The notes under the pieces: generated by a model | Databases searched by the model: none | Told to the model about the DNA's origin: nothing | The model's input: only the letters and a program-made list of their open reading frames with translations | Assembly: GCF_014692875.1 (NCBI RefSeq) | Contig: NZ_CP061171.1 | Location: 1,178,001 to 1,242,000, forward strand | From: Pedobacter riviphilus | GTDB lineage: Bacteria; Bacteroidota; Bacteroidia; Sphingobacteriales; Sphingobacteriaceae | DNA: 64,000 bases | Reading direction: 5' to 3' | Program-made: the position numbers and the translations under genes | Shown: positions 1 through 64,000 of the stretch, in pieces | Layout: each line of letters begins with the position of its first letter | How positions within the stretch are numbered: the stretch's first letter is position 1

Positions 1-171
1 ATCTGCCTGTACGACTTCGCAATCCAGACCTTTAAAGCAGTCCTTGTTTTTGATATTGCGAACAGAAGCGCGAACCCTAAATCCCTTTTTTATTAGTAAT
101 CTTACCAGATTGTTACCCAAGTGTCCGTTGGCACCAGACACGAGTACTAAATTTTTATTTATCATATCCAT
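1..171 (-). CDS. NAD(P)-binding SDR/epimerase-type oxidoreductase, 5' end only
   Basis: The first 57 codons of a gene that runs off the left edge. The translation starts MDMINKNLVLVSGANGHLG, a beta strand followed by the glycine-rich GxxGxxG dinucleotide-binding loop of extended short-chain dehydrogenases (NAD-dependent epimerase/dehydratase, NmrA-like). A second ATG two codons in (165) is an equally good start. It lies 58 bases downstream of the Crp-type regulator on the same strand, so the two may be cotranscribed. The substrate cannot be told from this fragment. Confidence 0.8.
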   Translation of the reverse strand, partial: MDMINKNLVLVSGANGHLGNNLVRLLIKKGFRVRASVRNIKNKDCFKGLDCEVVQAD

Positions 172-229
172 TGATTTTAAATGATGATGCAAAATTCAAT
201 TTTGCCCATTTAAAATCACTTCACAAATG

Positions 230-805
230 TTACTTAATGATTTGTTTTCGGATACGGCTTAAACTTTTTGCGTTCATTCCCAGAAAAGAAGCGATATACT
301 GCATCGGCACATTTTGTAGCACTTCGGGGTGTTCATTCATCAGTTTTAAATACCGTTGTTCTGCACTAAGGGTGGCCAGTTCCTTGGCACGATTTTCATT
401 GTAAGACAAAGATTGCTGAAATACAAAAAAACTAAATTCCTTAAACGCAGGACTTTGTTGTACAAGCCAATCAAGATCAATTTTGCTAATACGTAAAAGC
501 TCACACGCTGTAATGCATTCCATGTTTTCGTCGGATTTATATTGGTTTGCAAAATTAGAATATGAGGTAATGAATCCCGGAGGGCAATTAATATGTGTTG
601 TTACCTCATCGCCCTTATCATTGTAATGAAATAAACGTACAAAACCCGACACAACAAAATAGAGATAAGCCGGGATTTTTCCTTCCTCTTCAACTATTCT
701 GCTTTTCGGATATAACACAGGCTCGAAGTATTGAATGCATAGGTCTTTTTCCGAATCAGAAATTTTTACATTTTGTGCAATAAGTTGAATAAGGTGGTTA
801 TGCAT
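230..805 (-). CDS. Crp/Fnr-family transcriptional regulator
   Basis: A 191-residue protein with an N-terminal cyclic-nucleotide-binding-type beta barrel (about residues 20-115) and a C-terminal helix-turn-helix around residues 165-190 (QYIASFLGMNAKSLSRIRKQ). The short HTH with LSRIRK is typical of the many Bacteroidota Crp-like proteins that lack the full Crp wing. No cysteine cluster of Fnr type is seen, so an iron-sulfur sensor is unlikely; the ligand is unknown. It sits directly upstream of the SDR gene at the window edge and may control it. A TAnnTTTG promoter element ends four bases before the ATG. Confidence 0.9.
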   Translation of the reverse strand: MHNHLIQLIAQNVKISDSEKDLCIQYFEPVLYPKSRIVEEEGKIPAYLYFVVSGFVRLFHYNDKGDEVTTHINCPPGFITSYSNFANQYKSDENMECITACELLRISKIDLDWLVQQSPAFKEFSFFVFQQSLSYNENRAKELATLSAEQRYLKLMNEHPEVLQNVPMQYIASFLGMNAKSLSRIRKQIIK

Positions 806-809
806 GCTA

Positions 810-817
810 CAAACTTA
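810..817 (-). promoter_or_regulatory. TAnnTTTG -7 element, probable leaderless promoter
   Basis: Read on the minus strand the sequence is TAAGTTTG, an exact match to the Bacteroidota -7 consensus TAnnTTTG. Only four bases separate it from the ATG at 805, so transcription should begin at or next to the start codon. No convincing -33 TTTG is visible. Confidence 0.5.
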
Positions 818-945
818 AAAAAATATAGTCCTGGAATATCATAACTGTTTTATTAAACATATTTATTCAAACACTTTCAGTTTGAGTGATAGGTTAATTT
901 TTCATTTGGAAAAGAATGTGCTAACTGAAAGGAGTTAAGCTAGAC

Positions 946-1848
946 CTAATATTTTTTCTCTTTTAATATCTTAAGCATTGCAAATTGGTTTGGCATTCTC
1001 CATTTAAGTTCAGAAATAAGGGTTGCCAAAAATATCATTCCACCACCAATCAATAACCTTGATGTAATTTCTTCTCCCAAAATAAAATGTGCAGCGAATG
1101 CTCCGAATATGGGTTCGAAAAGATAGATGATAGATACCCTTTCGGCGCTAATGTACTTTTGAGAAATATTTGATATTGTGTACATGTAGGCCGTTGAAAA
1201 CAACGCACAAAAAATAATGCCAATCCAAAACGTTTCTTGTTGAGGTATCCAGGTAGGATTTCCCTGAATAAACGTTAAGAGGAAAGTTAATATGGCACAA
1301 GTGGCAAACATCGGTACAATCGTAGGAATAATATTGCCCGCTGTTGATTCCTTTTCAATCTGGATTAAATATATGGCGAAACAAAAAGCACCGATAATGG
1401 TGTATAAATCGCCGGTTCCAATGCTGAGTTTATCGGTAACCGATATTACAAAAAGCCCAATTAATGCCGTAAAAGCGGCAATCCATGTTTTTAGTGCTGC
1501 GGTTTTTCGGTAAATGATAAGTTTAATGATTGGAATCATTACAACTGTTATTCCTGCCACAAACGAACACTGCGATGCGGAGGTATGTGTAATACCCAGT
1601 GTTTGTAAATAAATGCCCAATACCAGTGGAATAGCCAAACCCGCACCTGTTTTAATTGTTGTTGAATCTAGTTTCTTTACATGTTTCCAGAAGATAACGG
1701 ATAAAACCATTGTGGCGAGCAAAAAACGATAGCATAAAAACAGAACTGGCTGGTGCTGGCCAATAGCTAGTTTGGTAACTGAAAAGGAAATGCCCCAGAA
1801 AGCGGTACCCAATATCAATAAAATTAAAAAGAGGTTTCTTTTTTCCAT
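946..1848 (-). CDS. EamA/DMT-family membrane transporter
   Basis: A 300-residue very hydrophobic protein with about ten membrane helices arranged as two EamA repeats (about residues 8-140 and 150-285). The first repeat contains the common GTAFWGISFSVTK start and the second contains EPIFGAFAAHFILGE, a pattern typical of drug/metabolite exporters of the RhaT/YdcZ type. The substrate cannot be inferred. Its ATG overlaps the stop codon of the upstream GNAT gene (TAATG), so the two are translationally coupled. The divergent LysR-type regulator next door is the obvious candidate controller. Confidence 0.9.
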   Translation of the reverse strand: MEKRNLFLILLILGTAFWGISFSVTKLAIGQHQPVLFLCYRFLLATMVLSVIFWKHVKKLDSTTIKTGAGLAIPLVLGIYLQTLGITHTSASQCSFVAGITVVMIPIIKLIIYRKTAALKTWIAAFTALIGLFVISVTDKLSIGTGDLYTIIGAFCFAIYLIQIEKESTAGNIIPTIVPMFATCAILTFLLTFIQGNPTWIPQQETFWIGIIFCALFSTAYMYTISNISQKYISAERVSIIYLFEPIFGAFAAHFILGEEITSRLLIGGGMIFLATLISELKWRMPNQFAMLKILKEKKY

Positions 1849-2393
1849 TAGGATACTTTTAATTCGTTTTCGTTAACCAACACTTTTTTCATCATCAAAT
1901 CTGTTTGTTCATCATCTCCAAGCCAAAACTTATGCTTATTGAAAGTTATAAAACCATTTTTTTCATAAAACCTTAAAGCCCTGTAGTTTTCTTCCCATAC
2001 GCCCAGCCATACATAACTGGCCCGTATTTCGTGCGCAATATCAATGGCTTTTTGATAAAGTAGCTGACCAACTTTTTGTCCGTAAAATGCTTTCAGAATA
2101 TAAATCCGTTCAATTTCAAGTGCATCAAGATTTAATTTTTCGGTTTGCGCTTGTCCTGTGTTGATCTTTAAATAGCCAATAACTTTTCCATCAAGCAGCG
2201 CAAAATAAAACTGAGAATCCTGATTGCTCAGTTCTCCTGTCAGTTTTTCTTCAGAAAAGCCTTTTTCAAGGTACTCTTTCATATTCTCCTCAGTGTTTAC
2301 GGCTGCGAAAGCTTCAGAAAATGTTGTTCTCCCGATCTCCTGTAATTTTTTGATATCAGCTAGTGTTGTCCTTTCGATAATGATCTGCTCCAT
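1848..2393 (-). CDS. GNAT-family N-acetyltransferase
   Basis: A 181-residue single-domain GNAT protein. The acetyl-CoA-binding motif A is visible as LEIERIYILKAFYGQKVGQL with the Q-x-x-G-x-G/A-like pyrophosphate loop, followed by the C-terminal YEKNGF motif found in the RimI/PaiA-like group. The acceptor is not known; PaiA-like enzymes acetylate polyamines, but that is only a possibility here. It overlaps the EamA transporter by one base, which suggests that a modified metabolite may be exported. The upstream sequence TACATTCG is a one-mismatch -7 element ending four bases before the ATG. Confidence 0.88.
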   Translation of the reverse strand: MEQIIIERTTLADIKKLQEIGRTTFSEAFAAVNTEENMKEYLEKGFSEEKLTGELSNQDSQFYFALLDGKVIGYLKINTGQAQTEKLNLDALEIERIYILKAFYGQKVGQLLYQKAIDIAHEIRASYVWLGVWEENYRALRFYEKNGFITFNKHKFWLGDDEQTDLMMKKVLVNENELKVS

Positions 2394-2465
2394 GGTACGA
2401 ATGTAATAACTCTTTAAATGTAATAAAATGCTATTTTTTCATTTATTAATGCGTATTTTGCATTA

Positions 2466-3333
2466 ATGGATCTTCAACGAATCAAGTATTTTTTGGCCCT
2501 GGCAGAGCAGCTTCATTATTGGAAAACGGCAGAAAAGGTAAATATTACGCAGTCAGCCCTCACCCGCCAAATTCAGTCGCTCGAAAATGAATTGGGCCTG
2601 CAGCTTTTCGAGCGTAATAAACGTAACGTAAAGCTCACCCCAGCAGGTAAATTCTTAAGAGAGAAATGGGAAGTCGAATTAAATGAACTCGAATATATCC
2701 ATCAGTTTGCCAAACAGATCCATTTAGGGGAGCGCGGAACCATTACCATTGCGCATCCTGATTCTATATCGGCTTCTATCATGCCCGATATTTTGGCTAA
2801 GATTACGCAGGCATTTCCACAGCTTCAAATTAAATTGGTACAGGTTTTATATGAAAATCAACTGGATTTTCTAAAGAACTATAAGATAGACCTGGCCATT
2901 ACGAGGGATATTACCAGTGAACATGGTATTAAATCAAAAAAAAATATATTCCGATCACCTGGCTCTGGTGGTTCCCTTAGCACATGCTTTTAAAAGATTT
3001 GAAGATTTATCTACGGAGCGCCTTAAAGTGCAGAAGTTTATTCTGCCTACCAAGGATGAGGGTAGTAGCTATAGCGAGATTATTCAGGCACTTTTTAAAT
3101 CTTATGATTTTGCTCCTGATGTGTTTCTACATTCCGAATTTGGATCAACTATTATTGCGCTCGTACGGAAAGGATTGGGAATAGCCATTTTGCCAGATTC
3201 TTATATGCACCATCAAAGTCCCGGTGTACGGTTTATCTCTTTACCTTTTAAAACCGATATATTGATTAATTGGCGTGCCGATGATCATAATCCTGTGCTT
3301 GCGAATATTCTAAAACTTGTTTTTGATCATTAG
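2466..3333 (+). pseudogene. LysR-family transcriptional regulator, frameshifted
   Basis: Two adjacent reading frames together form one LysR regulator of about 288 residues, the normal length. The first frame (from 2466) has the N-terminal winged HTH (MDLQRIKYFLALAEQLHYWK, then AEKVNITQSALTRQIQSLE) and half of the substrate-binding domain; it runs out of homology after the run of nine A at 2936-2944 and stops at 2993. The rest of the effector domain (SDHLALVVPLAHAF onward) continues in the +1 frame to 3333. Removing one A restores the frame. It is divergent from the GNAT/EamA operon 72 bases away, the classic LysR arrangement. It may be a real lesion, slippage, or a sequencing error. Confidence 0.85.
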
Positions 3334-3481
3334 AGATAATACCAATGATGCCGTGCTTTTATCGTTAACACATTATTTTTCCAATAATACCATCTCCATT
3401 TTACGGCCTCCTATGATTATTTCCTGTTTATAAAGCTGTCTGGTTATTTGAAAGCCATAGATAGACTTTAAATCTCGTTTT

Positions 3482-3910
3482 TTACTGTTTTGTGCCTCTG
3501 AAATTAAACGAAATGTCGCCCGATGCGGTTGGTAGGGTAACAATAACGATATTTTTTGCTGCGTGGCCGTATACCAATGTTCCTTCTGGAGCCCCAATCG
3601 CCTCCGCATCATTTGAACCCTGTATTGCTTTTATGGTGAAAATTTTTGATGTTACATTGGAATAAGGCTCACCAGGTTTTGCTGTAACCTTTACTTTGTT
3701 GCCATTCTCTTTTGTAACCTGGATAATTGCATTAAAATATTCGGTTGAAGTAATATCCACTGTTCCCTTATAGGTGCCAGCAACTCTAGCTGCGGCAGCT
3801 TCATCCGAATTATTTGACGGAACATCTTTATCTTTGCCCTTGCAGGAAAATAGGAGGGTTAATGCTAATGTAAAGAACAATAATGATAAATTTTTACTAA
3901 TTGATTTCAT
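3482..3910 (-). CDS. Small secreted lipoprotein, function unknown
   Basis: A 142-residue protein with a lipoprotein signal peptide: basic start MKSISKNLS, hydrophobic core, and lipobox LLFSC with the acylated Cys near residue 23. The mature part begins with a Lys/Asp-rich linker and continues as a predicted all-beta domain (GTYKGTVDITSTEYFNAIIQ) that resembles the lipocalin-like small lipoproteins of Bacteroidota. No catalytic motif is seen. It stands alone between the LysR gene and a divergent Crp-type gene. The family is not recognised with certainty. Confidence 0.75.
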   Translation of the reverse strand: MKSISKNLSLLFFTLALTLLFSCKGKDKDVPSNNSDEAAAARVAGTYKGTVDITSTEYFNAIIQVTKENGNKVKVTAKPGEPYSNVTSKIFTIKAIQGSNDAEAIGAPEGTLVYGHAAKNIVIVTLPTASGDISFNFRGTKQ

Positions 3911-4060
3911 GGATTGATTTTTTAATATTTCTGTTTTAAACTGATCAAAATTATCATGTGTATTTTTCTAAGTATGTGCAGAAATGCTCAATTATAGCAT
4001 TCACCTAGTAGGATTGCCAGCATAATACAAACGATTTTTAAATTGCCGGTAAAAAATAAT

Positions 4061-4079
4061 CATGCTGTTAAATAGCATG
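4061..4079. promoter_or_regulatory. Inverted repeat upstream of Crp-type gene
   Basis: CATGCT and AGCATG form a perfect 6-bp inverted repeat around a 7-base spacer, ending 13 bases before the ATG at 4093. Its position suggests an operator, perhaps autoregulatory, but no bound protein is known. Confidence 0.35.
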
Positions 4080-4092
4080 CATACAAAATAAA

Positions 4093-4617
4093 ATGAAAGA
4101 ATTTGTTGAACTTTCGGTGAAAACCATTACCATTAATAGAAATGAATTTTTAAGCGTAAAAGGAAGTATCGATACAAATGTGTATTATATCGAAAGTGGC
4201 AGTTTACGATTATTTGTTTTGGATAATGATGAAGAGCAAGTGATCAGATTTGGTTACCAGGATAATTTAATTGTTTCGATGGATTCTTTTTTAACCGGTA
4301 AACCCTCAAATTATTTCATCCAGGCCATTAAAAAAACTGTAATAAGGGTTATAACGAGGCAACAGATTGATAATTTTTTGAAAATTGAAAAGAATCAGCT
4401 CCTTTGGATAAAAATTTTAGAAAATCTTGTTGTTCAGCAGCTTGGACGTGAAATCGATATTTTAACAAGCTCGCCAATAGAGCGATACAACCGGGTTTTA
4501 AGCAGGAGCCCACAGCTTTTTCAGCAGATTCCACTTAAACACATTGCAAATTATTTAAGAATGAGCGCCGAAACACTATCGCGTTTAAAAAAAACCTTGA
4601 CTTCGGTCAAGATTTAA
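4093..4617 (+). CDS. Crp/Fnr-family transcriptional regulator
   Basis: A 174-residue protein with a short cyclic-nucleotide-binding-like beta barrel (about residues 10-100, with YYIESGSLRLFV) and a C-terminal HTH at about residues 145-168 (IPLKHIANYLRMSAETLSRL). It has the same plan as the regulator at 230-805 but the two are diverged. The gene begins the plus-strand pair with the DUF4345-like membrane protein 50 bases downstream. In this family such regulators often sit beside the small gene they control, and that is the inference here. No ligand-binding arginine typical of cAMP receptors is apparent. Confidence 0.88.
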   Translation: MKEFVELSVKTITINRNEFLSVKGSIDTNVYYIESGSLRLFVLDNDEEQVIRFGYQDNLIVSMDSFLTGKPSNYFIQAIKKTVIRVITRQQIDNFLKIEKNQLLWIKILENLVVQQLGREIDILTSSPIERYNRVLSRSPQLFQQIPLKHIANYLRMSAETLSRLKKTLTSVKI

Positions 4618-4667
4618 TTATAAAAAACCAAACATCTTTGCATCATTACCGATAAAAAATATTGATT

Positions 4668-5093
4668 ATGAATGCACAAAAAATTATTAAAACCAGTAGC
4701 CAGGTTTACATCGTTTTTTCTATCCTGAGTTTATCTTATGTTAGTATTTCATCCATTTGGAATCCGCAAGCAACGATGGATTTAGTATCTATCCAATTGC
4801 CCAATACAGATGCTATAAGCTCTATAAGGGGAATATATGGAGGAGTTGGTTTGCTGATTACCTTTTTGCTGATTTACCTTTTGTTGAATGATATCTGGAA
4901 GGCTCTTTTTTTTCTTTTGCTTTTTTGGACTGCCTATTCCATTTCCAGGTTGATCACAATTTGGGTTGATGGACCTTTGGGTAGTTTCGGTTCGCAATGG
5001 TTAATCATTGAATCAATTTTTGGTATTTTAGCTTTGGTACTGCTGCTTTTACATGCCAGAATCAAGAAAGAAACAAGTGTTTCACAGCAATAA
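4668..5093 (+). CDS. DUF4345-like four-helix membrane protein
   Basis: A 141-residue hydrophobic protein with four predicted membrane helices. The SSIRGIYGGVGLLI segment after the first helix and the charged turn RLITIWVDGPLG are characteristic of DUF4345-type proteins. I place the start at the ATG at 4668 rather than the TTG two codons upstream because it gives MNAQKI with a normal N terminus. It follows the Crp-type regulator on the same strand. No enzymatic role is known for the family. Confidence 0.78.
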   Translation: MNAQKIIKTSSQVYIVFSILSLSYVSISSIWNPQATMDLVSIQLPNTDAISSIRGIYGGVGLLITFLLIYLLLNDIWKALFFLLLFWTAYSISRLITIWVDGPLGSFGSQWLIIESIFGILALVLLLLHARIKKETSVSQQ

Positions 5094-5169
5094 CTTGCTC
5101 AAAAATGATCGTTTTAATGCAACAGTTATTATCTTGTGTTAATCTTAATCGAAAAAATATTATCAGTAG

Positions 5170-6080
5170 ATGTATTTAACTTCATTGCCAGATCATTCCA
5201 ACCCTGATTTTGATCAGGATCTTCATTTTAGACGGTTTAAAATGCAAAACGTTGTTTTTAATACTGTTAGCAGTTATAGTTTTTGCGATGATCATGTAGG
5301 TTGCCTTTCTTTCAAAACAATATTAAAGGGAGAGGAGTGGTACGGGGTAAATAACCGCCGGTTAGCCATCAGGCCGGGGCAGTTCCTGATCTTAAATGAT
5401 GAACAGAATTATTCCTGTAAGATCGATAGCCACGATAAGGTAAGGGGCTATCGGTTTTTTTTCAGAAAGATTTTGCCGCGCAGGTATTTCGGGATACTTT
5501 AAAAAGTGAAGTGGATTTATTGGATAATCCATTTTATAGGAATAATGAACAACCGGAGTTTTTTCAGACATTGAATGATGTCGGTCCGGAATTACAGTTG
5601 CAACTGGCAATGCTTGTTTCAGGCCTCGAAAATAATGGCTATGATGATGGCGCTGAAGAACAACTGTTTTTTTTACTTAGGTACCTGATTAGTACCCTCA
5701 AATCTGATACGGAAAAAATATCAGGGGTTGCGGCCATAAAGCCAAGTTCAAAAATCGAAATTTACAAGCGTTTATGTATTGCGAAGGATTTTCTTCATTC
5801 AACTTTTATGGAGAAGCCCGATTTAAAATTACTGGGTAGTATTGCTTGTTTATCAGTTCCCCAGCTCATCAGGCAGTTTAAATCTGTATTTAAGGTTACG
5901 CCACATCAATACCTGATTCAGTTAAAACTTAAACAAGCTGTAGATTTACTTAAAAACACAGATAAACCCATCCATGAAATAACCTGGGGCAGTGGATTTG
6001 AAAATGAGAGTGCTTTTTGCAGGGCCTTTAAATCTGCATATGGTCTGCAACCTTTAATGTACAGAAAAATGCATCGATAA
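5170..6080 (+). pseudogene. AraC-family transcriptional regulator, frameshifted
   Basis: The N-terminal effector part (5170 to about 5462, MYLTSLPDHSNPDF...) and the C-terminal part (to 6080) are in different frames. The C-terminal part carries the AraC double HTH (LLGSIACLSVPQLIRQFKSV and the GSGFENESAFCRAFKSAYG signature). The break is in the run of eight T at 5455-5462: adding one T gives a continuous product of about 303 residues reading RFFFQKDFAAQVFRD. As written the first frame stops at 5502. The gene precedes the secreted esterase on the same strand. A single-base sequencing deletion is as likely as a true pseudogene. Confidence 0.82.
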
Positions 6081-6153
6081 ATAGCGCATTTTTGCACATG
6101 TTTCCTGTTAAATAGAGCGTAATTTTAAGCAGTTAAAAATTCAAGCCCTTTAC

Positions 6154-7062
6154 ATGAACCGCGCCTTTATTTTTTTCTTTTATATTTTATCCTCCTCATT
6201 TTGTTATGCCCAGGATCTTACTATTCCACTTTACCAGGGCCAGGTGCCAAATGCAAAGAAAACTCCTGCAGATTACATAGAGGAAACTGACAGCAGTGGG
6301 CTAATTAAAAATGTAAGCATGCCCACCATGCAGGCCTATCTCCCGAATAAAAACAAAGCCAATGGAACAGCCGTAATCATTTTTGCTGGTGGTGGTTATT
6401 TTGTTCTTGCTCCAAAAAAATGCATTGAAATTGCTAAGGCATTTAATACACTGGGGGTAGCTGCCTTTGTTGTGAAATACCGGTTGCCCAGCGATAAAAT
6501 TATGAATGACAAAACGATTGGTCCGTTGCAAGATGCCCAAACGGCGATTAAAATGGTGCGTATGAGAGCGGGAGAATGGAATATAAACCCAAACAAGATA
6601 GGGATGATGGGACTATCGGCAGGAGGACATTTGGTCTCAACAGCGGGTACCCAGTTGAACAGGGTAGTGATCGATAATAAAGAAAATACATCGCTCAGGC
6701 CCGATTTTATGATTTTGCTTTATCCTGTTATTATTTATGATCCGGATATACCCCGCACCAGGGAAAATTTAATAGGAAAAAAGCCTACTCCTCAAACTTT
6801 GGGATTATACAGCACCAATAAGTCTGTAAGTCAGGCTACACCGCCAACGTTTTTGGTCCACGCGGCTGATGATGATGTAATCCCGGTGAAAAATAGCCTG
6901 CAGTTTTTCGATGCATTGCAAAAAGCAAAGGTTAAAAGTGAAATGCATATACTGCAAACAGGTGGCCATGGTTTTGGTATTTATGATGAAGAAAATAAAG
7001 ATAGCTGGTTTGTAAGCTGCTACAAATGGATGATAAAAAACGGTTTTGTACCTGCCGATTGA
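6154..7062 (+). CDS. Secreted alpha/beta-hydrolase (acetyl-esterase/BD-FAE-like)
   Basis: A 302-residue protein with a signal peptide ending near CYAQD, so it is periplasmic or secreted. The alpha/beta-hydrolase features are an oxyanion GGGY loop (79-82), the nucleophile elbow GLSAGGH with Ser155, an acidic residue at Asp240 or Asp241 in HAADDDVIP, and His272 in GGHGFG. This pattern matches the esterases commonly annotated as acetylxylan or xylanase-associated esterases in Bacteroidota. It is about 300 residues, normal for the family. The natural ester is not known. It lies 73 bases after the frameshifted AraC gene. Confidence 0.85.
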   Translation: MNRAFIFFFYILSSSFCYAQDLTIPLYQGQVPNAKKTPADYIEETDSSGLIKNVSMPTMQAYLPNKNKANGTAVIIFAGGGYFVLAPKKCIEIAKAFNTLGVAAFVVKYRLPSDKIMNDKTIGPLQDAQTAIKMVRMRAGEWNINPNKIGMMGLSAGGHLVSTAGTQLNRVVIDNKENTSLRPDFMILLYPVIIYDPDIPRTRENLIGKKPTPQTLGLYSTNKSVSQATPPTFLVHAADDDVIPVKNSLQFFDALQKAKVKSEMHILQTGGHGFGIYDEENKDSWFVSCYKWMIKNGFVPAD

Positions 7063-7207
7063 TAAACAAAGAGGTTCGAAAAGTGAGATTCCATCATTCA
7101 AAATCAGCTGTGTTTTGAATTTTATACCAGCCACTTTTAATCAAAAAAAAACTTTTATAGCAGTATATAATTTACATTTTTTAGGCAAAAAAAGCATTCA
7201 GTTTAAA

Positions 7208-7215
7208 TAACTTTG
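7208..7215 (+). promoter_or_regulatory. TAnnTTTG -7 element ahead of the TMEM220/ebo operon
   Basis: TAACTTTG matches the Bacteroidota -7 consensus exactly. It lies 57 bases before the ATG at 7273 in an A/T-rich stretch following the upstream esterase gene, which makes it the best candidate for the operon promoter. The -33 element is weak. Confidence 0.45.
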
Positions 7216-7272
7216 TTTTTCAATGAAAAAATCGAGAAATCGATTTATCTTTTTTAAACCAAATAATTTAAA

Positions 7273-7653
7273 ATGCTTTTAATTATTCTCAACATTATTT
7301 TTTGCATCTCGTTTTTAGGCTTTGCTTATGTAAATTTAAATGATAACGATGCTTTCCTTTGGGTGTCTATCTACCTCAGTGCTGCAATATGCTGTGGATT
7401 GGCTGCAGCAGGTAAATTTTACCCTTTTGCTTATCTGTTTTTAACCGCTTTTTATTTAATTTATGCTGTAATCCTGTTCTTCGCAAAAGATGGCGTACGA
7501 GATTGGATTACCAAATACAGGCGCGAGAGCCTTGTGCAAAGCATGCAGGCCACTAAACCTTATATTGAGCAAACACGAGAATTTTTTGGTCTATTGATTA
7601 TTGCAGGTGCATTATTGATTAATTATTTTGTCTCTGCAGGTATTACCGCTTAA
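7273..7653 (+). CDS. TMEM220-family membrane protein
   Basis: A 126-residue protein with four predicted membrane helices. The YVNLNDNDAFLWVSIY segment after the first helix and the C-terminal TREFFGLLIIAGALLINYF are the recognisable features of the transmembrane family 220. No biochemical function is established. It ends 20 bases before eboA on the same strand and shares the only good promoter, so I infer that it is the first gene of the ebo operon and may act with the EboC membrane enzyme. Confidence 0.8.
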   Translation: MLLIILNIIFCISFLGFAYVNLNDNDAFLWVSIYLSAAICCGLAAAGKFYPFAYLFLTAFYLIYAVILFFAKDGVRDWITKYRRESLVQSMQATKPYIEQTREFFGLLIIAGALLINYFVSAGITA

Positions 7654-7673
7654 GTGCCATTAGACAATTTATT

Positions 7674-8531
7674 ATGAGAGATGATCATATGAAGGCGGTA
7701 AAGGAAATAATAGCGTCTACTGTTAAAAATAATATCAGTGTAGAGGCTGAAAAGTGGCTGGAAGATTTTATACAATCTACGGATAAATCGGCACAGTTAG
7801 CCAAAGTATTTGTAATGCTGCCACGTAAAACGGGCAAATTACCGGTTGCAATTAACAATGATCAGCAAGAAGTACTCCATGCAGCAGGCTTTGGGTATAT
7901 CCGTAACTGGACCATAGACAGGCTTAGTCGAGTGTGGTTATTGGCAGGTTTTGATTTGGGAGATAAAGAACGATTATTTTCAACCATTAATCCTTTATTC
8001 CTGTCAGCAGAGGTGAACGAAGCTGTAGCCCTGTATTCGGCATTGCCATTTTTAGCTCATCCTGAAATTTGGGTAAAGCGTTGTGCTGAAGGAATCAGGA
8101 GTAATATCGGATCGGTTTTGGAGGCGATTATGGAAAACAACCCTTATCCTTCAGAAAATCTGGATGAAGCCGCCTGGAATCAACTGGTGCTGAAAGCTTT
8201 TTTTACGGAGAAAAATATCAACCTCATTATTGGTTTAGATAAAAGAGCAAATCTTGATCTTGCATTAACATTGATAGATTATGCAAAAGAACGCTGGGCT
8301 GCAGGGCGAAAAGTAAATCCACAGCTCTGGCGTCTGGTTGGTAAATTTATCAATGCCGAGATTTTTGACAACCTTAAAGTTGGTTTACAGCGTTACGATC
8401 AAATTGAACAACGCGCCATTGCGCTCGCTGTTTCTCAGTCTGATTATCAACCGGCAAAAGATTATATTAACACTTTTCCTGAACTTAAGTTGGCCCTTTC
8501 AGAAGGGAACTTAAACTGGGATTCATTTTAA
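7674..8531 (+). CDS. eboA: EboA-domain protein
   Basis: A 285-residue soluble, mostly alpha-helical protein with no signal peptide. It is recognised as EboA by its place as first gene of a complete eboABCDEF set and by the helical LxxALPFLAHPEIWVKRCAEGIRSN segment (about residues 123-145), a typical EboA region. The biochemical role of EboA is unknown. In cyanobacteria the ebo cluster is needed for movement of the scytonemin precursor to the periplasm, and in a Pseudomonas the cluster contributes to repelling nematodes. Gaps to neighbours are 20 and 26 bases. Confidence 0.85.
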   Translation: MRDDHMKAVKEIIASTVKNNISVEAEKWLEDFIQSTDKSAQLAKVFVMLPRKTGKLPVAINNDQQEVLHAAGFGYIRNWTIDRLSRVWLLAGFDLGDKERLFSTINPLFLSAEVNEAVALYSALPFLAHPEIWVKRCAEGIRSNIGSVLEAIMENNPYPSENLDEAAWNQLVLKAFFTEKNINLIIGLDKRANLDLALTLIDYAKERWAAGRKVNPQLWRLVGKFINAEIFDNLKVGLQRYDQIEQRAIALAVSQSDYQPAKDYINTFPELKLALSEGNLNWDSF

Positions 8532-8557
8532 CTATTAGAAATTCAAAACAGAAATAT

Positions 8558-9544
8558 ATGTGTTGCAGTAGTTCAATTGAAAGAGATAAAGCATTGATGG
8601 GAGCGCCTGAAGCGTTCGATATTAGTGCTGTAAAGGGGATGAAATTCTTCGACCCACATGTTCACATGACTTCGAGAACAACAGACGATTACCAGGCGAT
8701 GGCCGATGCAGGAGTTGTTGCTTTGATAGAACCTGCATTTTGGTTGGGGCAGCCGCGTACTGGCTTGGATAGTTTTAGAGATTACTATAGTAGCCTGATC
8801 GGCTGGGAGCGTTTCCGTTCTTCTCAATTTGGCATTAAACATTATTGTACCATCGGACTTAACTCAAGAGAGGCCAATAATGAAAGCCTGGCAGAGCAGG
8901 TAATGGAAATACTGCCTTTGTTTATCTATAAAGAAGGTGTAGTTGGCGTGGGCGAAATCGGCTTCGACGATCAAACTGCGGCTGAAGAAAAATATTACAG
9001 ATTACAACTTCAGCTTGCTAAAGAAGCAGGTTTACCCGTACAGGTGCACACGCCACACCGCGATAAGAAAAAAGGTACCCAGCGGAGTATGGATATTGCT
9101 TTGGAACATGGCCTCGATCCTTATAGCGTAATTATCGACCATAATAATGAAGAGACGGTAAAAGAGGTATTAGATAGAGGCTTTTGGGCTGCTTTTACCA
9201 TTTATCCGTTTACTAAAATGGGTAACGAGCGCATGGTAGAAATTGTAAAACAATACGGCGCAGAACGTATTATGGTTAATTCAGCTGCTGATTGGGGCAT
9301 CAGCGATCCTTTGGCAGTACCAAAAACCGCTGCTTTAATGAAAATGCGTGGTTTAAGCGATCAGGATATTGAACTGGTTACTTACCGTAATGCGATTACT
9401 GCATTTGCACAGAGCGGACAGCTGGATGAAGCCGATTTCGACGCACAAAAAAATGTAGACCTTACCGAAAAATTTGAAGGTAACACCATTTTACGGGGCG
9501 GACAGCAACCAAGAACAGATAAATCGTCTATCATCATCAGCTAA
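8558..9544 (+). CDS. eboB: EboB, TatD-type metal-dependent hydrolase
   Basis: A 328-residue TIM-barrel amidohydrolase-superfamily enzyme. Metal ligands expected for the TatD type are visible: His34 and His36 in DPHVH, Glu133 in VGEIGFD, His164 in VQVHTPH, His195 in IIDHNN, and Asp245 in NSAADWG. The N terminus MCCSSS is unusual and does not form a convincing lipobox because no hydrophobic core precedes it. EboB is the hydrolase of the ebo cluster; its substrate is unknown, so TatD DNase activity should not be assumed. It ends five bases before eboC. Confidence 0.88.
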   Translation: MCCSSSIERDKALMGAPEAFDISAVKGMKFFDPHVHMTSRTTDDYQAMADAGVVALIEPAFWLGQPRTGLDSFRDYYSSLIGWERFRSSQFGIKHYCTIGLNSREANNESLAEQVMEILPLFIYKEGVVGVGEIGFDDQTAAEEKYYRLQLQLAKEAGLPVQVHTPHRDKKKGTQRSMDIALEHGLDPYSVIIDHNNEETVKEVLDRGFWAAFTIYPFTKMGNERMVEIVKQYGAERIMVNSAADWGISDPLAVPKTAALMKMRGLSDQDIELVTYRNAITAFAQSGQLDEADFDAQKNVDLTEKFEGNTILRGGQQPRTDKSSIIIS

Positions 9545-9549
9545 AAGCA

Positions 9550-10434
9550 TTGAAAAAAGTAATTGTTTATCTGCGCATGATGCGCCCTGCCAATATTGTA
9601 ACATCAGTAGCCGATATTTTGGCAGGAATTGCCATTTCTGGAATTTTAAGCAATGGATTTTCTATTCCATGGTTGCCCATTGTATTTTTAGCCGCATCAA
9701 CAGCCTGTTTATATGGAGGAGGAATCGTTTTTAACGATGTTTTTGATGCTGATCTGGATAAAATAGAGCGCCCGGAGCGGGCTATTCCGAGTGGCGCAAT
9801 CAGTTTACAGCGTGCAACTACTTTGGGAAGTTTGTTGCTCTTTGCCGGAATTGCTTTGGCTGCATTAAATAGTTTAACATCGGGGTTATTGGCACTTCTG
9901 GTGGCCGTTTTCGCTTTGCTTTATAATAAATTTGGTAAACACCATTCTTTTTTCGGACCGTTGAATATGGGCTTATGCCGTGGATTTAACCTGCTGCTGG
10001 GCTTGAGTATTGTGCCAGAAATGCTATACAGTCATTATTATTTAGCCATTATTCCTGTAATTTATATCTTCTCCATTACGATGACCAGCCGTGGCGAAGT
10101 TCATGGAGGCCATGCTAAAAACTTATATCTGGCCGCCTTTCTGTATGCAATTGTGATCTGCGCTATTGCTTATTTTGCTTTTGTAAACGATAGGTTGCTG
10201 TGGTCGCTGCTGTTTCTGGTTCCTTTTACTTTTATGATTTTCAGGCCACTTTTAAAAGCCATAAAAGAGCCTATTGGTAAAAATATCGGCGGGGCGGTAA
10301 AAGCCGGCGTCATTTCACTTATTTTGATGGATGCAGCCTGGGCTGTAACTTTCGATGCCCTGATTTTGGCTTTTATCATTGCGGCTTTATTGCCGTTATC
10401 CATTTGGCTCTCTAAATTATTCGCCGTTACTTAA
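9550..10434 (+). CDS. eboC: EboC, UbiA-family prenyltransferase
   Basis: A 294-residue integral membrane protein with about eight or nine helices. The first Asp-rich motif is clear (NDVFDADLD, residues 62-70), which in UbiA enzymes binds the Mg-prenyl-diphosphate. The usual second Asp-rich motif is replaced by SRGEVHGGH (180-188). No ATG lies at the expected N terminus; TTG at 9550 gives LKKVIVYLRMMRPAN, while ATG at 9577 would start at MMRPAN. It should attach a prenyl group to an aromatic or polar acceptor in the membrane, making a lipid-linked intermediate; the acceptor is unknown. Confidence 0.88.
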   Translation: MKKVIVYLRMMRPANIVTSVADILAGIAISGILSNGFSIPWLPIVFLAASTACLYGGGIVFNDVFDADLDKIERPERAIPSGAISLQRATTLGSLLLFAGIALAALNSLTSGLLALLVAVFALLYNKFGKHHSFFGPLNMGLCRGFNLLLGLSIVPEMLYSHYYLAIIPVIYIFSITMTSRGEVHGGHAKNLYLAAFLYAIVICAIAYFAFVNDRLLWSLLFLVPFTFMIFRPLLKAIKEPIGKNIGGAVKAGVISLILMDAAWAVTFDALILAFIIAALLPLSIWLSKLFAVT

Positions 10435-10461
10435 CCATCAAACACACATTCTCAAATTGAT

Positions 10462-11625
10462 ATGGAACATTTACATCAATCCTTTACCGTACAATATAAT
10501 TATAATGTTTTCTTTACTTCATCGCTTTTTTTGCCTGAAAACGAACTGTTAAACAGTTTTTTAGTTAACCTAAATCCGGCTGTTGCAGTAAAGAAGATTT
10601 TGTTTGTAATAGATGAAGGTGTAGCAAATGCACACAAAGAGCTTAATAACCAGATTAAAACCTATTTTGCAAAATACCCTCAAACGGAGCTCGTTCAGGA
10701 TATCTTAGTTATTCCTGGGGGAGAACAAGTGAAAAACGACACTAAATATTTTGATCAGGTATTGGAAGCCATCCATATTCATGGTATCGACAGGCATTCG
10801 TTTGTTGCTGCAATAGGTGGCGGTGCAGTACTCGATATGGTAGGTTATGCAGCAACGGTTGCACATCGCGGTATTAAACACATCAGAATTCCAAGTACTG
10901 TGCTTTCACAGAACGATTCGGGTGTTGGGGTAAAAAACGGAATCAATTATTTTAATAAAAAGAACTTTTTGGGCACTTTTTCGCCACCTGTTGCTGTTTT
11001 TAATGATGAAATCTTTTTAAGTACTTTATCCGATCGTGATTGGCGATCAGGTATCGCCGAAGCAATTAAAGTGGCGCTGATTAAAGACCGCCAATTTTTT
11101 GAGTGGCTGGAAGTGAATGCCATTGCGCTTGCAAATCGGGATACCACAGCCATGAACTACCAGATTTGGAAATGCGCAAAACTCCACATGGAGCATATCC
11201 GCAGTGCCGATCCTTTTGAAAATGGTTCGGCCCGACCGTTGGATTTTGGCCATTGGAGTGCACATAAACTAGAATACTTAACCAATTTCGAAGTGAGGCA
11301 TGGCGAAGCTGTTGCCATGGGTATTGCCTTAGATACCGTATATTCCAATTTATCGGACAGGATCAGTGCAGAAGATGCTCAAAGGGTAATCAACCTGATT
11401 CAGCAACTTGGCTTCGAGTTAACACATCCATTGTTACAGGTTAGCGAAGGCAATAGCCCAATTTTGCAGGGACTGGAAGAATTTAGGGAACATCTTGGCG
11501 GCGAGCTAACCATCACTTTACTTACGGGCCTGGGCAGTGGCGAGGAAGTGCATGAAATTGATGCCAATATTTTAAAACAAGCAGCAGAAAATTTAAATAA
11601 CCAAACCGCTATTATTCAACATTAA
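10462..11625 (+). CDS. eboD: EboD, 3-dehydroquinate-synthase-like sugar-phosphate cyclase
   Basis: A 387-residue NAD-dependent cyclase of the AroB superfamily. The nucleotide loop GGGAVLDMVGY is at about 119-129. The substrate loop reads IPSTVLSQNDSGVGVKNGIN. Zn ligands expected from the family are Glu200 (SGIAEAIK), His264 (DFGHWSAHK) and His280 (VRHGEAVAMG). It is a divergent paralogue rather than the housekeeping AroB, and it is embedded between EboC and EboE with spacings of 27 and 3 bases. The product is probably a cyclitol or deoxy-cyclic acid used by the other Ebo enzymes; this is inference from the family. Confidence 0.9.
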   Translation: MEHLHQSFTVQYNYNVFFTSSLFLPENELLNSFLVNLNPAVAVKKILFVIDEGVANAHKELNNQIKTYFAKYPQTELVQDILVIPGGEQVKNDTKYFDQVLEAIHIHGIDRHSFVAAIGGGAVLDMVGYAATVAHRGIKHIRIPSTVLSQNDSGVGVKNGINYFNKKNFLGTFSPPVAVFNDEIFLSTLSDRDWRSGIAEAIKVALIKDRQFFEWLEVNAIALANRDTTAMNYQIWKCAKLHMEHIRSADPFENGSARPLDFGHWSAHKLEYLTNFEVRHGEAVAMGIALDTVYSNLSDRISAEDAQRVINLIQQLGFELTHPLLQVSEGNSPILQGLEEFREHLGGELTITLLTGLGSGEEVHEIDANILKQAAENLNNQTAIIQH

Positions 11626-11628
11626 GCT

Positions 11629-12801
11629 ATGAAATTAACTTCTGGCCATTTAACCTTCTGTACCAATATTTATGCAGGCGAAAACTGGATGGCACATTTT
11701 GCTGTGCTGAAGGCTAGTTTTCCGGTATTGAAAGCGCAACTGTCGCCTAATGCACCGATGGGCATCGGTTTACGTCTTTCCAATCTCGCCAGTATCGAAT
11801 TGTTGGAAGATCATCATCTGGAATCGTTTAAGCAATGGCTGGAGCAGGAAGGTGGATATGTTTTCACCATGAATGGATTTCCATATGGCGGTTTTCATCA
11901 TACCAGGGTTAAAGATCAGGTACATGCACCCGATTGGACAACGGAAGATCGCGTTGAATATACACTCCGCTTGGCCAAAATCCTTTCACAATTGCTTCCT
12001 GACGATATGGATGGGGGCATTTCAACCTCGCCATTAAGTTATAAGCCCTGGTTTACAAATGCCGAGGCAAGAAAAAATGCCACTGCCAGAGCAACTGCCA
12101 ATATGATGAAGGTTGCCGAGGGGTTAAATCACATACAGCGCCAAAGCGGCAAGGTGATCCATTTGGATATTGAACCCGAACCTGATGGTTTTCTTGAATC
12201 TGGTGCAGAATTTATTGATTGGTACGAAAATGTACTTTTACCTGTCGGGAATGATGAAAACCTGATCAAAAATCACATCCGTTTGTGTTATGATGTTTGT
12301 CATTTCGCAATCGGTTACGAACCGCATACAGCCATTATCAACGAATTGCAAGAGAAAGGCATTAAAATTGGGAAAATCCAGATCAGTGCTGCGCTAAAAG
12401 CTAAATTGCCAGCATCTGTTTCGGAAAGAGCCGCGGTATTGGATCAGCTCGGCCGCTTTGATGAACCTACTTATCTTCATCAGGTAATAGCAAGAAAAGA
12501 TGATGGATCGCTATTGCGCTATCCCGATCTTGAAGATGCAATGGCTGAAGGCGAAAATCTGGCGGTACAGGAGTGGCGCGCACATTTCCATGTACCTATT
12601 TTTGTTGAAGATATGGGCTTAATCCAATCTACACAGTCAGACATTATCGAGGTACTAAACTTGCAAAAAAATAGCCCTTTTACTACTCATTTGGAAGTAG
12701 AAACTTATACCTGGGAGGTTTTACCAACAGCTTTGAAAGCGCCTTTAAACGATTCCATCATCAGGGAACTGGCCTGGGTAAAAACATTATTAGAACAGTA
12801 G
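11629..12801 (+). CDS. eboE: EboE, metabolite-traffic TIM-barrel protein
   Basis: A 390-residue protein resembling sugar-phosphate isomerase/epimerase TIM barrels. Recognisable EboE segments are NGFPYGGFHHTRVK (82-95), HLDIEPEPDGFLE (178-190) and LCYDVCHFAIGYE (219-231), which supply plausible metal ligands Glu182, Glu184, Asp222 and His225. Three bases separate it from both eboD and eboF, so the three are tightly coupled. It is annotated in other genomes as metabolite traffic protein EboE; direct enzymology is lacking. No signal peptide is present, so it should act in the cytoplasm. Confidence 0.9.
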   Translation: MKLTSGHLTFCTNIYAGENWMAHFAVLKASFPVLKAQLSPNAPMGIGLRLSNLASIELLEDHHLESFKQWLEQEGGYVFTMNGFPYGGFHHTRVKDQVHAPDWTTEDRVEYTLRLAKILSQLLPDDMDGGISTSPLSYKPWFTNAEARKNATARATANMMKVAEGLNHIQRQSGKVIHLDIEPEPDGFLESGAEFIDWYENVLLPVGNDENLIKNHIRLCYDVCHFAIGYEPHTAIINELQEKGIKIGKIQISAALKAKLPASVSERAAVLDQLGRFDEPTYLHQVIARKDDGSLLRYPDLEDAMAEGENLAVQEWRAHFHVPIFVEDMGLIQSTQSDIIEVLNLQKNSPFTTHLEVETYTWEVLPTALKAPLNDSIIRELAWVKTLLEQ

Positions 12802-12804
12802 ATT

Positions 12805-14154
12805 ATGCATAAAACCGTTGTTATTGACATAGTAGGCCTATCTTCATCCGTAATAGGAGCGCATACGCCTTTTATCCAAAAATATATTTCTGAAAACCAC
12901 TTCAACACCATCGAACCCTTGTTGCCGGCGGTTACCACTTCGGTACAGTCGAGTTATCTTACAGGTAAATATCCATCAGAAAACGGTATTGTAGGGAATG
13001 GATGGTACGATCATGCCGATGCTGAAATTAAATTCTGGAAGCAGTCTAACAAACTGGTAAATGCAGAAAAAATATGGGACCTGGCCAAAAAAGAAGATCC
13101 AAACTTTACCTGTGCCAATATGTTCTGGTGGTACAACATGTACTCTACGGTTGATTATTCGGTAACACCACGCCCGAATTACCTGGCCGATGGGCGTAAA
13201 TTACCCGATTGTTATTCGCAGCCGGCCGAACTGCGCGACCATTTACAGGCTAAACTGGGACAGTTTCCTTTGTTTCAGTTCTGGGGGCCTGGTGCAAATA
13301 TTAAATCAACGAGATGGATTGCAGATGCCTCAATGGAAACTGAAAAGCTGTACAATCCTACGCTAACCTTAATTTATTTGCCCCATTTAGACTATTGCCT
13401 GCAAAAGTTTGGTCCTGAGCTAGATAAAATCAGTACGGAGCTAAAAGAAATCGATCAGGTGGTAGAAGAATTGGTGCGTTTTTATGAAGGCAGGGGTGCA
13501 CGCATTATTTTACTTTCTGAATATGGTATTGCGCCTGTAAACAAGCCAATTCACCTTAACCGTTTGTTCAGGGAAAACGGATTAATCCAGATCCGTGAAG
13601 AAAGAGGCTTAGAGCTGCTCGATCCGGGTGCTTCAAAGGCGTTTGTAGTAGCCGACCACCAGGTAGCACATGTTTACATTAATGATAAAAGTGTAACTGA
13701 ACAGGTAAAGGCTTTATTGAAAAGTGTACCTGATATTGAGTTGGTTCTCGATAAAACAGAACAGGAGAAATATCACATTAATCATGACCGTTCGGGCGAT
13801 TTGGTACTGGTTGCCAAAGAAAACAGCTGGTTTACCTATTATTTTTGGCTGGATGATGCTAAAGCGCCAGATTATGCGCGGGTAGTTGATATTCATAAAA
13901 AACCGGGTTACGATCCCGTAGAAATGTTCATGACCTCTAAATTGAGGGCAGGGTATAAACTTTTAAGGAAAAAAGCCGGTTTCCGTTACGTAATGGATGT
14001 AATTCCGCTTGATGCCACTTTGGTTAAAGGATCGCACGGTAGCATTAAAGTAGCTGATCGGTTTAAACCTGTTCTGGTTACTTCAAAAGCAATTGATAAA
14101 ACCTTAAAGGCACCAGATGTTTATCAGGTGATTTGGGATAGTTTAACTGTTTAA
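12805..14154 (+). CDS. eboF: EboF, nucleotide-pyrophosphatase/phosphodiesterase-like protein
   Basis: A 449-residue member of the alkaline-phosphatase superfamily, closest in layout to nucleotide pyrophosphatase/phosphodiesterases. Asp8 (VIDIVGL) and Thr44/Thr45 in PAVTTSVQSSYLTG fit the first metal ligand and nucleophile; HLD at 194-196 and HGS near residue 419 fit later ligands. The usual central D-H-G motif is replaced by SEYG (238-241). There is no signal peptide. It closes the ebo operon, three bases after eboE. It probably cleaves or transfers a phosphodiester on the pathway intermediate; the substrate is unknown. Confidence 0.87.
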   Translation: MHKTVVIDIVGLSSSVIGAHTPFIQKYISENHFNTIEPLLPAVTTSVQSSYLTGKYPSENGIVGNGWYDHADAEIKFWKQSNKLVNAEKIWDLAKKEDPNFTCANMFWWYNMYSTVDYSVTPRPNYLADGRKLPDCYSQPAELRDHLQAKLGQFPLFQFWGPGANIKSTRWIADASMETEKLYNPTLTLIYLPHLDYCLQKFGPELDKISTELKEIDQVVEELVRFYEGRGARIILLSEYGIAPVNKPIHLNRLFRENGLIQIREERGLELLDPGASKAFVVADHQVAHVYINDKSVTEQVKALLKSVPDIELVLDKTEQEKYHINHDRSGDLVLVAKENSWFTYYFWLDDAKAPDYARVVDIHKKPGYDPVEMFMTSKLRAGYKLLRKKAGFRYVMDVIPLDATLVKGSHGSIKVADRFKPVLVTSKAIDKTLKAPDVYQVIWDSLTV

Positions 14155-14328
14155 AAAATAGCCGTTCTACTGATCTGATGGTTATCGGATCAGCAGGATG
14201 ATCGCATTTAAGAAGTATCTTGTTGAGTTCAAGTTCAAATAAATTAAGCTTTTTAAGAGTTTATCTACAGACTTCAGTTCGATTAATTTATTCATACTGA
14301 CTAATTTTAAGCTCGTGAAACTAGCGCG

Positions 14329-14445
14329 ATCGTCATGCTGAATTTATTTTATTAGCAGTTTTTATCGTTTCAAAGGCCTAATAGCTACTTCGTGGTCAGC
14401 ATCTTTACTGCTAAATAGACCCTGAAATAAATTCAGGGTGACGGT
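14329..14445. repeat. Palindromic intergenic repeat in the 363-bp gap after eboF
   Basis: The gap 14155-14517 has no gene. It contains CGTCATGCTGAATTTATTT near 14331-14349 and the inverted counterpart CTGAAATAAATTCAG (14422-14436) followed by GGTGACGG. This is a diverged member of the CTGAACTTGTTTCAG family also found at 32941 and 47685. A weaker pair CTGATC/GATCAG lies just after the eboF stop. The remaining sequence shows nothing recognisable. Confidence 0.65.
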
Positions 14446-14517
14446 TATGAACGAAAAATGTCTTCAGTATACCTTTAAAAGAATATTAATAATCGAAATG
14501 AGGTTACAAGATTATTA

Positions 14518-14916
14518 TTACTCCCGTACAAACCTATAGCCGCAACCTTCAATACAGGGCGGATTAAGCAGCAGCGATTTTGCCGAAACTTTGTAATAAT
14601 AAGTCAATGGCATTTTATAAGTATTGCTGTAAACCTCCATTCTTATGCTATCCAAAATCTTGAATGCATATAAATCCGGGATGGCATCACCTTCAAATTT
14701 ACCGGCTTTGTCTGCCGATTTGTTTAGAATAAGGTATTTGGCCTCGCCGGTTACCTTTTTATATCTGCCACTTCCATCACCGGGATCCTGCATCGTTTCG
14801 ATGAGTTTCCATTTACCATAAACTTCACCAGGTCCATCAATACCTTTATCGGTTTTCTTGCATGATATATACAAAAGACCTGTTGTAGCCAGGATGAGTA
14901 ATACTATCTTTTTCAT
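14518..14916 (-). CDS. Small lipocalin-like lipoprotein, function unknown
   Basis: A 132-residue protein with a lipoprotein signal (MKKIVLLILATTGLLYISCKK, acylated Cys19). The mature domain starts with VYGKWKLIETMQDPGDGSG and ends with CIEGCGYRFVRE, a layout found in many short Bacteroidota lipoproteins of the lipocalin-like type. The two cysteines in CIEGC are close enough to form a disulfide. No ligand or enzyme activity can be assigned. It is monocistronic and convergent with the ebo operon. Confidence 0.75.
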   Translation of the reverse strand: MKKIVLLILATTGLLYISCKKTDKGIDGPGEVYGKWKLIETMQDPGDGSGRYKKVTGEAKYLILNKSADKAGKFEGDAIPDLYAFKILDSIRMEVYSNTYKMPLTYYYKVSAKSLLLNPPCIEGCGYRFVRE

Positions 14917-14977
14917 AAAGCTTTAATTTACAGCTTATACGGTGCAGAGAATCCAAACGCTACATTGGAATTGTCTT

Positions 14978-15901
14978 TTAATTAAACATTTTTCTAAATG
15001 CCAATGGCGATACCTTCGTTTTTGCTTTGAATAATTTATTAAATGATTGTGGGTGTTCAAAGCCCAGTTCATATGCCACTTCGCTCACTGATAAATTGGT
15101 GCCTGATAATTTTTCTTTTGCTTTTTCGATCAGTTTCTGGTGGATATGCTGTTGTGCATTCTGTCCGGTTAGCGAACGGAGTAGATCGCTTAAATAACTT
15201 GGGGAAACATTTAAATGATCGGAAAGGTACTGTACCGTTGGTAAGCCTTTAAGCATGGTTACTTTATTGTTAAAATATTCCTCTAACAATTCTTCGAGTT
15301 TTTGCAAAAGGCCATTGTTTAATACCTTGCGCGTAATAAACTGCCGTTTGTAAAAGCGGTTGCTGTAATTTAACAACAGTTCGATCTGCGTGATGATCAC
15401 ATCCTGGCTAAAATCGTCAATCCTGCTGTTCAGTTCTTCCTCAATATTCTTAAAAATAGCAATAATAGTGTTTTTTTCTTTTTCCGATAGGTGCAATGCC
15501 TCGTTGGCTGCGTATGAAAAGAAACCATAACTTTTGATTTTTTTTGCTATTGGATAAGACAGTAAAAAATCGGGATGGATCAATAAAGTAAATAAGGAGC
15601 AAACACTTGAGCTTAAATCCTCTTCATGACCAATAATCTGGTTGGGCGCAGCAAATAATAAACCACCTTCATCAAAATCATAATAACTCTGACCATATTT
15701 TAGCCTGCCACTTAATTTTGGTTTATACGAAATCTTATAAAAATTTAGGATATGCGAATTAGGCTGCCCGTTCATTTCAACCGGATGATCTTCATTGTTG
15801 ATCAAGCTGATCAAGGGGTGTTTAGGCTGGGGCAGGCCCAACATCCGGTGTGCTTCTGTTAACGAGCTGAATTTATAGGGATTATTCTCTACCTTTTTCA
15901 T
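14978..15901 (-). CDS. AraC-family transcriptional regulator
   Basis: A 307-residue regulator with an N-terminal cupin-like effector domain (about residues 40-160) and a C-terminal double HTH (VQYLSDHLNVSPSYLSDLLR and VAEVAYELGFEHPQSFNKLF-like, ending in SPLAFRKMFN). It sits downstream of an SDR gene on the same strand, a common pair in Bacteroidota in which the AraC protein controls the oxidoreductase. A 13-bp inverted repeat overlaps a TAnnTTTG element just before its ATG, and 21-bp-spaced direct repeats lie before the SDR. The effector is unknown. Confidence 0.9.
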   Translation of the reverse strand: MKKVENNPYKFSSLTEAHRMLGLPQPKHPLISLINNEDHPVEMNGQPNSHILNFYKISYKPKLSGRLKYGQSYYDFDEGGLLFAAPNQIIGHEEDLSSSVCSLFTLLIHPDFLLSYPIAKKIKSYGFFSYAANEALHLSEKEKNTIIAIFKNIEEELNSRIDDFSQDVIITQIELLLNYSNRFYKRQFITRKVLNNGLLQKLEELLEEYFNNKVTMLKGLPTVQYLSDHLNVSPSYLSDLLRSLTGQNAQQHIHQKLIEKAKEKLSGTNLSVSEVAYELGFEHPQSFNKLFKAKTKVSPLAFRKMFN

Positions 15902-15915
15902 ATTGATGTGTACAA

Positions 15916-15949
15916 ATATAACCGATTAGCCTGTGTTAATCGGTTATAT
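15916..15949. promoter_or_regulatory. 13-bp perfect inverted repeat overlapping a -7 element
   Basis: ATATAACCGATTA (15916-15928) and TAATCGGTTATAT (15937-15949) are perfect complements around eight bases. The minus-strand TATATTTG at 15920-15913 is an exact -7 element inside it, 11 bases before the AraC ATG. It could be a repressor operator or, less likely because no T-run follows, a terminator for the upstream SDR. Confidence 0.6.
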
Positions 15950-15966
15950 GGTTGATTTCTGATTAA

Positions 15967-16827
15967 TTAACCCTGCGCTGCATTCGATACGGTTTCCCAT
16001 TCCTCCCAGGTTGCCATTCGCTCTGCGTATGCTGTACGTATCCATGGCAGGTTATGGCTACCCAGGAAAAAGCGTAAAGGCGGGTGCTCTGCATCAACAA
16101 TTTTGAAAACGGCCTCCGGTGTTGCCTCCGGATTGCCTCTCTCCAATTGCTGTAAACCTTCAAAAAACTTTGCTTTAAAGTCGGCATATACATCTAATCC
16201 GTCTGCAAACTTTAAAGAAGCCTGACTTCCGAATTCGGTGGCATAAGCGCCTGGTTCGATAATGGTTACTTTGATCCCAAACGATTTTACCTCTGCAGCC
16301 AGGCTTTCGTGAATAGCCTCAAATGCCCATTTTGATGAACTATAATACCCAATAACCGGTAAAACTACGTGACCAAGGTTGCTGGATGTACCTAAAATGT
16401 GGCCATACCCCTGCTTGCGTAATATCGGCAGTGCAGCTTGTATAACAGCTACTGCTCCAAAAATGTTGGTATTGTACATGGCTTTAACCTGGTTAATGGT
16501 AGCTTCTTCAATAGTACCTACAAGCGAATAACCCGCATTATTTAAAACAACGTCCAATCGCCCGAAATGTTCGTGCGCCTGTTGAACGGTTTTTTCTACC
16601 TGATCGTAATTGGTTACATCAAGTTCCAGGGTCAATACATTTTCTTTGTACTTTTCCTGAAGATCGGCAATGTCCGATAGGTTTCTTGCCGTTGCTGCCA
16701 CCTTATCGCCACGTTCTAAGGCTGCTGTTGCCCATACACGCCCAAATCCGCGAGATGCACCTGTAATAAACCAGACCTTATTAACTGTTTGGGTATTTTT
16801 ACCCTTATTTTTCTGTTGATATTCCAT
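15967..16827 (-). CDS. SDR-family oxidoreductase
   Basis: A classical short-chain dehydrogenase of 286 residues when started at the ATG at 16827 (MEYQQKNKG); an upstream in-frame start at 16866 would add 13 residues that look non-coding. The cofactor loop TGASRGFG, the NNAG motif in VVLNNAGYS and the catalytic YSSSK are all present, so it should be active and bind NADP(H) or NAD(H). The substrate is unknown. Direct repeats 53-82 bases upstream may bind the downstream AraC regulator. Confidence 0.9.
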   Translation of the reverse strand: MEYQQKNKGKNTQTVNKVWFITGASRGFGRVWATAALERGDKVAATARNLSDIADLQEKYKENVLTLELDVTNYDQVEKTVQQAHEHFGRLDVVLNNAGYSLVGTIEEATINQVKAMYNTNIFGAVAVIQAALPILRKQGYGHILGTSSNLGHVVLPVIGYYSSSKWAFEAIHESLAAEVKSFGIKVTIIEPGAYATEFGSQASLKFADGLDVYADFKAKFFEGLQQLERGNPEATPEAVFKIVDAEHPPLRFFLGSHNLPWIRTAYAERMATWEEWETVSNAAQG

Positions 16828-16879
16828 AATTTTTATCTGAATAAATGATGGTTCAAAGGTGGGCAAGGTATGATGCTCA

Positions 16880-16909
16880 TTTGTAGCCTAATTGAGGGCT
16901 TTTGTAGCC
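16880..16909 (-). promoter_or_regulatory. Direct repeats with 21-bp period upstream of the SDR
   Basis: TTTGTAGCC occurs at 16880-16888 and again at 16901-16909, exactly two helical turns apart. This is the usual layout of an AraC-family operator. CTCATTT/AAATGAG (16876-16882, 16911-16917) flank the pair. The AraC gene two positions downstream is the likely partner. Confidence 0.5.
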
Positions 16910-16925
16910 AAAATGAGAAAATACA

Positions 16926-19900
16926 TTAATGGACTAAAGTAGTACCTCTCTCTGGTATCATTTTCTGCACTTTTTTACGGTTCGACCAATAAAACACAAT
17001 CGGATAAACGAAAAGGTTAAAAAGTGTATCGGTAATCAATCCGCCTATTACCACTATAGCCAATGGCTTTGATGCTTCCGAACCTATTCCGGTTGATAAT
17101 GCAGCAGGCATTAAGCCAATGGCAGCCATTAGGGCTGTCATTAATACGGGTCTAAACCTACTGGTCACCGCGGCACGCATGGCATCGGTAAAGGTCCAGC
17201 TGGGGTGGTGTTTCAGTTCGGCGATGTTGGTTTTAAAACGGGTAATGAGCAGCACCCCGTTTTGTACACAGATCCCAAAAAGTGCGATAAAACCAATTCC
17301 TGCTGAAATGTTAAAGTTTACACCTGCAACCAAAAGCGCCAATATGCCACCAATCATGGCAAAAGGAACGTTGTTTAGTACCAATAAAGCATCTTTGATG
17401 TTTCCGAAAAGTACAAATAAGATGAAAAATATGAGTAATAAACTCACCGGAACTGCCTGCATAAGCCTGGTAATTGCCCTTTGTTGATTTTCAAAATCTC
17501 CGGCCCATTCCAGTGTATATCCCGGTTGCAGATTGATCTTTGCATTTACTTTTTCCTGTGCCTCGGCAATTACGCTTCCCATATCGCGGCCCCTGACCGA
17601 AAATTTAATGGCCCCGTAACGTTTGTGCCTATCGCGGTAAATCATACTAGGCCCTGTAATTTTGCGGATGCTCGAAATTTCGCCCAATTGAACATTAGTG
17701 CCAGATATGGTCGGAACCCGTAATTTACCGATCGAATGCTCATCGTTTCTAAAATCTTCGGGATAACGGATAATCAGGTCAAATTTTCGTTCGCCTTCAT
17801 AAATCTGTGTAGCAGCTTTTCCGCCAATGGCCATTTCGATTACGGCATTAGCATCTGCTGTGCTTACCCCATATAAAGCCATTTTTTTCTGATCGAGGTT
17901 AATCTGTAATTCTGGCTGACCAAGATTTCTTAGAATTCCCAAATCTTCAATACCATCAACCGTTTTTAAGATGCTTTCTATCTTTTCCTCTTCTTTTTCA
18001 ATGTAATCGAAGTTTTCGCCAAATAGCTTCACTACAATTGAGCCTTTTACACCCGATACGGCTTCTTCTACATTATCGGAAATGGGCTGCGAAAAATTAA
18101 GATTGATGCCAGGGAAGCTTTTTAGTTTTTCCTGCATCCGCTGGATCAGTTGTTCTTTGGTTTGCTTGCGTTTCCATTCTTTACGGGGGTAAATATCAAC
18201 GTGAAACTCCATGTTGTAAAAGCCTGTAGCATCTGTTCCATCATTGGGTCTGCCAGTTTGCGACATTACCTGTTTAACTTCTTCAAAGCTTAAAAATATT
18301 TTTCTCATCTCATTCGAAAGCTTTTTAGTTTCATTTAAAGAAATACTCAATGGGCCAGTAGCGCGGACATAAATCGAGCCTTCATCTAAACTGGGCAGAA
18401 ATTCTGTTCCCAAAAACTTGAAGCTAAAAACACCTAAAAGCAATATAATAATAGAGATACTAAAAACGAGCTTCTTTTTTTTAAAGCAGAGGTCGTAAAA
18501 TTTAAGGGTCATTTTGGTAATCCATTCCAAAAAGATATTATGTTTCTCTTTTACATCTTTTTTTAAGAGTACGCTGGCCATAGCAGGTACAAGTGTAAAG
18601 GTTAAGATTAAGGCGCCTAATAAGGCAAAACTTAATGTCCATGCCAGGGGAGAGAACATTTTACCTTCTACCTTTTCGAAAGTGAAAATAGGCAGCAAAC
18701 CTGTAATGATAATGAGCTTTGCAAATAAAATTCCCTTTCCGTTTTCTACGCAAGCCTTTTTAATGAAGCCAAGTTTACTCATTTTGTTAAACCTATCCAT
18801 TCCCAGTTTTTTTGCCCTTAAATCTAAGGTTACAAAAATCCCTTCAACCATTACTACAGCACCATCTATAATGATTCCGAAATCGATAGCCCCCATAGAT
18901 AGCAGATTGGCTGACATGCCTTTTAGTTTAAGGCAGATAAATGCAAAGAGCAGGGCCAATGGAATAACAACCGAAACAATTAAGGTGGTACGCCAATCGG
19001 CCATAAATAGGAACACGATTAAGGTTACAAACAATATCCCTTCAAGCATATTGCCCATTACGGTATGTACAGAATAGTTTACCAGGTCTTCGCGATCGTA
19101 GAAAGGCTTTATTTTTACATCTTTTGGTAATATGCTGTTATTGATCGTATTTATCTTTTCTTTCAATCTGGTAATTACCTCACTCGGATTGCCACCCTTT
19201 CTCATCACGATAATGCCTTCTATTACATCAGGATCCTGATCACGACCAACTTGCCCCAGCCTTGGTAAAGCCGACTCTGCTACTTCAGCAATGGTTTTAA
19301 CATATATGGGAGTGCCATTAACATTATCTACCACCACATTCCTGATTTCATCAATATTGTTGAGCACACCGATACCACGTACTACATAAGCCTGGCCGCT
19401 TTGCACAATCACATCGCCACCCACATTGATATTGCTTTTAGATACCGCCTCGAAAAGCTCGGTTGCACTTACGCCATACTGGATAGCCTTTTGTGGATCG
19501 ACGGTAATTTGATAGGTTTTTACCTCACCACCAAAACTTACTACATCGGCAATGCCAGAAACAGATAAAAGCTCCCTTTGTATTACCCAATCCTGAAGCG
19601 TTTTTAATTCGCGGACAGATTTTGTATCACTTGTAAGTGTGTAACGGAATATCTCACCTGTAGGGCCATAAGGTGGTTGTACCTCTGGCTTGATCCCTTC
19701 GGGCAAATTAGCCTCATCAAGGTGATTATTTACCTGTACCCGGGCTTCAGCATAATTTACATCATCCTCGAAATTTACTTTTACGATAGAAAGTCCAAAT
19801 AACGACGAAGAGCGGATACTGGTGCGTTTTTCGGTTGGGTTCATGGCAATTTCGAGCGATCTGCTCACAAACTTTTCTACCTCTTCGGCGCTCCGGCCCG

Positions 19901-20069
19901 GCCATTGGGTAATAATGGTGATGTTGGTATTGGTTACATCAGGAAATGCATCAATGGCAGTGTGTTTAAAGCTTAAATAACCTGACAGGATTAAAATAAA
20001 AGTAGCAAAAAAGATAAAATACTTATTCTTTAGCGCAAAGCCGATGACGCCTTTAATGAATTTATTCAT
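16926..20069 (-). CDS. czcA: CzcA-type heavy-metal efflux RND transporter
   Basis: A 1047-residue inner-membrane RND pump of the heavy-metal subfamily. The fourth membrane helix holds the signature DFGIIIDGAVVMVEG with Asp396, Asp402 and Glu409, the arrangement of CzcA (Zn, Co, Cd and related divalent cations) rather than of the Cu/Ag pump CusA. The large periplasmic loops and twelve membrane helices are complete. It forms a tripartite system with the adaptor (28-base gap) and outer-membrane factor encoded just upstream, under the two-component system at 22.7-24.7 kb. Which metal is exported cannot be read directly. Confidence 0.92.
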   Translation of the reverse strand: MNKFIKGVIGFALKNKYFIFFATFILILSGYLSFKHTAIDAFPDVTNTNITIITQWPGRSAEEVEKFVSRSLEIAMNPTEKRTSIRSSSLFGLSIVKVNFEDDVNYAEARVQVNNHLDEANLPEGIKPEVQPPYGPTGEIFRYTLTSDTKSVRELKTLQDWVIQRELLSVSGIADVVSFGGEVKTYQITVDPQKAIQYGVSATELFEAVSKSNINVGGDVIVQSGQAYVVRGIGVLNNIDEIRNVVVDNVNGTPIYVKTIAEVAESALPRLGQVGRDQDPDVIEGIIVMRKGGNPSEVITRLKEKINTINNSILPKDVKIKPFYDREDLVNYSVHTVMGNMLEGILFVTLIVFLFMADWRTTLIVSVVIPLALLFAFICLKLKGMSANLLSMGAIDFGIIIDGAVVMVEGIFVTLDLRAKKLGMDRFNKMSKLGFIKKACVENGKGILFAKLIIITGLLPIFTFEKVEGKMFSPLAWTLSFALLGALILTFTLVPAMASVLLKKDVKEKHNIFLEWITKMTLKFYDLCFKKKKLVFSISIIILLLGVFSFKFLGTEFLPSLDEGSIYVRATGPLSISLNETKKLSNEMRKIFLSFEEVKQVMSQTGRPNDGTDATGFYNMEFHVDIYPRKEWKRKQTKEQLIQRMQEKLKSFPGINLNFSQPISDNVEEAVSGVKGSIVVKLFGENFDYIEKEEEKIESILKTVDGIEDLGILRNLGQPELQINLDQKKMALYGVSTADANAVIEMAIGGKAATQIYEGERKFDLIIRYPEDFRNDEHSIGKLRVPTISGTNVQLGEISSIRKITGPSMIYRDRHKRYGAIKFSVRGRDMGSVIAEAQEKVNAKINLQPGYTLEWAGDFENQQRAITRLMQAVPVSLLLIFFILFVLFGNIKDALLVLNNVPFAMIGGILALLVAGVNFNISAGIGFIALFGICVQNGVLLITRFKTNIAELKHHPSWTFTDAMRAAVTSRFRPVLMTALMAAIGLMPAALSTGIGSEASKPLAIVVIGGLITDTLFNLFVYPIVFYWSNRKKVQKMIPERGTTLVH

Positions 20070-20097
20070 GATGTATAATCTAAGGGATGAGAAGAAT

Positions 20098-21186
20098 TTA
20101 TTGCGTTTTTAGGCTTTCGAATAAGAAAACCTGTTTAGATGCGATAACGTGATCGCCGGCATTTACGCCTTTGCTGATGTAGGCTTTATCGGCAGTTTTA
20201 CGGCCAATTTCGATTTCCTGAATTCTTATTTTATGATCTTGACCAAGAACGAGTACGTAATTTTTGTTTTCATCGAAAATTATGGCCCTTGAGTTTAAAG
20301 TGGGGAGATTTACGGCCGAATTTGCCGAAACCTTTACCGTTCCAAGCATACCTGGTTTTAATAAAAAACCTGGATTTTGGATAACCACACGTGCATTTAT
20401 TACCTTACTGTCTTGATCTACCTGATTGTAAAGTTTCTCTATTTTACCGCTAAAAATTTTATCGGGATAGGAGAGGGTTGATAGACTGACTTCATCGCCG
20501 GCATTTACACGTGAAATATCTGATTCGTAAATATTAATCATTGCCCAAACATTAGCGAGATCGGCAATGGTGAAAAGGCTTTTGTCGTTATCGCCACGCA
20601 AATGCATGTTCTGGGTAACATTTTTTTCGATCACAAAACCATTGATAGGAGATTTAATAGCATATAATCCTGCACTGCTGCCTCCATTAAGTTTTAATAC
20701 AGAGCTGGCCCTTTTTGCTTCTGCTTTTTTGATCTGGTAATCGTTTTTGGCTTCTTCCAATTCTTTTGCAGATGATAAACCGCTCTGAAAAAGTTGCTCA
20801 GCCTGTTTTACAGATCGCTCTGCATTTTTAAGCTCTGCATTGGCTGCAATAACTTCCTTATCAAAACCAGCCATTTCAGAACTGTTAAGGGTTGCCAATG
20901 TCTGTCCGCTCGAAACCTGGTCACCCAATCGGACCTTAATGCTGTTTACCGTTCCGCTTACCATTGGGAAAAGTTCAGAACGGCGCTCTTCATTTGCGGC
21001 AATTTTGGCCGAAAACATGAGTTCGGTCTTGCTGTTAGCCTGCTGTACCGTATCGATCAGCAAGCGGCTGATCAGTGAATCGGTGATGGCAAATTTATCA
21101 TGAGGTGCAACTGTTTTGTGTTCGGTACAAGCAAAGAACAAACTGGTTGACACAATAATTAAAGTGTTTTTATAGAGATTTTGCAT
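20098..21186 (-). CDS. RND efflux periplasmic adaptor (CzcB-like lipoprotein)
   Basis: A 362-residue membrane-fusion protein. A lipoprotein signal ends at LFFACTEHK. The order of domains is typical: barrel-sandwich start around GTVNSIKVRLGDQVSSGQTL, a short alpha hairpin (AELKNAERSVKQAEQLFQSG), return lipoyl half (YAIKSPINGFVIEKNV), beta barrel, and membrane-proximal domain. It bridges the CzcA pump and the outer-membrane channel. It lies five bases after the TolC-like gene, so the two are cotranscribed. No extra metal-binding N-terminal His region is seen. Confidence 0.9.
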   Translation of the reverse strand: MQNLYKNTLIIVSTSLFFACTEHKTVAPHDKFAITDSLISRLLIDTVQQANSKTELMFSAKIAANEERRSELFPMVSGTVNSIKVRLGDQVSSGQTLATLNSSEMAGFDKEVIAANAELKNAERSVKQAEQLFQSGLSSAKELEEAKNDYQIKKAEAKRASSVLKLNGGSSAGLYAIKSPINGFVIEKNVTQNMHLRGDNDKSLFTIADLANVWAMINIYESDISRVNAGDEVSLSTLSYPDKIFSGKIEKLYNQVDQDSKVINARVVIQNPGFLLKPGMLGTVKVSANSAVNLPTLNSRAIIFDENKNYVLVLGQDHKIRIQEIEIGRKTADKAYISKGVNAGDHVIASKQVFLFESLKTQ

Positions 21187-21191
21187 AAGAT

Positions 21192-22457
21192 TTATTTAAA
21201 AATATTAGAACCGGTTACATAATTGAGTTCAGCACGGGTACTCATTCTTTCGAACTGGAGTTTGTTCAGTTGCAGCGTGTTTTCTTTGTAGGCATCGTAG
21301 AGGTCTAAAAATTCGATCAGGCTGATGTTTCTTGCCTTGAAATTTTTGATTAGACTTGAAATGAGTGTGTTAAAATCGGTACTAAAAACCGGATCAATCT
21401 CTGCGTATAATTTTTCGTTGCGTAAAGCAGTTTTGTAGCTGTTAAATACTTCATTCTCGAGCAAGGCTTCCTGTTTTTTGATGTTTAGATCAGCTGCTGC
21501 AATACCGATATGAGCTTTTTTTATTTCACCCTGGTTTCTGGAGAAGAGGGGAATGGGAATCTTTAGACCTAAACCGGTATATTTTTCAGGATAATTGCCC
21601 TTGAGATCATAACTCAGGCCAATTTCTATATCGGGGATGGCCATTGCTTTTTGCAGCTTTAAATTACTTTCGTTATACAGCAGGTCGGTTTTGGCCAGCT
21701 TAAGGTCAGCACGGTTGGCTCTGGCCGAATCAAGCAGCGTGCTGTAAGGAATTTTATCAGGCGATAATGGAGTTGCCTGATCCAATTCCAATGATATGGA
21801 AGTTCCTGCATTAATACCACAGAGCAATTTTAAGTCTTTATAGTTGTCTTCCAGCTCATTCAATAGTCCTGCTTGCTCGGCTTTGAGGCTGATCAATAAT
21901 GATTTGATCCTGATCACATCCTTTGTGGCAACATTGCCCATTTTTAACTGGAGATCGTAAGCTTTTAATAACTGATCGGTAGAATAGATCTGTTCCTGGT
22001 AAACTTTAACCGATTGCGCAGCGAAATAAGTTTTGTAAAAGGTATTAGCTAGCTCGAATTTCAGTGTCCTTAGCAGATCAAAATATTCATATTCTGCTAG
22101 TTTAACCCCGGTTTGTGCCAGTTTGATGTTTTTATTACGCTTGCCTGCCAGTTTAAACAGCTGCGAAATTGATCCGGCATATTGGCCATGGGCATAAGAG
22201 GTTTGCAGGAACTTTTTTGTTTCGTGGTTGTAAAAAAGGTTTTCGTACTCAAGGGTAGGGTTCTCAAACAATTTGGCGGTAATAATTTCGGCCTTTGCCC
22301 GATCGATCTCATAATTACTTGCCAGGAGGTCGAAATTATTTTTTAAGAAGAGGCTTTCTGCCTGACTCAAGTTTAAACTTAGGGTATCGGTTTGTGCTAA
22401 AGCTGCTCTGGTTGTTAAGGTTAAAGTGAAAATGATCAGCGTATATATTTTTTTCAT
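21192..22457 (-). CDS. TolC-family outer-membrane factor (CzcC-like)
   Basis: A 421-residue protein with a cleavable signal peptide (MKKIYTLIIFTLTLTTRAALAQ) and the two repeated long helical hairpins of outer-membrane efflux proteins, about residues 25-210 and 240-415. It is the first gene of the czcCBA order. Upstream are two copies of the 16-bp box TTAAAAnnGGATTAAA and a TAGCTTTG -7 element four bases before the ATG, which indicate control by the adjacent response regulator. Confidence 0.9.
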   Translation of the reverse strand: MKKIYTLIIFTLTLTTRAALAQTDTLSLNLSQAESLFLKNNFDLLASNYEIDRAKAEIITAKLFENPTLEYENLFYNHETKKFLQTSYAHGQYAGSISQLFKLAGKRNKNIKLAQTGVKLAEYEYFDLLRTLKFELANTFYKTYFAAQSVKVYQEQIYSTDQLLKAYDLQLKMGNVATKDVIRIKSLLISLKAEQAGLLNELEDNYKDLKLLCGINAGTSISLELDQATPLSPDKIPYSTLLDSARANRADLKLAKTDLLYNESNLKLQKAMAIPDIEIGLSYDLKGNYPEKYTGLGLKIPIPLFSRNQGEIKKAHIGIAAADLNIKKQEALLENEVFNSYKTALRNEKLYAEIDPVFSTDFNTLISSLIKNFKARNISLIEFLDLYDAYKENTLQLNKLQFERMSTRAELNYVTGSNIFK

Positions 22458-22461
22458 CTGG

Positions 22462-22518
22462 CAAAGCTATCTCGACCGAATTAAAAGCGGATTAAATGGG
22501 GCTTAAAAGGGGATTAAA
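22462..22518 (-). promoter_or_regulatory. Promoter and paired response-regulator boxes for the czcCBA operon
   Basis: On the minus strand TAGCTTTG (22469-22462) is an exact -7 element four bases from the ATG. Eleven bases upstream is TTAAAAGCGGATTAAA (22481-22496, plus-strand reading) and, 22 bp further, TTAAAAGGGGATTAAA (22503-22518). The same box and spacing occur before the response regulator gene. Confidence 0.7.
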
Positions 22519-22548
22519 GTTGCAGATAGAATTGTTATTTCCATGCTT

Positions 22549-22636
22549 GCGCTCGTTTCCAAACGAGCGCATAAATAGTTACACGATTTTATCGCGTTGT
22601 AAACGATATTCTATTACGCTCGTTAGAAACGAGCGT
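22549..22636. repeat. Twin palindromic repeat (GCGCTCGTTT family)
   Basis: Two hairpin modules share one arm sequence: GCGCTCGTTT-CC-AAACGAGCGC at 22549-22570 and ACGCTCGTT-AGA-AACGAGCGT at 22616-22636. The layout resembles bipartite REP elements. It lies between the histidine kinase stop and the czcC control region and may act as a transcription terminator for the kinase. Confidence 0.7.
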
Positions 22637-22663
22637 TAACAGGGGAGGCGGACGGATTATTTG

Positions 22664-24016
22664 CTAAAGCTTTGATAACTTCACCGTAAAAGTGCAACCG
22701 CCTTGTTTAGGGTTGGTTGTGGTTATTTCTCCTTTAAGCAAACCGATAATTTTTTGTGCCATATAAAGCCCCATTCCTTCACCTTTATGTCCATGCGTTT
22801 TTGCCCGGGTATAAAAGGGTTTGAAAATATTTTCCTGTTCCTCAGTGGCGATACCCATTCCATTGTCGGTAATGTGAATGAGTAAATCATTTTCAGTTGC
22901 TTCAATAACAACGCTTACCTGTTGGTTATCTGAAAATTTAAAAGCGTTCGAAATGATATTATCCAAAGCAATCTGTAATAAAATGGCATTGGCCAATATT
23001 TCAGGTTTTGGATCAATAGGATTTTGATAAGTAATTTTAAGATTGAGGTTTTTCTGCGATTTCCATTCGGTTTGAATTTTGGAAAGCAGATCATCAAGTT
23101 TAATCGGAACAAGTTGCGAATTGATCAGGTCGAGATCCATTTTTGCCAGGGCCACTAATCCGGTAATAATGTGTTCCATTTTTTCTGCATCCTCGAGCAT
23201 CGAAGCAATCACCTTTTGATAAGCAGTCTGATCCCTTTCTTTTGACAGGGCAAGTTCGGCGGTCATCATGATCCGTGTTACAGGAGTACGAAGTTCGTGC
23301 GATGCATTGGCTACAAAGGTTTTTTGCAGAATAAAAGCCTGTTCGAGCTCTTCCATTAAATGGTTAAAACTTTGGGCAATAAGGTTGATTTCATCTTTGT
23401 TATTATTTTCCTCCACCCTAAATTCCATGTTTTGAGCGCTGGCCTGTTTCACTTCGAGCATAAACTTTTTCAGCGGTTTTAGCATTTTCTTCGCAATCCA
23501 CCTGCTTAGTAACAATACGATAAGCGAAATAAGGATAAACACAAAAATCATGATCTTCAGTAGTTTATCCAGCCTATTGTGAGAGCCCTGGTCGTCGGCT
23601 GAAGCCAGGATTACAAAATCGCCCTGGTTATCTTTATAATAAATACCCACAACCTGCCGCTGACCGTCGGTATATTTTAATCGCCCTTTTTTGCGCACTG
23701 CATCAATGGTAGCTGAGGTCCAGTATTGCGCAGTATCGCCGATGAAAGTTGCCCTGTCCTTTTTGTCGTAAATACGAATTACTTCGCTATTTAACTTTTG
23801 AAGGTATTTATGGCGTACAGTGTTTAACGCATCCCGACTAATTTCATCAGCTTCGAGGTACAGTTTTGCGGTAACCATAGTACGGTCGGTTAGGCGTTCG
23901 AAGAAATCGGCCTCCAAAAATTTCATAAAGGTAAAATACACCGTACAGAGCACAGCGAAGAGCATCGAAGTGCTGATCAGCGTAAAATACAGTGCTATAC
24001 GATCCTTTATTTCCAT
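22664..24016 (-). CDS. Sensor histidine kinase of the metal-efflux two-component system
   Basis: A 450-residue membrane kinase: membrane helix at about 10-32, periplasmic sensor region to about 150, second helix about 152-171, HAMP domain, then dimerisation helix with the phosphoacceptor His240 in ASHELRTPV, and a catalytic ATPase domain with N, G1 (DNGMGIA) and G2 (GEGMGLYMA) boxes. It is CzcS/CusS-like in layout and lies directly after its response regulator with no gap. The sensed signal is presumably a periplasmic metal ion, inferred from the neighbouring pump. Confidence 0.92.
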   Translation of the reverse strand: MEIKDRIALYFTLISTSMLFAVLCTVYFTFMKFLEADFFERLTDRTMVTAKLYLEADEISRDALNTVRHKYLQKLNSEVIRIYDKKDRATFIGDTAQYWTSATIDAVRKKGRLKYTDGQRQVVGIYYKDNQGDFVILASADDQGSHNRLDKLLKIMIFVFILISLIVLLLSRWIAKKMLKPLKKFMLEVKQASAQNMEFRVEENNNKDEINLIAQSFNHLMEELEQAFILQKTFVANASHELRTPVTRIMMTAELALSKERDQTAYQKVIASMLEDAEKMEHIITGLVALAKMDLDLINSQLVPIKLDDLLSKIQTEWKSQKNLNLKITYQNPIDPKPEILANAILLQIALDNIISNAFKFSDNQQVSVVIEATENDLLIHITDNGMGIATEEQENIFKPFYTRAKTHGHKGEGMGLYMAQKIIGLLKGEITTTNPKQGGCTFTVKLSKL

Positions 24017-24694
24017 TTACTTCAGGATATATCCCATATTGATTTTGGTGTGAATGAGTTTCCGTTCAAAACCCTTTTCAATCTTTTTCCGCAGGAAATT
24101 AATATACACATCAATTACATTGGTTCCGGTTTCGAAGCTGATATCCCAGGCTTGCTCTGCTATGAATTGCCGAGAGAGTAACCGATTGGGGTTATGCATA
24201 AACAGTTCGAGCAGGATAAATTCTTTTGCGCTTAATTCGATGGTTTTTCCTCCACGGCTTACTTCTTTACTGTAAGTATCAAGCACAAGATCTTCGAAAT
24301 ATAATTTGCTATCGGTTTGGGTAGTAACAGTAGGTTGCCTGCGTAAAAGTGCTGCAACTCTTGCCAAGAGTTCTTTCAGGTGGAAAGGTTTTACCAGATA
24401 ATCATCTGCCCCAGCCTCTAGGCCCGTAACTTTGTCATCTATGGTGCCTATGGCGGTAAGCATCAATATTGGCGTTTGTACAGTATTTTTTCTGATGTGC
24501 TTACAAAGCTGTATGCCATTAAGGCCGGGCATCATCACATCAATAATGAAAAGATTAAAGTTTTGTCCCAAGAAAAGCTCCAGCGCATCAGTTCCGTTGG
24601 CAACGGTAAGTACCTGATAATCGTTTTCTTCGAGTGCCGACTTTAAAAGTTCGGAAATTTTAGGGTCGTCTTCAGCTATTCCAATCTTTGGCAT
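24017..24694 (-). CDS. OmpR/PhoB-family response regulator of metal efflux
   Basis: A 225-residue regulator with a receiver domain (acid pocket EDD at 8-10, phosphoacceptor Asp52 in IIDVMMPG, and Lys in DYLVKPF) and a winged-helix DNA-binding domain (VIDVYINFLRKKIEKGFERK). It starts the two-gene regulatory operon with its kinase. A single TTAAAAnnGGATTAAA box and a -7 element before its ATG match the layout at czcC, which points to autoregulation plus activation of the pump genes. Confidence 0.93.
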   Translation of the reverse strand: MPKIGIAEDDPKISELLKSALEENDYQVLTVANGTDALELFLGQNFNLFIIDVMMPGLNGIQLCKHIRKNTVQTPILMLTAIGTIDDKVTGLEAGADDYLVKPFHLKELLARVAALLRRQPTVTTQTDSKLYFEDLVLDTYSKEVSRGGKTIELSAKEFILLELFMHNPNRLLSRQFIAEQAWDISFETGTNVIDVYINFLRKKIEKGFERKLIHTKINMGYILK

Positions 24695-24698
24695 CCTA

Positions 24699-24733
24699 CA
24701 AAAGTAACCATCCCATCTTAAAATGGGATTAAA
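24699..24733 (-). promoter_or_regulatory. Promoter and response-regulator box for the two-component operon
   Basis: On the minus strand TACTTTTG (24706-24699) is an exact -7 element four bases before the ATG at 24694. Eleven bases upstream lies TTAAAATGGGATTAAA (24718-24733, plus-strand reading). Element identity and spacing are the same as at czcC, so the transcript is probably leaderless and autoregulated. Confidence 0.7.
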
Positions 24734-24965
24734 ATGGATGGCCTTTCTGTTATTTTGGACGATTTTTTGGGCTTAATTTCGTTATTGCGAACTGACGAAA
24801 GGGCGCGTAGGAGTGAAGCACCTGCGGAGCAGGCTTGGATACCTTTAAAACAATAAGTTACAAATGAAAAATAATTGATACTAAATGTAGAACTCAGGTA
24901 ATTATAGATTGTTTCGGCTTTTTCATATCCCGCCTCACCATTCTGAATACGGAGGCAATTTCGTT

Positions 24966-24989
24966 TCGGTCTGTGGGGCCACAGACCGA
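24966..24989. terminator. 11-bp inverted repeat downstream of the SDR gene
   Basis: TCGGTCTGTGG and CCACAGACCGA form a perfect inverted repeat around two bases, 17 bases after the SDR stop at 25006. It can form a strong hairpin but has no clear T-run. The rest of 24734-25005 is repeat-like intergenic DNA without a credible gene. Confidence 0.4.
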
Positions 24990-25005
24990 GGGACAAGGCC
25001 ATGTT

Positions 25006-25788
25006 TTACAACAAAGCCCTATCCAAGTGTACATAACCGCCATCTACATGAATCAGTTGGCCAGTAGTATGACTAGATTTATCTGATAATAAGAATACGG
25101 CCGTATTGGCAATTTCATCCACACTGGTCATTCTGTTTTCAAAAGGGATTTTATCGGTAATGTTTTTGAGTTTTGCATCACGGTCTTCAAAAGAGTTAAT
25201 CCATTTTTCGTAGAGCGGTGTCCAGGCTTCGGCCACAATAATGGCATTTACGCGGATGCTATAAGGTAGTAACTCTACAGCCCATTCTCGGGTTAAGGCA
25301 TTTCTGGCGCCGTTCGATGCCGCGTAGCCAGATGTTCCGCCTTGCCCGGTTTCTGCAGTCTTGCTACCGATATTTAAAATAGAACCCTTACTTTGTTTAA
25401 GCGAAGGCAGGGCATGTTTGGCTAAAAGATAATAATGCACTACATTTTTATGTAGCGATTCCATAAAACCTTCGTAAGTGCCACTCTCGAGGCCTACACC
25501 ATCGTTAACCCCGGCATTATTCACTAAACCATCAATTCTGCCGTACTTGGTCAGTATGGCATCAATAATGGCTTTACAGTGATCAGGAACAGTAAGCTCT
25601 GCTGTAAAATAATCAGCTTTTAAGCCTAAATCTGTTATTTCCTGAAGCATTTTCAGGTTATCGCTTTCATTACGGCCAATAATGATAGGGAAAGCATTTT
25701 CAATGGCCAGGGCTTTAACAATTGCCGCGCCAATGCCTTTTGCGCCACCACTCACCAAGATTATTTTGCCGTCTAAATTTAAATTCAT
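25006..25788 (-). CDS. SDR-family oxidoreductase of the fucose-type cluster
   Basis: A 260-residue short-chain dehydrogenase with the cofactor loop SGGAKGIG, the NNAG motif at 90-93, Ser142 in NIGSKTAE and Tyr155. The residue four after Tyr155 is Asn159 (YAASN) where the family normally has the catalytic Lys. The C-terminal LIHVDGGYVHLDRAL is typical of the branch linked to L-fucose and L-fuconate catabolism. It is last in the fucP - UxaA-type - SDR order, 227 bases after the dehydratase, with a repeat in between. Role inferred: oxidation of L-fucose or of a keto-deoxy acid. Confidence 0.85.
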   Translation of the reverse strand: MNLNLDGKIILVSGGAKGIGAAIVKALAIENAFPIIIGRNESDNLKMLQEITDLGLKADYFTAELTVPDHCKAIIDAILTKYGRIDGLVNNAGVNDGVGLESGTYEGFMESLHKNVVHYYLLAKHALPSLKQSKGSILNIGSKTAETGQGGTSGYAASNGARNALTREWAVELLPYSIRVNAIIVAEAWTPLYEKWINSFEDRDAKLKNITDKIPFENRMTSVDEIANTAVFLLSDKSSHTTGQLIHVDGGYVHLDRALL

Positions 25789-25874
25789 ATTTGGTTAATA
25801 TTTTTGTTTTATTATTTGAACCACAGAGAACGCATCGTTTTCACAGAGAACACGCAGTATAAGTTGGAAAGTTA

Positions 25875-25974
25875 CGTCATTCCTTCCTAGATTGGGAATC
25901 TTAATGCCAAATACTGGTGCTTTAAGATTAGCTTCACTGAGCACTCCGTGGTTCCGGTCTGCACGGGAATGACG
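25875..25974. repeat. Intergenic element with terminal inverted repeats
   Basis: CGTCATTCC (25875-25883) and GGAATGACG (25966-25974) are perfect 9-bp inverted ends of a roughly 100-bp non-coding element between the SDR and dehydratase genes. Just outside, CACAGAGAAC is repeated twice (from about 25821). Such small elements are typical of intergenic repeats in this group. Confidence 0.6.
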
Positions 25975-26015
25975 ATTTTAAACCCATCTACATCTTCTAT
26001 CCGTTATGTATGCAA

Positions 26016-27653
26016 TTACAGGCTAACCCCTCTTTTCCATGGAATAAAGTCATCCTGGTTAAGTTGTACAGCTTTGGGGATTTCTTCGCCGCTGGCTACT
26101 TTAATACAGTATTCCAATATATCCTCACCCATTTCGTTAATTGTTTTTTCGCCATTAATTACCGCTCCTGTATCGATATCGATAATATCACTCATTCGTT
26201 GTGCCAGAATTGAATTGGTGGCCACTTTAATGGTGGGGCAAACCGGGTTTCCGGTTGGCGTGCCTAAACCGGTAGTAAATAAAATTAAGGTTGCGCCGGC
26301 AGCAGCTTTGCCTGTGGTTGCTTCTACATCGTTCCCTGGTGTACATACCAAGCTTAAGCCTGGTTTAGTAGCAGGTTCGGTATAATCTAAAACATCTACA
26401 ACAGGAGAGGAGCCTGCTTTACGTGCAGCACCGGCAGATTTTATAGCATCGGTAATTAAACCATCCTTAATGTTGCCCGGAGAAGGATTCATATAAAAGC
26501 CAGAGCCAACTTTGTGCGCCAGATCATCATATTCAGTCATTAAGCGGATAAACTTTTCGGCAGTTGATTGATCAACAGATCTATCAATCATTTCTTGCTC
26601 TACACCACAAAGTTCGGGGAACTCTGCCAACAAAACCTTGGCACCTAATGCTACCAATAAATCAGCACAATAACCAACCGCAGGATTTGCTGAAATGCCA
26701 CTAAAACCATCGCTTCCGCCACATTTTACACCCACACACATTTGGCTTAGCGGTGCTGCTTTACGCTCTTGTTTATTAATGAACATCAATCCTTCAAAAG
26801 TACTGCGGATTGAATTTTGGATCAATTGCTCTTCGCTTTGGGCTTTTTGCTGCTCGAAAATTAAAAGTGGTTTATCAAAATCAGGATCAAGTGCAAATAG
26901 ATCACGTTTAAAATCTGCTACCTGCAAATGCTGACAGCCCAAACTTAATACCGTTATACCGGCCACATTGGGGTGGTGGGCATAGGCTGCCAATAATTTG
27001 CTCAGCGTATCTGCATCCTGGCGAGTTCCGCCACAACCGCCATTATGCGTAAGGAATTTAATCCCATCCACATTTTTAAAGGTACGGCTGGCTTTATCTA
27101 CTTTAGGTTCAAAGCTAATATTATTAATGTCTTCACCCTTTTCAAAGGCCTGAACCAGTTTGTGGGTGTAAGATTTATATTTAGCATCTACCGCATAACC
27201 CAACTCACTATAAAGCGATTCTTTAATGATATCCAGATTTCTGTTTTCGCAAAATACAGTCGGGATAAACAACCAATAGTTTGCGGTACCTACTGCTCCA
27301 TTTTTACGGTGATAGCCATTAAAACTGCGGTTGGCATATTTACTTACATCTGGTGCTTCCCATTTGTAATTAACATTGCGATAAGCAAATGGCTCTGCGG
27401 CATGTTTGGTATTATCTACGTTCATCCGCATGCCTGCTTTTACATCAAACTGCACCTTTCCCACCAAAACGCCATACATCACTACTTCATCGCCTGCTTT
27501 CATGTCCCGCATAAAAAATTTATGCTTAGCTGGGATTTCATCAACAGTAACGTAAGTATTTCCCTCGTGCAGTATTGGAGTGCCTGCTGGCAAATCTTGT
27601 AACGCAACTAAAACGTTATCAGCATTGTTAATCTTGATGACTAATTTTTTCAT
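26016..27653 (-). CDS. UxaA-family sugar-acid dehydratase (altronate/fuconate type)
   Basis: A 545-residue two-domain enzyme: an N-terminal SAF domain (about residues 1-90) and a C-terminal D-galactarate dehydratase/altronate hydrolase domain with THNGGCGG and the final GTPTGNPVCPTIKVATNS motif. The family removes water from sugar acids using a metal. I choose the ATG at 27653; an in-frame TTG lies two codons upstream. It starts seven bases after the fucP stop, so the pair is one operon. Beside a fucose permease and an SDR, L-fuconate is a more likely substrate than altronate, but this is inference. Confidence 0.9.
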   Translation of the reverse strand: MKKLVIKINNADNVLVALQDLPAGTPILHEGNTYVTVDEIPAKHKFFMRDMKAGDEVVMYGVLVGKVQFDVKAGMRMNVDNTKHAAEPFAYRNVNYKWEAPDVSKYANRSFNGYHRKNGAVGTANYWLFIPTVFCENRNLDIIKESLYSELGYAVDAKYKSYTHKLVQAFEKGEDINNISFEPKVDKASRTFKNVDGIKFLTHNGGCGGTRQDADTLSKLLAAYAHHPNVAGITVLSLGCQHLQVADFKRDLFALDPDFDKPLLIFEQQKAQSEEQLIQNSIRSTFEGLMFINKQERKAAPLSQMCVGVKCGGSDGFSGISANPAVGYCADLLVALGAKVLLAEFPELCGVEQEMIDRSVDQSTAEKFIRLMTEYDDLAHKVGSGFYMNPSPGNIKDGLITDAIKSAGAARKAGSSPVVDVLDYTEPATKPGLSLVCTPGNDVEATTGKAAAGATLILFTTGLGTPTGNPVCPTIKVATNSILAQRMSDIIDIDTGAVINGEKTINEMGEDILEYCIKVASGEEIPKAVQLNQDDFIPWKRGVSL

Positions 27654-27660
27654 TGTCAAT

Positions 27661-28971
27661 TTATACTTCTAAACTTATTTCTTTTTCAATATGATTGGGT
27701 TTCCACCCTTTCCACCCAAAGTAAAATACCACTAAAAAGCATGCAAATGGTACCAAATATCCGTATTGTATATTGTGTGTTGCATCTGATATTAAACCTA
27801 AAACCGGTGGTAAAAAAGCACCACCAACAATAGACATTACAATTAATGATGAGCCCAGTTTTGTATCCTTACCCAAACCTGCTATACCCAATGAGAATAT
27901 GGTTGGGAACATGATCGACATAAAAAAGGCGACACCGATTAAAGCGTAAACGGTAATCATGCCACTTGCAAAAATAGATATGAGGGTAAGTACAGCACTG
28001 ATTAATGCATAAAGCATCAACAATTTATGTGGAGCTATAAACCTCATGAACACTGTACCGATAAATCTTCCACCCATAAAAGCCAAACCTGCCGCACCAG
28101 CGTACCATTTTGCTTCATCCTGACTAATACTTGCCGATGAGGTAACGAAACTGATAAATAAACTCAATACGCAAACCTGTGCACCTACATAAAAAAACTG
28201 ACCGATAATGGCCCAGCGTAAATGGCTATGGCCTAATACATGACCAAAACTGCTTTTTTCTTGGGCATTTTCTTCTTCCTTAATATCGGGCAGTTTGGTG
28301 AAAATAAACAGGATGGCTACCACAATAATCAGTATACCCAAAATTAAATAAGGCGCTTTTACGGTTGAGGCTTCTTCAAGCATGTAAGCCTGTTTTTCTA
28401 AAGGCAACATTTTCGCCAATTGAGTATCGGTATATTTTACTTCGGTAAAAATAAATTTACCACCGATTACCGGGGCTAAAAAAGCAGCGAAACCATTAAA
28501 TGATTGAGAGAAATTTAAACGCTGCGTGGCTGTTTCTGGAGGTCCTAGTACGGTAACATAAGGATTAGCCGCTGTTTCCAGGAAGGTTAAACCACAGGCA
28601 ATAATAAAAAGAGCGCCTAAAAAGAATATATACTGTGCGGTATTGGCTGCCGGTATAAATAATAAACAGCCTGCGGCGAATAAAACAAGACCCAATATGA
28701 TACCGCTTTTATAACCGTACTTGCGCATAATGTAGCCTGCAGGTAATGCCAATAAAAAATAGGCGATAAAAACAGACGAATCGACCAAGGTAGATTCGAA
28801 AACATTTAGTTGAAAAGCTTTGCGCAAATGCGGAATCAATATAGGATCGAGATTATGGACAAAGCCCCAGAAGAAAAATAAGCTGGTGACTAAAATTAAC
28901 GGGAATAGATATCCTTTGCCATTTTTTGGTGGATCGGATACTTTAAAGCTCGGAGGTGTAATTTGGCTCAT
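27661..28971 (-). CDS. fucP: L-fucose:H+ symporter
   Basis: A 436-residue major-facilitator permease of the FucP type with about twelve membrane helices. Asp42 in HNLDPILIPHL and Glu132 in FLETAANPYV correspond to the two acidic residues essential for proton and sugar coupling in Escherichia coli FucP (Asp46 and Glu135). It imports L-fucose or a similar 6-deoxy sugar across the inner membrane. It is the first intact gene of the operon with the UxaA-type dehydratase. A relic of a lutC-like gene lies 21 bases upstream on the same strand. Confidence 0.92.
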   Translation of the reverse strand: MSQITPPSFKVSDPPKNGKGYLFPLILVTSLFFFWGFVHNLDPILIPHLRKAFQLNVFESTLVDSSVFIAYFLLALPAGYIMRKYGYKSGIILGLVLFAAGCLLFIPAANTAQYIFFLGALFIIACGLTFLETAANPYVTVLGPPETATQRLNFSQSFNGFAAFLAPVIGGKFIFTEVKYTDTQLAKMLPLEKQAYMLEEASTVKAPYLILGILIIVVAILFIFTKLPDIKEEENAQEKSSFGHVLGHSHLRWAIIGQFFYVGAQVCVLSLFISFVTSSASISQDEAKWYAGAAGLAFMGGRFIGTVFMRFIAPHKLLMLYALISAVLTLISIFASGMITVYALIGVAFFMSIMFPTIFSLGIAGLGKDTKLGSSLIVMSIVGGAFLPPVLGLISDATHNIQYGYLVPFACFLVVFYFGWKGWKPNHIEKEISLEV

Positions 28972-28992
28972 GTTTGTTTGGTTATAAATGGT

Positions 28993-29121
28993 TTATGTAG
29001 GTTCTGCTAAAATAAAAATAGTTAAACATCTGGCACCTTGGGCACCGATTACCAATAATAGTTCGATATCGGCTGTTTTAGATGGTCCGGTGATGAATGC
29101 TCCATATCCCTGGCTGTATTT
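28993..29121 (-). pseudogene. Relic: C-terminal end of a LutC-type LUD-domain protein
   Basis: The minus strand between fucP and its AraC regulator encodes a 42-residue open stretch ending in a stop at 28993. It contains [15 protein letters not shown] then [11 protein letters not shown], the conserved C-terminal part of LutC/YkgG lactate-utilisation proteins. A stop lies directly upstream and the other 150 or so residues are absent. The relic is 21 bases from fucP, so an ancestral lutC-fucP operon with most of lut deleted is the simplest reading. The rest of 28972-29319 is regulatory DNA. Confidence 0.7.
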
Positions 29122-29277
29122 TTAATACTAGTAATCATCTAACATGGATGGCAAATAATCCAACTTTCATAAAATGTTTTTGGCTAGTTGTTGCGTTACA
29201 AATTAAACCGTTAAGCGTTAATAAAAATTTAGCTTTATTACCTAATTATTAAATGATATTGGCTCAATTTTTTTCAT

Positions 29278-29294
29278 TGCAAAATAATTTTGCA
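29278..29294 (+). promoter_or_regulatory. Promoter with overlapping palindrome before the AraC gene
   Basis: TGCAAAAT-A-ATTTTGCA (29278-29294) is a perfect 8-bp inverted repeat that contains TAATTTTG (29285-29292), an exact -7 element. Transcription would start about 20 bases before the ATG at 29320. The overlap suggests an operator. Confidence 0.5.
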
Positions 29295-29319
29295 TATTAG
29301 ATTGATTTTTTGAGATTTT

Positions 29320-30189
29320 ATGAAACCGCATTTACTTAATGTATCTACCAATTCGGTAGATTCTTTTAGCGCTCGAAGAGATATTATGCCCGATATAAAC
29401 AACCGCTGGCATTACCACTCTGCATTAGAATTAATCTACGTTAAAAAAGGTAGAGGAACGCAGTTTATTGGCGATAGTATTAAGGATTTTAAGGATGGCG
29501 ATGTTGTTTTACTGGGAAGCAATTTGCCTCATTACTGGCGCTTCGACCCTGAATTTTTTGATGAAAAAGCAGGTGAACCGGTTGATGTTTATGTGATTCA
29601 TTTTAAAGAGGATTTTTTGGGTACAGGATTTTTCGATCTTCCTGAAAATCAGGAGATCAAAAAAGTGTTGCTGCAATCGCAGCAGGGAATTCAGCTACAA
29701 GGAATCTCGAAAGAGAAAATAGCCAGTTTAATGCCGCAGATTATTGAGGCAACTGGTACGATGAGGATTATAAAAATACTTGAAGTATTAACAGAAATAG
29801 CCAATTGCGAAGAAAAAAACATATTGGTTTCGTTAGGGTTTAAACCAAATTTTTTAGAGAACGAAAAAGATAGAATCCAATCTATTTATAATTATACCAT
29901 CAATAACTACAAAAATAAAATAGAACTAAAAGAAATTGCAGCGGTTGCTAAAATTAGCCCTAATTCGTTTTGTAAATTCTTTAAAACTAAAAGTAGAAAA
30001 ACATATACGCAGTTTCTGAACGAGATAAGGGTAGGGCAAGCCTGTAAATTATTGATCGAAAATGATCTAACCGTGAAAGAAATCTGCTACGACTGCGGAT
30101 TTTATAACTTTACCAGTTTCCATAAATATTTTAGGGAGATAACAGGCAAAACCCCATTGAAATATCAACAGGCTTTCTCAAAGCAGTAG
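29320..30189 (+). CDS. AraC-family regulator of the fucose-type operon
   Basis: A 289-residue regulator with an N-terminal cupin (HYHSALELIYVKKGRGTQFIGD) and a C-terminal double HTH (LKEIAAVAKISPNSFCKFFK and VKEICYDCGFYNFTSFHKYF, ending ITGKTPLKYQQ). Cupin-type AraC proteins commonly sense sugars. It is divergent from fucP, 348 bases away, the usual position for a pathway-specific activator. The sugar effector is probably L-fucose or a relative, by context only. Confidence 0.9.
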   Translation: MKPHLLNVSTNSVDSFSARRDIMPDINNRWHYHSALELIYVKKGRGTQFIGDSIKDFKDGDVVLLGSNLPHYWRFDPEFFDEKAGEPVDVYVIHFKEDFLGTGFFDLPENQEIKKVLLQSQQGIQLQGISKEKIASLMPQIIEATGTMRIIKILEVLTEIANCEEKNILVSLGFKPNFLENEKDRIQSIYNYTINNYKNKIELKEIAAVAKISPNSFCKFFKTKSRKTYTQFLNEIRVGQACKLLIENDLTVKEICYDCGFYNFTSFHKYFREITGKTPLKYQQAFSKQ

Positions 30190-30225
30190 GGTTTTTGATT
30201 GTTGGGACTGATAACGAGCATTTAT

Positions 30226-30290
30226 AGCCCCGATTGCACGGAAAGCCCGGAGCGAAGCATGAGTAAGGACTTGGAGTAAAAGCGGGACAG
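30226..30290. repeat. Dispersed ~65-bp repeat (CCCGATTG...AAAGCGGG family)
   Basis: This element begins with CCCCGATTGCA and ends with AAAAGCGGGAC. Inverted related copies lie at 36940-37010 and, in a shorter form, 55914-55961. No open reading frame is preserved among the copies. It lies between the convergent AraC and GlxA-type genes. Confidence 0.65.
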
Positions 30291-30406
30291 CATTTGCCCA
30301 AGAACCACTAGCTTTGCGCTTCAAAAAAATAAGGAGGATGTCCTGAAATTTTTTACGTCTTTAAATTAGCAGGATGTGACAGATTTATAGGTACTCGATT
30401 TTAAAT

Positions 30407-31366
30407 CTACCTTGCCTGAAATTTGTCTCTATACTGAGTCGGCGTCATCCCGACTGATTTTCTGAATACTTTCCTAAATGCTTTTGGATCATTGTAGCCA
30501 GAGTTATAAATGACCTCTGTCATTTGCTGGGCCGTTTGCTCTAATAACTTTTTAGCGGCTTCGATACGGGTTTGTTGAAGATACTCGATAGGGGTAATAC
30601 CAATCACCTGTTTAAATCGCCGCACAATATTTCTTCTACTGGAAGGAATATCTTTGATCATCTCTTCAATGGTGGCCACATCCTGATAATTATTTTCAAT
30701 TTTTTCTTGCGCAGAGGCAACAATATCATCATTGTGATGACGGATAGGCTGGAAAGTACTAAAGTATAATTGGTTTACGCGGTCCATATCGATTGCAAAA
30801 ATTTTAGCCACCTTAACGGCCATGTCTTTCCCGCAATGAAGCTGTAAAAGGTGCAACAATAAATGAAAGGTAGAGGTTGCACCACCACTTGTAAATAACT
30901 TGCCATCCTGAGTTACCGTTTTATCTGCCTTTAAATGAACCAAGGGGAATGCAGAAGAAAAGGCAGAACAGGCATCAACATGTGTGGTGGCGGCTTTACC
31001 ATCCAACAGTCCTGATGCTGCAAGTAAAAAAGCCCCTGTACAAAAGGTAGCAATTTCGGCTCCTGCTGCATGCTGTTTGCTTAACCATGGGATGTAGACG
31101 CTGTTGGCTCCGATGCAGTCTTTAATATCGTTAGTTGCAAATGAAGGAACTAAAATAAGTTCAAACTGCCCGGCTTTTTGCAAAGGAACACAGGGATGGG
31201 TACTAAAATTATAATTTTTATCGTCGAGGGTAATTAAACTAATGTTAAATGGCATTTCAAGCCCATCTTTTCTGTAAAAACCATTAACAGTATCAAATAC
31301 ATCTAAAATAGCGGCTATGCTTAATAATCTGAAATTTTGGGGCAATAAAACACCTACTTGTATCAT
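30407..31366 (-). CDS. GlxA-family regulator (DJ-1/PfpI domain plus AraC HTH)
   Basis: A 319-residue protein with an N-terminal DJ-1/PfpI-like domain (about residues 1-185, nucleophile-elbow Cys109 in IATFCTGAFLLAASG) and a C-terminal AraC-type HTH (about 215-319, ending with IYNSGYNDPKAFRKVFRKSV and GMTPTQYRDKF). This fold fusion is the GlxA/FtrA family of transcription activators. It is divergent from the DinB gene pair 134 bases away and is the likely regulator of that operon. The effector is unknown. Confidence 0.9.
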   Translation of the reverse strand: MIQVGVLLPQNFRLLSIAAILDVFDTVNGFYRKDGLEMPFNISLITLDDKNYNFSTHPCVPLQKAGQFELILVPSFATNDIKDCIGANSVYIPWLSKQHAAGAEIATFCTGAFLLAASGLLDGKAATTHVDACSAFSSAFPLVHLKADKTVTQDGKLFTSGGATSTFHLLLHLLQLHCGKDMAVKVAKIFAIDMDRVNQLYFSTFQPIRHHNDDIVASAQEKIENNYQDVATIEEMIKDIPSSRRNIVRRFKQVIGITPIEYLQQTRIEAAKKLLEQTAQQMTEVIYNSGYNDPKAFRKVFRKSVGMTPTQYRDKFQAR

Positions 31367-31500
31367 TTGGTTAAAATTAAGGTATCGTAAATATATAAAA
31401 ATTGTCTGAAATGCCCCTTAAGATTGACTTTTACGGCAAGGGTGTTCATTTGAATTAACAACTAACTTTATTCAAGTTAAATTACCTAATTGATAACGAT

Positions 31501-31995
31501 ATGAAAACCACACCAACAAGTAGCAGGATGTATGGCTTTATAGTTCTATACGAAATGCAAACAGATTTTTTGTTAAGGGCTTTAGCTGGCATAGACCAAA
31601 AGGACGCCCAAAAAAGATTAGATACTAAAGCAAACCATATTGCATGGATTACAGGTAGTGTTGTACATGGCCGCTATTTTTTAGCTAAATCATTCGGCAT
31701 CGACCTCCCATCTGTAACCGACGAACTTTTTGCCAGCAACAAAGGTATTATTGATGATGCCACTTACCCGTCTCTTGAAGATTTCATTAAAGATTGGAAA
31801 GAAATTTCTCCAAAACTACAGGAAGCTTTGACCCAGGCTACCGACGAGAAACTGGAAGAGAAGCTCAGTATTCCCGGAATGGAAATCACACTGTTTGAAA
31901 TGATCAGCTTTAGTAGTTACCGGGAAGCCAATTGCATTGGGCAAATTGCCTTGTGGCGCAGATTATTAAACTATCCTGGAATGAATTATATGTAA
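31501..31995 (+). CDS. DinB-family protein, metal site probably degenerate
   Basis: A 164-residue four-helix-bundle protein of the DinB/YfiT superfamily. The first-helix histidine region (KANHIAWITGSVVHGRYFL) is present, but the last helix reads SSYREANCIGQIALWRR, where most relatives have a His before IGQ. Loss of that metal ligand suggests altered metal binding. Superfamily members are metal-dependent hydrolases or thiol transferases. It is the first of three tightly packed genes; only three bases separate it from the next, also DinB-like. Confidence 0.82.
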   Translation: MKTTPTSSRMYGFIVLYEMQTDFLLRALAGIDQKDAQKRLDTKANHIAWITGSVVHGRYFLAKSFGIDLPSVTDELFASNKGIIDDATYPSLEDFIKDWKEISPKLQEALTQATDEKLEEKLSIPGMEITLFEMISFSSYREANCIGQIALWRRLLNYPGMNYM

Positions 31996-31998
31996 GCC

Positions 31999-32505
31999 AT
32001 GGAGAAAATAATTAGAGAAGCCGATGAGACCTTGTCGGCATTGGAACATGAGTTTTCAAGATTTAATGCCCCACAGATTAATGAGGTGCCTTTTGAAGGG
32101 AGCTGGACTGCAGGACAATTGGTTAAGCACTTGGTTTTGTCGAATTCGGGCTTCCTGGAAGTAATTAATGGGCCGGTAACCGAAACGGATAAACCTGCAG
32201 ATTTAATGGTAAAAGAAATTAGAAAAGATTTTTTGAATTTCGATGTGAAGTATAATTCTCCTAAAGAGATTTACCCTGAAGATGGGGCATATAGCCAGCC
32301 TGAATTATTAAAAAAATTAAAGCAGATCAGAGCGGGGATATCAGAAGCGGCAAGGGGCTTAGATTTAACTAAAACATGTACCGCTTATGAGTTACCTGGA
32401 TATGGCTTTTTAACCCGACTGGAGGCAATTTATTTCGTGATTTACCATACGCAAAGGCATGTACATCAATTGAAAAATATTTACAGCGAACTAGATATCA
32501 ATTGA
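31999..32505 (+). CDS. DinB-family metal-dependent protein
   Basis: A 168-residue DinB-superfamily protein with candidate metal ligands intact: His44 in AGQLVKHLVLS and the C-terminal group His150, His154 and His156 in IYHTQRHVHQL. It lacks a signal peptide and should be cytoplasmic. The substrate is unknown; thiol-linked detoxification is a common role in the superfamily. It sits between another DinB gene and a DUF1579-like gene, which suggests one stress or detoxification operon under the divergent GlxA-type regulator. Confidence 0.87.
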   Translation: MEKIIREADETLSALEHEFSRFNAPQINEVPFEGSWTAGQLVKHLVLSNSGFLEVINGPVTETDKPADLMVKEIRKDFLNFDVKYNSPKEIYPEDGAYSQPELLKKLKQIRAGISEAARGLDLTKTCTAYELPGYGFLTRLEAIYFVIYHTQRHVHQLKNIYSELDIN

Positions 32506-32519
32506 TTTTAACTAAATTT

Positions 32520-32933
32520 ATGAGAAACAACAGGCTTAATTTATTAAATCCTTATATCGGTAAATGGAAAACAGAAGGTTTAACAAAATCTGGTGATGTA
32601 ATTACCGGGACTGATACCTACACGTGGGTTGATGGTGGTTTTTTCTTAACACACCAGGTAGATGTTGTGTTCCGCGATAAAGTGGTCAGATCGTTAGAAA
32701 TTACACATTATGATGATATGGAAGATGTTTTTAGGTCGCAATCTTTCGATAATGAAGGTAATATTTCAATATCTACCCTTAAAATTTATGATGATATCAT
32801 TTTAATATTTGCCGATAGGGAAAGGTTTAAAGGTAATTTTAAAGCCAATACCATTGAAGGAACATGGGAACAATTTGACGGCAAAAACTGGGTACCATGG
32901 ATGGATATAAAGTTGACGAAAATGCCTTTGTAA
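32520..32933 (+). CDS. DUF1579-like small protein
   Basis: A 137-residue protein when started at the ATG at 32520; a TTG 18 bases upstream overlaps the previous gene stop and is less likely. The pattern PYIGKWKTEG, THQVDVVFRDK, IEGTWEQFDGKNWVPWMD is that of the DUF1579-like all-beta fold, with a conserved final tryptophan motif. Function is unknown. It is third in the DinB operon, 14 bases after the second DinB gene. A palindromic repeat follows immediately. Confidence 0.75.
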   Translation: MRNNRLNLLNPYIGKWKTEGLTKSGDVITGTDTYTWVDGGFFLTHQVDVVFRDKVVRSLEITHYDDMEDVFRSQSFDNEGNISISTLKIYDDIILIFADRERFKGNFKANTIEGTWEQFDGKNWVPWMDIKLTKMPL

Positions 32934-32940
32934 CCTCTTG

Positions 32941-32989
32941 CTGAACTTGTTTCAGCATCTTAGCAGAATAGATCCTGAAACAAGTTCAG
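32941..32989. repeat. Palindromic repeat CTGAACTTGTTTCAG family
   Basis: CTGAACTTGTTTCAG (32941-32955) and its exact reverse complement (32975-32989) form a hairpin with a 19-base loop, followed by GATGACGACC. The same pair of arms occurs at 47685-47747. It could serve as a terminator for the DinB operon. Confidence 0.75.
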
Positions 32990-33066
32990 GATGACGACCG
33001 TACATAACAAGAACATAAAAAACAAATAATAATAAACAGCCCTAAAGGGATAAAAACAACAAAACA

Positions 33067-33489
33067 ATGGCAACACTTAACACTTATTTAAATTTTAACG
33101 GTAATACCGAAGAAGCATTTAACTTTTATAAATCTGTTTTTGGGGGCGATTTTGCCGTATTACAACGTTTTAAAGACTCACCTGGGTGTGAAGGTATGGC
33201 AGTAGGCGACCAGGAGAAAATTATGCACGTGGCCTTGCCAATCGGTGGCAATGTACTCATGGGAACAGATATTACCGATCCAATGCCTGCATCTACTTTC
33301 GGTACCGGAATCTCACTATCGGTTGATGCGGGAAGCGAAGAAGAGGCAAACACACTTTTTAATAATCTTTCTGCTGGTGGAACAGTAACCATGGCTTTAG
33401 AAAAAATGTTCTGGGGCGCACTTTTTGGTATGGCTACCGATAAATTCGGCATCCAGTGGATGGTGAATTACGATTATAATAAGAAATAG
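33067..33489 (+). CDS. VOC-family PhnB-like protein
   Basis: A 140-residue protein of the vicinal-oxygen-chelate fold, PhnB/3-demethylubiquinone-methyltransferase-like branch. It starts with TLNTYLNFNGNTEEAFNFYKSVFGGDF and has the second half-motif MALEKMFWGALFGMATDKFG and ends IQWMVNYD, all typical. Metal-binding positions of VOC enzymes are not fully retained in this branch, and its reaction is unknown. It lies alone after a palindromic repeat and before a DoxX-type gene. Confidence 0.87.
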   Translation: MATLNTYLNFNGNTEEAFNFYKSVFGGDFAVLQRFKDSPGCEGMAVGDQEKIMHVALPIGGNVLMGTDITDPMPASTFGTGISLSVDAGSEEEANTLFNNLSAGGTVTMALEKMFWGALFGMATDKFGIQWMVNYDYNKK

Positions 33490-33640
33490 TTTGGAGCCTG
33501 AAGTTCAGCGCCCAAAAGCATGAGTCTTTAGTCAATAGCTCATTGTTTGATGCATTGTTGCAGGATAGAGATGCTATTGCACTAATAACTAATTAAAAAC
33601 TTTTATTATTTTTAAATATAGAAACTAAAACCAATCTAAT

Positions 33641-34021
33641 ATGAAAATTGCAGTTATTATTGTGCGCGTGCTTCTAGCCGCCATGTATCTTTTTGCTTCT
33701 GTAAGTTATTTTCTTAATATGATGCCTAAGGCACCGGAAATGACAGCAGCACAAACGAGTTTTATGACAGGTATAATGGCCTCAGTGTACCTCTTTCCCT
33801 TAATCAAGATCACTGAATTGATATGTGGTGTGATGTTATTGATCGGTAGAACAGCACCCCTGGCATCAATCATTATTTTCCCTGTTACCTTAAATATTTT
33901 TCTATACGGTGTATTTTTGGGGCAGCCAAAAGATATACCAATGGGAGCAGTAATGTTGTTGGTTAATTTGTTCTTACTTTATGCTTACCGTGCAAAGTAT
34001 CTGCCTATCGTTTCAAAGTAA
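33641..34021 (+). CDS. DoxX-like membrane protein
   Basis: A 126-residue hydrophobic protein with four predicted membrane helices. The N-terminal RVLLAAMYLFASVSYFL, the KITELICGVMLLIGR turn and the C-terminal MLLVNLFLLYAYRAKY are characteristic of the DoxX/DoxD-like family. The precise role is unknown; relatives are linked to redox balance at the inner membrane. It follows the VOC gene with 151 bases between, so it probably has its own promoter. Confidence 0.8.
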   Translation: MKIAVIIVRVLLAAMYLFASVSYFLNMMPKAPEMTAAQTSFMTGIMASVYLFPLIKITELICGVMLLIGRTAPLASIIIFPVTLNIFLYGVFLGQPKDIPMGAVMLLVNLFLLYAYRAKYLPIVSK

Positions 34022-34121
34022 ATTTTGTAATTTTTAAAAAATCTCATACTTTTTGTCTTTATTTAGTGTTTCGATATAAGGTGTAATGATTATCTTTAAA
34101 AACTAACTAGAAATAAAAAAT

Positions 34122-34553
34122 ATGAGAAAGCTACCATTTTTAATGCTGCTCTTTATAGCGGTATCATTTTCTGCATTTGCACAGAACAAAGATGCTATTG
34201 TAGGCAAATGGCTTAATCCATCTGGTGAAGGCCAGATAGAAATTTATAAAAAAGGCGATAAATATTATGGTAAATTAGCGTGGATGAAGGAACCAAACCT
34301 AAATGGTAAGCCTAAATTAGATGCTAAAAACCCCGATGCCAATCTACAGAAACGTGCTTTGTTAAATCTCGAAATATTAAAAGATTTTGTTTATGATGAT
34401 GGCAAGTGGACTGATGGAACGATTTACGATCCCAAAAGTGGTAAAACCTATAGCTGTAACATGACTTTAAAAAGCGCCGATGTGCTAAATGTTCGTGGTT
34501 ATGTAGGTATTTCACTATTAGGACGATCAGAAACTTTTAGACGGGTAAAATAA
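34122..34553 (+). CDS. DUF2147-domain secreted protein
   Basis: A 143-residue exported protein with a signal peptide ending at SAFAQ and a mature DUF2147 beta-barrel-like domain. Family hallmarks are VGKWLNPSGEGQIEIYKKGDKYYGKLAW near the start and YDPKSGKTYSCNMTLKSADVLNVRGYVGISLLGRSETFRRV at the end. It is expected in the periplasm or outside the cell; function is unknown. The next gene begins eight bases downstream, but a perfect terminator hairpin lies in that gene's first codons. Confidence 0.88.
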   Translation: MRKLPFLMLLFIAVSFSAFAQNKDAIVGKWLNPSGEGQIEIYKKGDKYYGKLAWMKEPNLNGKPKLDAKNPDANLQKRALLNLEILKDFVYDDGKWTDGTIYDPKSGKTYSCNMTLKSADVLNVRGYVGISLLGRSETFRRVK

Positions 34554-34561
34554 TCAATTAG

Positions 34562-35580
34562 ATGAAGAAAATTTTATGGTGCCTTTTATTGGCACCTTTT
34601 TTTTGCGCTGCGCAATCGTATTCCTTTAAGCCCTTAAATGAGAATACCAAAACCAGTTTACGCGGATTAAGCGTAGTATCAGATCAGGTGAGCTGGGTAA
34701 GTGGTAGTAATGGATTGGTAGGTAAAACTACTGATGGTGGTGTAACCTGGAAATGGTTAAAGCCAAAAGGGTACGAAAAAATCGATTTCAGGGATATTGA
34801 AGCGTTCGACGACAAACAGGCTATTATTGTGGGTATTGCCTCGCCGGCCTATATCCTGAAAACCATTGATGGGGCGAAACCTGGACAGAAAACTATAAAA
34901 ATGTAGATTCAGCTATATTTTTAGATGGGCTAAGCTTCTGGGATAAAAATAAAGGACTCATTTTCGGCGATCCCATAAATGATAAAATGCAGTTGCTTAA
35001 AACGGTTGATGCAGGTAAGACCTGGCAGGATATATCTGCAAACCTCAAAGCTAAATTAACCAAAGGCGAAGCTAGTTTTGCGGCCAGTGGTACAACCATT
35101 AAAACATTACCTGGTGGCAAAACCTGGATTGCATCAGGCGGAACAGTATCTAACATTTACTTTTCTCCGGATTATGGGCAAACCTGGCAGGTATTTAAAT
35201 GCCCGATTTTGCAAGGCGAGGGGAGTACAGGTCCTTTCTCTATCGATTTTTTGAATGAAAAAAATGGTGTAACTGTTGGCGGAAACTATGTAAAGGATAA
35301 AGAAAATACCAATAATATTCTTTTAACCAATGATGGCGGCAAAACCTGGCAAAAGCCAGCTACCCCAGTTTTAGGCTTCCGATCGGGCGTAACCTATATT
35401 AACGCTAAAACCTTAATTGCCACGGGTACTTCAGGCACGGATATTTCTACTGATGGCGGACAAAACTGGAAACATATTTCCGATAAAAGTTTTAATGCTG
35501 TTCAAAAAGCCAAAAAAGGTAAACAGATTATTCTGGCAGGAGAAAAAGGCAATATTTATCAATTGGAGATTAACAAATAA
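34562..35580 (+). pseudogene. YCF48/BNR-type beta-propeller protein, frameshifted
   Basis: Two frames together encode a secreted beta-propeller of about 339 residues. The signal peptide MKKILWCLLLAPFFCAAQ is followed by repeated T-x-DGG-x-TW blades typical of photosystem-assembly-like/sialidase-type propellers. The first frame reads TIDGAKPGQKT and stops at 34906; the correct continuation TIDGGETWTENYKNVD appears in the other frame. Adding one G to the GGGG run at 34871-34874 restores it. It follows the DUF2147 gene by eight bases. The lesion could be a base-calling error. Confidence 0.85.
34578..34604 (+). terminator. Intrinsic terminator inside the next gene's signal-peptide codons
   Basis: GGTGCC (34578-34583), loop TTTTATT, GGCACC (34591-34596) and eight T (34597-34604) form a textbook Rho-independent terminator. 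It overlaps codons 6-15 of the YCF48-type gene, so it would end the DUF2147 transcript within the following reading frame. Confidence 0.65.
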
Positions 35581-35603
35581 AATTTCAATCCTATTACGTA
35601 GCA

Positions 35604-35635
35604 GTTTTATTGATTAAGCATCTAATCAATAAAAC
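35604..35635. terminator. 13-bp A/T-rich perfect inverted repeat
   Basis: GTTTTATTGATTA (35604-35616) and TAATCAATAAAAC (35623-35635) are perfect complements around six bases, 23 bases after the YCF48-type stop. It may be a terminator for that gene or an operator for TerC; the sequence alone does not decide. Confidence 0.45.
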
Positions 35636-35732
35636 GATTCAATAAATAAAAAAGATTGAAGTATCGAGATTGATAAAATTTTGTTTCTTTGCTATCAACT
35701 AAAACTTTAATTTAAACACACATACTCGCTCG

Positions 35733-36548
35733 ATGGATTTTTTGCACACGATTTTAGGTGACGATATACAGGCCGGATTATTAATTATTTTAAATTTAAT
35801 TGTGATCGAAAGTTTGCTTTCGGTAGACAATGCTGCTGTTTTGGCAACTATGGTAATGGATCTGCCAAAATCGCAAAGAGAAAAAGCCTTAAAATATGGT
35901 ATTATTGGTGCCTATATATTTAGAGGGATCTGTTTGTTCCTGGCAGCATGGTTGGTTAAAATCTGGTGGCTAAAACCACTTGGCGGCTTGTATCTGTTAT
36001 ACCTGGCTTTCGATTATTTTAGAAAAAAGAACAGTAAAAAGAACGAGGAAGAAGAGGAAGTAGATAAAAGCAAAAGTTGGATTTACAAATCTACCGTTGG
36101 TTTGATAGGTACTTTTTGGGCTACAGTTGCTTTGGTAGAGGTAATGGATTTAGCTTTCTCTATTGATAATGTTTTTGCTGCGGTAGCTTTTACCGATCAT
36201 ATCTGGTTAATCTATATCGGTGTTTTTATCGGGATTTTGGCTATGCGTTTTGTGGCACAGGCCTTTGTAAAACTGATGGAAAAATTTACCTTTTTAGAAA
36301 CGGTAGCATTCATCGTAATAGGTGTTTTAGGTATTAAACTTACCTCATCGTTAGTCACGCATTTCTATCCTGAATCGCCAATTTCGCATGCTATTGAAGG
36401 CGAAAAAACAGATCTCTTTGTTTCAATTTTTACGGTTGCCATTTTCATCATACCAGTATTAACGTCCTTATTGTTTAACTATCCCAAAAAACACAAAAGC
36501 GATATCATCATTTCGGACGATGCCGAAAAGGTATTGGATAAATCTTAA
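35733..36548 (+). CDS. TerC/Alx-family membrane protein
   Basis: A 271-residue integral membrane protein with about seven or eight helices. The two acidic signatures of the TerC family are present: ESLLSVDNAAVLA (Glu26, Asp32) and EVMDLAFSIDNVFAAVAFT (Glu136, Asp139, Asp145). A Lys/Glu-rich cytoplasmic loop lies at about 97-115. Family members export manganese or contribute to tellurite resistance and metalation of exported enzymes. It appears monocistronic. I saw no manganese riboswitch in the 152 bases upstream. Confidence 0.9.
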   Translation: MDFLHTILGDDIQAGLLIILNLIVIESLLSVDNAAVLATMVMDLPKSQREKALKYGIIGAYIFRGICLFLAAWLVKIWWLKPLGGLYLLYLAFDYFRKKNSKKNEEEEEVDKSKSWIYKSTVGLIGTFWATVALVEVMDLAFSIDNVFAAVAFTDHIWLIYIGVFIGILAMRFVAQAFVKLMEKFTFLETVAFIVIGVLGIKLTSSLVTHFYPESPISHAIEGEKTDLFVSIFTVAIFIIPVLTSLLFNYPKKHKSDIIISDDAEKVLDKS

Positions 36549-36759
36549 ACGGGAGCGGATTGTACAGGAATTGCAATATAAAAACGATAAATTAAAGAGT
36601 AACGCTGCGGTTTTAAAAACAGCCATTCCGAATGAAGTTGTTAATTTATTGGAAGATAGTTACGGTAAAATATCAGATATCAATTTCCTGAACCACCTCA
36701 ATAATTTTGATGTTCAATCGAATATTTTGAAGACCATGTTAAAGACGGATTTGTTTTAG
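36520..36759 (+). CDS. Possible small gene or gene remnant after TerC
   Basis: A 79-codon frame overlaps the last 29 bases of TerC. From about codon 9 onward the translation is helical and charged (LKRERIVQELQYKNDKLKSN) with protein-like composition, ending LKTMLKTDLF. It matches no family I recognise. It could be a real small protein, the C-terminal remnant of a deleted gene, or chance. The first codons coincide with TerC codons, so the start is doubtful. Confidence 0.3.
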   Translation: MPKRYWINLKRERIVQELQYKNDKLKSNAAVLKTAIPNEVVNLLEDSYGKISDINFLNHLNNFDVQSNILKTMLKTDLF

Positions 36760-36835
36760 GTTGATTTTTTGCCACCTAAGACACCTGAGCGCAGCTAAGA
36801 AGTATCGTGCAGATTAATTATCACTGTCGCAAGAA

Positions 36836-37291
36836 ATCGTCATTGCGAGGAGGAACGACGAAGCAATCTTGCAGCTAAGGGTTTATGCAAGGTTAGTTAA
36901 GTTTTTTGGAAATCAGTTCCAGTACTTTTCGGTATCGGCAGTCCCGCTTTTTATTCCAAGTCCTCGCTCGTGCCTCGCTGTGGGCTTTACATTACAATCG
37001 GGTTTAAGGGGCAGAGTTAGTGGTACTATTAAGAGATTCCAATTCTACCTGCCAACATTGTTAATAAACAGAGCGGAATAGCCCGCAACGCAGTGAGGAC
37101 TATAAGCGATGGCGGAGCTGCAGCACCTGTGAAACACCGGAAGCAGGCTTTCCAAAACAGAGAAATCGTTTTGCGTAGAGGATGATGGCCTACCCCCGAC
37201 TTTTCGGGAAAACAATCTTATAACGTTCGTTAACCAGCTTTTCGCATTAAGATTGCTTCGTCGGCTGAAAAAGCCTTCTCGCAATGACGAT
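36836..37291. repeat. Nest of small repeats filling the gap after TerC
   Basis: The 550-bp gap 36760-37311 has no credible gene. At its edges an element beginning ATCGTCATTGCGAGG and ending CGAAGCAATCTT occurs in opposite orientations (36836-36870 and 37249-37291); the second copy carries an inserted GGCTGAAAAAGCC hairpin. Between them lie a copy of the CCCGATTG...AAAGCGGG repeat (36940-37010, inverted relative to 30226-30290) and further GC-rich repeat-like sequence near 37081-37180. Confidence 0.65.
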
Positions 37292-37311
37292 CTTATAATT
37301 GGAAATTGTCA

Positions 37312-38175
37312 TTACCTCGTTAACACCGCCAGTTTTTGTTTAAACAGATCAATTGTTCTGCTCCAGGCCAGTTTTGCTGCGGCTTCGTTATATCTGGTAG
37401 GAGACGTATTGTTGTTAAACGCATGGTTTACGCCATCGTAGATATAAATTTTGTAATCAATTTTATTGTCTTTTAAAGCTTGCTCATAGGCAGGAATCCC
37501 GGCATTAATGCGTTCGTCCAAGCCCCCGTAATGTAGCATTAAACTTGCTTTAATTTTAGGAACATCGGCCGCATTGGCCTGTGCGCCATAATAAGCCACA
37601 GCAGCCTGCAGTTTAGGATCGTTAACCGCTAATTTATTGGCCATTCCACCGCCCCAGCAAAAACCAACACAACCTACTTTACCATTTCCGTCTTTTCTTT
37701 TGCGTAAATAATCCAGGCCCTTCAAGTAGTTCTGCAAGTTTTTTTCAGGATCTAATTTGCCAATTAATTCACGCCCTTTATCTTCATCCGCTGGCGTTCC
37801 ACCAAGTGGCGAGAGAGCATCAACACCCAGAGCCAGGAAACCTTCAGCAGCGATACGTTTGGTTACATCAATAATATGTGGATTTAATCCTCTGTTTTCA
37901 TGAATAACCAATACACAGCCCAAATTCTTTTTACCTTTTGGTTTGGCCAATACAGCTTTCATTTCACCATCAACACCAGCGTAGGTAATATTTTCAACAT
38001 CGATATCATCAGTGTTAAAATCTGCTGCAGCGGCATAATTATTCTCCAGCATTGGCAGAATAGTCATGGCCAATGCTGTGCTGCCCGCCAGGATAGCCAG
38101 CTTTCGCATAAAATCTTTTCTACTTACCTGGCTGTGGGTATACTCATCGTACAGGTTGATTATTTTCTGATCCAT
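37312..38175 (-). CDS. Dienelactone-hydrolase-family protein
   Basis: A 287-residue alpha/beta hydrolase with the dienelactone hydrolase triad: Cys173 in VGFCWGGGMAN, Asp220 in YGGLDERI and His251 in GVNHAFNN, with the family's Glu93 in IHENRG. An N-terminal SRKDFMRKLAILAGSTALAM stretch looks like a Tat-type or membrane-anchoring signal, which is usual for the Bacteroidota and proteobacterial YghX-like branch. The natural ester or lactone is not known. It stands alone between the repeat nest and the phosphotransferase gene. Confidence 0.88.
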   Translation of the reverse strand: MDQKIINLYDEYTHSQVSRKDFMRKLAILAGSTALAMTILPMLENNYAAAADFNTDDIDVENITYAGVDGEMKAVLAKPKGKKNLGCVLVIHENRGLNPHIIDVTKRIAAEGFLALGVDALSPLGGTPADEDKGRELIGKLDPEKNLQNYLKGLDYLRKRKDGNGKVGCVGFCWGGGMANKLAVNDPKLQAAVAYYGAQANAADVPKIKASLMLHYGGLDERINAGIPAYEQALKDNKIDYKIYIYDGVNHAFNNNTSPTRYNEAAAKLAWSRTIDLFKQKLAVLTR

Positions 38176-38237
38176 CTTATTGATTTTGAATTACCTTACA
38201 AGATAAACAAGGATGTTGAGATTTGAGCTAGCATTGC

Positions 38238-39239
38238 CTAAAAGTTACAATACATTTCTTCCCATTTTTTAATCAGCGTTACACGGTGTTTTGTATATCG
38301 TGGGGTTAAAAAATTATTAGACCAATCATCGTAATTATCATAAAAGAATTTCAGGAAGAAGATGTGAAAGGTGATACCCAGATATGGAATGGCTTTTAAT
38401 TCATCGTCAGTTAATGGCCTAACTTGCTGATATGCATTTAAAAAGGTGTCGAAATCCTTTTCTGCCTGCTCTTTGGAAATTAGGTTATTCAATTGATGGA
38501 AGAAATAATGGTTAAGGAACGACATTAAATCGTTTATCAGGTAACCTTCTCCTGCAAAATCGAAATCAAAGAAGGTAATTTTTCCTTGCTCATCAAAATG
38601 GAAATTTTTAGGGAAGAAATCATAGTGGCAATAACCATAACTAAATTTTGATGTGTCGAATTCTTTAAACTTTTTAACTACTTTTTCTGAAATGTTGCTC
38701 AAATATTCATATTCTTCTTTCATTTCCGAAAAACGAGGTTCGAGATCTTTTAAGGGCTTAAATAAAGTAGTTTCAAAATCGAATATCGGTCTAGGGTTAT
38801 TCAGTTTTATTGATGAAGTGGTTTGATGCAATTTAGCTATATCGTATCCTAACTGAATAAGGTGCTGATGCTCGAGGTCTAAAATCACTTTCCCTTCAGC
38901 AAAAGAAAACAATACACCATTCCGTAAGCCCTCAATGGCATTAAACTGTTGAATCTGTTTCCCTTCTTTATCAGTTATTGGATAAGAAACCGAATTTCCA
39001 TTTGTTTTTAAAATGTTAAGTAATTCTACTTCAGCTTCAATTTCGTTGCGTTTACGGTGGGCATTGCGGTAGATTTTGAAGATATATTTCTGACTCGGAT
39101 TCTCCAGAATATAAGTATCACTAACGTTCCTGATTAATAAACGGCATGTTGTAGATAAGTCTAAATGATAGGTTTCAATTAAATAATCTTTTAAAGCAGC
39201 AGCTGATAAAGTGGAGTATTGTGCGGGGAAAATGTTCAT
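38238..39239 (-). CDS. APH/homoserine-kinase-II-like phosphotransferase
   Basis: A 333-residue protein kinase-like small-molecule phosphotransferase. The nucleotide-binding N lobe has TYILENPSQKYIFKIYR, and the catalytic loop reads YCHYDFFPKNFHFDEQGKITFFDFDFAG, giving the HxDxxxxN and DFD motifs of the aminoglycoside-phosphotransferase superfamily. It resembles the homoserine kinase type II/YihE group more than true resistance enzymes. The substrate is unknown. Its ATG overlaps the stop of the TlpA-like gene by one base, so the two are coupled. Confidence 0.85.
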   Translation of the reverse strand: MNIFPAQYSTLSAAALKDYLIETYHLDLSTTCRLLIRNVSDTYILENPSQKYIFKIYRNAHRKRNEIEAEVELLNILKTNGNSVSYPITDKEGKQIQQFNAIEGLRNGVLFSFAEGKVILDLEHQHLIQLGYDIAKLHQTTSSIKLNNPRPIFDFETTLFKPLKDLEPRFSEMKEEYEYLSNISEKVVKKFKEFDTSKFSYGYCHYDFFPKNFHFDEQGKITFFDFDFAGEGYLINDLMSFLNHYFFHQLNNLISKEQAEKDFDTFLNAYQQVRPLTDDELKAIPYLGITFHIFFLKFFYDNYDDWSNNFLTPRYTKHRVTLIKKWEEMYCNF

Positions 39240-39991
39240 TATTGTTGTAAAACAGCTTTTATAGCATTTTTTAATCCAGGAATGGTGATTTGTGAACTAC
39301 CTGCAATGGCATATCTGATTACATGGTTTTTATCGGTGACAATATATGACGGATAGCTTTTTATTTGATAAGCATTGGCAATAGCACGGCCCGAGCTAAT
39401 TAATTCTGCATATAGCAAAGGTTTTTCTTTTAATTTAGCTGTAGCAGCTGTCTGATCGTCAGTTGTAATTGCAAGGACTAATAAATCTTTTGTGTTATCT
39501 ACCTGCTTTAGAAAGGTGCTAATATCTGCAAAGGCTTCTGTGCAAGGAGGACAGTTTGCATACCAGAATATCAAAACAATGGCCTTGTTTTCAATCTTTT
39601 CTTTTTCATAAAATGCAGTTAGCGTAGAAATGTCTAATGTTTTGCCTTCAGCGATAGAAGAATTATTAATTTTCATCAACTCTTTTATCATTTCATACCT
39701 TTTGAATTGTTCTTCTTGAGATATTTTCTTTAAAAAGGCTTTAGTTGTTGGAAGAGATGGATTTCCGTCATAGTTAATTGAATATTCTCCGGTATTCATC
39801 ACCTTGCTATACTGATAATAGCGGAGTGCTTTCCCCGTTTCATCATATACAATTCTGTTAGTGTCGAGTTTAGTACGCGACATTGATGTGGATACCCTGA
39901 CTACTTTTTTTTGAACAGATTTTGACGTGTCTTGGGCAAAAATAATGGAACAAGAAAACATTGATAGTAAGAGCGTAAATAGATATTTCAT
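39239..39991 (-). CDS. TlpA-like thioredoxin-fold protein, exported
   Basis: A 250-residue protein when started at the ATG at 39991, which gives a signal peptide MKYLFTLLLSMFSCSIIFAQ; a longer start at 40021 would place ten residues before it. The C-terminal half is a thioredoxin fold with the redox motif Cys147-Pro-Pro-Cys150 (FWYANCPPC). The first half is a family-specific extension of unknown role. It is expected to act as a periplasmic thiol oxidoreductase. It overlaps the phosphotransferase gene by one base. Confidence 0.85.
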   Translation of the reverse strand: MKYLFTLLLSMFSCSIIFAQDTSKSVQKKVVRVSTSMSRTKLDTNRIVYDETGKALRYYQYSKVMNTGEYSINYDGNPSLPTTKAFLKKISQEEQFKRYEMIKELMKINNSSIAEGKTLDISTLTAFYEKEKIENKAIVLIFWYANCPPCTEAFADISTFLKQVDNTKDLLVLAITTDDQTAATAKLKEKPLLYAELISSGRAIANAYQIKSYPSYIVTDKNHVIRYAIAGSSQITIPGLKNAIKAVLQQ

Positions 39992-40097
39992 GAGATTTGA
40001 GTTTTGTATGCAATTTAACAATTAGTTTTAAGATTAGCCATTAAATAAGATTACCTTACAGCCCTTAGGCGAGCTGTTTTAAGATTAAATAAATCTG

Positions 40098-40691
40098 TTG
40101 GAAAAAATATTTGATTGCCTTATCGATAGTTTTATCGAGAATAAAGTGGGTATTGCTGAAAATTTTTTAAGTGTTTCTTTGGCGGCGCACCTTAAAGATA
40201 ACCTGATCGGGTTATTTGAAAATAAAAAACTTTTAAATGCCGGTGTGGGTAACGATACAGTTGTTAATCAAAATAAGTTGATTAGAAGTGACGTGATTTA
40301 CTGGTTAGACAGAAAGCATAATAACCAGTACGAAAATGATTTCTTCAATCTGATGGACGAATTTGTAGTTTATTTAAATCGCACCTGTTATACGGGTATC
40401 ACTGGATACGAATTTCATTATACACTTTATGAATCGGGTACGTTTTACAAAAAACATATCGATCAGTTTCAGAACAACGGAAGCAGACAATATTCGATGG
40501 TTATGTATTTAAATGCCGATTGGAAAATGGAAGATGGAGGAGAGCTGCGCATTTATCATGTTGATGGGGAACAGAATATCGCTCCAAATAACGGTAAAAG
40601 TGTGTTCTTTAGAAGTTCAGATCTGGCGCACGAGGTATTGCTTACCAATAAACAAAGGATGAGCATTACAGGATGGCTTAAAATTGGTTAA
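40098..40691 (+). CDS. 2-oxoglutarate/Fe(II) oxygenase (prolyl-4-hydroxylase-like)
   Basis: A 197-residue double-stranded beta-helix oxygenase. The iron triad is His120 and Asp122 in KKHIDQF and His178 in LAHEV, and Arg187 in KQRMSITGW should bind 2-oxoglutarate. The layout resembles bacterial prolyl hydroxylases and PiuC/SM-20 relatives. No ATG fits the N terminus, so TTG at 40098 (LEKIFDCL) is taken as the start. It is convergent with the LytTR regulator, with only three bases between the stop codons. The target protein or metabolite is unknown. Confidence 0.87.
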   Translation: MEKIFDCLIDSFIENKVGIAENFLSVSLAAHLKDNLIGLFENKKLLNAGVGNDTVVNQNKLIRSDVIYWLDRKHNNQYENDFFNLMDEFVVYLNRTCYTGITGYEFHYTLYESGTFYKKHIDQFQNNGSRQYSMVMYLNADWKMEDGGELRIYHVDGEQNIAPNNGKSVFFRSSDLAHEVLLTNKQRMSITGWLKIG

Positions 40692-40694
40692 ACG

Positions 40695-41420
40695 CTAATC
40701 TTCAATATTGAGCAACTGTTTAATTATCCCCTTATAATTTTTACCGATAGGGACCTCCCGGCCGTTCTTGAGTACAATGGTGTTGCCCTCTAAATAATCG
40801 ACATATTTTTTATTGAGGATATAAGACTTATGAATTCGGATGAAATCTGTTGATAACTGAGCTTCAAAACTACCCAATGTTCGTGGGGTAAGTAAAAAAT
40901 CGTGGTCTTTCCAAACTTTAACATAATTACCCAGGCTTTCCAGGTATTGTATTTCGTCTGTTTTTATCAGAATGTGTTTCTTGTCTGCCTTAATAGAGAT
41001 TTGTCCATTGTTCCCAGGCACTGTTTTTTCAATTTCAGTGGGTGCAGCAGTTTGCTTTTTAAGGTTGTACAATTCCAGTGCGCGGTTAACCGCTTTTACA
41101 AAACGATCGAGCCTGAAGGGTTTTAACAGGTAATCGCAAACCGCCAGATCAAAACTTTCTAAAGCGTATTCTTCGTATGCCGAGGTAATAATTACAAGCG
41201 GTTTATGTGGTAAGGTTCTCAAAAAATCCAGGCCATTTAGCTTTGGCATCCTGATATCTAAGAAAATTAAATCTACCTGTTGTTTGCTCAAAAAATCCAG
41301 GGCTTCGGTAGCACGGTAGCAGTGGCCGACGACCGAAATAAAAGGAATATCTTTTGCATACTCGGTAATTACGCCGTGTGCAAGCGGTTCATCATCTACG
41401 ATTAGGCAACGTAAGCTCAT
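40695..41420 (-). CDS. LytTR-family response regulator
   Basis: A 241-residue regulator with a receiver domain (Asp9/Asp10 acid pocket, phosphoacceptor Asp55 in IFLDIRMPKLNG) and a LytTR DNA-binding domain (about residues 135-240, with RIHKSYILNKKYVDYLEGN and VPIGKNYKG). Its start overlaps the end of the kinase gene by four bases (ATGA), so the two form one operon. LytTR proteins bind pairs of short direct repeats spaced by two helical turns; such a pair is found 172-183 bases upstream of the kinase, in front of the divergent ABC genes. Confidence 0.92.
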   Translation of the reverse strand: MSLRCLIVDDEPLAHGVITEYAKDIPFISVVGHCYRATEALDFLSKQQVDLIFLDIRMPKLNGLDFLRTLPHKPLVIITSAYEEYALESFDLAVCDYLLKPFRLDRFVKAVNRALELYNLKKQTAAPTEIEKTVPGNNGQISIKADKKHILIKTDEIQYLESLGNYVKVWKDHDFLLTPRTLGSFEAQLSTDFIRIHKSYILNKKYVDYLEGNTIVLKNGREVPIGKNYKGIIKQLLNIED

Positions 41421-42913
41421 GTTAGCTGGAGTTTGAGTTCTGCCTTAAAGATATTAGCAATGGAGGTAATATCCAACGTATAACGGTTGGGATAGAGTAA
41501 TTCGAGCCTCTTTTTCAAATTATCAATCCCAATTCCCTTACAATTGGTGTTTTCTTCTGGATCGAAGGAGTTCTCACAGCAGAAAACAACTTCAGTATCG
41601 TTAGCGGTTAGAGATAGTTTTAAAAAAGCTTCGTCTTCGGCACGTTCAATACCATGTTTAAATGCATTCTCTACAAATACAATTAGCAGGAGGGGAGGAA
41701 TATCAATCTGATCGTTTTTAACTTGCTTATCAAATTCAAAATGTAAGGTTTTTTGCAAACGGATTTGCTGTAATTGAATATAATCATTGATATAATCGAG
41801 TTCTTGTGAAAGTTTAACTGTTTTTTCCTGCCCTTTGTAAATCGTATAACGCATCAGTTCTGATAATTGCAAAATACTTTCGGGCGTTTTCTCAGATTTT
41901 TGCAAACTTAATGCATAAAGGTTGTTAAGCGTATTAAAGAAAAAATGAGGATTAAGCTGTTGTTTTAGCAGGTCGAGTTCATTTTGGGATTTTTCTTTCT
42001 CTAACGAGAGGATCTTGTTGTTCTGTTTTCCCCATTGTAGCGCCAAAACTATAGGTAAACTGATCAGCATAATGGCAAAGGCCCCAAATGCATTTTCAAG
42101 CTCGAAAGGGTTAGTTACGAATATGCTCCGACCAAAAACCGTGTTAATGGGAAGCGAAATTAATATTTGGGCCAATAGGGGGTAAAGAACTGCGATGGTG
42201 GCAGAAAGCGTTAAAAGGTAAATGAGTAGTCCTTTCTCTTTGAGTATTTTAGATACCAGTAAACGGCTATTGATCAGGAAAAGCAGGTATCCGCATAAAT
42301 ACATGATCAAAAATTGTGAAAAGAAGCTTAAAAATGTTCCAAAATTAAACACTAGCATTTTAAAGTTGAATTCGAAACCAACCAAACGGAAGCCCTTTCT
42401 TTGGTAAATGGGGTTCTCTAAGCTCGAAACAGCCATTATGGAGATGGTTGCTGCAAGTAAAATGATGGTAATGAGTACGGCGTTCTCCAGACCAATTTTT
42501 TTGATCCATTTAATATGCTGCACTTTTTTCTGGTAATACTGATTAGCAATCAACATGATTTCGAGGGCGACTGCCGCCAAAGCTGTTGAAATGAAAACAG
42601 CATTGTCAAGCTTCGCAATTTGCAGGTAAAATGCAATGCCAGTAAAAAGCGGAAGCAGGATGAAGAAGCAAGTGCACCAGTAAGCAACATATCGATTTCG
42701 ACTGAGGACGTTTTTTAGTCTGGTTTTAAGAAAAGAAAAAATAAGTACAGGGAGCAAACAAAAAACCAAAGCCAAAATGCAGCTGGCATAGCTAAGCCAG
42801 ATATTGGTAGTTAAGTTGTAAGTATTAAATATGGCTATCCACAACAAAAGGCCAACATTTATGAAAAAATCCTGGTATTTATAGTTGTAGCTGAATTTTT
42901 TTGTACTGAGCAT
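41417..42913 (-). CDS. LytS-like sensor histidine kinase
   Basis: A 498-residue kinase with eight or so membrane helices in the first 300 residues and a His_kinase domain: the phosphoacceptor is His323 in QQLNPHFFFNTLNNL, followed by an ATPase domain (FVENAFKHGIE, GIGIDNLKKRL). This is the YehU/LytS class that signals to LytTR regulators. There is no large periplasmic sensor domain, so it probably senses a membrane or intramembrane signal. It may monitor the activity of the divergent ABC transporter, as inferred from position. Confidence 0.9.
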   Translation of the reverse strand: MLSTKKFSYNYKYQDFFINVGLLLWIAIFNTYNLTTNIWLSYASCILALVFCLLPVLIFSFLKTRLKNVLSRNRYVAYWCTCFFILLPLFTGIAFYLQIAKLDNAVFISTALAAVALEIMLIANQYYQKKVQHIKWIKKIGLENAVLITIILLAATISIMAVSSLENPIYQRKGFRLVGFEFNFKMLVFNFGTFLSFFSQFLIMYLCGYLLFLINSRLLVSKILKEKGLLIYLLTLSATIAVLYPLLAQILISLPINTVFGRSIFVTNPFELENAFGAFAIMLISLPIVLALQWGKQNNKILSLEKEKSQNELDLLKQQLNPHFFFNTLNNLYALSLQKSEKTPESILQLSELMRYTIYKGQEKTVKLSQELDYINDYIQLQQIRLQKTLHFEFDKQVKNDQIDIPPLLLIVFVENAFKHGIERAEDEAFLKLSLTANDTEVVFCCENSFDPEENTNCKGIGIDNLKKRLELLYPNRYTLDITSIANIFKAELKLQLT

Positions 42914-43083
42914 TTTTTTAAATAGGATAATATGAATTAAAAATGAACGTAGCCGAAGGGCAATCTTTTTTTGAATGATCTGATTATAAAAGGCTCCGAC
43001 TCCGCTCAGCCCGACAATATCAGGATGATCATCTTGGAAGCCATCTCTAAAGTTATTAAAGTTTAAAGTTTGCGAAAAATTTA

Positions 43084-43147
43084 GATGATGAAAGGTATGT
43101 TTTCGATGATGAAAGGAACATCACGGTTATTATTTCCTTTCATCATC
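43084..43147. promoter_or_regulatory. Probable LytTR operator and hairpin between the two operons
   Basis: GATGATGAAAGG occurs at 43084-43095 and 43105-43116, a 21-bp period. A third, inverted copy (TTCCTTTCATCATC, 43134-43147) pairs perfectly over 14 bp with the second (43105-43118). The spacing fits LytTR binding sites. The rest of the 311-bp gap 42914-43224 shows only a tandem ATCGGTYTA pair near 43182. Confidence 0.55.
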
Positions 43148-43224
43148 ATTTCGGCTTCCTTCGTCACTTAAATTTAACAGATCGGTTTAATCGGTCTAAT
43201 TTGCATCCATCTTAATTATTTAAT

Positions 43225-44124
43225 ATGGTACGGCTTAAAATACAGCAACTTACAAAATCTTATCAAAATGGTGTAAAGGCTCTTGATGATGTTACCCTCA
43301 ATATCGCAAATGGCATGTTTGGTTTATTAGGACCTAATGGAGCAGGCAAATCTTCGCTTATGCGTACACTTGCTACCTTACAGCTACCAGACGCCGGTCA
43401 GGTTCATTTTGATGGAAACGATGTGTTACAAAATCCTCAGGAAATGCGCAACAAGTTGGGTTATTTACCACAGGATTTTGGCGTATATCCTAAAGTTTCA
43501 GCTATAGATTTACTCAATCATCTTGCGGTTTTAAAAGGATTACAAAATAAGAATGAACGGAAGGAACAGGTGACTTCACTTCTGCAACAGACCAATTTAT
43601 TTGAAGTGAGAAAAAGATCTGTCAGCACTTTTTCTGGTGGTATGCGGCAGCGTTTCGGTATTGCACAGGCTTTATTGGGTAATCCGCAGTTAATTATTGT
43701 AGATGAGCCCACCGCAGGGCTTGATCCACAGGAAAGAAACCGGTTCCATGATCTGTTGAGTGAAATTGGTGCCAATCGGGTGGTTATCTTGTCTACCCAT
43801 ATTGTAGAAGATGTAAATGACCTTTGTACTGAAATGGCAGTGATGGCAAATGGCAAATTGATTTTACAGGGTAAACCCTCAAGACTGATCGAAAAATTAG
43901 ATGGAAAAATCTGGAGAAAGGCAATCGATAAGGTAGACCTGGCTCAATATTCATCCATTTTTAATGTAATTTCTACCAAAATTATTTCGGGTAAATGTTA
44001 TGTATTCGTCTTAGCAGATGAATGCCCGGCACACATTTTCGAACCTGTTTACCCAGGTTTAGAAGAGGTTTATTTTTCTTCCTTATTTGGCGCTGCCAAT
44101 CAAAATCTGGAGGCTAAGCTATGA
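43225..44124 (+). CDS. ABC transporter ATP-binding protein
   Basis: A 299-residue ABC ATPase. Walker A is GPNGAGKS (36-43), the Q-loop follows near 83, the signature is SGGMRQR (137-143), Walker B is LIIVDEPTAG (156-165 with Asp160 and Glu161), and the H-loop is STHIVED (His192). It pairs with the membrane/peptidase fusion encoded four bases into its end. The export versus import direction is not certain; this type is usually an exporter of the ABC-2 class. Confidence 0.93.
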   Translation: MVRLKIQQLTKSYQNGVKALDDVTLNIANGMFGLLGPNGAGKSSLMRTLATLQLPDAGQVHFDGNDVLQNPQEMRNKLGYLPQDFGVYPKVSAIDLLNHLAVLKGLQNKNERKEQVTSLLQQTNLFEVRKRSVSTFSGGMRQRFGIAQALLGNPQLIIVDEPTAGLDPQERNRFHDLLSEIGANRVVILSTHIVEDVNDLCTEMAVMANGKLILQGKPSRLIEKLDGKIWRKAIDKVDLAQYSSIFNVISTKIISGKCYVFVLADECPAHIFEPVYPGLEEVYFSSLFGAANQNLEAKL

Positions 44125-47100
44125 TTATAGATTTACTAAAATTTGAGCTGAAATATCATTTCGGACAAATATCGTTCAAAGTGGCAGCGCTTTTGTTTTT
44201 TATTCTAGGGTATTTCTGCGTGGTACAGGGGGATTTGGTTCTGACGACGTACATAAAAATTCGCCATTTGTTATTACCAACATCATTGCCCTGCTTTCGC
44301 TTTTCTCTATCTTTTCGGGTACATTATTTAGTGCTAATGTGGTGCTTAGGGATAGTATGTATAAAATGGAAGCAGTTGTTTTTACTACTTCGATCAAAAA
44401 ACTCCCTTATTTTGTCATAAGGTTTTTAGGCCTTATCATTTCTGTTTTTAGTTTACTCGTGCTGGTGGCCTTGGGTATTTACGTTGGCACTTTCTTTCTC
44501 GATGCCGATCGGTTAGGCAGTTTTCATATCATCTATTTTCTACAGCCACTTTTAGTTTTTGCCCTTCCAAATGTACTGTTCTCTGCCGGTATTTTATTTT
44601 GTACTGCCGTATTAACCAAAAATGTAAGGATAATTTATGTGGTAGGTGTGTTGATTTACATTTTGTACATGCTCGCTTCGATATTTGGCAATTCGCCATT
44701 GTTGGCCACATCGACAATGAAAGCAGGTAGTCCCGATATTTTACCCCTATTTTTAGATCCTTTTGCACTTGCCTCGTTTTTTGGCGAAACCAGAACATGG
44801 ACAAGTCTAGAGCGCAATCAACAGTTATTTCCATTCAACGGTACCTTTTTATTCAACAGGTTGCTTTGGCTTGGTTTTACAGCCTTGGTGGTGCTAATTA
44901 CCTATCGCTTATTCAATTTTCGTTTGCAGCAGCAACAACAGCCAAAAATTAAAGCAGCTAAAGCAGAACAGGTTGAGTTGGTTCCTTATCGTGCTTTCGC
45001 AGTTTTTTCAAATGGTTTTCGTTACCATCTGAATACGTTCTTCGCACAGTTTAAACTCGAAATGATATTCTTGTTTAAAAACATCCCCATTATGGTCATG
45101 CTATTGTTATGGGTTTTTCTTTTCGGGGTAGAGTTAAAAGACCAGTTGTTCAGTGGTGTTTATGGCATTCATAGTTATCCGGCAACAGGTATTATCATCG
45201 AAGAAATACGTTCGATGAAATTCGGTCTGGTCCTGATTATTTTTTACGCGGCAGAAACCATTAGCAGAGAAAAATCAGTAAATATTCATTCCTTGATTTA
45301 CAGTACACCTGTTCAGAATTCAGTTTTATGGATGGCAAAAACCCTGAGTCTTTTTGCGCTGGTTTTCATTCTCGTCACGCTAAATATTGGGATCGGTATT
45401 GTTCTTCAGCTTACACATGGCTATTTCCATATTGAGTTACCTATGTATTTATCCTTGTACTATTATAGCGCATTCCCTTTATTACTTTTTGTAGTACTCA
45501 TCGTTTTTATCCAGAATTTAAGTACGAACAAGTATCTCGGTATGTTACTGAGCATGATCGTTATTTTTCTGGTTTCGTATGCGGAAAGGTTTGGCTTAGC
45601 CCACTATCTTTTCCGATTTGCAACAGTACCTGATTTATTACATTCTTATTTTAACGGTTTTGGGTATTATACCAACGCATTTAACTGGTATATGCTGTAT
45701 TGGTCGGCTTTTGTAATTGTTATTGCCGTTTTAACCATTGGAATGTGGCAGCGTTTAGTTGAAATTAAGGTTAAAACAAGATTCAGATCGATAGGCTTAA
45801 CATTGAAGCAACATAAATGGACTACTGTTTTAGCATTATTGATCTGGATTTCTTGTGCTGCATTTATTTATCATCAAACCAATACCATCGGAAAATATAA
45901 AAATAAACAGGAGCAATTAAACTGGAGTTTGGCTTACGAACAGAAATATAAAAAGCTGGCAAGCCTGCCCCAACCAGTAATTAAAGCCGTTAAAATGAGT
46001 GTAGATTTATATCCTAATGAAGGAAAGTACAGCATTAAAGGTACCTATAACCTAAAAAATGAAACAACTTTGCCCATCACAAAAATATGGATCTATGTTA
46101 GTCCCGATATAAATTCTTTTTCTGTGGATGTTGCCGAAAGTAAAAAAAGCGAAAAGGATGAACGGTTTAGCCAGCAGTTTATTACCTTAAAAACACCTTT
46201 GCAGCCTAATAAAGAGGTTGTGATGCGTTTTTCTATCGAAGTAATTAAATCGGGATTTACTCCTTTTAATAGTGAAAACTCTATTGTGAAAAATGGAACT
46301 TACATTGAAATAGAGAAATTTGTACCTCATTTGGGCTATTGCTATAATTTTGAGTGCGAAGATAAACACGAACGGAAAAAAGCAGGTTTACCCGAAGTTG
46401 CAGACAAACCGAATCTTAACAAAATTTATGAGTCGATAAACTTAGAAACAACCATTTCTACAGCCATTGATCAGCGGGTGATCACCGTTGGAGCGTTGCA
46501 GACGAGTTGGGTAGCCAATAACCGGCAATATTTTAAGTATAAAACCGATATACCGATTAATTTCATGTTTGCACTGAGCAGTGCACAATACACATTGAAA
46601 AAAGAACGCTACAAGGGGATAGATTTAAATATTTATTATCAGCCTGGACAAGAATATAATTTGAAAAGTATGTTTAAGGCTGTTAGAGATGCCTTGGATT
46701 ACGGTAATACGCATTTTGCGAAATACCCCCTTAAACAATTAACCATCGCCGAAATCCCCCAATATAAAGGTGCTGCAACAGCCTATCCGGGAGTGATTTT
46801 TAGTGCAGAGAACATTAATTTTCTAGGGAATTATAGTCAGAAAGGTTCTATCGATCAGAGTTATGCTATTGCCGCACACGAAACTGCGCACCAATGGTGG
46901 GCAAATATATTGGCTCCGGCAGATGGTACAGGTTATGCCATGCTCACCGAATCGTTAGCTAAATACACCGAAAATGTGCTGATTGAAAAGACTTTTGGCA
47001 AAATGTATTTAAGAAAATATTTGGCTTACGATAATAACCTATACTTTTTAAACCGGAATAATAATGAAGAGGAGCTACCCTTGGCCAAAACCTTGGATCA

Positions 47101-47638
47101 ACCTTATGTACATTACCAAAAAGGAGGATTAACGATGTATGCGGTGAAAGAATTGATTGGAGAGCAGAAATTTAATACAATATTGAGTCAGCTTATTATC
47201 GATCATGAAAATCCGAAGCCTAAAGCCACAGCGGCCGATTTGGTAAACGCAATTTTAAAGGAAGCTTTGCCTAAACATAAAAAGTTTATCAACGATTGTT
47301 TTAACGGGGTAGTTACTTATGATTTGGGCATTAAAGTGATCAATTGTAAAAAACTGAGTAGCGGAAAATTTAAAATTGACCTGGAAATTGATGCAGAAAG
47401 GTTAAGTAATGGCGATAAACAATTACCGGATCTTGAAGTGGATCTTGCCTGTTTTGACCAGTTGGAAATGGATTGGGAACCTGATACTAAACCTATATAT
47501 GCCCAAAAGTTTCAAATAAACCAGCGTAAAACCAAACTTTCCATTATTGTTGGGCATAAACCAAAAACGGTGGCTATTGATCCTTATGGATATGTATTAG
47601 ATGCTGATAAAAGCGATCATTTAGCTGTGGTGGATTAA
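44121..47638 (+). pseudogene. ABC-2-type permease fused to an M1-family peptidase, frameshifted
   Basis: The intact product would be about 1172 residues: twelve or more membrane helices in the first half, then a gluzincin aminopeptidase with zinc motif AAHETAHQWW and a downstream Glu in LTESLAKYTE. The first frame covers 44121 to about 44230 (MIIDLLKFELKYHF) and stops at 44420; the rest is read from 44231 (GFGSDDVHKNSPFVITN). Adding one G to GGGGG at 44228-44232 restores the frame. It overlaps the ATPase gene by four bases. Such fusions are common in Bacteroidota beside LytTR systems. Function is unknown. Confidence 0.87.
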
Positions 47639-47684
47639 AAAAGAATTACTAATACAGGAGATTCTCAATCAAAGGTGTGTCCTG

Positions 47685-47747
47685 CTGAACTTGTTTCAGC
47701 ATCTATTTTTGAAAATCGTTATGGATAAGACCCTGAAACAAGTTCAG
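47685..47747. repeat. Palindromic repeat CTGAACTTGTTTCAG family, second full copy
   Basis: CTGAACTTGTTTCAG (47685-47699) and its exact complement (47733-47747) flank 33 bases, followed by GGTGACGACC. Arms and outer sequence match the element at 32941-32989; the loop differs in length and sequence. Confidence 0.75.
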
Positions 47748-47820
47748 GGTGACGACCCTCTCCTTAGATTCCAGGTTTCGTTGCACTTAGTTCGAAATGA
47801 CGGATGACTACATGATGAAA

Positions 47821-47858
47821 TAAAAAAGCGCCGTTTCCTCATTTCAGGATTGGCGCTT
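47821..47858 (-). terminator. Rho-independent terminator for the AraC/RND operon
   Basis: Read on the minus strand AAGCGCC, a 19-base loop, GGCGCTT and a run of T (47827-47822) form a terminator 36 bases after the AraC stop at 47894. It is the end of the TolC-RND-adaptor-AraC operon. Confidence 0.7.
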
Positions 47859-47893
47859 CACTTGTTAAACGACTAGGTTTAATACTATTCTTA

Positions 47894-48835
47894 TCAATTT
47901 GCCCTAAAACCTTTTGGTGTACATTGCATCTGACGTTTAAAAAATATGTTAAAATTAGCGGGGTATTCAAAACCCAAACAATAAGCAATTTGTGCGATAT
48001 TCCATTCAGTATGTTTCAGCAAGGCTACCGCTTCGGTTGCTATCCTTCTCGAAATGTGCTCAGAAGTAGTTTTTCCCGTTACTTCCTTTACAGCATGGTT
48101 TAAATGATTTACATGCACCAGTAAACGGAAAGCAAAATCGTGGGCTGTTTTTAACTCTAAAATATGCTCGGTAGAACCGATTGGGAACTGTCTTTCCAAC
48201 AATTCGAGAAACAACGCGGTTAAACGTGCCGATGCATTGTTCTGTTTAAATAAAATATCTTGTGGTTTTACCTTTAATGCTTCATGAACAATCAGTTGCA
48301 CATAATTCCTTAACAGATCGTATTTATGGATGTAATCGCCATCCATTTCTTTCATCATTTTACAGAAAATATCCCTTAACGTTACTTCCTGTTCTTCATC
48401 AATATGAATTACCGGACTATCATTTATGCGCCACAATAACGAATCGCGAAGGGTTTCGTTGCGGTTATGGATAAAATTCTCGGTAAAGAGGCAGAAAAAA
48501 CCTGCAGGTTTGGGCGAGGTACTTTCCCAGGAATATGGAATATTCGGGTTGGTAAACAGTAGCGCCCGACCTTTAATTTCTATGTCAGCATCCGCATAAT
48601 GCAAAATGCCATTGCCAATAATCAACGAAATTTTATAAAAATCCCTGCGGCTAAAAGCAGAGGGGATGTTGGTGCAAACCACACTTCTATTAAAAACATT
48701 AAAGTGCCCGATATCATTAATCATCCCCAAGCTTGGCGTAGGGATCTCTGGCCGGGTAATTTTCAGCCTATTATAAAAATCCTCTAAAGTTTCCTTTTTT
48801 TGAAGCGTAGAAAGCTCTTGATTTTTTGATAACAT
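47894..48835 (-). CDS. AraC-family regulator linked to the second RND pump
   Basis: A 313-residue regulator with an N-terminal cupin-like half (about 35-140, ADIEIKGRALLFTNPNIPYSWE) and a C-terminal double HTH (VHVNHLNHAVKEVTGKTTSEHI and WNIAQIAYCLGFEYPANFNIFF, ending CTPKGFRAN). It is placed 23 bases after the adaptor gene, so it is cotranscribed with the pump as a local controller. The inverted repeat at the operon promoter is its possible target, although AraC sites are more often direct repeats. Effector unknown. Confidence 0.9.
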   Translation of the reverse strand: MLSKNQELSTLQKKETLEDFYNRLKITRPEIPTPSLGMINDIGHFNVFNRSVVCTNIPSAFSRRDFYKISLIIGNGILHYADADIEIKGRALLFTNPNIPYSWESTSPKPAGFFCLFTENFIHNRNETLRDSLLWRINDSPVIHIDEEQEVTLRDIFCKMMKEMDGDYIHKYDLLRNYVQLIVHEALKVKPQDILFKQNNASARLTALFLELLERQFPIGSTEHILELKTAHDFAFRLLVHVNHLNHAVKEVTGKTTSEHISRRIATEAVALLKHTEWNIAQIAYCLGFEYPANFNIFFKRQMQCTPKGFRAN

Positions 48836-48858
48836 AATTAATCCTTAGTCATGTAAAG

Positions 48859-49959
48859 TTATGGTTTAATCACCATTCCTTCATGCATTTCCTCTGTAGG
48901 TTCTGCCACTAATTTGTCACCTTCTGCCAGCTCACCAAAAACTTCGACTTTATCTTCAGTTTCCCTGCCTTTTTTTACAGCCACTTTAACCGCTTTGTTA
49001 TCCGCTACTTTTAATACAAATAATCCTTCGCTGGTATCTAATAATGCCTTTTTAGAGATGATAAAAGTGCTGGCATTGGCCGGAAGCGGGATATCCAGCT
49101 CAGCTACCATACCAGGTAATAAAACCTTTGAAGCATTTGGAACATCCATCTCCACACGCTCTGAACGTAAACGGACATCTAAAGCACCGGATAAACGTTT
49201 CACTTTAGCTTTAAAGGTCTGATTAGGCAAAGATTTTACAGTGAAACTAATTTCATCGCCCGCTTTTAAATAACCCGTATAAACCTCCGGAATGGAAACG
49301 GCCAAACGCAGGTTTTTCTGATCCTGCAAAGTAAACAAAGGCAGATCAGAGCCTTTACCCGTAGGACCAACATAAGCACCTAAATTCACATTTCTGGCCG
49401 AGATAATGCCGCTAAAAGGTGCCCTGATGGTTAAATAATCCTGAACTGAACTTACTTCTTTGTAGGCCGCTTTTGCTGCTTCGAGCTGTGCTAAATCCGA
49501 GTTCTTTTTTGCCATCGCCTGGTCCAGGTCGTTTGTAGAAATCGTTCCAGGCGTTTTGCTGGTTTCGTACAAACGGTTGTAATTCGCTTTGCTCGCCGTA
49601 TAAATTGCTTCTTGTGCTTTTATCCGCGATTGTGTTGCGGCCAGTTGTGAACTCATTTCGGGTGCTTCCAACGTCATCAATAACTGCCCTTTGCTTACTT
49701 CTGAGCCGATATCAACTTTTAAGGTTTTTACAAAACTGCTTACTTTAGCATATAAATCAACTTGTTGCAAAGCAATTAATTCGCCCGGTAAACTCAGTTT
49801 GGTTGATAATTTCTCTTTTTTAAGGTCGAATGTAGCTATCGTTGCTTCTTTTTCTTTCTTGGGTGTTACTTTCGATTCGGAGTGCCCACAGCCATATATA
49901 GCCGTTAGTACTAAAAATCCTGTACTCCATAATCCTGTTGAAAATATCTTTGTATTCAT
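48859..49959 (-). CDS. RND efflux periplasmic adaptor, lipoprotein
   Basis: A 366-residue membrane-fusion protein. I place the start at the ATG at 49959 because the signal MNTKIFSTGLWSTGFLVLTA with lipobox IYGC begins there; a longer frame to 50202 is antisense-like sequence overlapping the pump gene. Lipoyl halves (VDLYAKVSSFVKTLKVDIGS, YLTIRAPFSGIISARNVNLG) flank a helical hairpin, then a beta barrel and membrane-proximal domain follow. It lies 13 bases after the pump gene. Confidence 0.88.
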   Translation of the reverse strand: MNTKIFSTGLWSTGFLVLTAIYGCGHSESKVTPKKEKEATIATFDLKKEKLSTKLSLPGELIALQQVDLYAKVSSFVKTLKVDIGSEVSKGQLLMTLEAPEMSSQLAATQSRIKAQEAIYTASKANYNRLYETSKTPGTISTNDLDQAMAKKNSDLAQLEAAKAAYKEVSSVQDYLTIRAPFSGIISARNVNLGAYVGPTGKGSDLPLFTLQDQKNLRLAVSIPEVYTGYLKAGDEISFTVKSLPNQTFKAKVKRLSGALDVRLRSERVEMDVPNASKVLLPGMVAELDIPLPANASTFIISKKALLDTSEGLFVLKVADNKAVKVAVKKGRETEDKVEVFGELAEGDKLVAEPTEEMHEGMVIKP

Positions 49960-49972
49960 TTGTAATGATGAT

Positions 49973-52900
49973 TTATTCGTTTTCTTGTAAACCTTTAATG
50001 TAATGGATGCTTTCTTCATCTTCCGGATCAAGCGATATCGAATCGGTAGTCTGTTTGCCCTGAACCCATGCAAATACCAATGGCAATATAATGAGTACGG
50101 CAAATGTTGAGGCCAATAAACCACCAATAACCGCTCTGCCCAATGGTGAAACAGCGCCACCGCTTTCACCATGACCAATGGCCATTGGCAACATACCCGC
50201 AATCATTGCAATACTCGTCATAATAATTGGACGTAAACGTAATGCAGCAGCTTCGCGTGCCGATTCGAGTGCATTGCCATTGTGCTTTCTTAATTGCTCT
50301 GCATTGGTAATGAGTAATACAGCATTGGCAATAGAAACTCCAACTGACATGATAATCCCCATATACGATTGCAGGTTTAAGGTTGATCCGGTGATGGTTA
50401 ATAATAGTAATGAGCCTAAAATAACCGCTGGTACAGTGGCTAAAATAACCAATGGTACTTTAAAAGACTGGAAATTGGCCGCCAGCATTAAGAAAATTAC
50501 CACAATGGCCACAAATAAGCCCGATTGTAAGCTGTCTAAAGTATCAGTTAGCACCTTACTTAGGCCTATAGCGGTAACATTTAATCCGCGCGGCAGTTCG
50601 CCAACGTTTTTAATGGCTTTTTCTACGTCTTTAGATGCGGTCCCCAAATCGGTATGGTAAAGGTTTGCTGTTACCGATAGGAAGGGCATGGCACCAATGT
50701 TATCGTTTTCTCCAGCCGTGGTATCAGGAGTAATTTTTGCAACATCGCTCAATACTGGTCGTGCCGAGTTTTTCAATAAAGGAATTTCTCCAATATCATC
50801 TTTACTGGTCATTTGGTTCAGTGGTACCTGAACCTGAACACTGTAAGGCAAAGCTGCCTTTTCATCTAACCAGATATTTTTATCGGTATAACGTGATGAT
50901 GAAGTTGAAGCAATTAATGACCTTGAAATATCGGCCATATCTACCCCAATCTGCGCTGCACGTGTTCTGTCGATATCGATATTTAATGATGGATATTTAA
51001 TGGGCTGTGCCAGCTGAACATCTCTCATGTACGGGATTTCCTTCAATTCTGCGAGGATTTTATTGGCATATTTTTCATTCAATTTTTTGCTTTTGCCTGC
51101 AATACGTACTTCGATGGGGGTAGGAGAGCCTTGGCTCAATACCTTATCTGTTAGTTCTATCGGCTCGAATGAAAGTTTAACATCAGGCAATACTTTTTTG
51201 ATTCGTTCCCTGAACTGATCTTTAAAATCGTCCATATCTTCTTCAAAATCTTTTAAGCTTACCTGAAAAACAGCTTCATGCGGACCAGCCATAAACTGGT
51301 AGATTGGGTTTACCGAAAACTGAGCAGGGTGCTGACCAACATACACGGAGGAAATGCCCACGTGTTCTTCGCCAACCATTTTTTTCAGCTCAGCCAAAAC
51401 CACATTTGCTTTTTCTTCGGTCCGTTCTAAGCGTGTCCCATCAGGTGCACGTAAACGCAATTGAAACTGACTCGAATTCACCCGTGGTAAAACATCGCGA
51501 CCGATATTAGCCAATAGCAACGCTGCCAGGCCGATAATTATGACCAAATAAATCAAAACAACAGACTTTCGATAAGGCAATATCCGATCAAGGAAACGCA
51601 TAAAACGGTTTCTGAATCTATCGAAAAAACCAATTTTACCATTGCCACTAAAATCTTCGCGTTCAACCAGCACCCTTTTTTGGTTCAGGGTGTCTTTTTC
51701 CGATTCGAGTGTAATGCCGGTGGCAGCAAAATCGGCCTCGTCTTGTGTAATGCCTGGGTGATGATTACTGCCTTTTTTAGGATGTGCAATCATCAGCCAG
51801 TTGGCCATAATCGGTACGAAAGTTTGCGATAACAAGAATGAAACCACCATCGAAAAGCCAATTGCCAATGCCAGCGGTAGGAATAGTGCTCCAGGTATAC
51901 CAGTCATGGTAAAGGCTGGTGCAAATACAGCAAGGATACAAAACAGGATTAGCAGTTTAGGAAAAGCGATTTCCTTACAGGCATCCCAAATAGCCAGGGC
52001 CTTGGGTTTACCCATATCAAAATGCTGGTGAATGTTTTCTATCGTTACAGTTGATTCATCTACCAGAATACCAATGGCTAGTGCCAATCCGCTCAGTGTC
52101 ATGATGTTGATTGTTTGCCCAAACAACTTTAGGAACAGCACCCCGGCAATAATAGAGGTGGGAATGGTCAGGATTACAATCAATGCGGCTCGTTTATCAC
52201 CAAGGAAAAGCAATACCATCAAACCTGTTAATATTGCACCAATGGCACCTTCGCTGATCAGACTTTTTACGGCGTTGATTACATAAACCGATTGGTCGAA
52301 CTCATAAGAGAGCTTAACATCTTCTGGTAAGGTATTTTGGATGTTAGGCAGGTTTTTCTTTAAGTTTTTAACCACTTCCCAGGTAGAGGCATCTCCAGAT
52401 TTGGCTATACTTAAATATACAGAGCGTTTACCATTAATTAAGGCATAACCAGCTACTAAATCGGCTCCGTCTTTAACAGTAGCCACATCTCGGAGCTGTA
52501 AATTTTGTACACTACCTTTAAATAGGGGAATGTTTTCGAAATCTTTTACCTTTTTAATGGTATAATTGGTTGGTGTGATATAGTTTTTATCGCCTATCCT
52601 CACATTTCCCGAAGGAGCGGTTTGGTTATTTAGCCTAATGGCTTCAACCACTTGGTCTACCGTTAGGTTATGGGAACGCAGAAGTGACGGGTTTACGTTA
52701 ATTTCTATTGTTCTTGGGCTACCACCAAAAGGGGCGGGAGAAAGCAAGCCAGGTATAGCCGAAAAACTAGGACGTACATAAGTATTGGCCAAATCTTGCA
52801 ATTCGTTGTTGGTACGGATAGGACTGCTCAGTACCAGCTGCCCTACGGGAAGCGACGAAGCGTCGAAACGGATAACGAATGGCGGTTGCGAACCTGGCGG

Positions 52901-53257
52901 GAAAATGGCTTGCGCCCTTGTAGATAATGCGCTTAATTCTGCTGCTGCCTGGGCCATATTGGTGCCTTCGTAATAGGTAAGCTTCATGAGCATTAAACCC
53001 TGCGTATTTTTGGTTTCGATGCTTTTAATGCCGTTTGCAAAAAGCAGGATGTTAACATATTGTTTACCAAAATAAGCCTCCATTTGGTCGGGTGTGTAAC
53101 CACCAAAGGGGTGCGCAATATAAATTACCGGAAGGTTCATCTGCGGAAGGATATCAACCTTGATCTGGTTGATGGCCCCTATACCGAAAAAGAACAAGCC
53201 AGCCACTAAAACGATGATGGATATGGGTTTGCGGAGTGCGAAACGTATTAAATTCAT
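49973..53257 (-). CDS. AcrB-like RND efflux transporter
   Basis: A 1094-residue hydrophobe/amphiphile-efflux-type RND pump with twelve membrane helices and two large periplasmic loops. A charged cytoplasmic insertion lies around residues 500-560 (PKKGSNHHPGITQDEADFAA). In helix 4 the proton relay that is Asp-Asp in AcrB reads Asp400-Glu401 (ILVDESTVTIEN), and in helix 10 the AcrB Lys is replaced by Ala in VGVSIANAVLLIT. The pump belongs to a Bacteroidota subgroup rather than to classical AcrB. Substrates are unknown. Gene order TolC-RND-adaptor is unusual. Confidence 0.9.
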   Translation of the reverse strand: MNLIRFALRKPISIIVLVAGLFFFGIGAINQIKVDILPQMNLPVIYIAHPFGGYTPDQMEAYFGKQYVNILLFANGIKSIETKNTQGLMLMKLTYYEGTNMAQAAAELSALSTRAQAIFPPGSQPPFVIRFDASSLPVGQLVLSSPIRTNNELQDLANTYVRPSFSAIPGLLSPAPFGGSPRTIEINVNPSLLRSHNLTVDQVVEAIRLNNQTAPSGNVRIGDKNYITPTNYTIKKVKDFENIPLFKGSVQNLQLRDVATVKDGADLVAGYALINGKRSVYLSIAKSGDASTWEVVKNLKKNLPNIQNTLPEDVKLSYEFDQSVYVINAVKSLISEGAIGAILTGLMVLLFLGDKRAALIVILTIPTSIIAGVLFLKLFGQTINIMTLSGLALAIGILVDESTVTIENIHQHFDMGKPKALAIWDACKEIAFPKLLILFCILAVFAPAFTMTGIPGALFLPLALAIGFSMVVSFLLSQTFVPIMANWLMIAHPKKGSNHHPGITQDEADFAATGITLESEKDTLNQKRVLVEREDFSGNGKIGFFDRFRNRFMRFLDRILPYRKSVVLIYLVIIIGLAALLLANIGRDVLPRVNSSQFQLRLRAPDGTRLERTEEKANVVLAELKKMVGEEHVGISSVYVGQHPAQFSVNPIYQFMAGPHEAVFQVSLKDFEEDMDDFKDQFRERIKKVLPDVKLSFEPIELTDKVLSQGSPTPIEVRIAGKSKKLNEKYANKILAELKEIPYMRDVQLAQPIKYPSLNIDIDRTRAAQIGVDMADISRSLIASTSSSRYTDKNIWLDEKAALPYSVQVQVPLNQMTSKDDIGEIPLLKNSARPVLSDVAKITPDTTAGENDNIGAMPFLSVTANLYHTDLGTASKDVEKAIKNVGELPRGLNVTAIGLSKVLTDTLDSLQSGLFVAIVVIFLMLAANFQSFKVPLVILATVPAVILGSLLLLTITGSTLNLQSYMGIIMSVGVSIANAVLLITNAEQLRKHNGNALESAREAAALRLRPIIMTSIAMIAGMLPMAIGHGESGGAVSPLGRAVIGGLLASTFAVLIILPLVFAWVQGKQTTDSISLDPEDEESIHYIKGLQENE

Positions 53258-53270
53258 TTATATAGCCAGA

Positions 53271-54662
53271 TTAAAATTCGTTGATAAATATGTCGTAATT
53301 GCCCAATGCAGCCGATTTGAGCAATAAGGCCTGCCAAACATTGGTAAAGGCAATATCCCGGTCGGTTTCTGCACGGTTTAAGGTAAAAAGCGCCTGCGTA
53401 AGATCTACCAATGTAGTGAGCCCGTTTCTGTACAGTGTGCTTTTTTGTAGATAAGCATCCGATGCTGCCTTTACCTGGATAGGCGCTTCCCTGTAATTGG
53501 CCAAAGCGTTGGCTAATTTAGTTTCTGCAAGTGTTAATTGTGCTTTAAGTTGCTGATCAACAAGGTTGTATTCTTCCTTTAAGCCTTGGCTAATGTATTC
53601 CTGTGCACGAACTTGCGGACGGTTTTTTAGCAATGTAGATAGATTCCAGGTCATTCCTATGCCAATCAAATAGTTTCCGCGCGTGGGGTTTATTCCATCG
53701 GCATAACTGGTAGAATAAGCAGTTTGATCTAAGGCATAACCAGAACTAAAACCCGAACCTTTACCCTGCATTACCCCAAAAAAGGTAAACGTTGGGTAAT
53801 ATAATTTTTTGAAATAATTAACCTGTTGCTGGCTAACATCAACACGGTTTTGATAAAACTTTAACAGTGGATGTGAGCTTTTGATCACCGTATCTTCGAG
53901 CAGATTGCCAGGGATACGGGTAATTGAGGTGGTATCTAGCTCGTAAGAGGTTGCGGTTAATCCCATTAAAACGCCCAAACGGTTGGCTTGTTCCTGTTCC
54001 AGGTCTTTGGCTTTTGTTAGTGCGATTTTAGCATTAGAAACTTCGGCTTTTGCTAATGACGAATCTACCCCGGCAATTAATCCGTTTTTGGCTCTGATGA
54101 CGGCCGTATTTTTAAAAGTAACAGCGCGATCGAGATTTTTCTGTTGCGATTTGCTTAACCTTTGTGCAGCCAGCAAATTTAAATATGCTGCAGAAACACG
54201 GATTTCCTGCTGGAATTTTTCCTGTTCCAGGTCGTTTTTATCTCTTTGGTAAGTAGCATCAGCAATTTTAATGCGCTCTTTGATTTTTCCAAAAGTGAAG
54301 AAATCCCAGTTTACATTAGCCAGATAGAGTCCGCCAAAGGCGGCATTCCAGTTTTGTTTGCCTAAAGCAGGACCAGAGGAAGCCGTTCCCAAACCACCAA
54401 GTCCATATTGTGGTCCGTTTTGGCCGTTAATGGTACCATAATCTTGTTGGGCACTTAAACTGAAGTTTGGTAGATACTCTCTTTTAGCCTGTTGGATAGA
54501 TAATTTTGATGCATTGGCGTAATCATCTTTGGCCTTAATAGTGCCATAATTGTTTAATGCAGTATTAACAGCTTGCTTAAGGCTAAGCGTTTGTGCACTT
54601 ACGCCGATGGATAGACTGATAAATAATAGTAACGAAAAATAAAATAAAGATATACGAGACAT
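53271..54662 (-). CDS. TolC-family outer-membrane efflux protein
   Basis: A 463-residue outer-membrane factor with a signal peptide (MSRISLFYFSLLLFISLSIGVSAQ) and two helical-hairpin repeats (about 25-235 and 250-460). The ATG at 54662 is preferred to an upstream start at 54683 that would add a short segment read through the promoter palindrome. It is the first gene of the second RND operon and sits 13 bases before the pump gene. It provides the exit duct for the tripartite complex. Confidence 0.9.
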   Translation of the reverse strand: MSRISLFYFSLLLFISLSIGVSAQTLSLKQAVNTALNNYGTIKAKDDYANASKLSIQQAKREYLPNFSLSAQQDYGTINGQNGPQYGLGGLGTASSGPALGKQNWNAAFGGLYLANVNWDFFTFGKIKERIKIADATYQRDKNDLEQEKFQQEIRVSAAYLNLLAAQRLSKSQQKNLDRAVTFKNTAVIRAKNGLIAGVDSSLAKAEVSNAKIALTKAKDLEQEQANRLGVLMGLTATSYELDTTSITRIPGNLLEDTVIKSSHPLLKFYQNRVDVSQQQVNYFKKLYYPTFTFFGVMQGKGSGFSSGYALDQTAYSTSYADGINPTRGNYLIGIGMTWNLSTLLKNRPQVRAQEYISQGLKEEYNLVDQQLKAQLTLAETKLANALANYREAPIQVKAASDAYLQKSTLYRNGLTTLVDLTQALFTLNRAETDRDIAFTNVWQALLLKSAALGNYDIFINEF

Positions 54663-54667
54663 AGTGT

Positions 54668-54694
54668 ATAATTTACACGGCAAATGTAAATTAT
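54668..54694 (-). promoter_or_regulatory. Promoter with overlapping 10-bp palindrome before the TolC gene
   Basis: ATAATTTACA (54668-54677) and TGTAAATTAT (54685-54694) are a perfect inverted repeat around seven bases. The minus-strand TACATTTG (54688-54681) inside it is an exact -7 element, and TTTG lies 17 bases further upstream as a -33 element. A protein bound here would block transcription. Confidence 0.65.
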
Positions 54695-54899
54695 GGTCGC
54701 AATATCAAAGTATTCAGTTCAAATCAAAAATTATGCGAATCAAATAATAATCGAATTGTTACTTAAGGCATAAAAAGAGGGCAATTCCTGATACTAAAAA
54801 ATAATAAAGGCTGTATCACAAAAATGAAATTGTCATCCTGGGCCTGTCGAAGGACGGATGGAATTACAAATATGATGCAACCTGTTATTAACAAGGTGT

Positions 54900-55319
54900 T
54901 TATGATTCCTCTGTATAACTTTTAAAATTATCCAGAATGGCCTGCCATCCACCACGTTGCATTTCGATTGGGTTGGTCGATTCTGCATCGAAAGTTTCAG
55001 TTATCCTGGTTTGTTCGCTCAGTGCATCAAAAATAATGCTTACTGTTCTGCCATCGTCCATGGTATATTCGATTTTTTTATGCTGATCAACCGTGGTATA
55101 GGTTCCGCCGAAATCAAAACTCATACTGCCATCTTTTGCAGCCATGGTGCTTTTAAATTTACCACCAACTTTTAAATCGTTTTCTGAATAAGGGGTATGC
55201 CAATCTGGTGAGGCAAATGCCCATTTTGTAATATGGTCTGGGTTATTCCAAAATTCCCAAACTTTTTCTATTGGTGCATTTACTGTTGTTTCTACGGTGA
55301 TTGATGTTTTATTTTCCAT
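54900..55319 (-). CDS. SRPBCC/AHSA1-like protein
   Basis: A 139-residue START/Bet v1-like helix-grip protein of the activator-of-Hsp90 ATPase homologue (AHSA1) type. It has the family start TTVNAPIEKVWEFWNNPDHITKW, the central FDFGGTYTTVD strand and the end GWQAILDNFKSYTEE. Such proteins bind small hydrophobic ligands; no reaction is assigned. It has no signal peptide. Upstream and downstream gaps are about 200 bases, so it is probably a single-gene unit. A short GTCATCCTG repeat fragment lies near 54831. Confidence 0.88.
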   Translation of the reverse strand: MENKTSITVETTVNAPIEKVWEFWNNPDHITKWAFASPDWHTPYSENDLKVGGKFKSTMAAKDGSMSFDFGGTYTTVDQHKKIEYTMDDGRTVSIIFDALSEQTRITETFDAESTNPIEMQRGGWQAILDNFKSYTEES

Positions 55320-55524
55320 GTTTTAAAGTGTTTAATTTTTTAATAAAGTTATAGGAACTTTAACAACTCAGAAAGAGTAAATACGACAAAATAGGGGGTA
55401 GAATACCCTTAATTGATTGTAGGCAGGCAATTTTAGCATGTAGTTTGTTTTTCTTTTATATGAAGAGGTTGTCAGGTTTTCAGTGTAGTCATTTAAGAGA
55501 TATAGGTTTAGTGATGAAATAAGA

Positions 55525-55803
55525 TCAATCCCTTTTCTTTTTTAAGTCACTCCATTCTCCAATCTCATCTTTTTCAGGTGGTCTTACAAAATCTAAAACC
55601 CTGCTCTCTTTAGCCCCAAAAGACTTAAAATTCACTTTTGCTTCTCGCAAAGAGACTGAATTCGGGCCGCCGTCATCATCAATATGCGCCTCTTGATAAA
55701 AATCTTTTTGCCAAAAACAAACCGGGCAGATCATTGAAATCGCATCCTTCTCGATTGTATAAAAATCGCAACAAGCACATTTAATTTTATTTTCTGCATT
55801 CAT
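55525..55803 (-). CDS. CPCC-family cysteine-rich protein
   Basis: A 92-residue protein with two paired-cysteine knuckles: CACC near residue 9 and CPVC near 30 (MICPVCFWQKDFYQEA), followed by the GGPNSVSLREAKVNFKSFGA segment that defines the CPCC family. The four cysteines probably bind one zinc ion. These proteins are often found as single genes or near toxin or polymorphic-secretion immunity genes; no such neighbour is visible here. Function unknown. Confidence 0.85.
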   Translation of the reverse strand: MNAENKIKCACCDFYTIEKDAISMICPVCFWQKDFYQEAHIDDDGGPNSVSLREAKVNFKSFGAKESRVLDFVRPPEKDEIGEWSDLKKKRD

Positions 55804-55913
55804 TATTATTATCTAAGCCTGCTCAAAGTAGGAAGATAGTAAATTTAGATCAATTAACCTGTCGTTAGTTTTTCTCTATGTGAAGCGCAATTCGGTACTA
55901 CTATTAAGGTTTC

Positions 55914-56232
55914 TCCCCGCTTTCTGTTTTACTTCGTGCTCACTGCAATCGGGGCTAGGTGGCTCGGCTTGTAATAAGATTATAGGCTGAAGGCTTAAGC
56001 ATGATTGAGAAGAGGATTAGAGTTTTTGCAGCAATCTTTGTTCAATAAACCCGGTAGCAACGGTTCCGATCCTTCATCGGAATTAGCGGATAACGGGTCT
56101 GCTGTTACCGGAGAGCTGCTGAACGATCGTTTTCAAAAAAAACAAAAGAACCAGCTTTTGCTTACTTATTAACCTTTTCCTTTTACATGAAGATTACAAG
56201 CTAGATACTGTAAAAAACTGAACGATCGTTTT
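55914..56232. promoter_or_regulatory. Repeat and paired palindromes in the gap before the esterase gene
   Basis: The 563-bp gap 55804-56366 has no gene. It holds a short copy of the CCCGATTG...AAAGCGGG repeat (55914-55961). It also has two exact copies of CTGAACGATCGTTTT (56119-56133 and 56218-56232), 99 bp apart, each containing the perfect palindrome AACGATCGTT. These look like paired binding sites for one regulator. Confidence 0.5.
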
Positions 56233-56366
56233 AAAGTTTTTCAGCTGTTTAATGAATAGATGAACAGGGTGTCATTATTTTTGGTTTCAATTCGCAGAAA
56301 TGGCAAACAATATCCAGTTATTTTATAAATTTAGCACCGTATTATAATAATAATTAAAAACTGCTC

Positions 56367-57185
56367 ATGAAAAATAGCTTTTTAATAACCGCCTGTTTGT
56401 TTTTGTTTAGCCATGTTTTAAGCGCTGCTGAAGTAGATACCGCTTTAACCTATAGTAAATCGATGAACAAAAATATTAAAGCAGTGGTAATTAAGCCCGA
56501 TAGCTATAAAACTGGAAAAACTTTTCCGGTGGTTTACCTACTCCACGGCGCAGGAGGTAACTATGCAGAATGGGCCAGAAAAGTACCGGCGATTAAAAAC
56601 CTTGTCGATCAATATCAATTTATTGTGGTATGCCCTGATGGTAATGTAACCAGCTGGTATTTCGATAGTCCGGTAGATGCTAAATGGAAATATGAAACCT
56701 ATGTGGCTAAAGAGTTGGTGAGCTATATTGATGAACATTATAAAACGATTGCTGAAAAAAGGGGGAGAGGTATTACGGGTTTGAGTATGGGCGGCCATGG
56801 TGCATTATACCTGGCTATTAAACACCAGGATGTGTATGGGGCTGTAGGCAGCATGAGTGGCGGTGTAGACATTAAACCTTTTCCGAACGGCTGGGATATC
56901 TCAAAAAGATTAGGTACACAGGACGAATTTCCGGAGCGCTGGAAACAGAACAGTGTAATTGATATGATTTACCTGATTAAACCCGGATCGCTGGCCATTG
57001 CTTTTGAATGTGGCGTAGACGACTTTTTCTATAAAATGAATGTACGCCTGCATGATGAGCTGTTGTATAACAATATTCCGCACGATTTTACCACCAGGCC
57101 CGGTGTACACAACTGGGATTATTGGGCGAATGCCATTAAGTTTCAAAGCGTTTTTTTTGATAATTATTTTAACCGTAAACCTTAG
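56367..57185 (+). CDS. Secreted esterase of the esterase-D/tributyrin type
   Basis: A 272-residue exported alpha/beta hydrolase with a signal peptide ending near VLSAAEV. The catalytic triad is Ser140 in GLSMGGHGAL, Asp218 or Asp219 in CGVDDFF, and His248 in PGVHNWDYW; the oxyanion LLHGAGG motif is at 58-64. This layout fits the esterase-D/acetylesterase group often linked to carbohydrate deacetylation. It might supply the nearby SusC/SusD locus, but it is 1.1 kb away with a terminator between, so this is only a suggestion. Confidence 0.87.
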   Translation: MKNSFLITACLFLFSHVLSAAEVDTALTYSKSMNKNIKAVVIKPDSYKTGKTFPVVYLLHGAGGNYAEWARKVPAIKNLVDQYQFIVVCPDGNVTSWYFDSPVDAKWKYETYVAKELVSYIDEHYKTIAEKRGRGITGLSMGGHGALYLAIKHQDVYGAVGSMSGGVDIKPFPNGWDISKRLGTQDEFPERWKQNSVIDMIYLIKPGSLAIAFECGVDDFFYKMNVRLHDELLYNNIPHDFTTRPGVHNWDYWANAIKFQSVFFDNYFNRKP

Positions 57186-57432
57186 AATTGGGTATTGGCT
57201 ACTGGTTTAAGTAGTTATTCTCTTTTTCTTGTTGATAAACAGTGATTTATAAAACTGACTAAAAATTGAAATTTTGATCTGTGGTCGAAATCATACATTT
57301 TGAATTAAAATTGATACGCGATTTACCCTAAAAATTAACTTTTAGATTACATACAAAATAAAGACTTACCATATTTTTGGCCGTTCTCGAAATCTTATTT
57401 ATAAAACAGGAAACGAAGATTTAAAACCAAAA

Positions 57433-57687
57433 ATGAAATACTTAGTCAAAGAAATCAGTGACGGAAACTGCGATATCACGTTATTGCCAGAAAACCTGAA
57501 TGATAGGAATCTTTTAGCCGAAACAACGAAAAACCTTCAGCACGATTACCAAGAAACGATCCAATCGCATTACGAACATGCATTGAAAAATGAAGTTCAT
57601 GGCAATGCTGCATTTGTTTCCTTAAATAAAGAAGAAAGCAATTATCCGAAAAGAGTAAATGTAAATTACCAGATTATGCTAAGTTAA
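57433..57687 (+). CDS. Hypothetical small soluble protein
   Basis: An 84-residue protein with no signal peptide or membrane helix (MKYLVKEISDGNCDITLLPENL). It is charged and helical in the middle (LLAETTKNLQHDYQETIQSHYEHALKN). I do not recognise the family. The ATG follows an A-rich leader and a hairpin terminator lies 92 bases after the stop, which supports a real monocistronic gene. Function cannot be inferred. Confidence 0.6.
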   Translation: MKYLVKEISDGNCDITLLPENLNDRNLLAETTKNLQHDYQETIQSHYEHALKNEVHGNAAFVSLNKEESNYPKRVNVNYQIMLS

Positions 57688-57779
57688 GTAGATCATTTTC
57701 TGGCCAAAAAACCGTCTAAAGGGAAAAATAAGCCTGGGCATTGGCTTTAAGAAAATTTATCCACCAGGTTACTCAAATA

Positions 57780-57824
57780 AAAGGGACTATTCGATTTTTT
57801 TCGGGCAGTCTCTTTTTTATTTTA
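57780..57824 (+). terminator. Rho-independent terminator
   Basis: AAAGGGACT (57780-57788) pairs with AGTCTCTTT (57807-57815) with one G-U pair, followed by TTTATTTT. It closes the small hypothetical gene and separates it from the SusC locus. Confidence 0.6.
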
Positions 57825-57996
57825 CGGCTATTTAGTTTACAAATGATTTGCGTGCGCCGCAAGATAATCTGAAAGGTACTTAAAGCATTTAAGTAAAAAT
57901 TTTAAACCTAGCATGATTTTACACGTTTTGGGTTAAAATACGGTGATCTTGTGTTAAAATACGAGTGCTTTAATCTAGAGATAGTATATATTTTTA

Positions 57997-58238
57997 ATAA
58001 GCGTTGTTTATACGTTTATCAGATGCTTATTGACGCTTAGGTGAGAACAAATATCACTAACCATTAACCAAATAAAACTAATATGAGTAACAGTCGAATC
58101 CTCTATAGGCAAACACCTATTTAAAAGTTAGCACTATCATTTTTCAGATAAGGGATATGTTTAAACAGAAATGGTTTAAGATTTCATCTTATGCCATATT
58201 TCTTTGCTTATTTTAATAAACGTTGTTTTGACGTTTAT
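57997..58238 (+). promoter_or_regulatory. Duplicated leader with matching inverted repeats upstream of susC
   Basis: ATAAGCGT-N7-ACGTTTAT (57997-58019) and ATAAACGT-N7-ACGTTTAT (58216-58238) are two near-identical inverted repeats 219 bp apart. Each is followed after 64-74 bases by an ATGAGYAAC start in a similar ATTAAACCAAATA context. The first leads only to a 13-codon frame (58083-58124), the second to the SusC gene. The remaining part of 57825-58311 shows nothing else. Confidence 0.5.
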
Positions 58239-58311
58239 GATTAATCTTGAAAAGGAAAGGGAATGTTATGCCCATTTAAAACCATCTAAAAACTATTAAA
58301 CCAAATATATT

Positions 58312-61300
58312 ATGAGCAACAAACAAGGGTTAAATCCAAAAATTCGTAATCTGCCTGATTTACTGACCGGGTCTCTCAAAATAATGATATCATCAGTTAT
58401 GAACAGACAGCAAAAAATGAAGAAAATTAAATCCGGTTTTAACAGTAGGGGATTAGCAAAATACATGATGCTTTTTCTCACCTTTTTAAGTATTAATACC
58501 ATGGCCCAGAATTCAATAACGGTTAAGGGTATTGTTAGAGATACGACAAGCGGACTCCCCGGTGCCGTGATCAAAATTGTAGGGGCTGCGAATCAAGGAA
58601 TCGCTACAGACAATTTTGGCCGATTCGAAATTAAGGCTGCGAAGTCGGCTACGCTCGCCATTACCTGTATAGGATTCAAGCCAAGGCAAATTTCACTTGC
58701 TTCAAAATCAGTCGATGCAGGCAATGTGATTACTTTGGACATCAAGCTTGAAAGTGCTACCACTGAGTTACAGGAAGTTGCAGTAACCGGATTTGGTAAT
58801 ACCCAAAAAAAAGCGAGTATGGTTAGTTCAATCACAACGGTAAATGTGAAGGATTTAAAAACCCCTTCATCGAACTTGACTAATGCTCTTGCCGGGCGTA
58901 TTGCCGGCGTGATTGCTTTCCAGAATAGTGGCGAGCCGGGAATGGGCACTGATAACTCGACCTTCTATATCCGGGGTTTATCTACGTTTGGCTCAGGCAA
59001 AAGAGATCCGCTCATTTTAATTGATGGGGTGGAATCATCGGCTACCGATATGGCACGCCTACAGCCAGATGATATCTCAGATTTCTCAGTACTGAAAGAT
59101 GCTGCGGCCTCGTCAGTTTACGGTGCAAGAGGAGCAAATGGGGTTGTCCTTATTAATACCAAATTGGGAATGAACGCAAAGCCCCAGTTTAATTTCAGGG
59201 TAGAGAATAGAATATCAAGGAATACCCGGGATTATGAGTTTGCAGACAATATCACCTATATGAAAATGGCAAATGAAGCTTCAATAACACGTACGCCAAA
59301 TGGAATTGAGCCCTATTCCCAAAATAAAATTAACAGTACAGCAGCCGGTGAAGATCCATATCTGTACCCGAATAATAACTGGTTAGATCAGCTTATCAAA
59401 AAGCAAACGGTTAACCAGGGCTACAACTTGAATATATCAGGTGGCACTAACCGTGCCAGGTACTACATTGCTGGTACCTTAAACCAGGATAACGGTAATT
59501 TAAGAGTGAACCCGATTAATAATTTTAATAATAATATTCGCCTGAACAACTATTCAATTAGGACGAATATAGATCTTGATCTCACCAAATCAACCGTATT
59601 AGTTATTCGTATGTATGGCCAGTTTGATGACTATCAGGGGCCGATCGGTGGGTTTGATGGTTCAAGGCGTATCTCTGGCGGTGAGCAAACTTTTAGAAAT
59701 GCATTAAACGCAAATCCGGTCATGTTCCCGGCTGTGTATCCATCAGGCAAATTGCCTTTCATTGAGCATCCACTTTTTGGTTCTGCTCAGACACGTAATA
59801 CCGACCTGAGCCTAAGTTCTACCTTGTATACCAATCCTTATGCGGAGATGGTAAAAGGATATCAGGTTTATAAAACCTCGAACCTACAGCCTCAGCTGGA
59901 ATTAAAACAGGACTTGGCGGCTTTAACAACGGGCTTAAGTGCACGGGCAATGGGGTATTTACGGAGAACTTCCTTTTACAGGGTAAATAGAAATTACGAT
60001 CCATTTTTTTATTCTGCAGTGATTAATGCTCAGGATCAATCCTATAATTTAACCGCATTAAACGATGGTGGACAAAATTCGATAGGTACCGTTGGAACAG
60101 AAGTACTAAATTTTACCAGAGATGCAAAAGATATTGACTCAAGGATGTGGCTGGAAGGTTCGGTTAATTATAACAGGACTTTTAACAATAAACATGCGGT
60201 TGGGGGGATGCTTGTTTCTTATCTTTCAAATTATGAAAATGCCAATGTTGACGAGCTGGTTCAGTCTTTACCTTCGAGAAATGCAGGTATTTCAGGAAGG
60301 TTCTCTTATGGGTACGATGATAGATATCTTGCGGAATTTAACTTCGGTTATAATGGATCTGAGCGTTTTGATACGCGTAACCGATGGGGTTTCTTTCCTT
60401 CGGTCGGTGTTGGCTACAGGATTTCGAATGAAAAGTTTTTCGCACCGCTGAGGGGTGTGATCTCTAATCTTAAATTTAGGGCTACATATGGTGTTGCAGG
60501 AAATGATGCCATTGGAAACGTAAATGACCGTTTCTTTTATATGTCGCGGGTAAGTTTAAACGACAATGGTTATGGCGCCTCTTTTGGCAGAAACGATGGA
60601 GCCCCATTATATAGCCGTCCTGGTGTTTCCATCTCCAGATATGCGAATGCTGATATTTCCTGGGAGAGATCGACGCAGTTGAATATTGGAATGGATTTGA
60701 CCGTAGGAAAAGGAATTGATGTAGTTGTGGATGTTTACAAGCAAAAACGAACTAACATTTTGCAGCCTGTTGCAAATATTGATAATGCAGCAGGCCTGAT
60801 GGCAACAACTTTTTCTAATTTTGGAGAAGGTACATCAAAAGGTGTAGATATGTCTGGAAGCTATAGGGCAAATATTTCCCGTGATTTTTCGATCAATGCC
60901 AGGGGTACTTTTACTTATGCTACAACTAAGATCGGTAAGATTGATGAACTTCCTTACCCCGCATCACTATCTTATTTATCCAGAAAAGGAGCCGCATTTA
61001 ATCAAGCCTATGGATATATTGCTGAACGGCTGTTTATTGACGATGAAGAAGTCGCTAATTCACCCGTTCAGTTTGGCGATCGTGGTCTCAGGGCAGGTGA
61101 TATTAAATATAGGGATATAAATGGCGATGGGGTTATCAATACTGATGATCAGGTTGCACTTGGTTACCCTACAGAACCAGAAATTACTTATGGTTTCGGA
61201 TCAAGTTTTAGGTATAAGAAATTTGATTTTAGTTTTTATTTCCAGGGATCGGCTCGCTTTTCGTTTTTCATAAACTCGAACCAAATTCAGCCATTTTATC

Positions 61301-61656
61301 AAAATGGTGGTTATCAGACAGGTTTGCTAAAGGCAGTTGCGGATAATTATTGGACGGAGACAAATCCTAATCTTTATGCCTTTTGGCCAAGATTAAGCAC
61401 CTGGAGGGTGCCGAGCAATAACGTCACATCAACCTGGTGGATGAGGAATGGCAATTTCCTTAGGTTAAAAAATGTGGAATTTGGATATACCTCAGAGATT
61501 AAAAAACTGAATGTGAGAAGTATCCGCTTTTATTTGTCGGCAACTAACCTTTTCATATTAAGCAAGTTCAAAATGTGGGATGCAGAAATGCGTGGTAATG
61601 GAATGAATTATCCGCTCCAATCGCTTTATAACCTAGGCTTACAGGTGAGTTTATAA
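58312..61656 (+). CDS. SusC/RagA-family TonB-linked outer-membrane transporter
   Basis: A 1114-residue TonB-dependent outer-membrane receptor. After a signal region (YMMLFLTFLSINTMAQ) come a carboxypeptidase-regulatory-like domain (about 66-150), a plug domain with GFGNTQKKASMVSSITTVNV and LAGRIAGV, then a 22-strand barrel ending in LYNLGLQVSL. The start may be internal (58399 or 58417, MKKIKSG) because the first 35 residues precede an otherwise normal signal peptide. It forms a lidded glycan-uptake complex with the SusD protein encoded 11 bases downstream. The substrate is not predictable. Confidence 0.92.
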   Translation: MSNKQGLNPKIRNLPDLLTGSLKIMISSVMNRQQKMKKIKSGFNSRGLAKYMMLFLTFLSINTMAQNSITVKGIVRDTTSGLPGAVIKIVGAANQGIATDNFGRFEIKAAKSATLAITCIGFKPRQISLASKSVDAGNVITLDIKLESATTELQEVAVTGFGNTQKKASMVSSITTVNVKDLKTPSSNLTNALAGRIAGVIAFQNSGEPGMGTDNSTFYIRGLSTFGSGKRDPLILIDGVESSATDMARLQPDDISDFSVLKDAAASSVYGARGANGVVLINTKLGMNAKPQFNFRVENRISRNTRDYEFADNITYMKMANEASITRTPNGIEPYSQNKINSTAAGEDPYLYPNNNWLDQLIKKQTVNQGYNLNISGGTNRARYYIAGTLNQDNGNLRVNPINNFNNNIRLNNYSIRTNIDLDLTKSTVLVIRMYGQFDDYQGPIGGFDGSRRISGGEQTFRNALNANPVMFPAVYPSGKLPFIEHPLFGSAQTRNTDLSLSSTLYTNPYAEMVKGYQVYKTSNLQPQLELKQDLAALTTGLSARAMGYLRRTSFYRVNRNYDPFFYSAVINAQDQSYNLTALNDGGQNSIGTVGTEVLNFTRDAKDIDSRMWLEGSVNYNRTFNNKHAVGGMLVSYLSNYENANVDELVQSLPSRNAGISGRFSYGYDDRYLAEFNFGYNGSERFDTRNRWGFFPSVGVGYRISNEKFFAPLRGVISNLKFRATYGVAGNDAIGNVNDRFFYMSRVSLNDNGYGASFGRNDGAPLYSRPGVSISRYANADISWERSTQLNIGMDLTVGKGIDVVVDVYKQKRTNILQPVANIDNAAGLMATTFSNFGEGTSKGVDMSGSYRANISRDFSINARGTFTYATTKIGKIDELPYPASLSYLSRKGAAFNQAYGYIAERLFIDDEEVANSPVQFGDRGLRAGDIKYRDINGDGVINTDDQVALGYPTEPEITYGFGSSFRYKKFDFSFYFQGSARFSFFINSNQIQPFYQNGGYQTGLLKAVADNYWTETNPNLYAFWPRLSTWRVPSNNVTSTWWMRNGNFLRLKNVEFGYTSEIKKLNVRSIRFYLSATNLFILSKFKMWDAEMRGNGMNYPLQSLYNLGLQVSL

Positions 61657-61667
61657 TATAATATCTA

Positions 61668-63620
61668 ATGGAAATGAATAAGAAAAAAATACTTGCACTA
61701 GCTGTCGTTTTCACAGTCTTGTGTAGCATAACATCCTGCAAAAAGTATCTGGACATTGTTCCAGACAACGTTGCTGTGATCGAAAATGCATTCAAACTTC
61801 GTATCGAAGCTGAAAAATATCTCTTTACCTGTTATTCTTACTTACCCAAAAATGGAGATGGCTGGTTCAATGCCGGAATGATGTCTGGTGATGAAATCTG
61901 GTTGCCTCAAGCAGACCGCGCACATTGGCATCCAGCCTTTCAGATAGCCCAAGGAGAGCAAAATAGAAGCAGGCCCTTATTTAATGAATGGGGTGGAGAC
62001 TTAAAAGGAGGGGATGGAAGATATAATTACCTCATGATGTTCAGGGCCATTCGCCATTGCAACATCTTTCTTCAAAACATCAAAGACCCAACAAAAGCGC
62101 CTGATCTGGGAATAGCTGAACGGGAAAGATGGATAGGAGAAGTAGAGTTTTTGAAAGCCTATTATCACTATTACCTGATGAGGATGTATGGCCCTATACC
62201 GCTTATTGATATAAATGCACCAGAATCTTCAGATCCTGAAGGGCTTTATTATAAACGCGCCCCAATAGATGAGACTGTAAATTATCTATCTGCACTTTTA
62301 GATGCGGCAACTGAAAAGCTACCACAACGAATTTCTGATGAGAATAAAGAGTTGGGTAGAATAACCAAACCCATTGCTCTTGCTGTTAAGGCAAAACTTC
62401 TTTTGATGGCAGCAAGTCCGCTATTTAATGGGAATTCGGATTATGCAGGCTTTAAGGATAAAGATAATACGACATTTTTCAATCCGGTATTCGATCTTAA
62501 AAAATGGGAAAAGGCAAGGGATGCAGCCAAAGCAGCAATAGCGTCTGCGGAGCTAAATGGCAGTGCCCTTTATACTTATACTAATGATTCATATGGCTTA
62601 AGCCCAGAAACAAAAACTCAATTGAACATCCGCAATTCGGTAACCACCAGATGGAGTGCTGAGCACGTTTGGGCACTTTCAAACAGTTATTTTGTGAATG
62701 AGGCTCTTTGTATGCCACCAATGGCAGGCATCGCAAATGTAGATAGGTTCCAGTTACAAGGTGTTTGGGGAGCTCCGTTGAAAATTGCGAAAATGTTCTA
62801 CAGCAAAAACGGTGTACCTATTGATGAAGATAAAACGCTGGATTTTGCTAATTATATGCAAACCAGAGTAGCAACTACCGCTGAACGTTTTACAATTGAA
62901 CCTGGATTTGCAACCGCAAGACTTAATTATGACCGTGAACCAAGGTTTTATGCTGATCTGGGCTTCGATGGAAGCAAATGGTACATGAAGGATGCCACCA
63001 GCACAAGTAGCGACATAAACTCGGTATACGTCCAATCAAAAAATGCAGAACGATCTGGATTTGGTCATTTTACCAATTGGAATGAGACTGGTTATTTTAT
63101 TAAAAAACTCGTTCATTGGGAGTCAACTACGAACACCAACAATGCCCCAAGTTGGAAGACCTATCCTTGGCCGGAAATAAGACTGGCTGATCTCTATTTG
63201 ATGTACGCTGAGACTTTGAATGAAGTGGAACCCGGTTCAGCTACTGCAATCAGCTATGTGGACCGCGTGAGAACCAGGGCAGGATTAAAAGGTGTCGTAG
63301 AATCATGGACAAATTATTCCAAGAGCCCATCTAAGTATACCAGCCAGGCTGGGCTTCGAGAAATTATCCGTAGAGAACGCCTGATCGAACTGGCCTTCGA
63401 AGGTCAGCGGTTTTGGGATCTCCGTAGATGGAAACTATCTGGCGAGGAGCTAAATAAAGATATCACCGGACTAAGTGTTTTGGGTAAGACAACTGAGAGT
63501 TATAACATCGAACGGACTATTTTCAGCCAAACATTTATAGCGCCCAGGGATTATTTTTGGCCGATTGGAGACAATGAAATCAGAAAGAACCCAAAACTGG
63601 TAGAGAACCCTGGATGGTAG
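61668..63620 (+). CDS. SusD/RagB-family glycan-binding lipoprotein
   Basis: A 650-residue outer-membrane lipoprotein with lipobox SITSCKKYLDIVP and the tetratricopeptide-rich SusD fold. The N-terminal AFKLRIEAEKYLFTCYSY, the RIEWIGEVEFLKAYYHYYLM-type TPR segment and the C-terminal RRERLIELAFEGQRFWDLRRW signature are all present. It is the lid and binding subunit for the SusC transporter. It is longer than many SusD proteins. Cotranscription is expected, with an 11-base gap. Confidence 0.92.
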   Translation: MEMNKKKILALAVVFTVLCSITSCKKYLDIVPDNVAVIENAFKLRIEAEKYLFTCYSYLPKNGDGWFNAGMMSGDEIWLPQADRAHWHPAFQIAQGEQNRSRPLFNEWGGDLKGGDGRYNYLMMFRAIRHCNIFLQNIKDPTKAPDLGIAERERWIGEVEFLKAYYHYYLMRMYGPIPLIDINAPESSDPEGLYYKRAPIDETVNYLSALLDAATEKLPQRISDENKELGRITKPIALAVKAKLLLMAASPLFNGNSDYAGFKDKDNTTFFNPVFDLKKWEKARDAAKAAIASAELNGSALYTYTNDSYGLSPETKTQLNIRNSVTTRWSAEHVWALSNSYFVNEALCMPPMAGIANVDRFQLQGVWGAPLKIAKMFYSKNGVPIDEDKTLDFANYMQTRVATTAERFTIEPGFATARLNYDREPRFYADLGFDGSKWYMKDATSTSSDINSVYVQSKNAERSGFGHFTNWNETGYFIKKLVHWESTTNTNNAPSWKTYPWPEIRLADLYLMYAETLNEVEPGSATAISYVDRVRTRAGLKGVVESWTNYSKSPSKYTSQAGLREIIRRERLIELAFEGQRFWDLRRWKLSGEELNKDITGLSVLGKTTESYNIERTIFSQTFIAPRDYFWPIGDNEIRKNPKLVENPGW

Positions 63621-63643
63621 TATTTATTTTAAAGATAAAAATC

Positions 63644-64000
63644 ATGAAATCAAAGAAAATAATAAATTACTTATTGCTGTTTACATTGGTATCCGCACTG
63701 TTTTCCTGTAAAGAGGAAGAACTTGGTGGGCCCACAACGCATGACGGAGCTGTTCCTCAAATGGTAAGCAACATTCAGGTTGAAAATCTGAGTGGTAAAG
63801 CGAGAATTACCTATAAACTGCCAAATGACAAGAATTTATTATATGTCAAAGCAGTTTTTAAGTTAGCCAACGGAACTAATTTTGAAGCCAAATCATCCTT
63901 TTATAAAGATACCGTTGTAGTTGAAGGATTTGCTGATACCCTGGAGCATCAGGTCTCACTGTATTCTGTGAGTAGGAGCGAGGTACTTTCGCAACCAACT
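63644..64000 (+). CDS. DUF4959-type surface lipoprotein, 5' end
   Basis: The first 119 codons of a gene that runs off the right edge. A lipoprotein signal (MKSKKIINYLLLFTLVSALFSC, then KEEE) is followed by GAVPQMVSNIQVENLSGKARITYKLPND, the start of the DUF4959 fibronectin-like domain commonly encoded third in SusC/SusD loci. Such proteins usually continue with DUF5000 and an F5/8-type carbohydrate-binding domain, which would lie outside this window. It begins 23 bases after the SusD stop. It is probably a surface glycan-binding protein. Confidence 0.85.
   Translation, partial: MKSKKIINYLLLFTLVSALFSCKEEELGGPTTHDGAVPQMVSNIQVENLSGKARITYKLPNDKNLLYVKAVFKLANGTNFEAKSSFYKDTVVVEGFADTLEHQVSLYSVSRSEVLSQPT

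Follow-up and report, generated by a model that had tools for sequence, protein, structure and literature searches.

The window, which is the whole 64,000-nucleotide stretch of the Pedobacter riviphilus genome that was analyzed, contains seven plus-strand open reading frames (ORFs) in a row at 7273..14154, located on a single-contig chromosome of 5.8 Mb. They encode a TMEM220-family membrane protein followed by EboA to EboF and are preceded by a promoter-like element:

7208..7215, plus strand: TAACTTTG, Bacteroidota-type -7 promoter-like element, 57 bases upstream of the TMEM220 start codon
7273..7653, plus strand: TMEM220-family membrane protein, 126 aa (PF15071, 87.4 bits over a cut-off of 27)
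7674..8531, plus strand: eboA, EboA-domain protein, 285 aa (NF035938, over cut-off)
8558..9544, plus strand: eboB, TatD-like metallo-hydrolase, 328 aa (TatD PF01026, 62.4 over 27)
9550..10434, plus strand: eboC, UbiA-like prenyltransferase, 294 aa, TTG start (PF01040, 66.7 over 34.2)
10462..11625, plus strand: eboD, sugar phosphate cyclase superfamily, 387 aa (DHQ_synthase PF01761, 114 over 24.2)
11629..12801, plus strand: eboE, TIM-barrel (xylose-isomerase-like) protein, 390 aa (NF035939)
12805..14154, plus strand: eboF, phosphonoacetate hydrolase/NPP fold, 449 aa (Phosphodiest PF01663, 215.5 over 23)

The intergenic gaps from TMEM220 to eboF are 20, 26, 5, 27, 3, and 3 bases. An earlier note on this DNA had described seven packed plus-strand genes with gaps of 3 to 27 bases, and the ORFs lie exactly where it placed them; its TMEM220, TatD-type, and UbiA assignments are likewise confirmed, all being above the Pfam cut-offs. 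The NCBIfam equivalog models recognize EboC (NF035940, 392.7 over 250) and EboE (NF035939, 499.3 over 250), the latter scoring 17.2 against PF01261, below the Pfam cut-off of 31.1, and EboA is found by its domain model (NF035938, 164.5 over 50) and scores 203 with the family model NF035937, under the cut-off of 320. All six ebo genes are adjacent on one strand in the order ABCDEF, and the seven-gene order was found again in 63 of 80 named relatives, a count that includes L063, whose locus ends before eboF.

The upstream element corresponds to TAnnTTTG, which we take to be the Bacteroidota -7 promoter consensus. Of 63 linked loci, 31, among them the window, have this motif in the 150 nt that precede TMEM220, against a chance mean of 7.1 and maximum of 15 in 200 mononucleotide shuffles, and the enrichment is weak evidence for a promoter at this place because the loci are related.

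The eboABCDEF operon is described in Bacteroidota, Cyanobacteria, Leptospira, and eustigmatophyte plastids, the Bacteroidota arrangement having all six genes in this order (PMC5133447). The present operon differs in being headed by TMEM220, a name with no occurrence in the main text of that paper, where extra genes inserted into the operon are declared beyond its scope. The cluster of Nostoc punctiforme likewise has EboA, B, C, E, and F, and the paper describing it contains no occurrence of TMEM220 (PMC6282210); the EDB cluster of Pseudomonas fluorescens NZI7 is reported there to hold the full ebo set inside a larger cluster, the proteins of both organisms being likened to ours by description. 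The UbiA-297/EboC proteins of Maribacter, Zobellia, and Algoriphagus are also reported as EboC within a Bacteroidota ebo set (PMC9235831). An isoprenoid-cyclitol ebo product was proposed in 2016 (PMC5133447) and a cyclitol-lipid carrier in 2018 (PMC6282210); both the operon and the "prenylated cyclitol" reading of the earlier note are thus already in print. The TMEM220 link is the most original part of that note, and literature searches for it found no paper joining TMEM220 to ebo. The ebo genes are spread over several phyla and plastid genomes and have been proposed to assist the passage of small molecules across the inner membrane, and a seventh, membrane-embedded partner would be a candidate protein for the proposed translocation step.

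TMEM220 was found directly upstream of eboA on the same strand, with gaps of at most 220 bases, in 63 of the 74 named ebo loci that have an upstream side (80 named loci, six of which end before eboA and were dropped), so that the neighborhood pointed out in the earlier note is indeed seen in other genomes. Other arrangements occur as well: TMEM220 follows eboF in three loci of distant lineages (L121, L123, and L124) and precedes eboA in a fourth (L114). In L125 it stands before eboE, and in L115 it is on the opposite strand at 0.8 kb from eboF. In L138, a decayed operon in a genome with no EboE match, an eboA ORF and an eboF remnant are followed by TMEM220. The TMEM220 tree places 68 sequences in one clade (SH-aLRT 99), 66 of them ebo-linked and two unlinked in ebo genomes, and the linked label changes eight times on the tree against a shuffled mean of 50. 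Any other flanking gene was rejected as an ebo partner, given that BLAST clustering of the flanking ORFs within 6 kb, run on 93 ebo loci, yielded at most 14 loci per cluster, a test that fast-evolving neighbors could escape. The 14-locus clusters are AraC-like and LysR-like regulators and an acetyltransferase-like protein (families named by eye); their distances vary, and most of the loci are from close Pedobacter.

The two families also co-occur genome-wide in Bacteroidota samples, where a genome with an EboE match was counted as an ebo genome. In the class sample TMEM220 was present in 16 of 17 ebo genomes versus 24 of 328 others; the phylum sample gave 24 of 31 versus 26 of 364 (Fisher p 7e-16 and 1e-18, respectively, in a test that ignores kinship). 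The single control membrane family, DUF4345, is of similar size and prevalence (35 of 345 genomes, against 40 of 345 for TMEM220) and was found in 2 of 17 ebo genomes versus 33 of 328 others (p 0.53), and 14 named control genomes had neither a TMEM220 nor an EboE match. In 20 of the 31 genomes that have both ebo and TMEM220, the two are separated by more than 10 kb or lie on separate contigs. The suggestion that TMEM220 is an unrecognized ebo partner is therefore supported by linkage, by the other positions in distant lineages, and by genome-wide co-occurrence, and the TMEM220-ebo partnership can be regarded as well supported.

TMEM220 also occurs outside ebo genomes, and ebo occurs in some genomes without TMEM220. 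The cluster in Nostoc, for one, was shown to work in a paper that makes no mention of TMEM220 (PMC6282210). No EboE match was found in 24 of the 40 TMEM220 genomes of the class sample or in 26 of the 50 of the phylum sample, and 15 TMEM220 genes of such genomes come directly after a gene for a TonB-dependent receptor. The same placement is seen in two ebo genomes, G377 and G242, and the TMEM220 of a third, G521, falls in the same TMEM220 clade as the receptor-adjacent copies, so these three co-occurring genomes may be coincidental. Seven of the 31 ebo genomes of the phylum sample gave no TMEM220 match; a substitute small membrane protein was rejected for such genomes, as the six ebo loci inspected have within 3 kb no other protein of 85-260 aa with at least three hydrophobic stretches. 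Of 11 named genomes without a linked TMEM220, 10 have one elsewhere, and in five of these it is only the paralogue also present in non-ebo genomes. TMEM220 gave no match on plasmids at E 1e-3; EboC occurs in eight plasmid records, one of which, Aureibacter pAT1 (Bacteroidota), has eboA-F and gave no TMEM220 match within the 20.8 kb covered.

TMEM220 has four predicted membrane helices (2-23, 27-45, 51-70, and 96-121), with the loops 24-27 and 71-95 on the same side in the predicted topology. Its conserved positions are N23-D24-x-D26, W30, Y34, E99, R102-E103, and G106, of which W30, Y34, and G106 are invariant and the others nearly so in 103 aligned sequences, and they are common to ebo and non-ebo copies. 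Foldseek gave no match to a known fold below E 1 (best E 1.2), and VIA matches to FceRI-beta, CD20, and NACHO were rejected as being in the chance range for helical bundles. The bacterial protein meets the same Pfam family as the human one, which is reported to be Golgi-resident, its knockdown perturbing Golgi shape and glycoprotein secretion (PMC6979480), a phenotype that is only loosely compatible with a role in membrane traffic. None of the best-ranked papers on TMEM220 concerns bacteria by title or abstract, and those that also mention bacteria are on human cancer or RNA topics. A partnership with ebo would offer a functional handle on this poorly characterized family.

EboC carries the motif N62-D63-x-x-D66-x-x-x-D70 and resembles UbiA-297 in this aspartate-rich motif and in a conserved arginine of a neighboring helix, R145 there and R144 here by position (PMC9235831). 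EboB keeps D32, H34, H36, E133, H164, H167, and D245, each in at least 97% of 86 sequences. EboD, called AroB-like in the earlier note, is so only at the level of the sugar phosphate cyclase superfamily; as a dehydroquinate synthase (DHQS), it scores 217.8 with the aroB equivalog TIGR01357, under the cut-off of 305, and 570.7 over 333 with NF004852, an NCBIfam model also named 3-dehydroquinate synthase. A separate aroB (G000:C1:2925153-2926127, TIGR01357 343.3) excludes EboD as the only such enzyme of the cell. EboD retains E200, H264, and H280, presumably the Zn-ligand positions, and in the alignment has A257 (S in many relatives), D261, and H242 in place of the substrate-site Arg, Asn, and Lys, which we take to be R264, N268, and Lys250 of AnDHQS. 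The solved cyclase 4p53 ranked only sixth or seventh among the EboD matches, three times.

For EboF, the NPP-like description is correct for the fold (1ei6, E 4.9e-19) and, by sequence alignment, fails for the metal site. The protein keeps T44, D196, and H411, but three canonical metal-ligand positions are Q200, E239, and Y240 in 91 of 91 sequences by sequence alignment, while a three-sequence MAFFT run instead put DHG on D284/H285. With the D..H and DHG motifs taken as the two-metal ligands of NPP and phosphonoacetate hydrolases, EboF by the first alignments lacks three zinc-ligand residues, and it may differ from a typical phosphodiesterase. These departures in EboF and EboD also alter the reaction scheme that one would set out to test for Ebo.

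The seven genes form one TMEM220-eboABCDEF operon, in which TMEM220, a small relative of the human membrane protein, is probably a true working partner of Ebo rather than a bystander, and likely the missing partner in many Bacteroidota. For its role, and for the chemistry, product, and direction of the pathway, we infer the following scheme. EboD would cyclize a sugar phosphate other than DAHP, EboB, EboE, and perhaps EboF would modify its product or a related precursor, and EboC would add a prenyl chain at the inner membrane, prenyl transfer being reported for EboC homologues (PMC9235831). TMEM220, with four helices and a cluster of conserved charged residues at one face of the membrane, would handle the membrane-bound product, either presenting or flipping it or helping to keep EboC, EboA, or EboB at the membrane, and a small metabolite would leave the cytoplasm by analogy with ebo in Nostoc (PMC6282210). 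More tentatively, TMEM220 may be the missing membrane component that binds, flips, or hands over the prenylated product, the whole family, including the human Golgi protein, may handle isoprenoid-type or similar amphiphiles, and EboF may be a phosphodiesterase fold put to a new use and lacking the canonical two-metal site.

The product of the Ebo enzymes could also be a prenylated secondary metabolite that diffuses, built for instance on an aromatic acid, instead of a translocation carrier, with TMEM220 as its exporter or a self-protection protein. EboC homologues are reported to transfer a farnesyl group to quinoline acids such as 8-HQA in vitro, which is shown for the Maribacter, Zobellia, and Algoriphagus proteins only (PMC9235831), and Escherichia coli with the Pseudomonas EDB cluster produces indole compounds that repel nematodes (PMC9655573; PMC6282210). 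This is a possibility we hold with some doubt, as every ebo deletion studied in Nostoc (eboD not among them) is reported to leave the scytonemin monomer in the cytoplasm, with no lipid-conjugated monomer found (PMC6282210). TMEM220 could itself be a membrane enzyme that takes the prenylated product as its substrate and uses the conserved Asp/Glu/Arg cluster; this would suit the conserved residues and the one-sided loops described above, but appears unlikely since no convincing enzyme fold was matched.

That TMEM220 leads a single ancestral Sphingobacteria/Chitinophagaceae operon as a neutral gene and is passed on with it, with no role in Ebo chemistry, is improbable: 66 of 73 linked TMEM220 rows do fall in a single clade and the linked copies are mostly from related genera, yet linkage recurs in other families, both before eboA and at two other positions, co-occurrence persists at a distance, and no other flanking gene has been similarly kept. 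Least probable is that larger aerobic genomes carry both families through lifestyle or kinship with no functional tie, an account favored by the kinship-blind Fisher tests and by TMEM220 in several ebo-less families (e.g., f9, f88, and f101), but opposed by the DUF4345 control, which is not enriched in ebo genomes, and by a family-level count, made by hand from the listed rows, in which 15 of 17 ebo families have TMEM220 in an ebo genome and 12 other families have TMEM220 without ebo (f93 only through a match under the cut-off).

Seven plus-strand ORFs occupy positions 7273-14154 of the window, separated according to the ORF calls by intervals of 20, 26, 5, 27, 3, and 3 bases, and profile searches identified them as TMEM220, EboA, EboB (a TatD-like hydrolase), EboC, EboD (DHQ-synthase superfamily), EboE, and EboF (PF01663). 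The complete eboABCDEF operon led by TMEM220, with gaps of 3 to 27 bases, that the earlier note had read here is thus borne out; EboA scored over the cut-off of the EboA-domain model and under that of the stricter EboA-family model. The source is a single contig of 5,825,361 bases (window at 1178001-1242000), and the best among the named relatives are Pedobacter species with EboE identity of up to 89%. Upstream of the operon, an AraC-like regulator, identified by eye, is represented by two ORFs (5170-5502 and 5511-6080) vs. one protein of approximately 303 aa in close Pedobacter relatives; at 5170-6080, either the gene is disrupted or the assembly is wrong.

The operon is of the published type, with a published working hypothesis, and is not new. 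A six-gene ebo operon with the order ABCDEF in Bacteroidota and an isoprenoid-cyclitol product have been proposed (PMC5133447); in Nostoc, the scytonemin monomer stays in the cytoplasm after deletion of each ebo gene studied, eboD not being among them, and a cyclitol-lipid carrier was proposed (PMC6282210). In vitro farnesylation of quinoline acids is reported for EboC homologues of marine Bacteroidota (PMC9235831), and production of nematode-repelling indole compounds for E. coli carrying the EDB cluster (PMC9655573). The content of these four papers agrees with what the earlier note stated on plastids, nematodes, and scytonemin, and its idea of a lipid intermediate is not new. Among the papers listed in the literature searches, none was found to connect TMEM220 to ebo, and a text search of PMC5133447 and PMC6282210 did not find the word TMEM220.

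The new part is TMEM220 itself, a seventh, recurrently linked and co-occurring ebo gene in Bacteroidota. The named loci were fetched by EboE similarity (best 80 of 586 confirmed), and six that end before eboA were dropped; TMEM220 is the gene immediately upstream of eboA, in the same orientation, in 63 of the 74 scored, a linkage that passes the test set in the earlier note, and since the 80 were picked as close relatives, 63/74 is not a phylum-wide rate. Linked TMEM220 is lacking in 11 named loci (L044, L072, L074, L079, L080, L083, L086, L087, L090, L091, and L092), and 10 of these 11 genomes have a copy elsewhere. Both genes are present in 31 genomes of the class and phylum samples, within 10 kb of each other in 11 and not in 20. 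The arrangement varies: TMEM220 lies immediately 3' of eboF (L121, L123, and L124), immediately before eboE (L125), upstream of eboA in L114, which belongs to a distant lineage, or on the other strand 0.8 kb from eboF (L115). L138 (6143-8488), from a genome without an EboE match, comprises an eboA ORF, two overlapping C-terminal eboF pieces, and then TMEM220, and is a decayed ebo operon that ends in TMEM220. When the ORFs flanking 93 ebo loci were clustered by BLAST, no other neighbour recurred in more than 14 of them. On plasmid pAT1 of Aureibacter tunicatorum (L189:6960-8228), eboA-F is preceded by a gene for a ferritin-like protein, and the L189 stretch searched contains no TMEM220 match.

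Co-occurrence was scored by searching the same genomes with NF035939 (EboE) and PF15071 (TMEM220). The class sample of 345 genomes has 17 with ebo, 40 with TMEM220, and 16 with both; the phylum sample of 395 has 31, 50 (49 over the Pfam cut-off), and 24, respectively (Fisher p = 7e-16 and 1e-18, kinship not corrected for). In the relatives sample of 59 genomes, TMEM220 occurs in 19, among them all 15 that have ebo as scored by EboE protein, an association that linkage makes nearly trivial. Pooled over these overlapping samples, TMEM220 occurs in 45 of 52 ebo genomes, and 47 genomes have it without EboE. The single control family, DUF4345, a small membrane family of similar frequency (35/345 class genomes), was found in 2 of 17 ebo genomes vs. 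33 of 328 others in the class sample (p 0.53), with no tie to ebo; a DUF4345 protein is also encoded in the window (4662-5093). Hand counts from the listed rows place TMEM220 in an ebo genome in 15 of 17 ebo families, and TMEM220 without ebo in 12 other families, f93 only via a match under the cut-off; the family-level p value takes 115, the highest label encountered, as the number of families and is approximate. Seven phylum-sample ebo genomes gave no TMEM220 match, and six loci from such genomes contained no other small multi-helix protein near ebo.

The TMEM220 tree (150 rows, 129 columns, many forks unresolved) contains a clade of 68 (SH-aLRT 99) with copies from ebo genomes only, 66 linked and two unlinked, although ebo was itself the route by which 64 of them, those of the window and of 63 named loci, entered the sample. 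The sister clade has 13 members, seven non-ebo rows and six from ebo genomes. Among the copies found elsewhere in named genomes without linked TMEM220, those of G722 and G723 belong to the ebo clade, those of G725, G726, and G729 form a separate small clade, and G724, G728, G730, G731, and G732 have the sister paralogue only. A further clade of 19 (SH-aLRT 88) comes mainly from ebo-less genomes, in most of which TMEM220 directly follows a TonB-dependent-receptor gene. At 17 loci in all (15 ebo-less, two with ebo elsewhere), such a gene precedes TMEM220 in the same orientation, two of the encoded receptors having been analysed with Pfam:

L117, L119, L141, L142, L147-L149, L152, L154-L158, L169, L173-L175: TMEM220 with a same-strand TonB-dependent-receptor gene immediately upstream

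This neighbourhood is possibly a second context for the family. The ebo genomes G377, G242, and G521 also fall in the 19-member clade, so that their joint possession of TMEM220 and ebo may be coincidence; without them, co-occurrence is 14/17 (class) and 22/31 (phylum). TMEM220 is not ebo-specific, and given the ebo genomes and loci that lack it and the copies in ebo-less genomes, it is a frequent but not obligatory ebo partner in Bacteroidota. The unrecognised partner suggested by the earlier note is supported by linkage (63/74) and by co-occurrence in class and phylum. A real functional partnership between TMEM220 and Ebo is very probable.

The TMEM220 structure predicted from 103 aligned sequences (pLDDT 88.9) has four membrane helices, and structure searches with this model gave no known fold that stands out. 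W30, Y34, and G106 are conserved in all 103 sequences and N23, D24, D26, E99, R102, and E103 in nearly all, these residues being common to ebo and non-ebo copies. Loops rich in Lys/Arg tend to lie in the cytoplasm (positive-inside rule), and since loop 71-95 has six, it is predicted to be cytoplasmic; loop 24-27 would then be cytoplasmic too, and the acidic residues and arginine that are conserved would share one face. Human TMEM220 is described in PMC6979480 as Golgi-resident, its knockdown disturbing glycoprotein secretion. The bacterial protein might present or flip the Ebo product or anchor Ebo enzymes; such a specific membrane-handling role is a tentative and rather doubtful suggestion, and partnership and mechanism taken together are somewhat favoured.

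EboF matches the structures of phosphonoacetate hydrolase and NPP. At positions aligned with the zinc ligands of phosphonoacetate hydrolase, EboF has Q200, E239, and Y240 in 91/91 sequences and, near the start, D8 in 78 and N8 in 13; T44, D196, and H411 are retained in all 91. An alternative three-sequence alignment sets the DHG motif against D284/H285, by which other invariant residues could bind metal. The site, a new point, argues against a plain phosphodiesterase, judging from the alignments. EboD retains the three zinc-ligand positions, and it has A/S at 257, D261, and H242 vs. Arg, Asn, and Lys in dehydroquinate synthases, among them the product of the aroB that this genome carries separately. 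These replacements fit a substrate that lacks the carboxylate of DAHP, for which PMC5133447 had argued from a tree. In EboC, the aspartate-rich motif and R144 occur in 87/87 sequences.

Gene order departs from the usual in L184, L185, and L187, from genomes of phylum family f87 without a TMEM220 match, where the ebo genes form two divergent units (CBA + DEF or FED + ABC). L037 has an additional EboF-like ORF 610 bases before TMEM220, and L035 an additional EboD-like ORF 3.4 kb after eboF.
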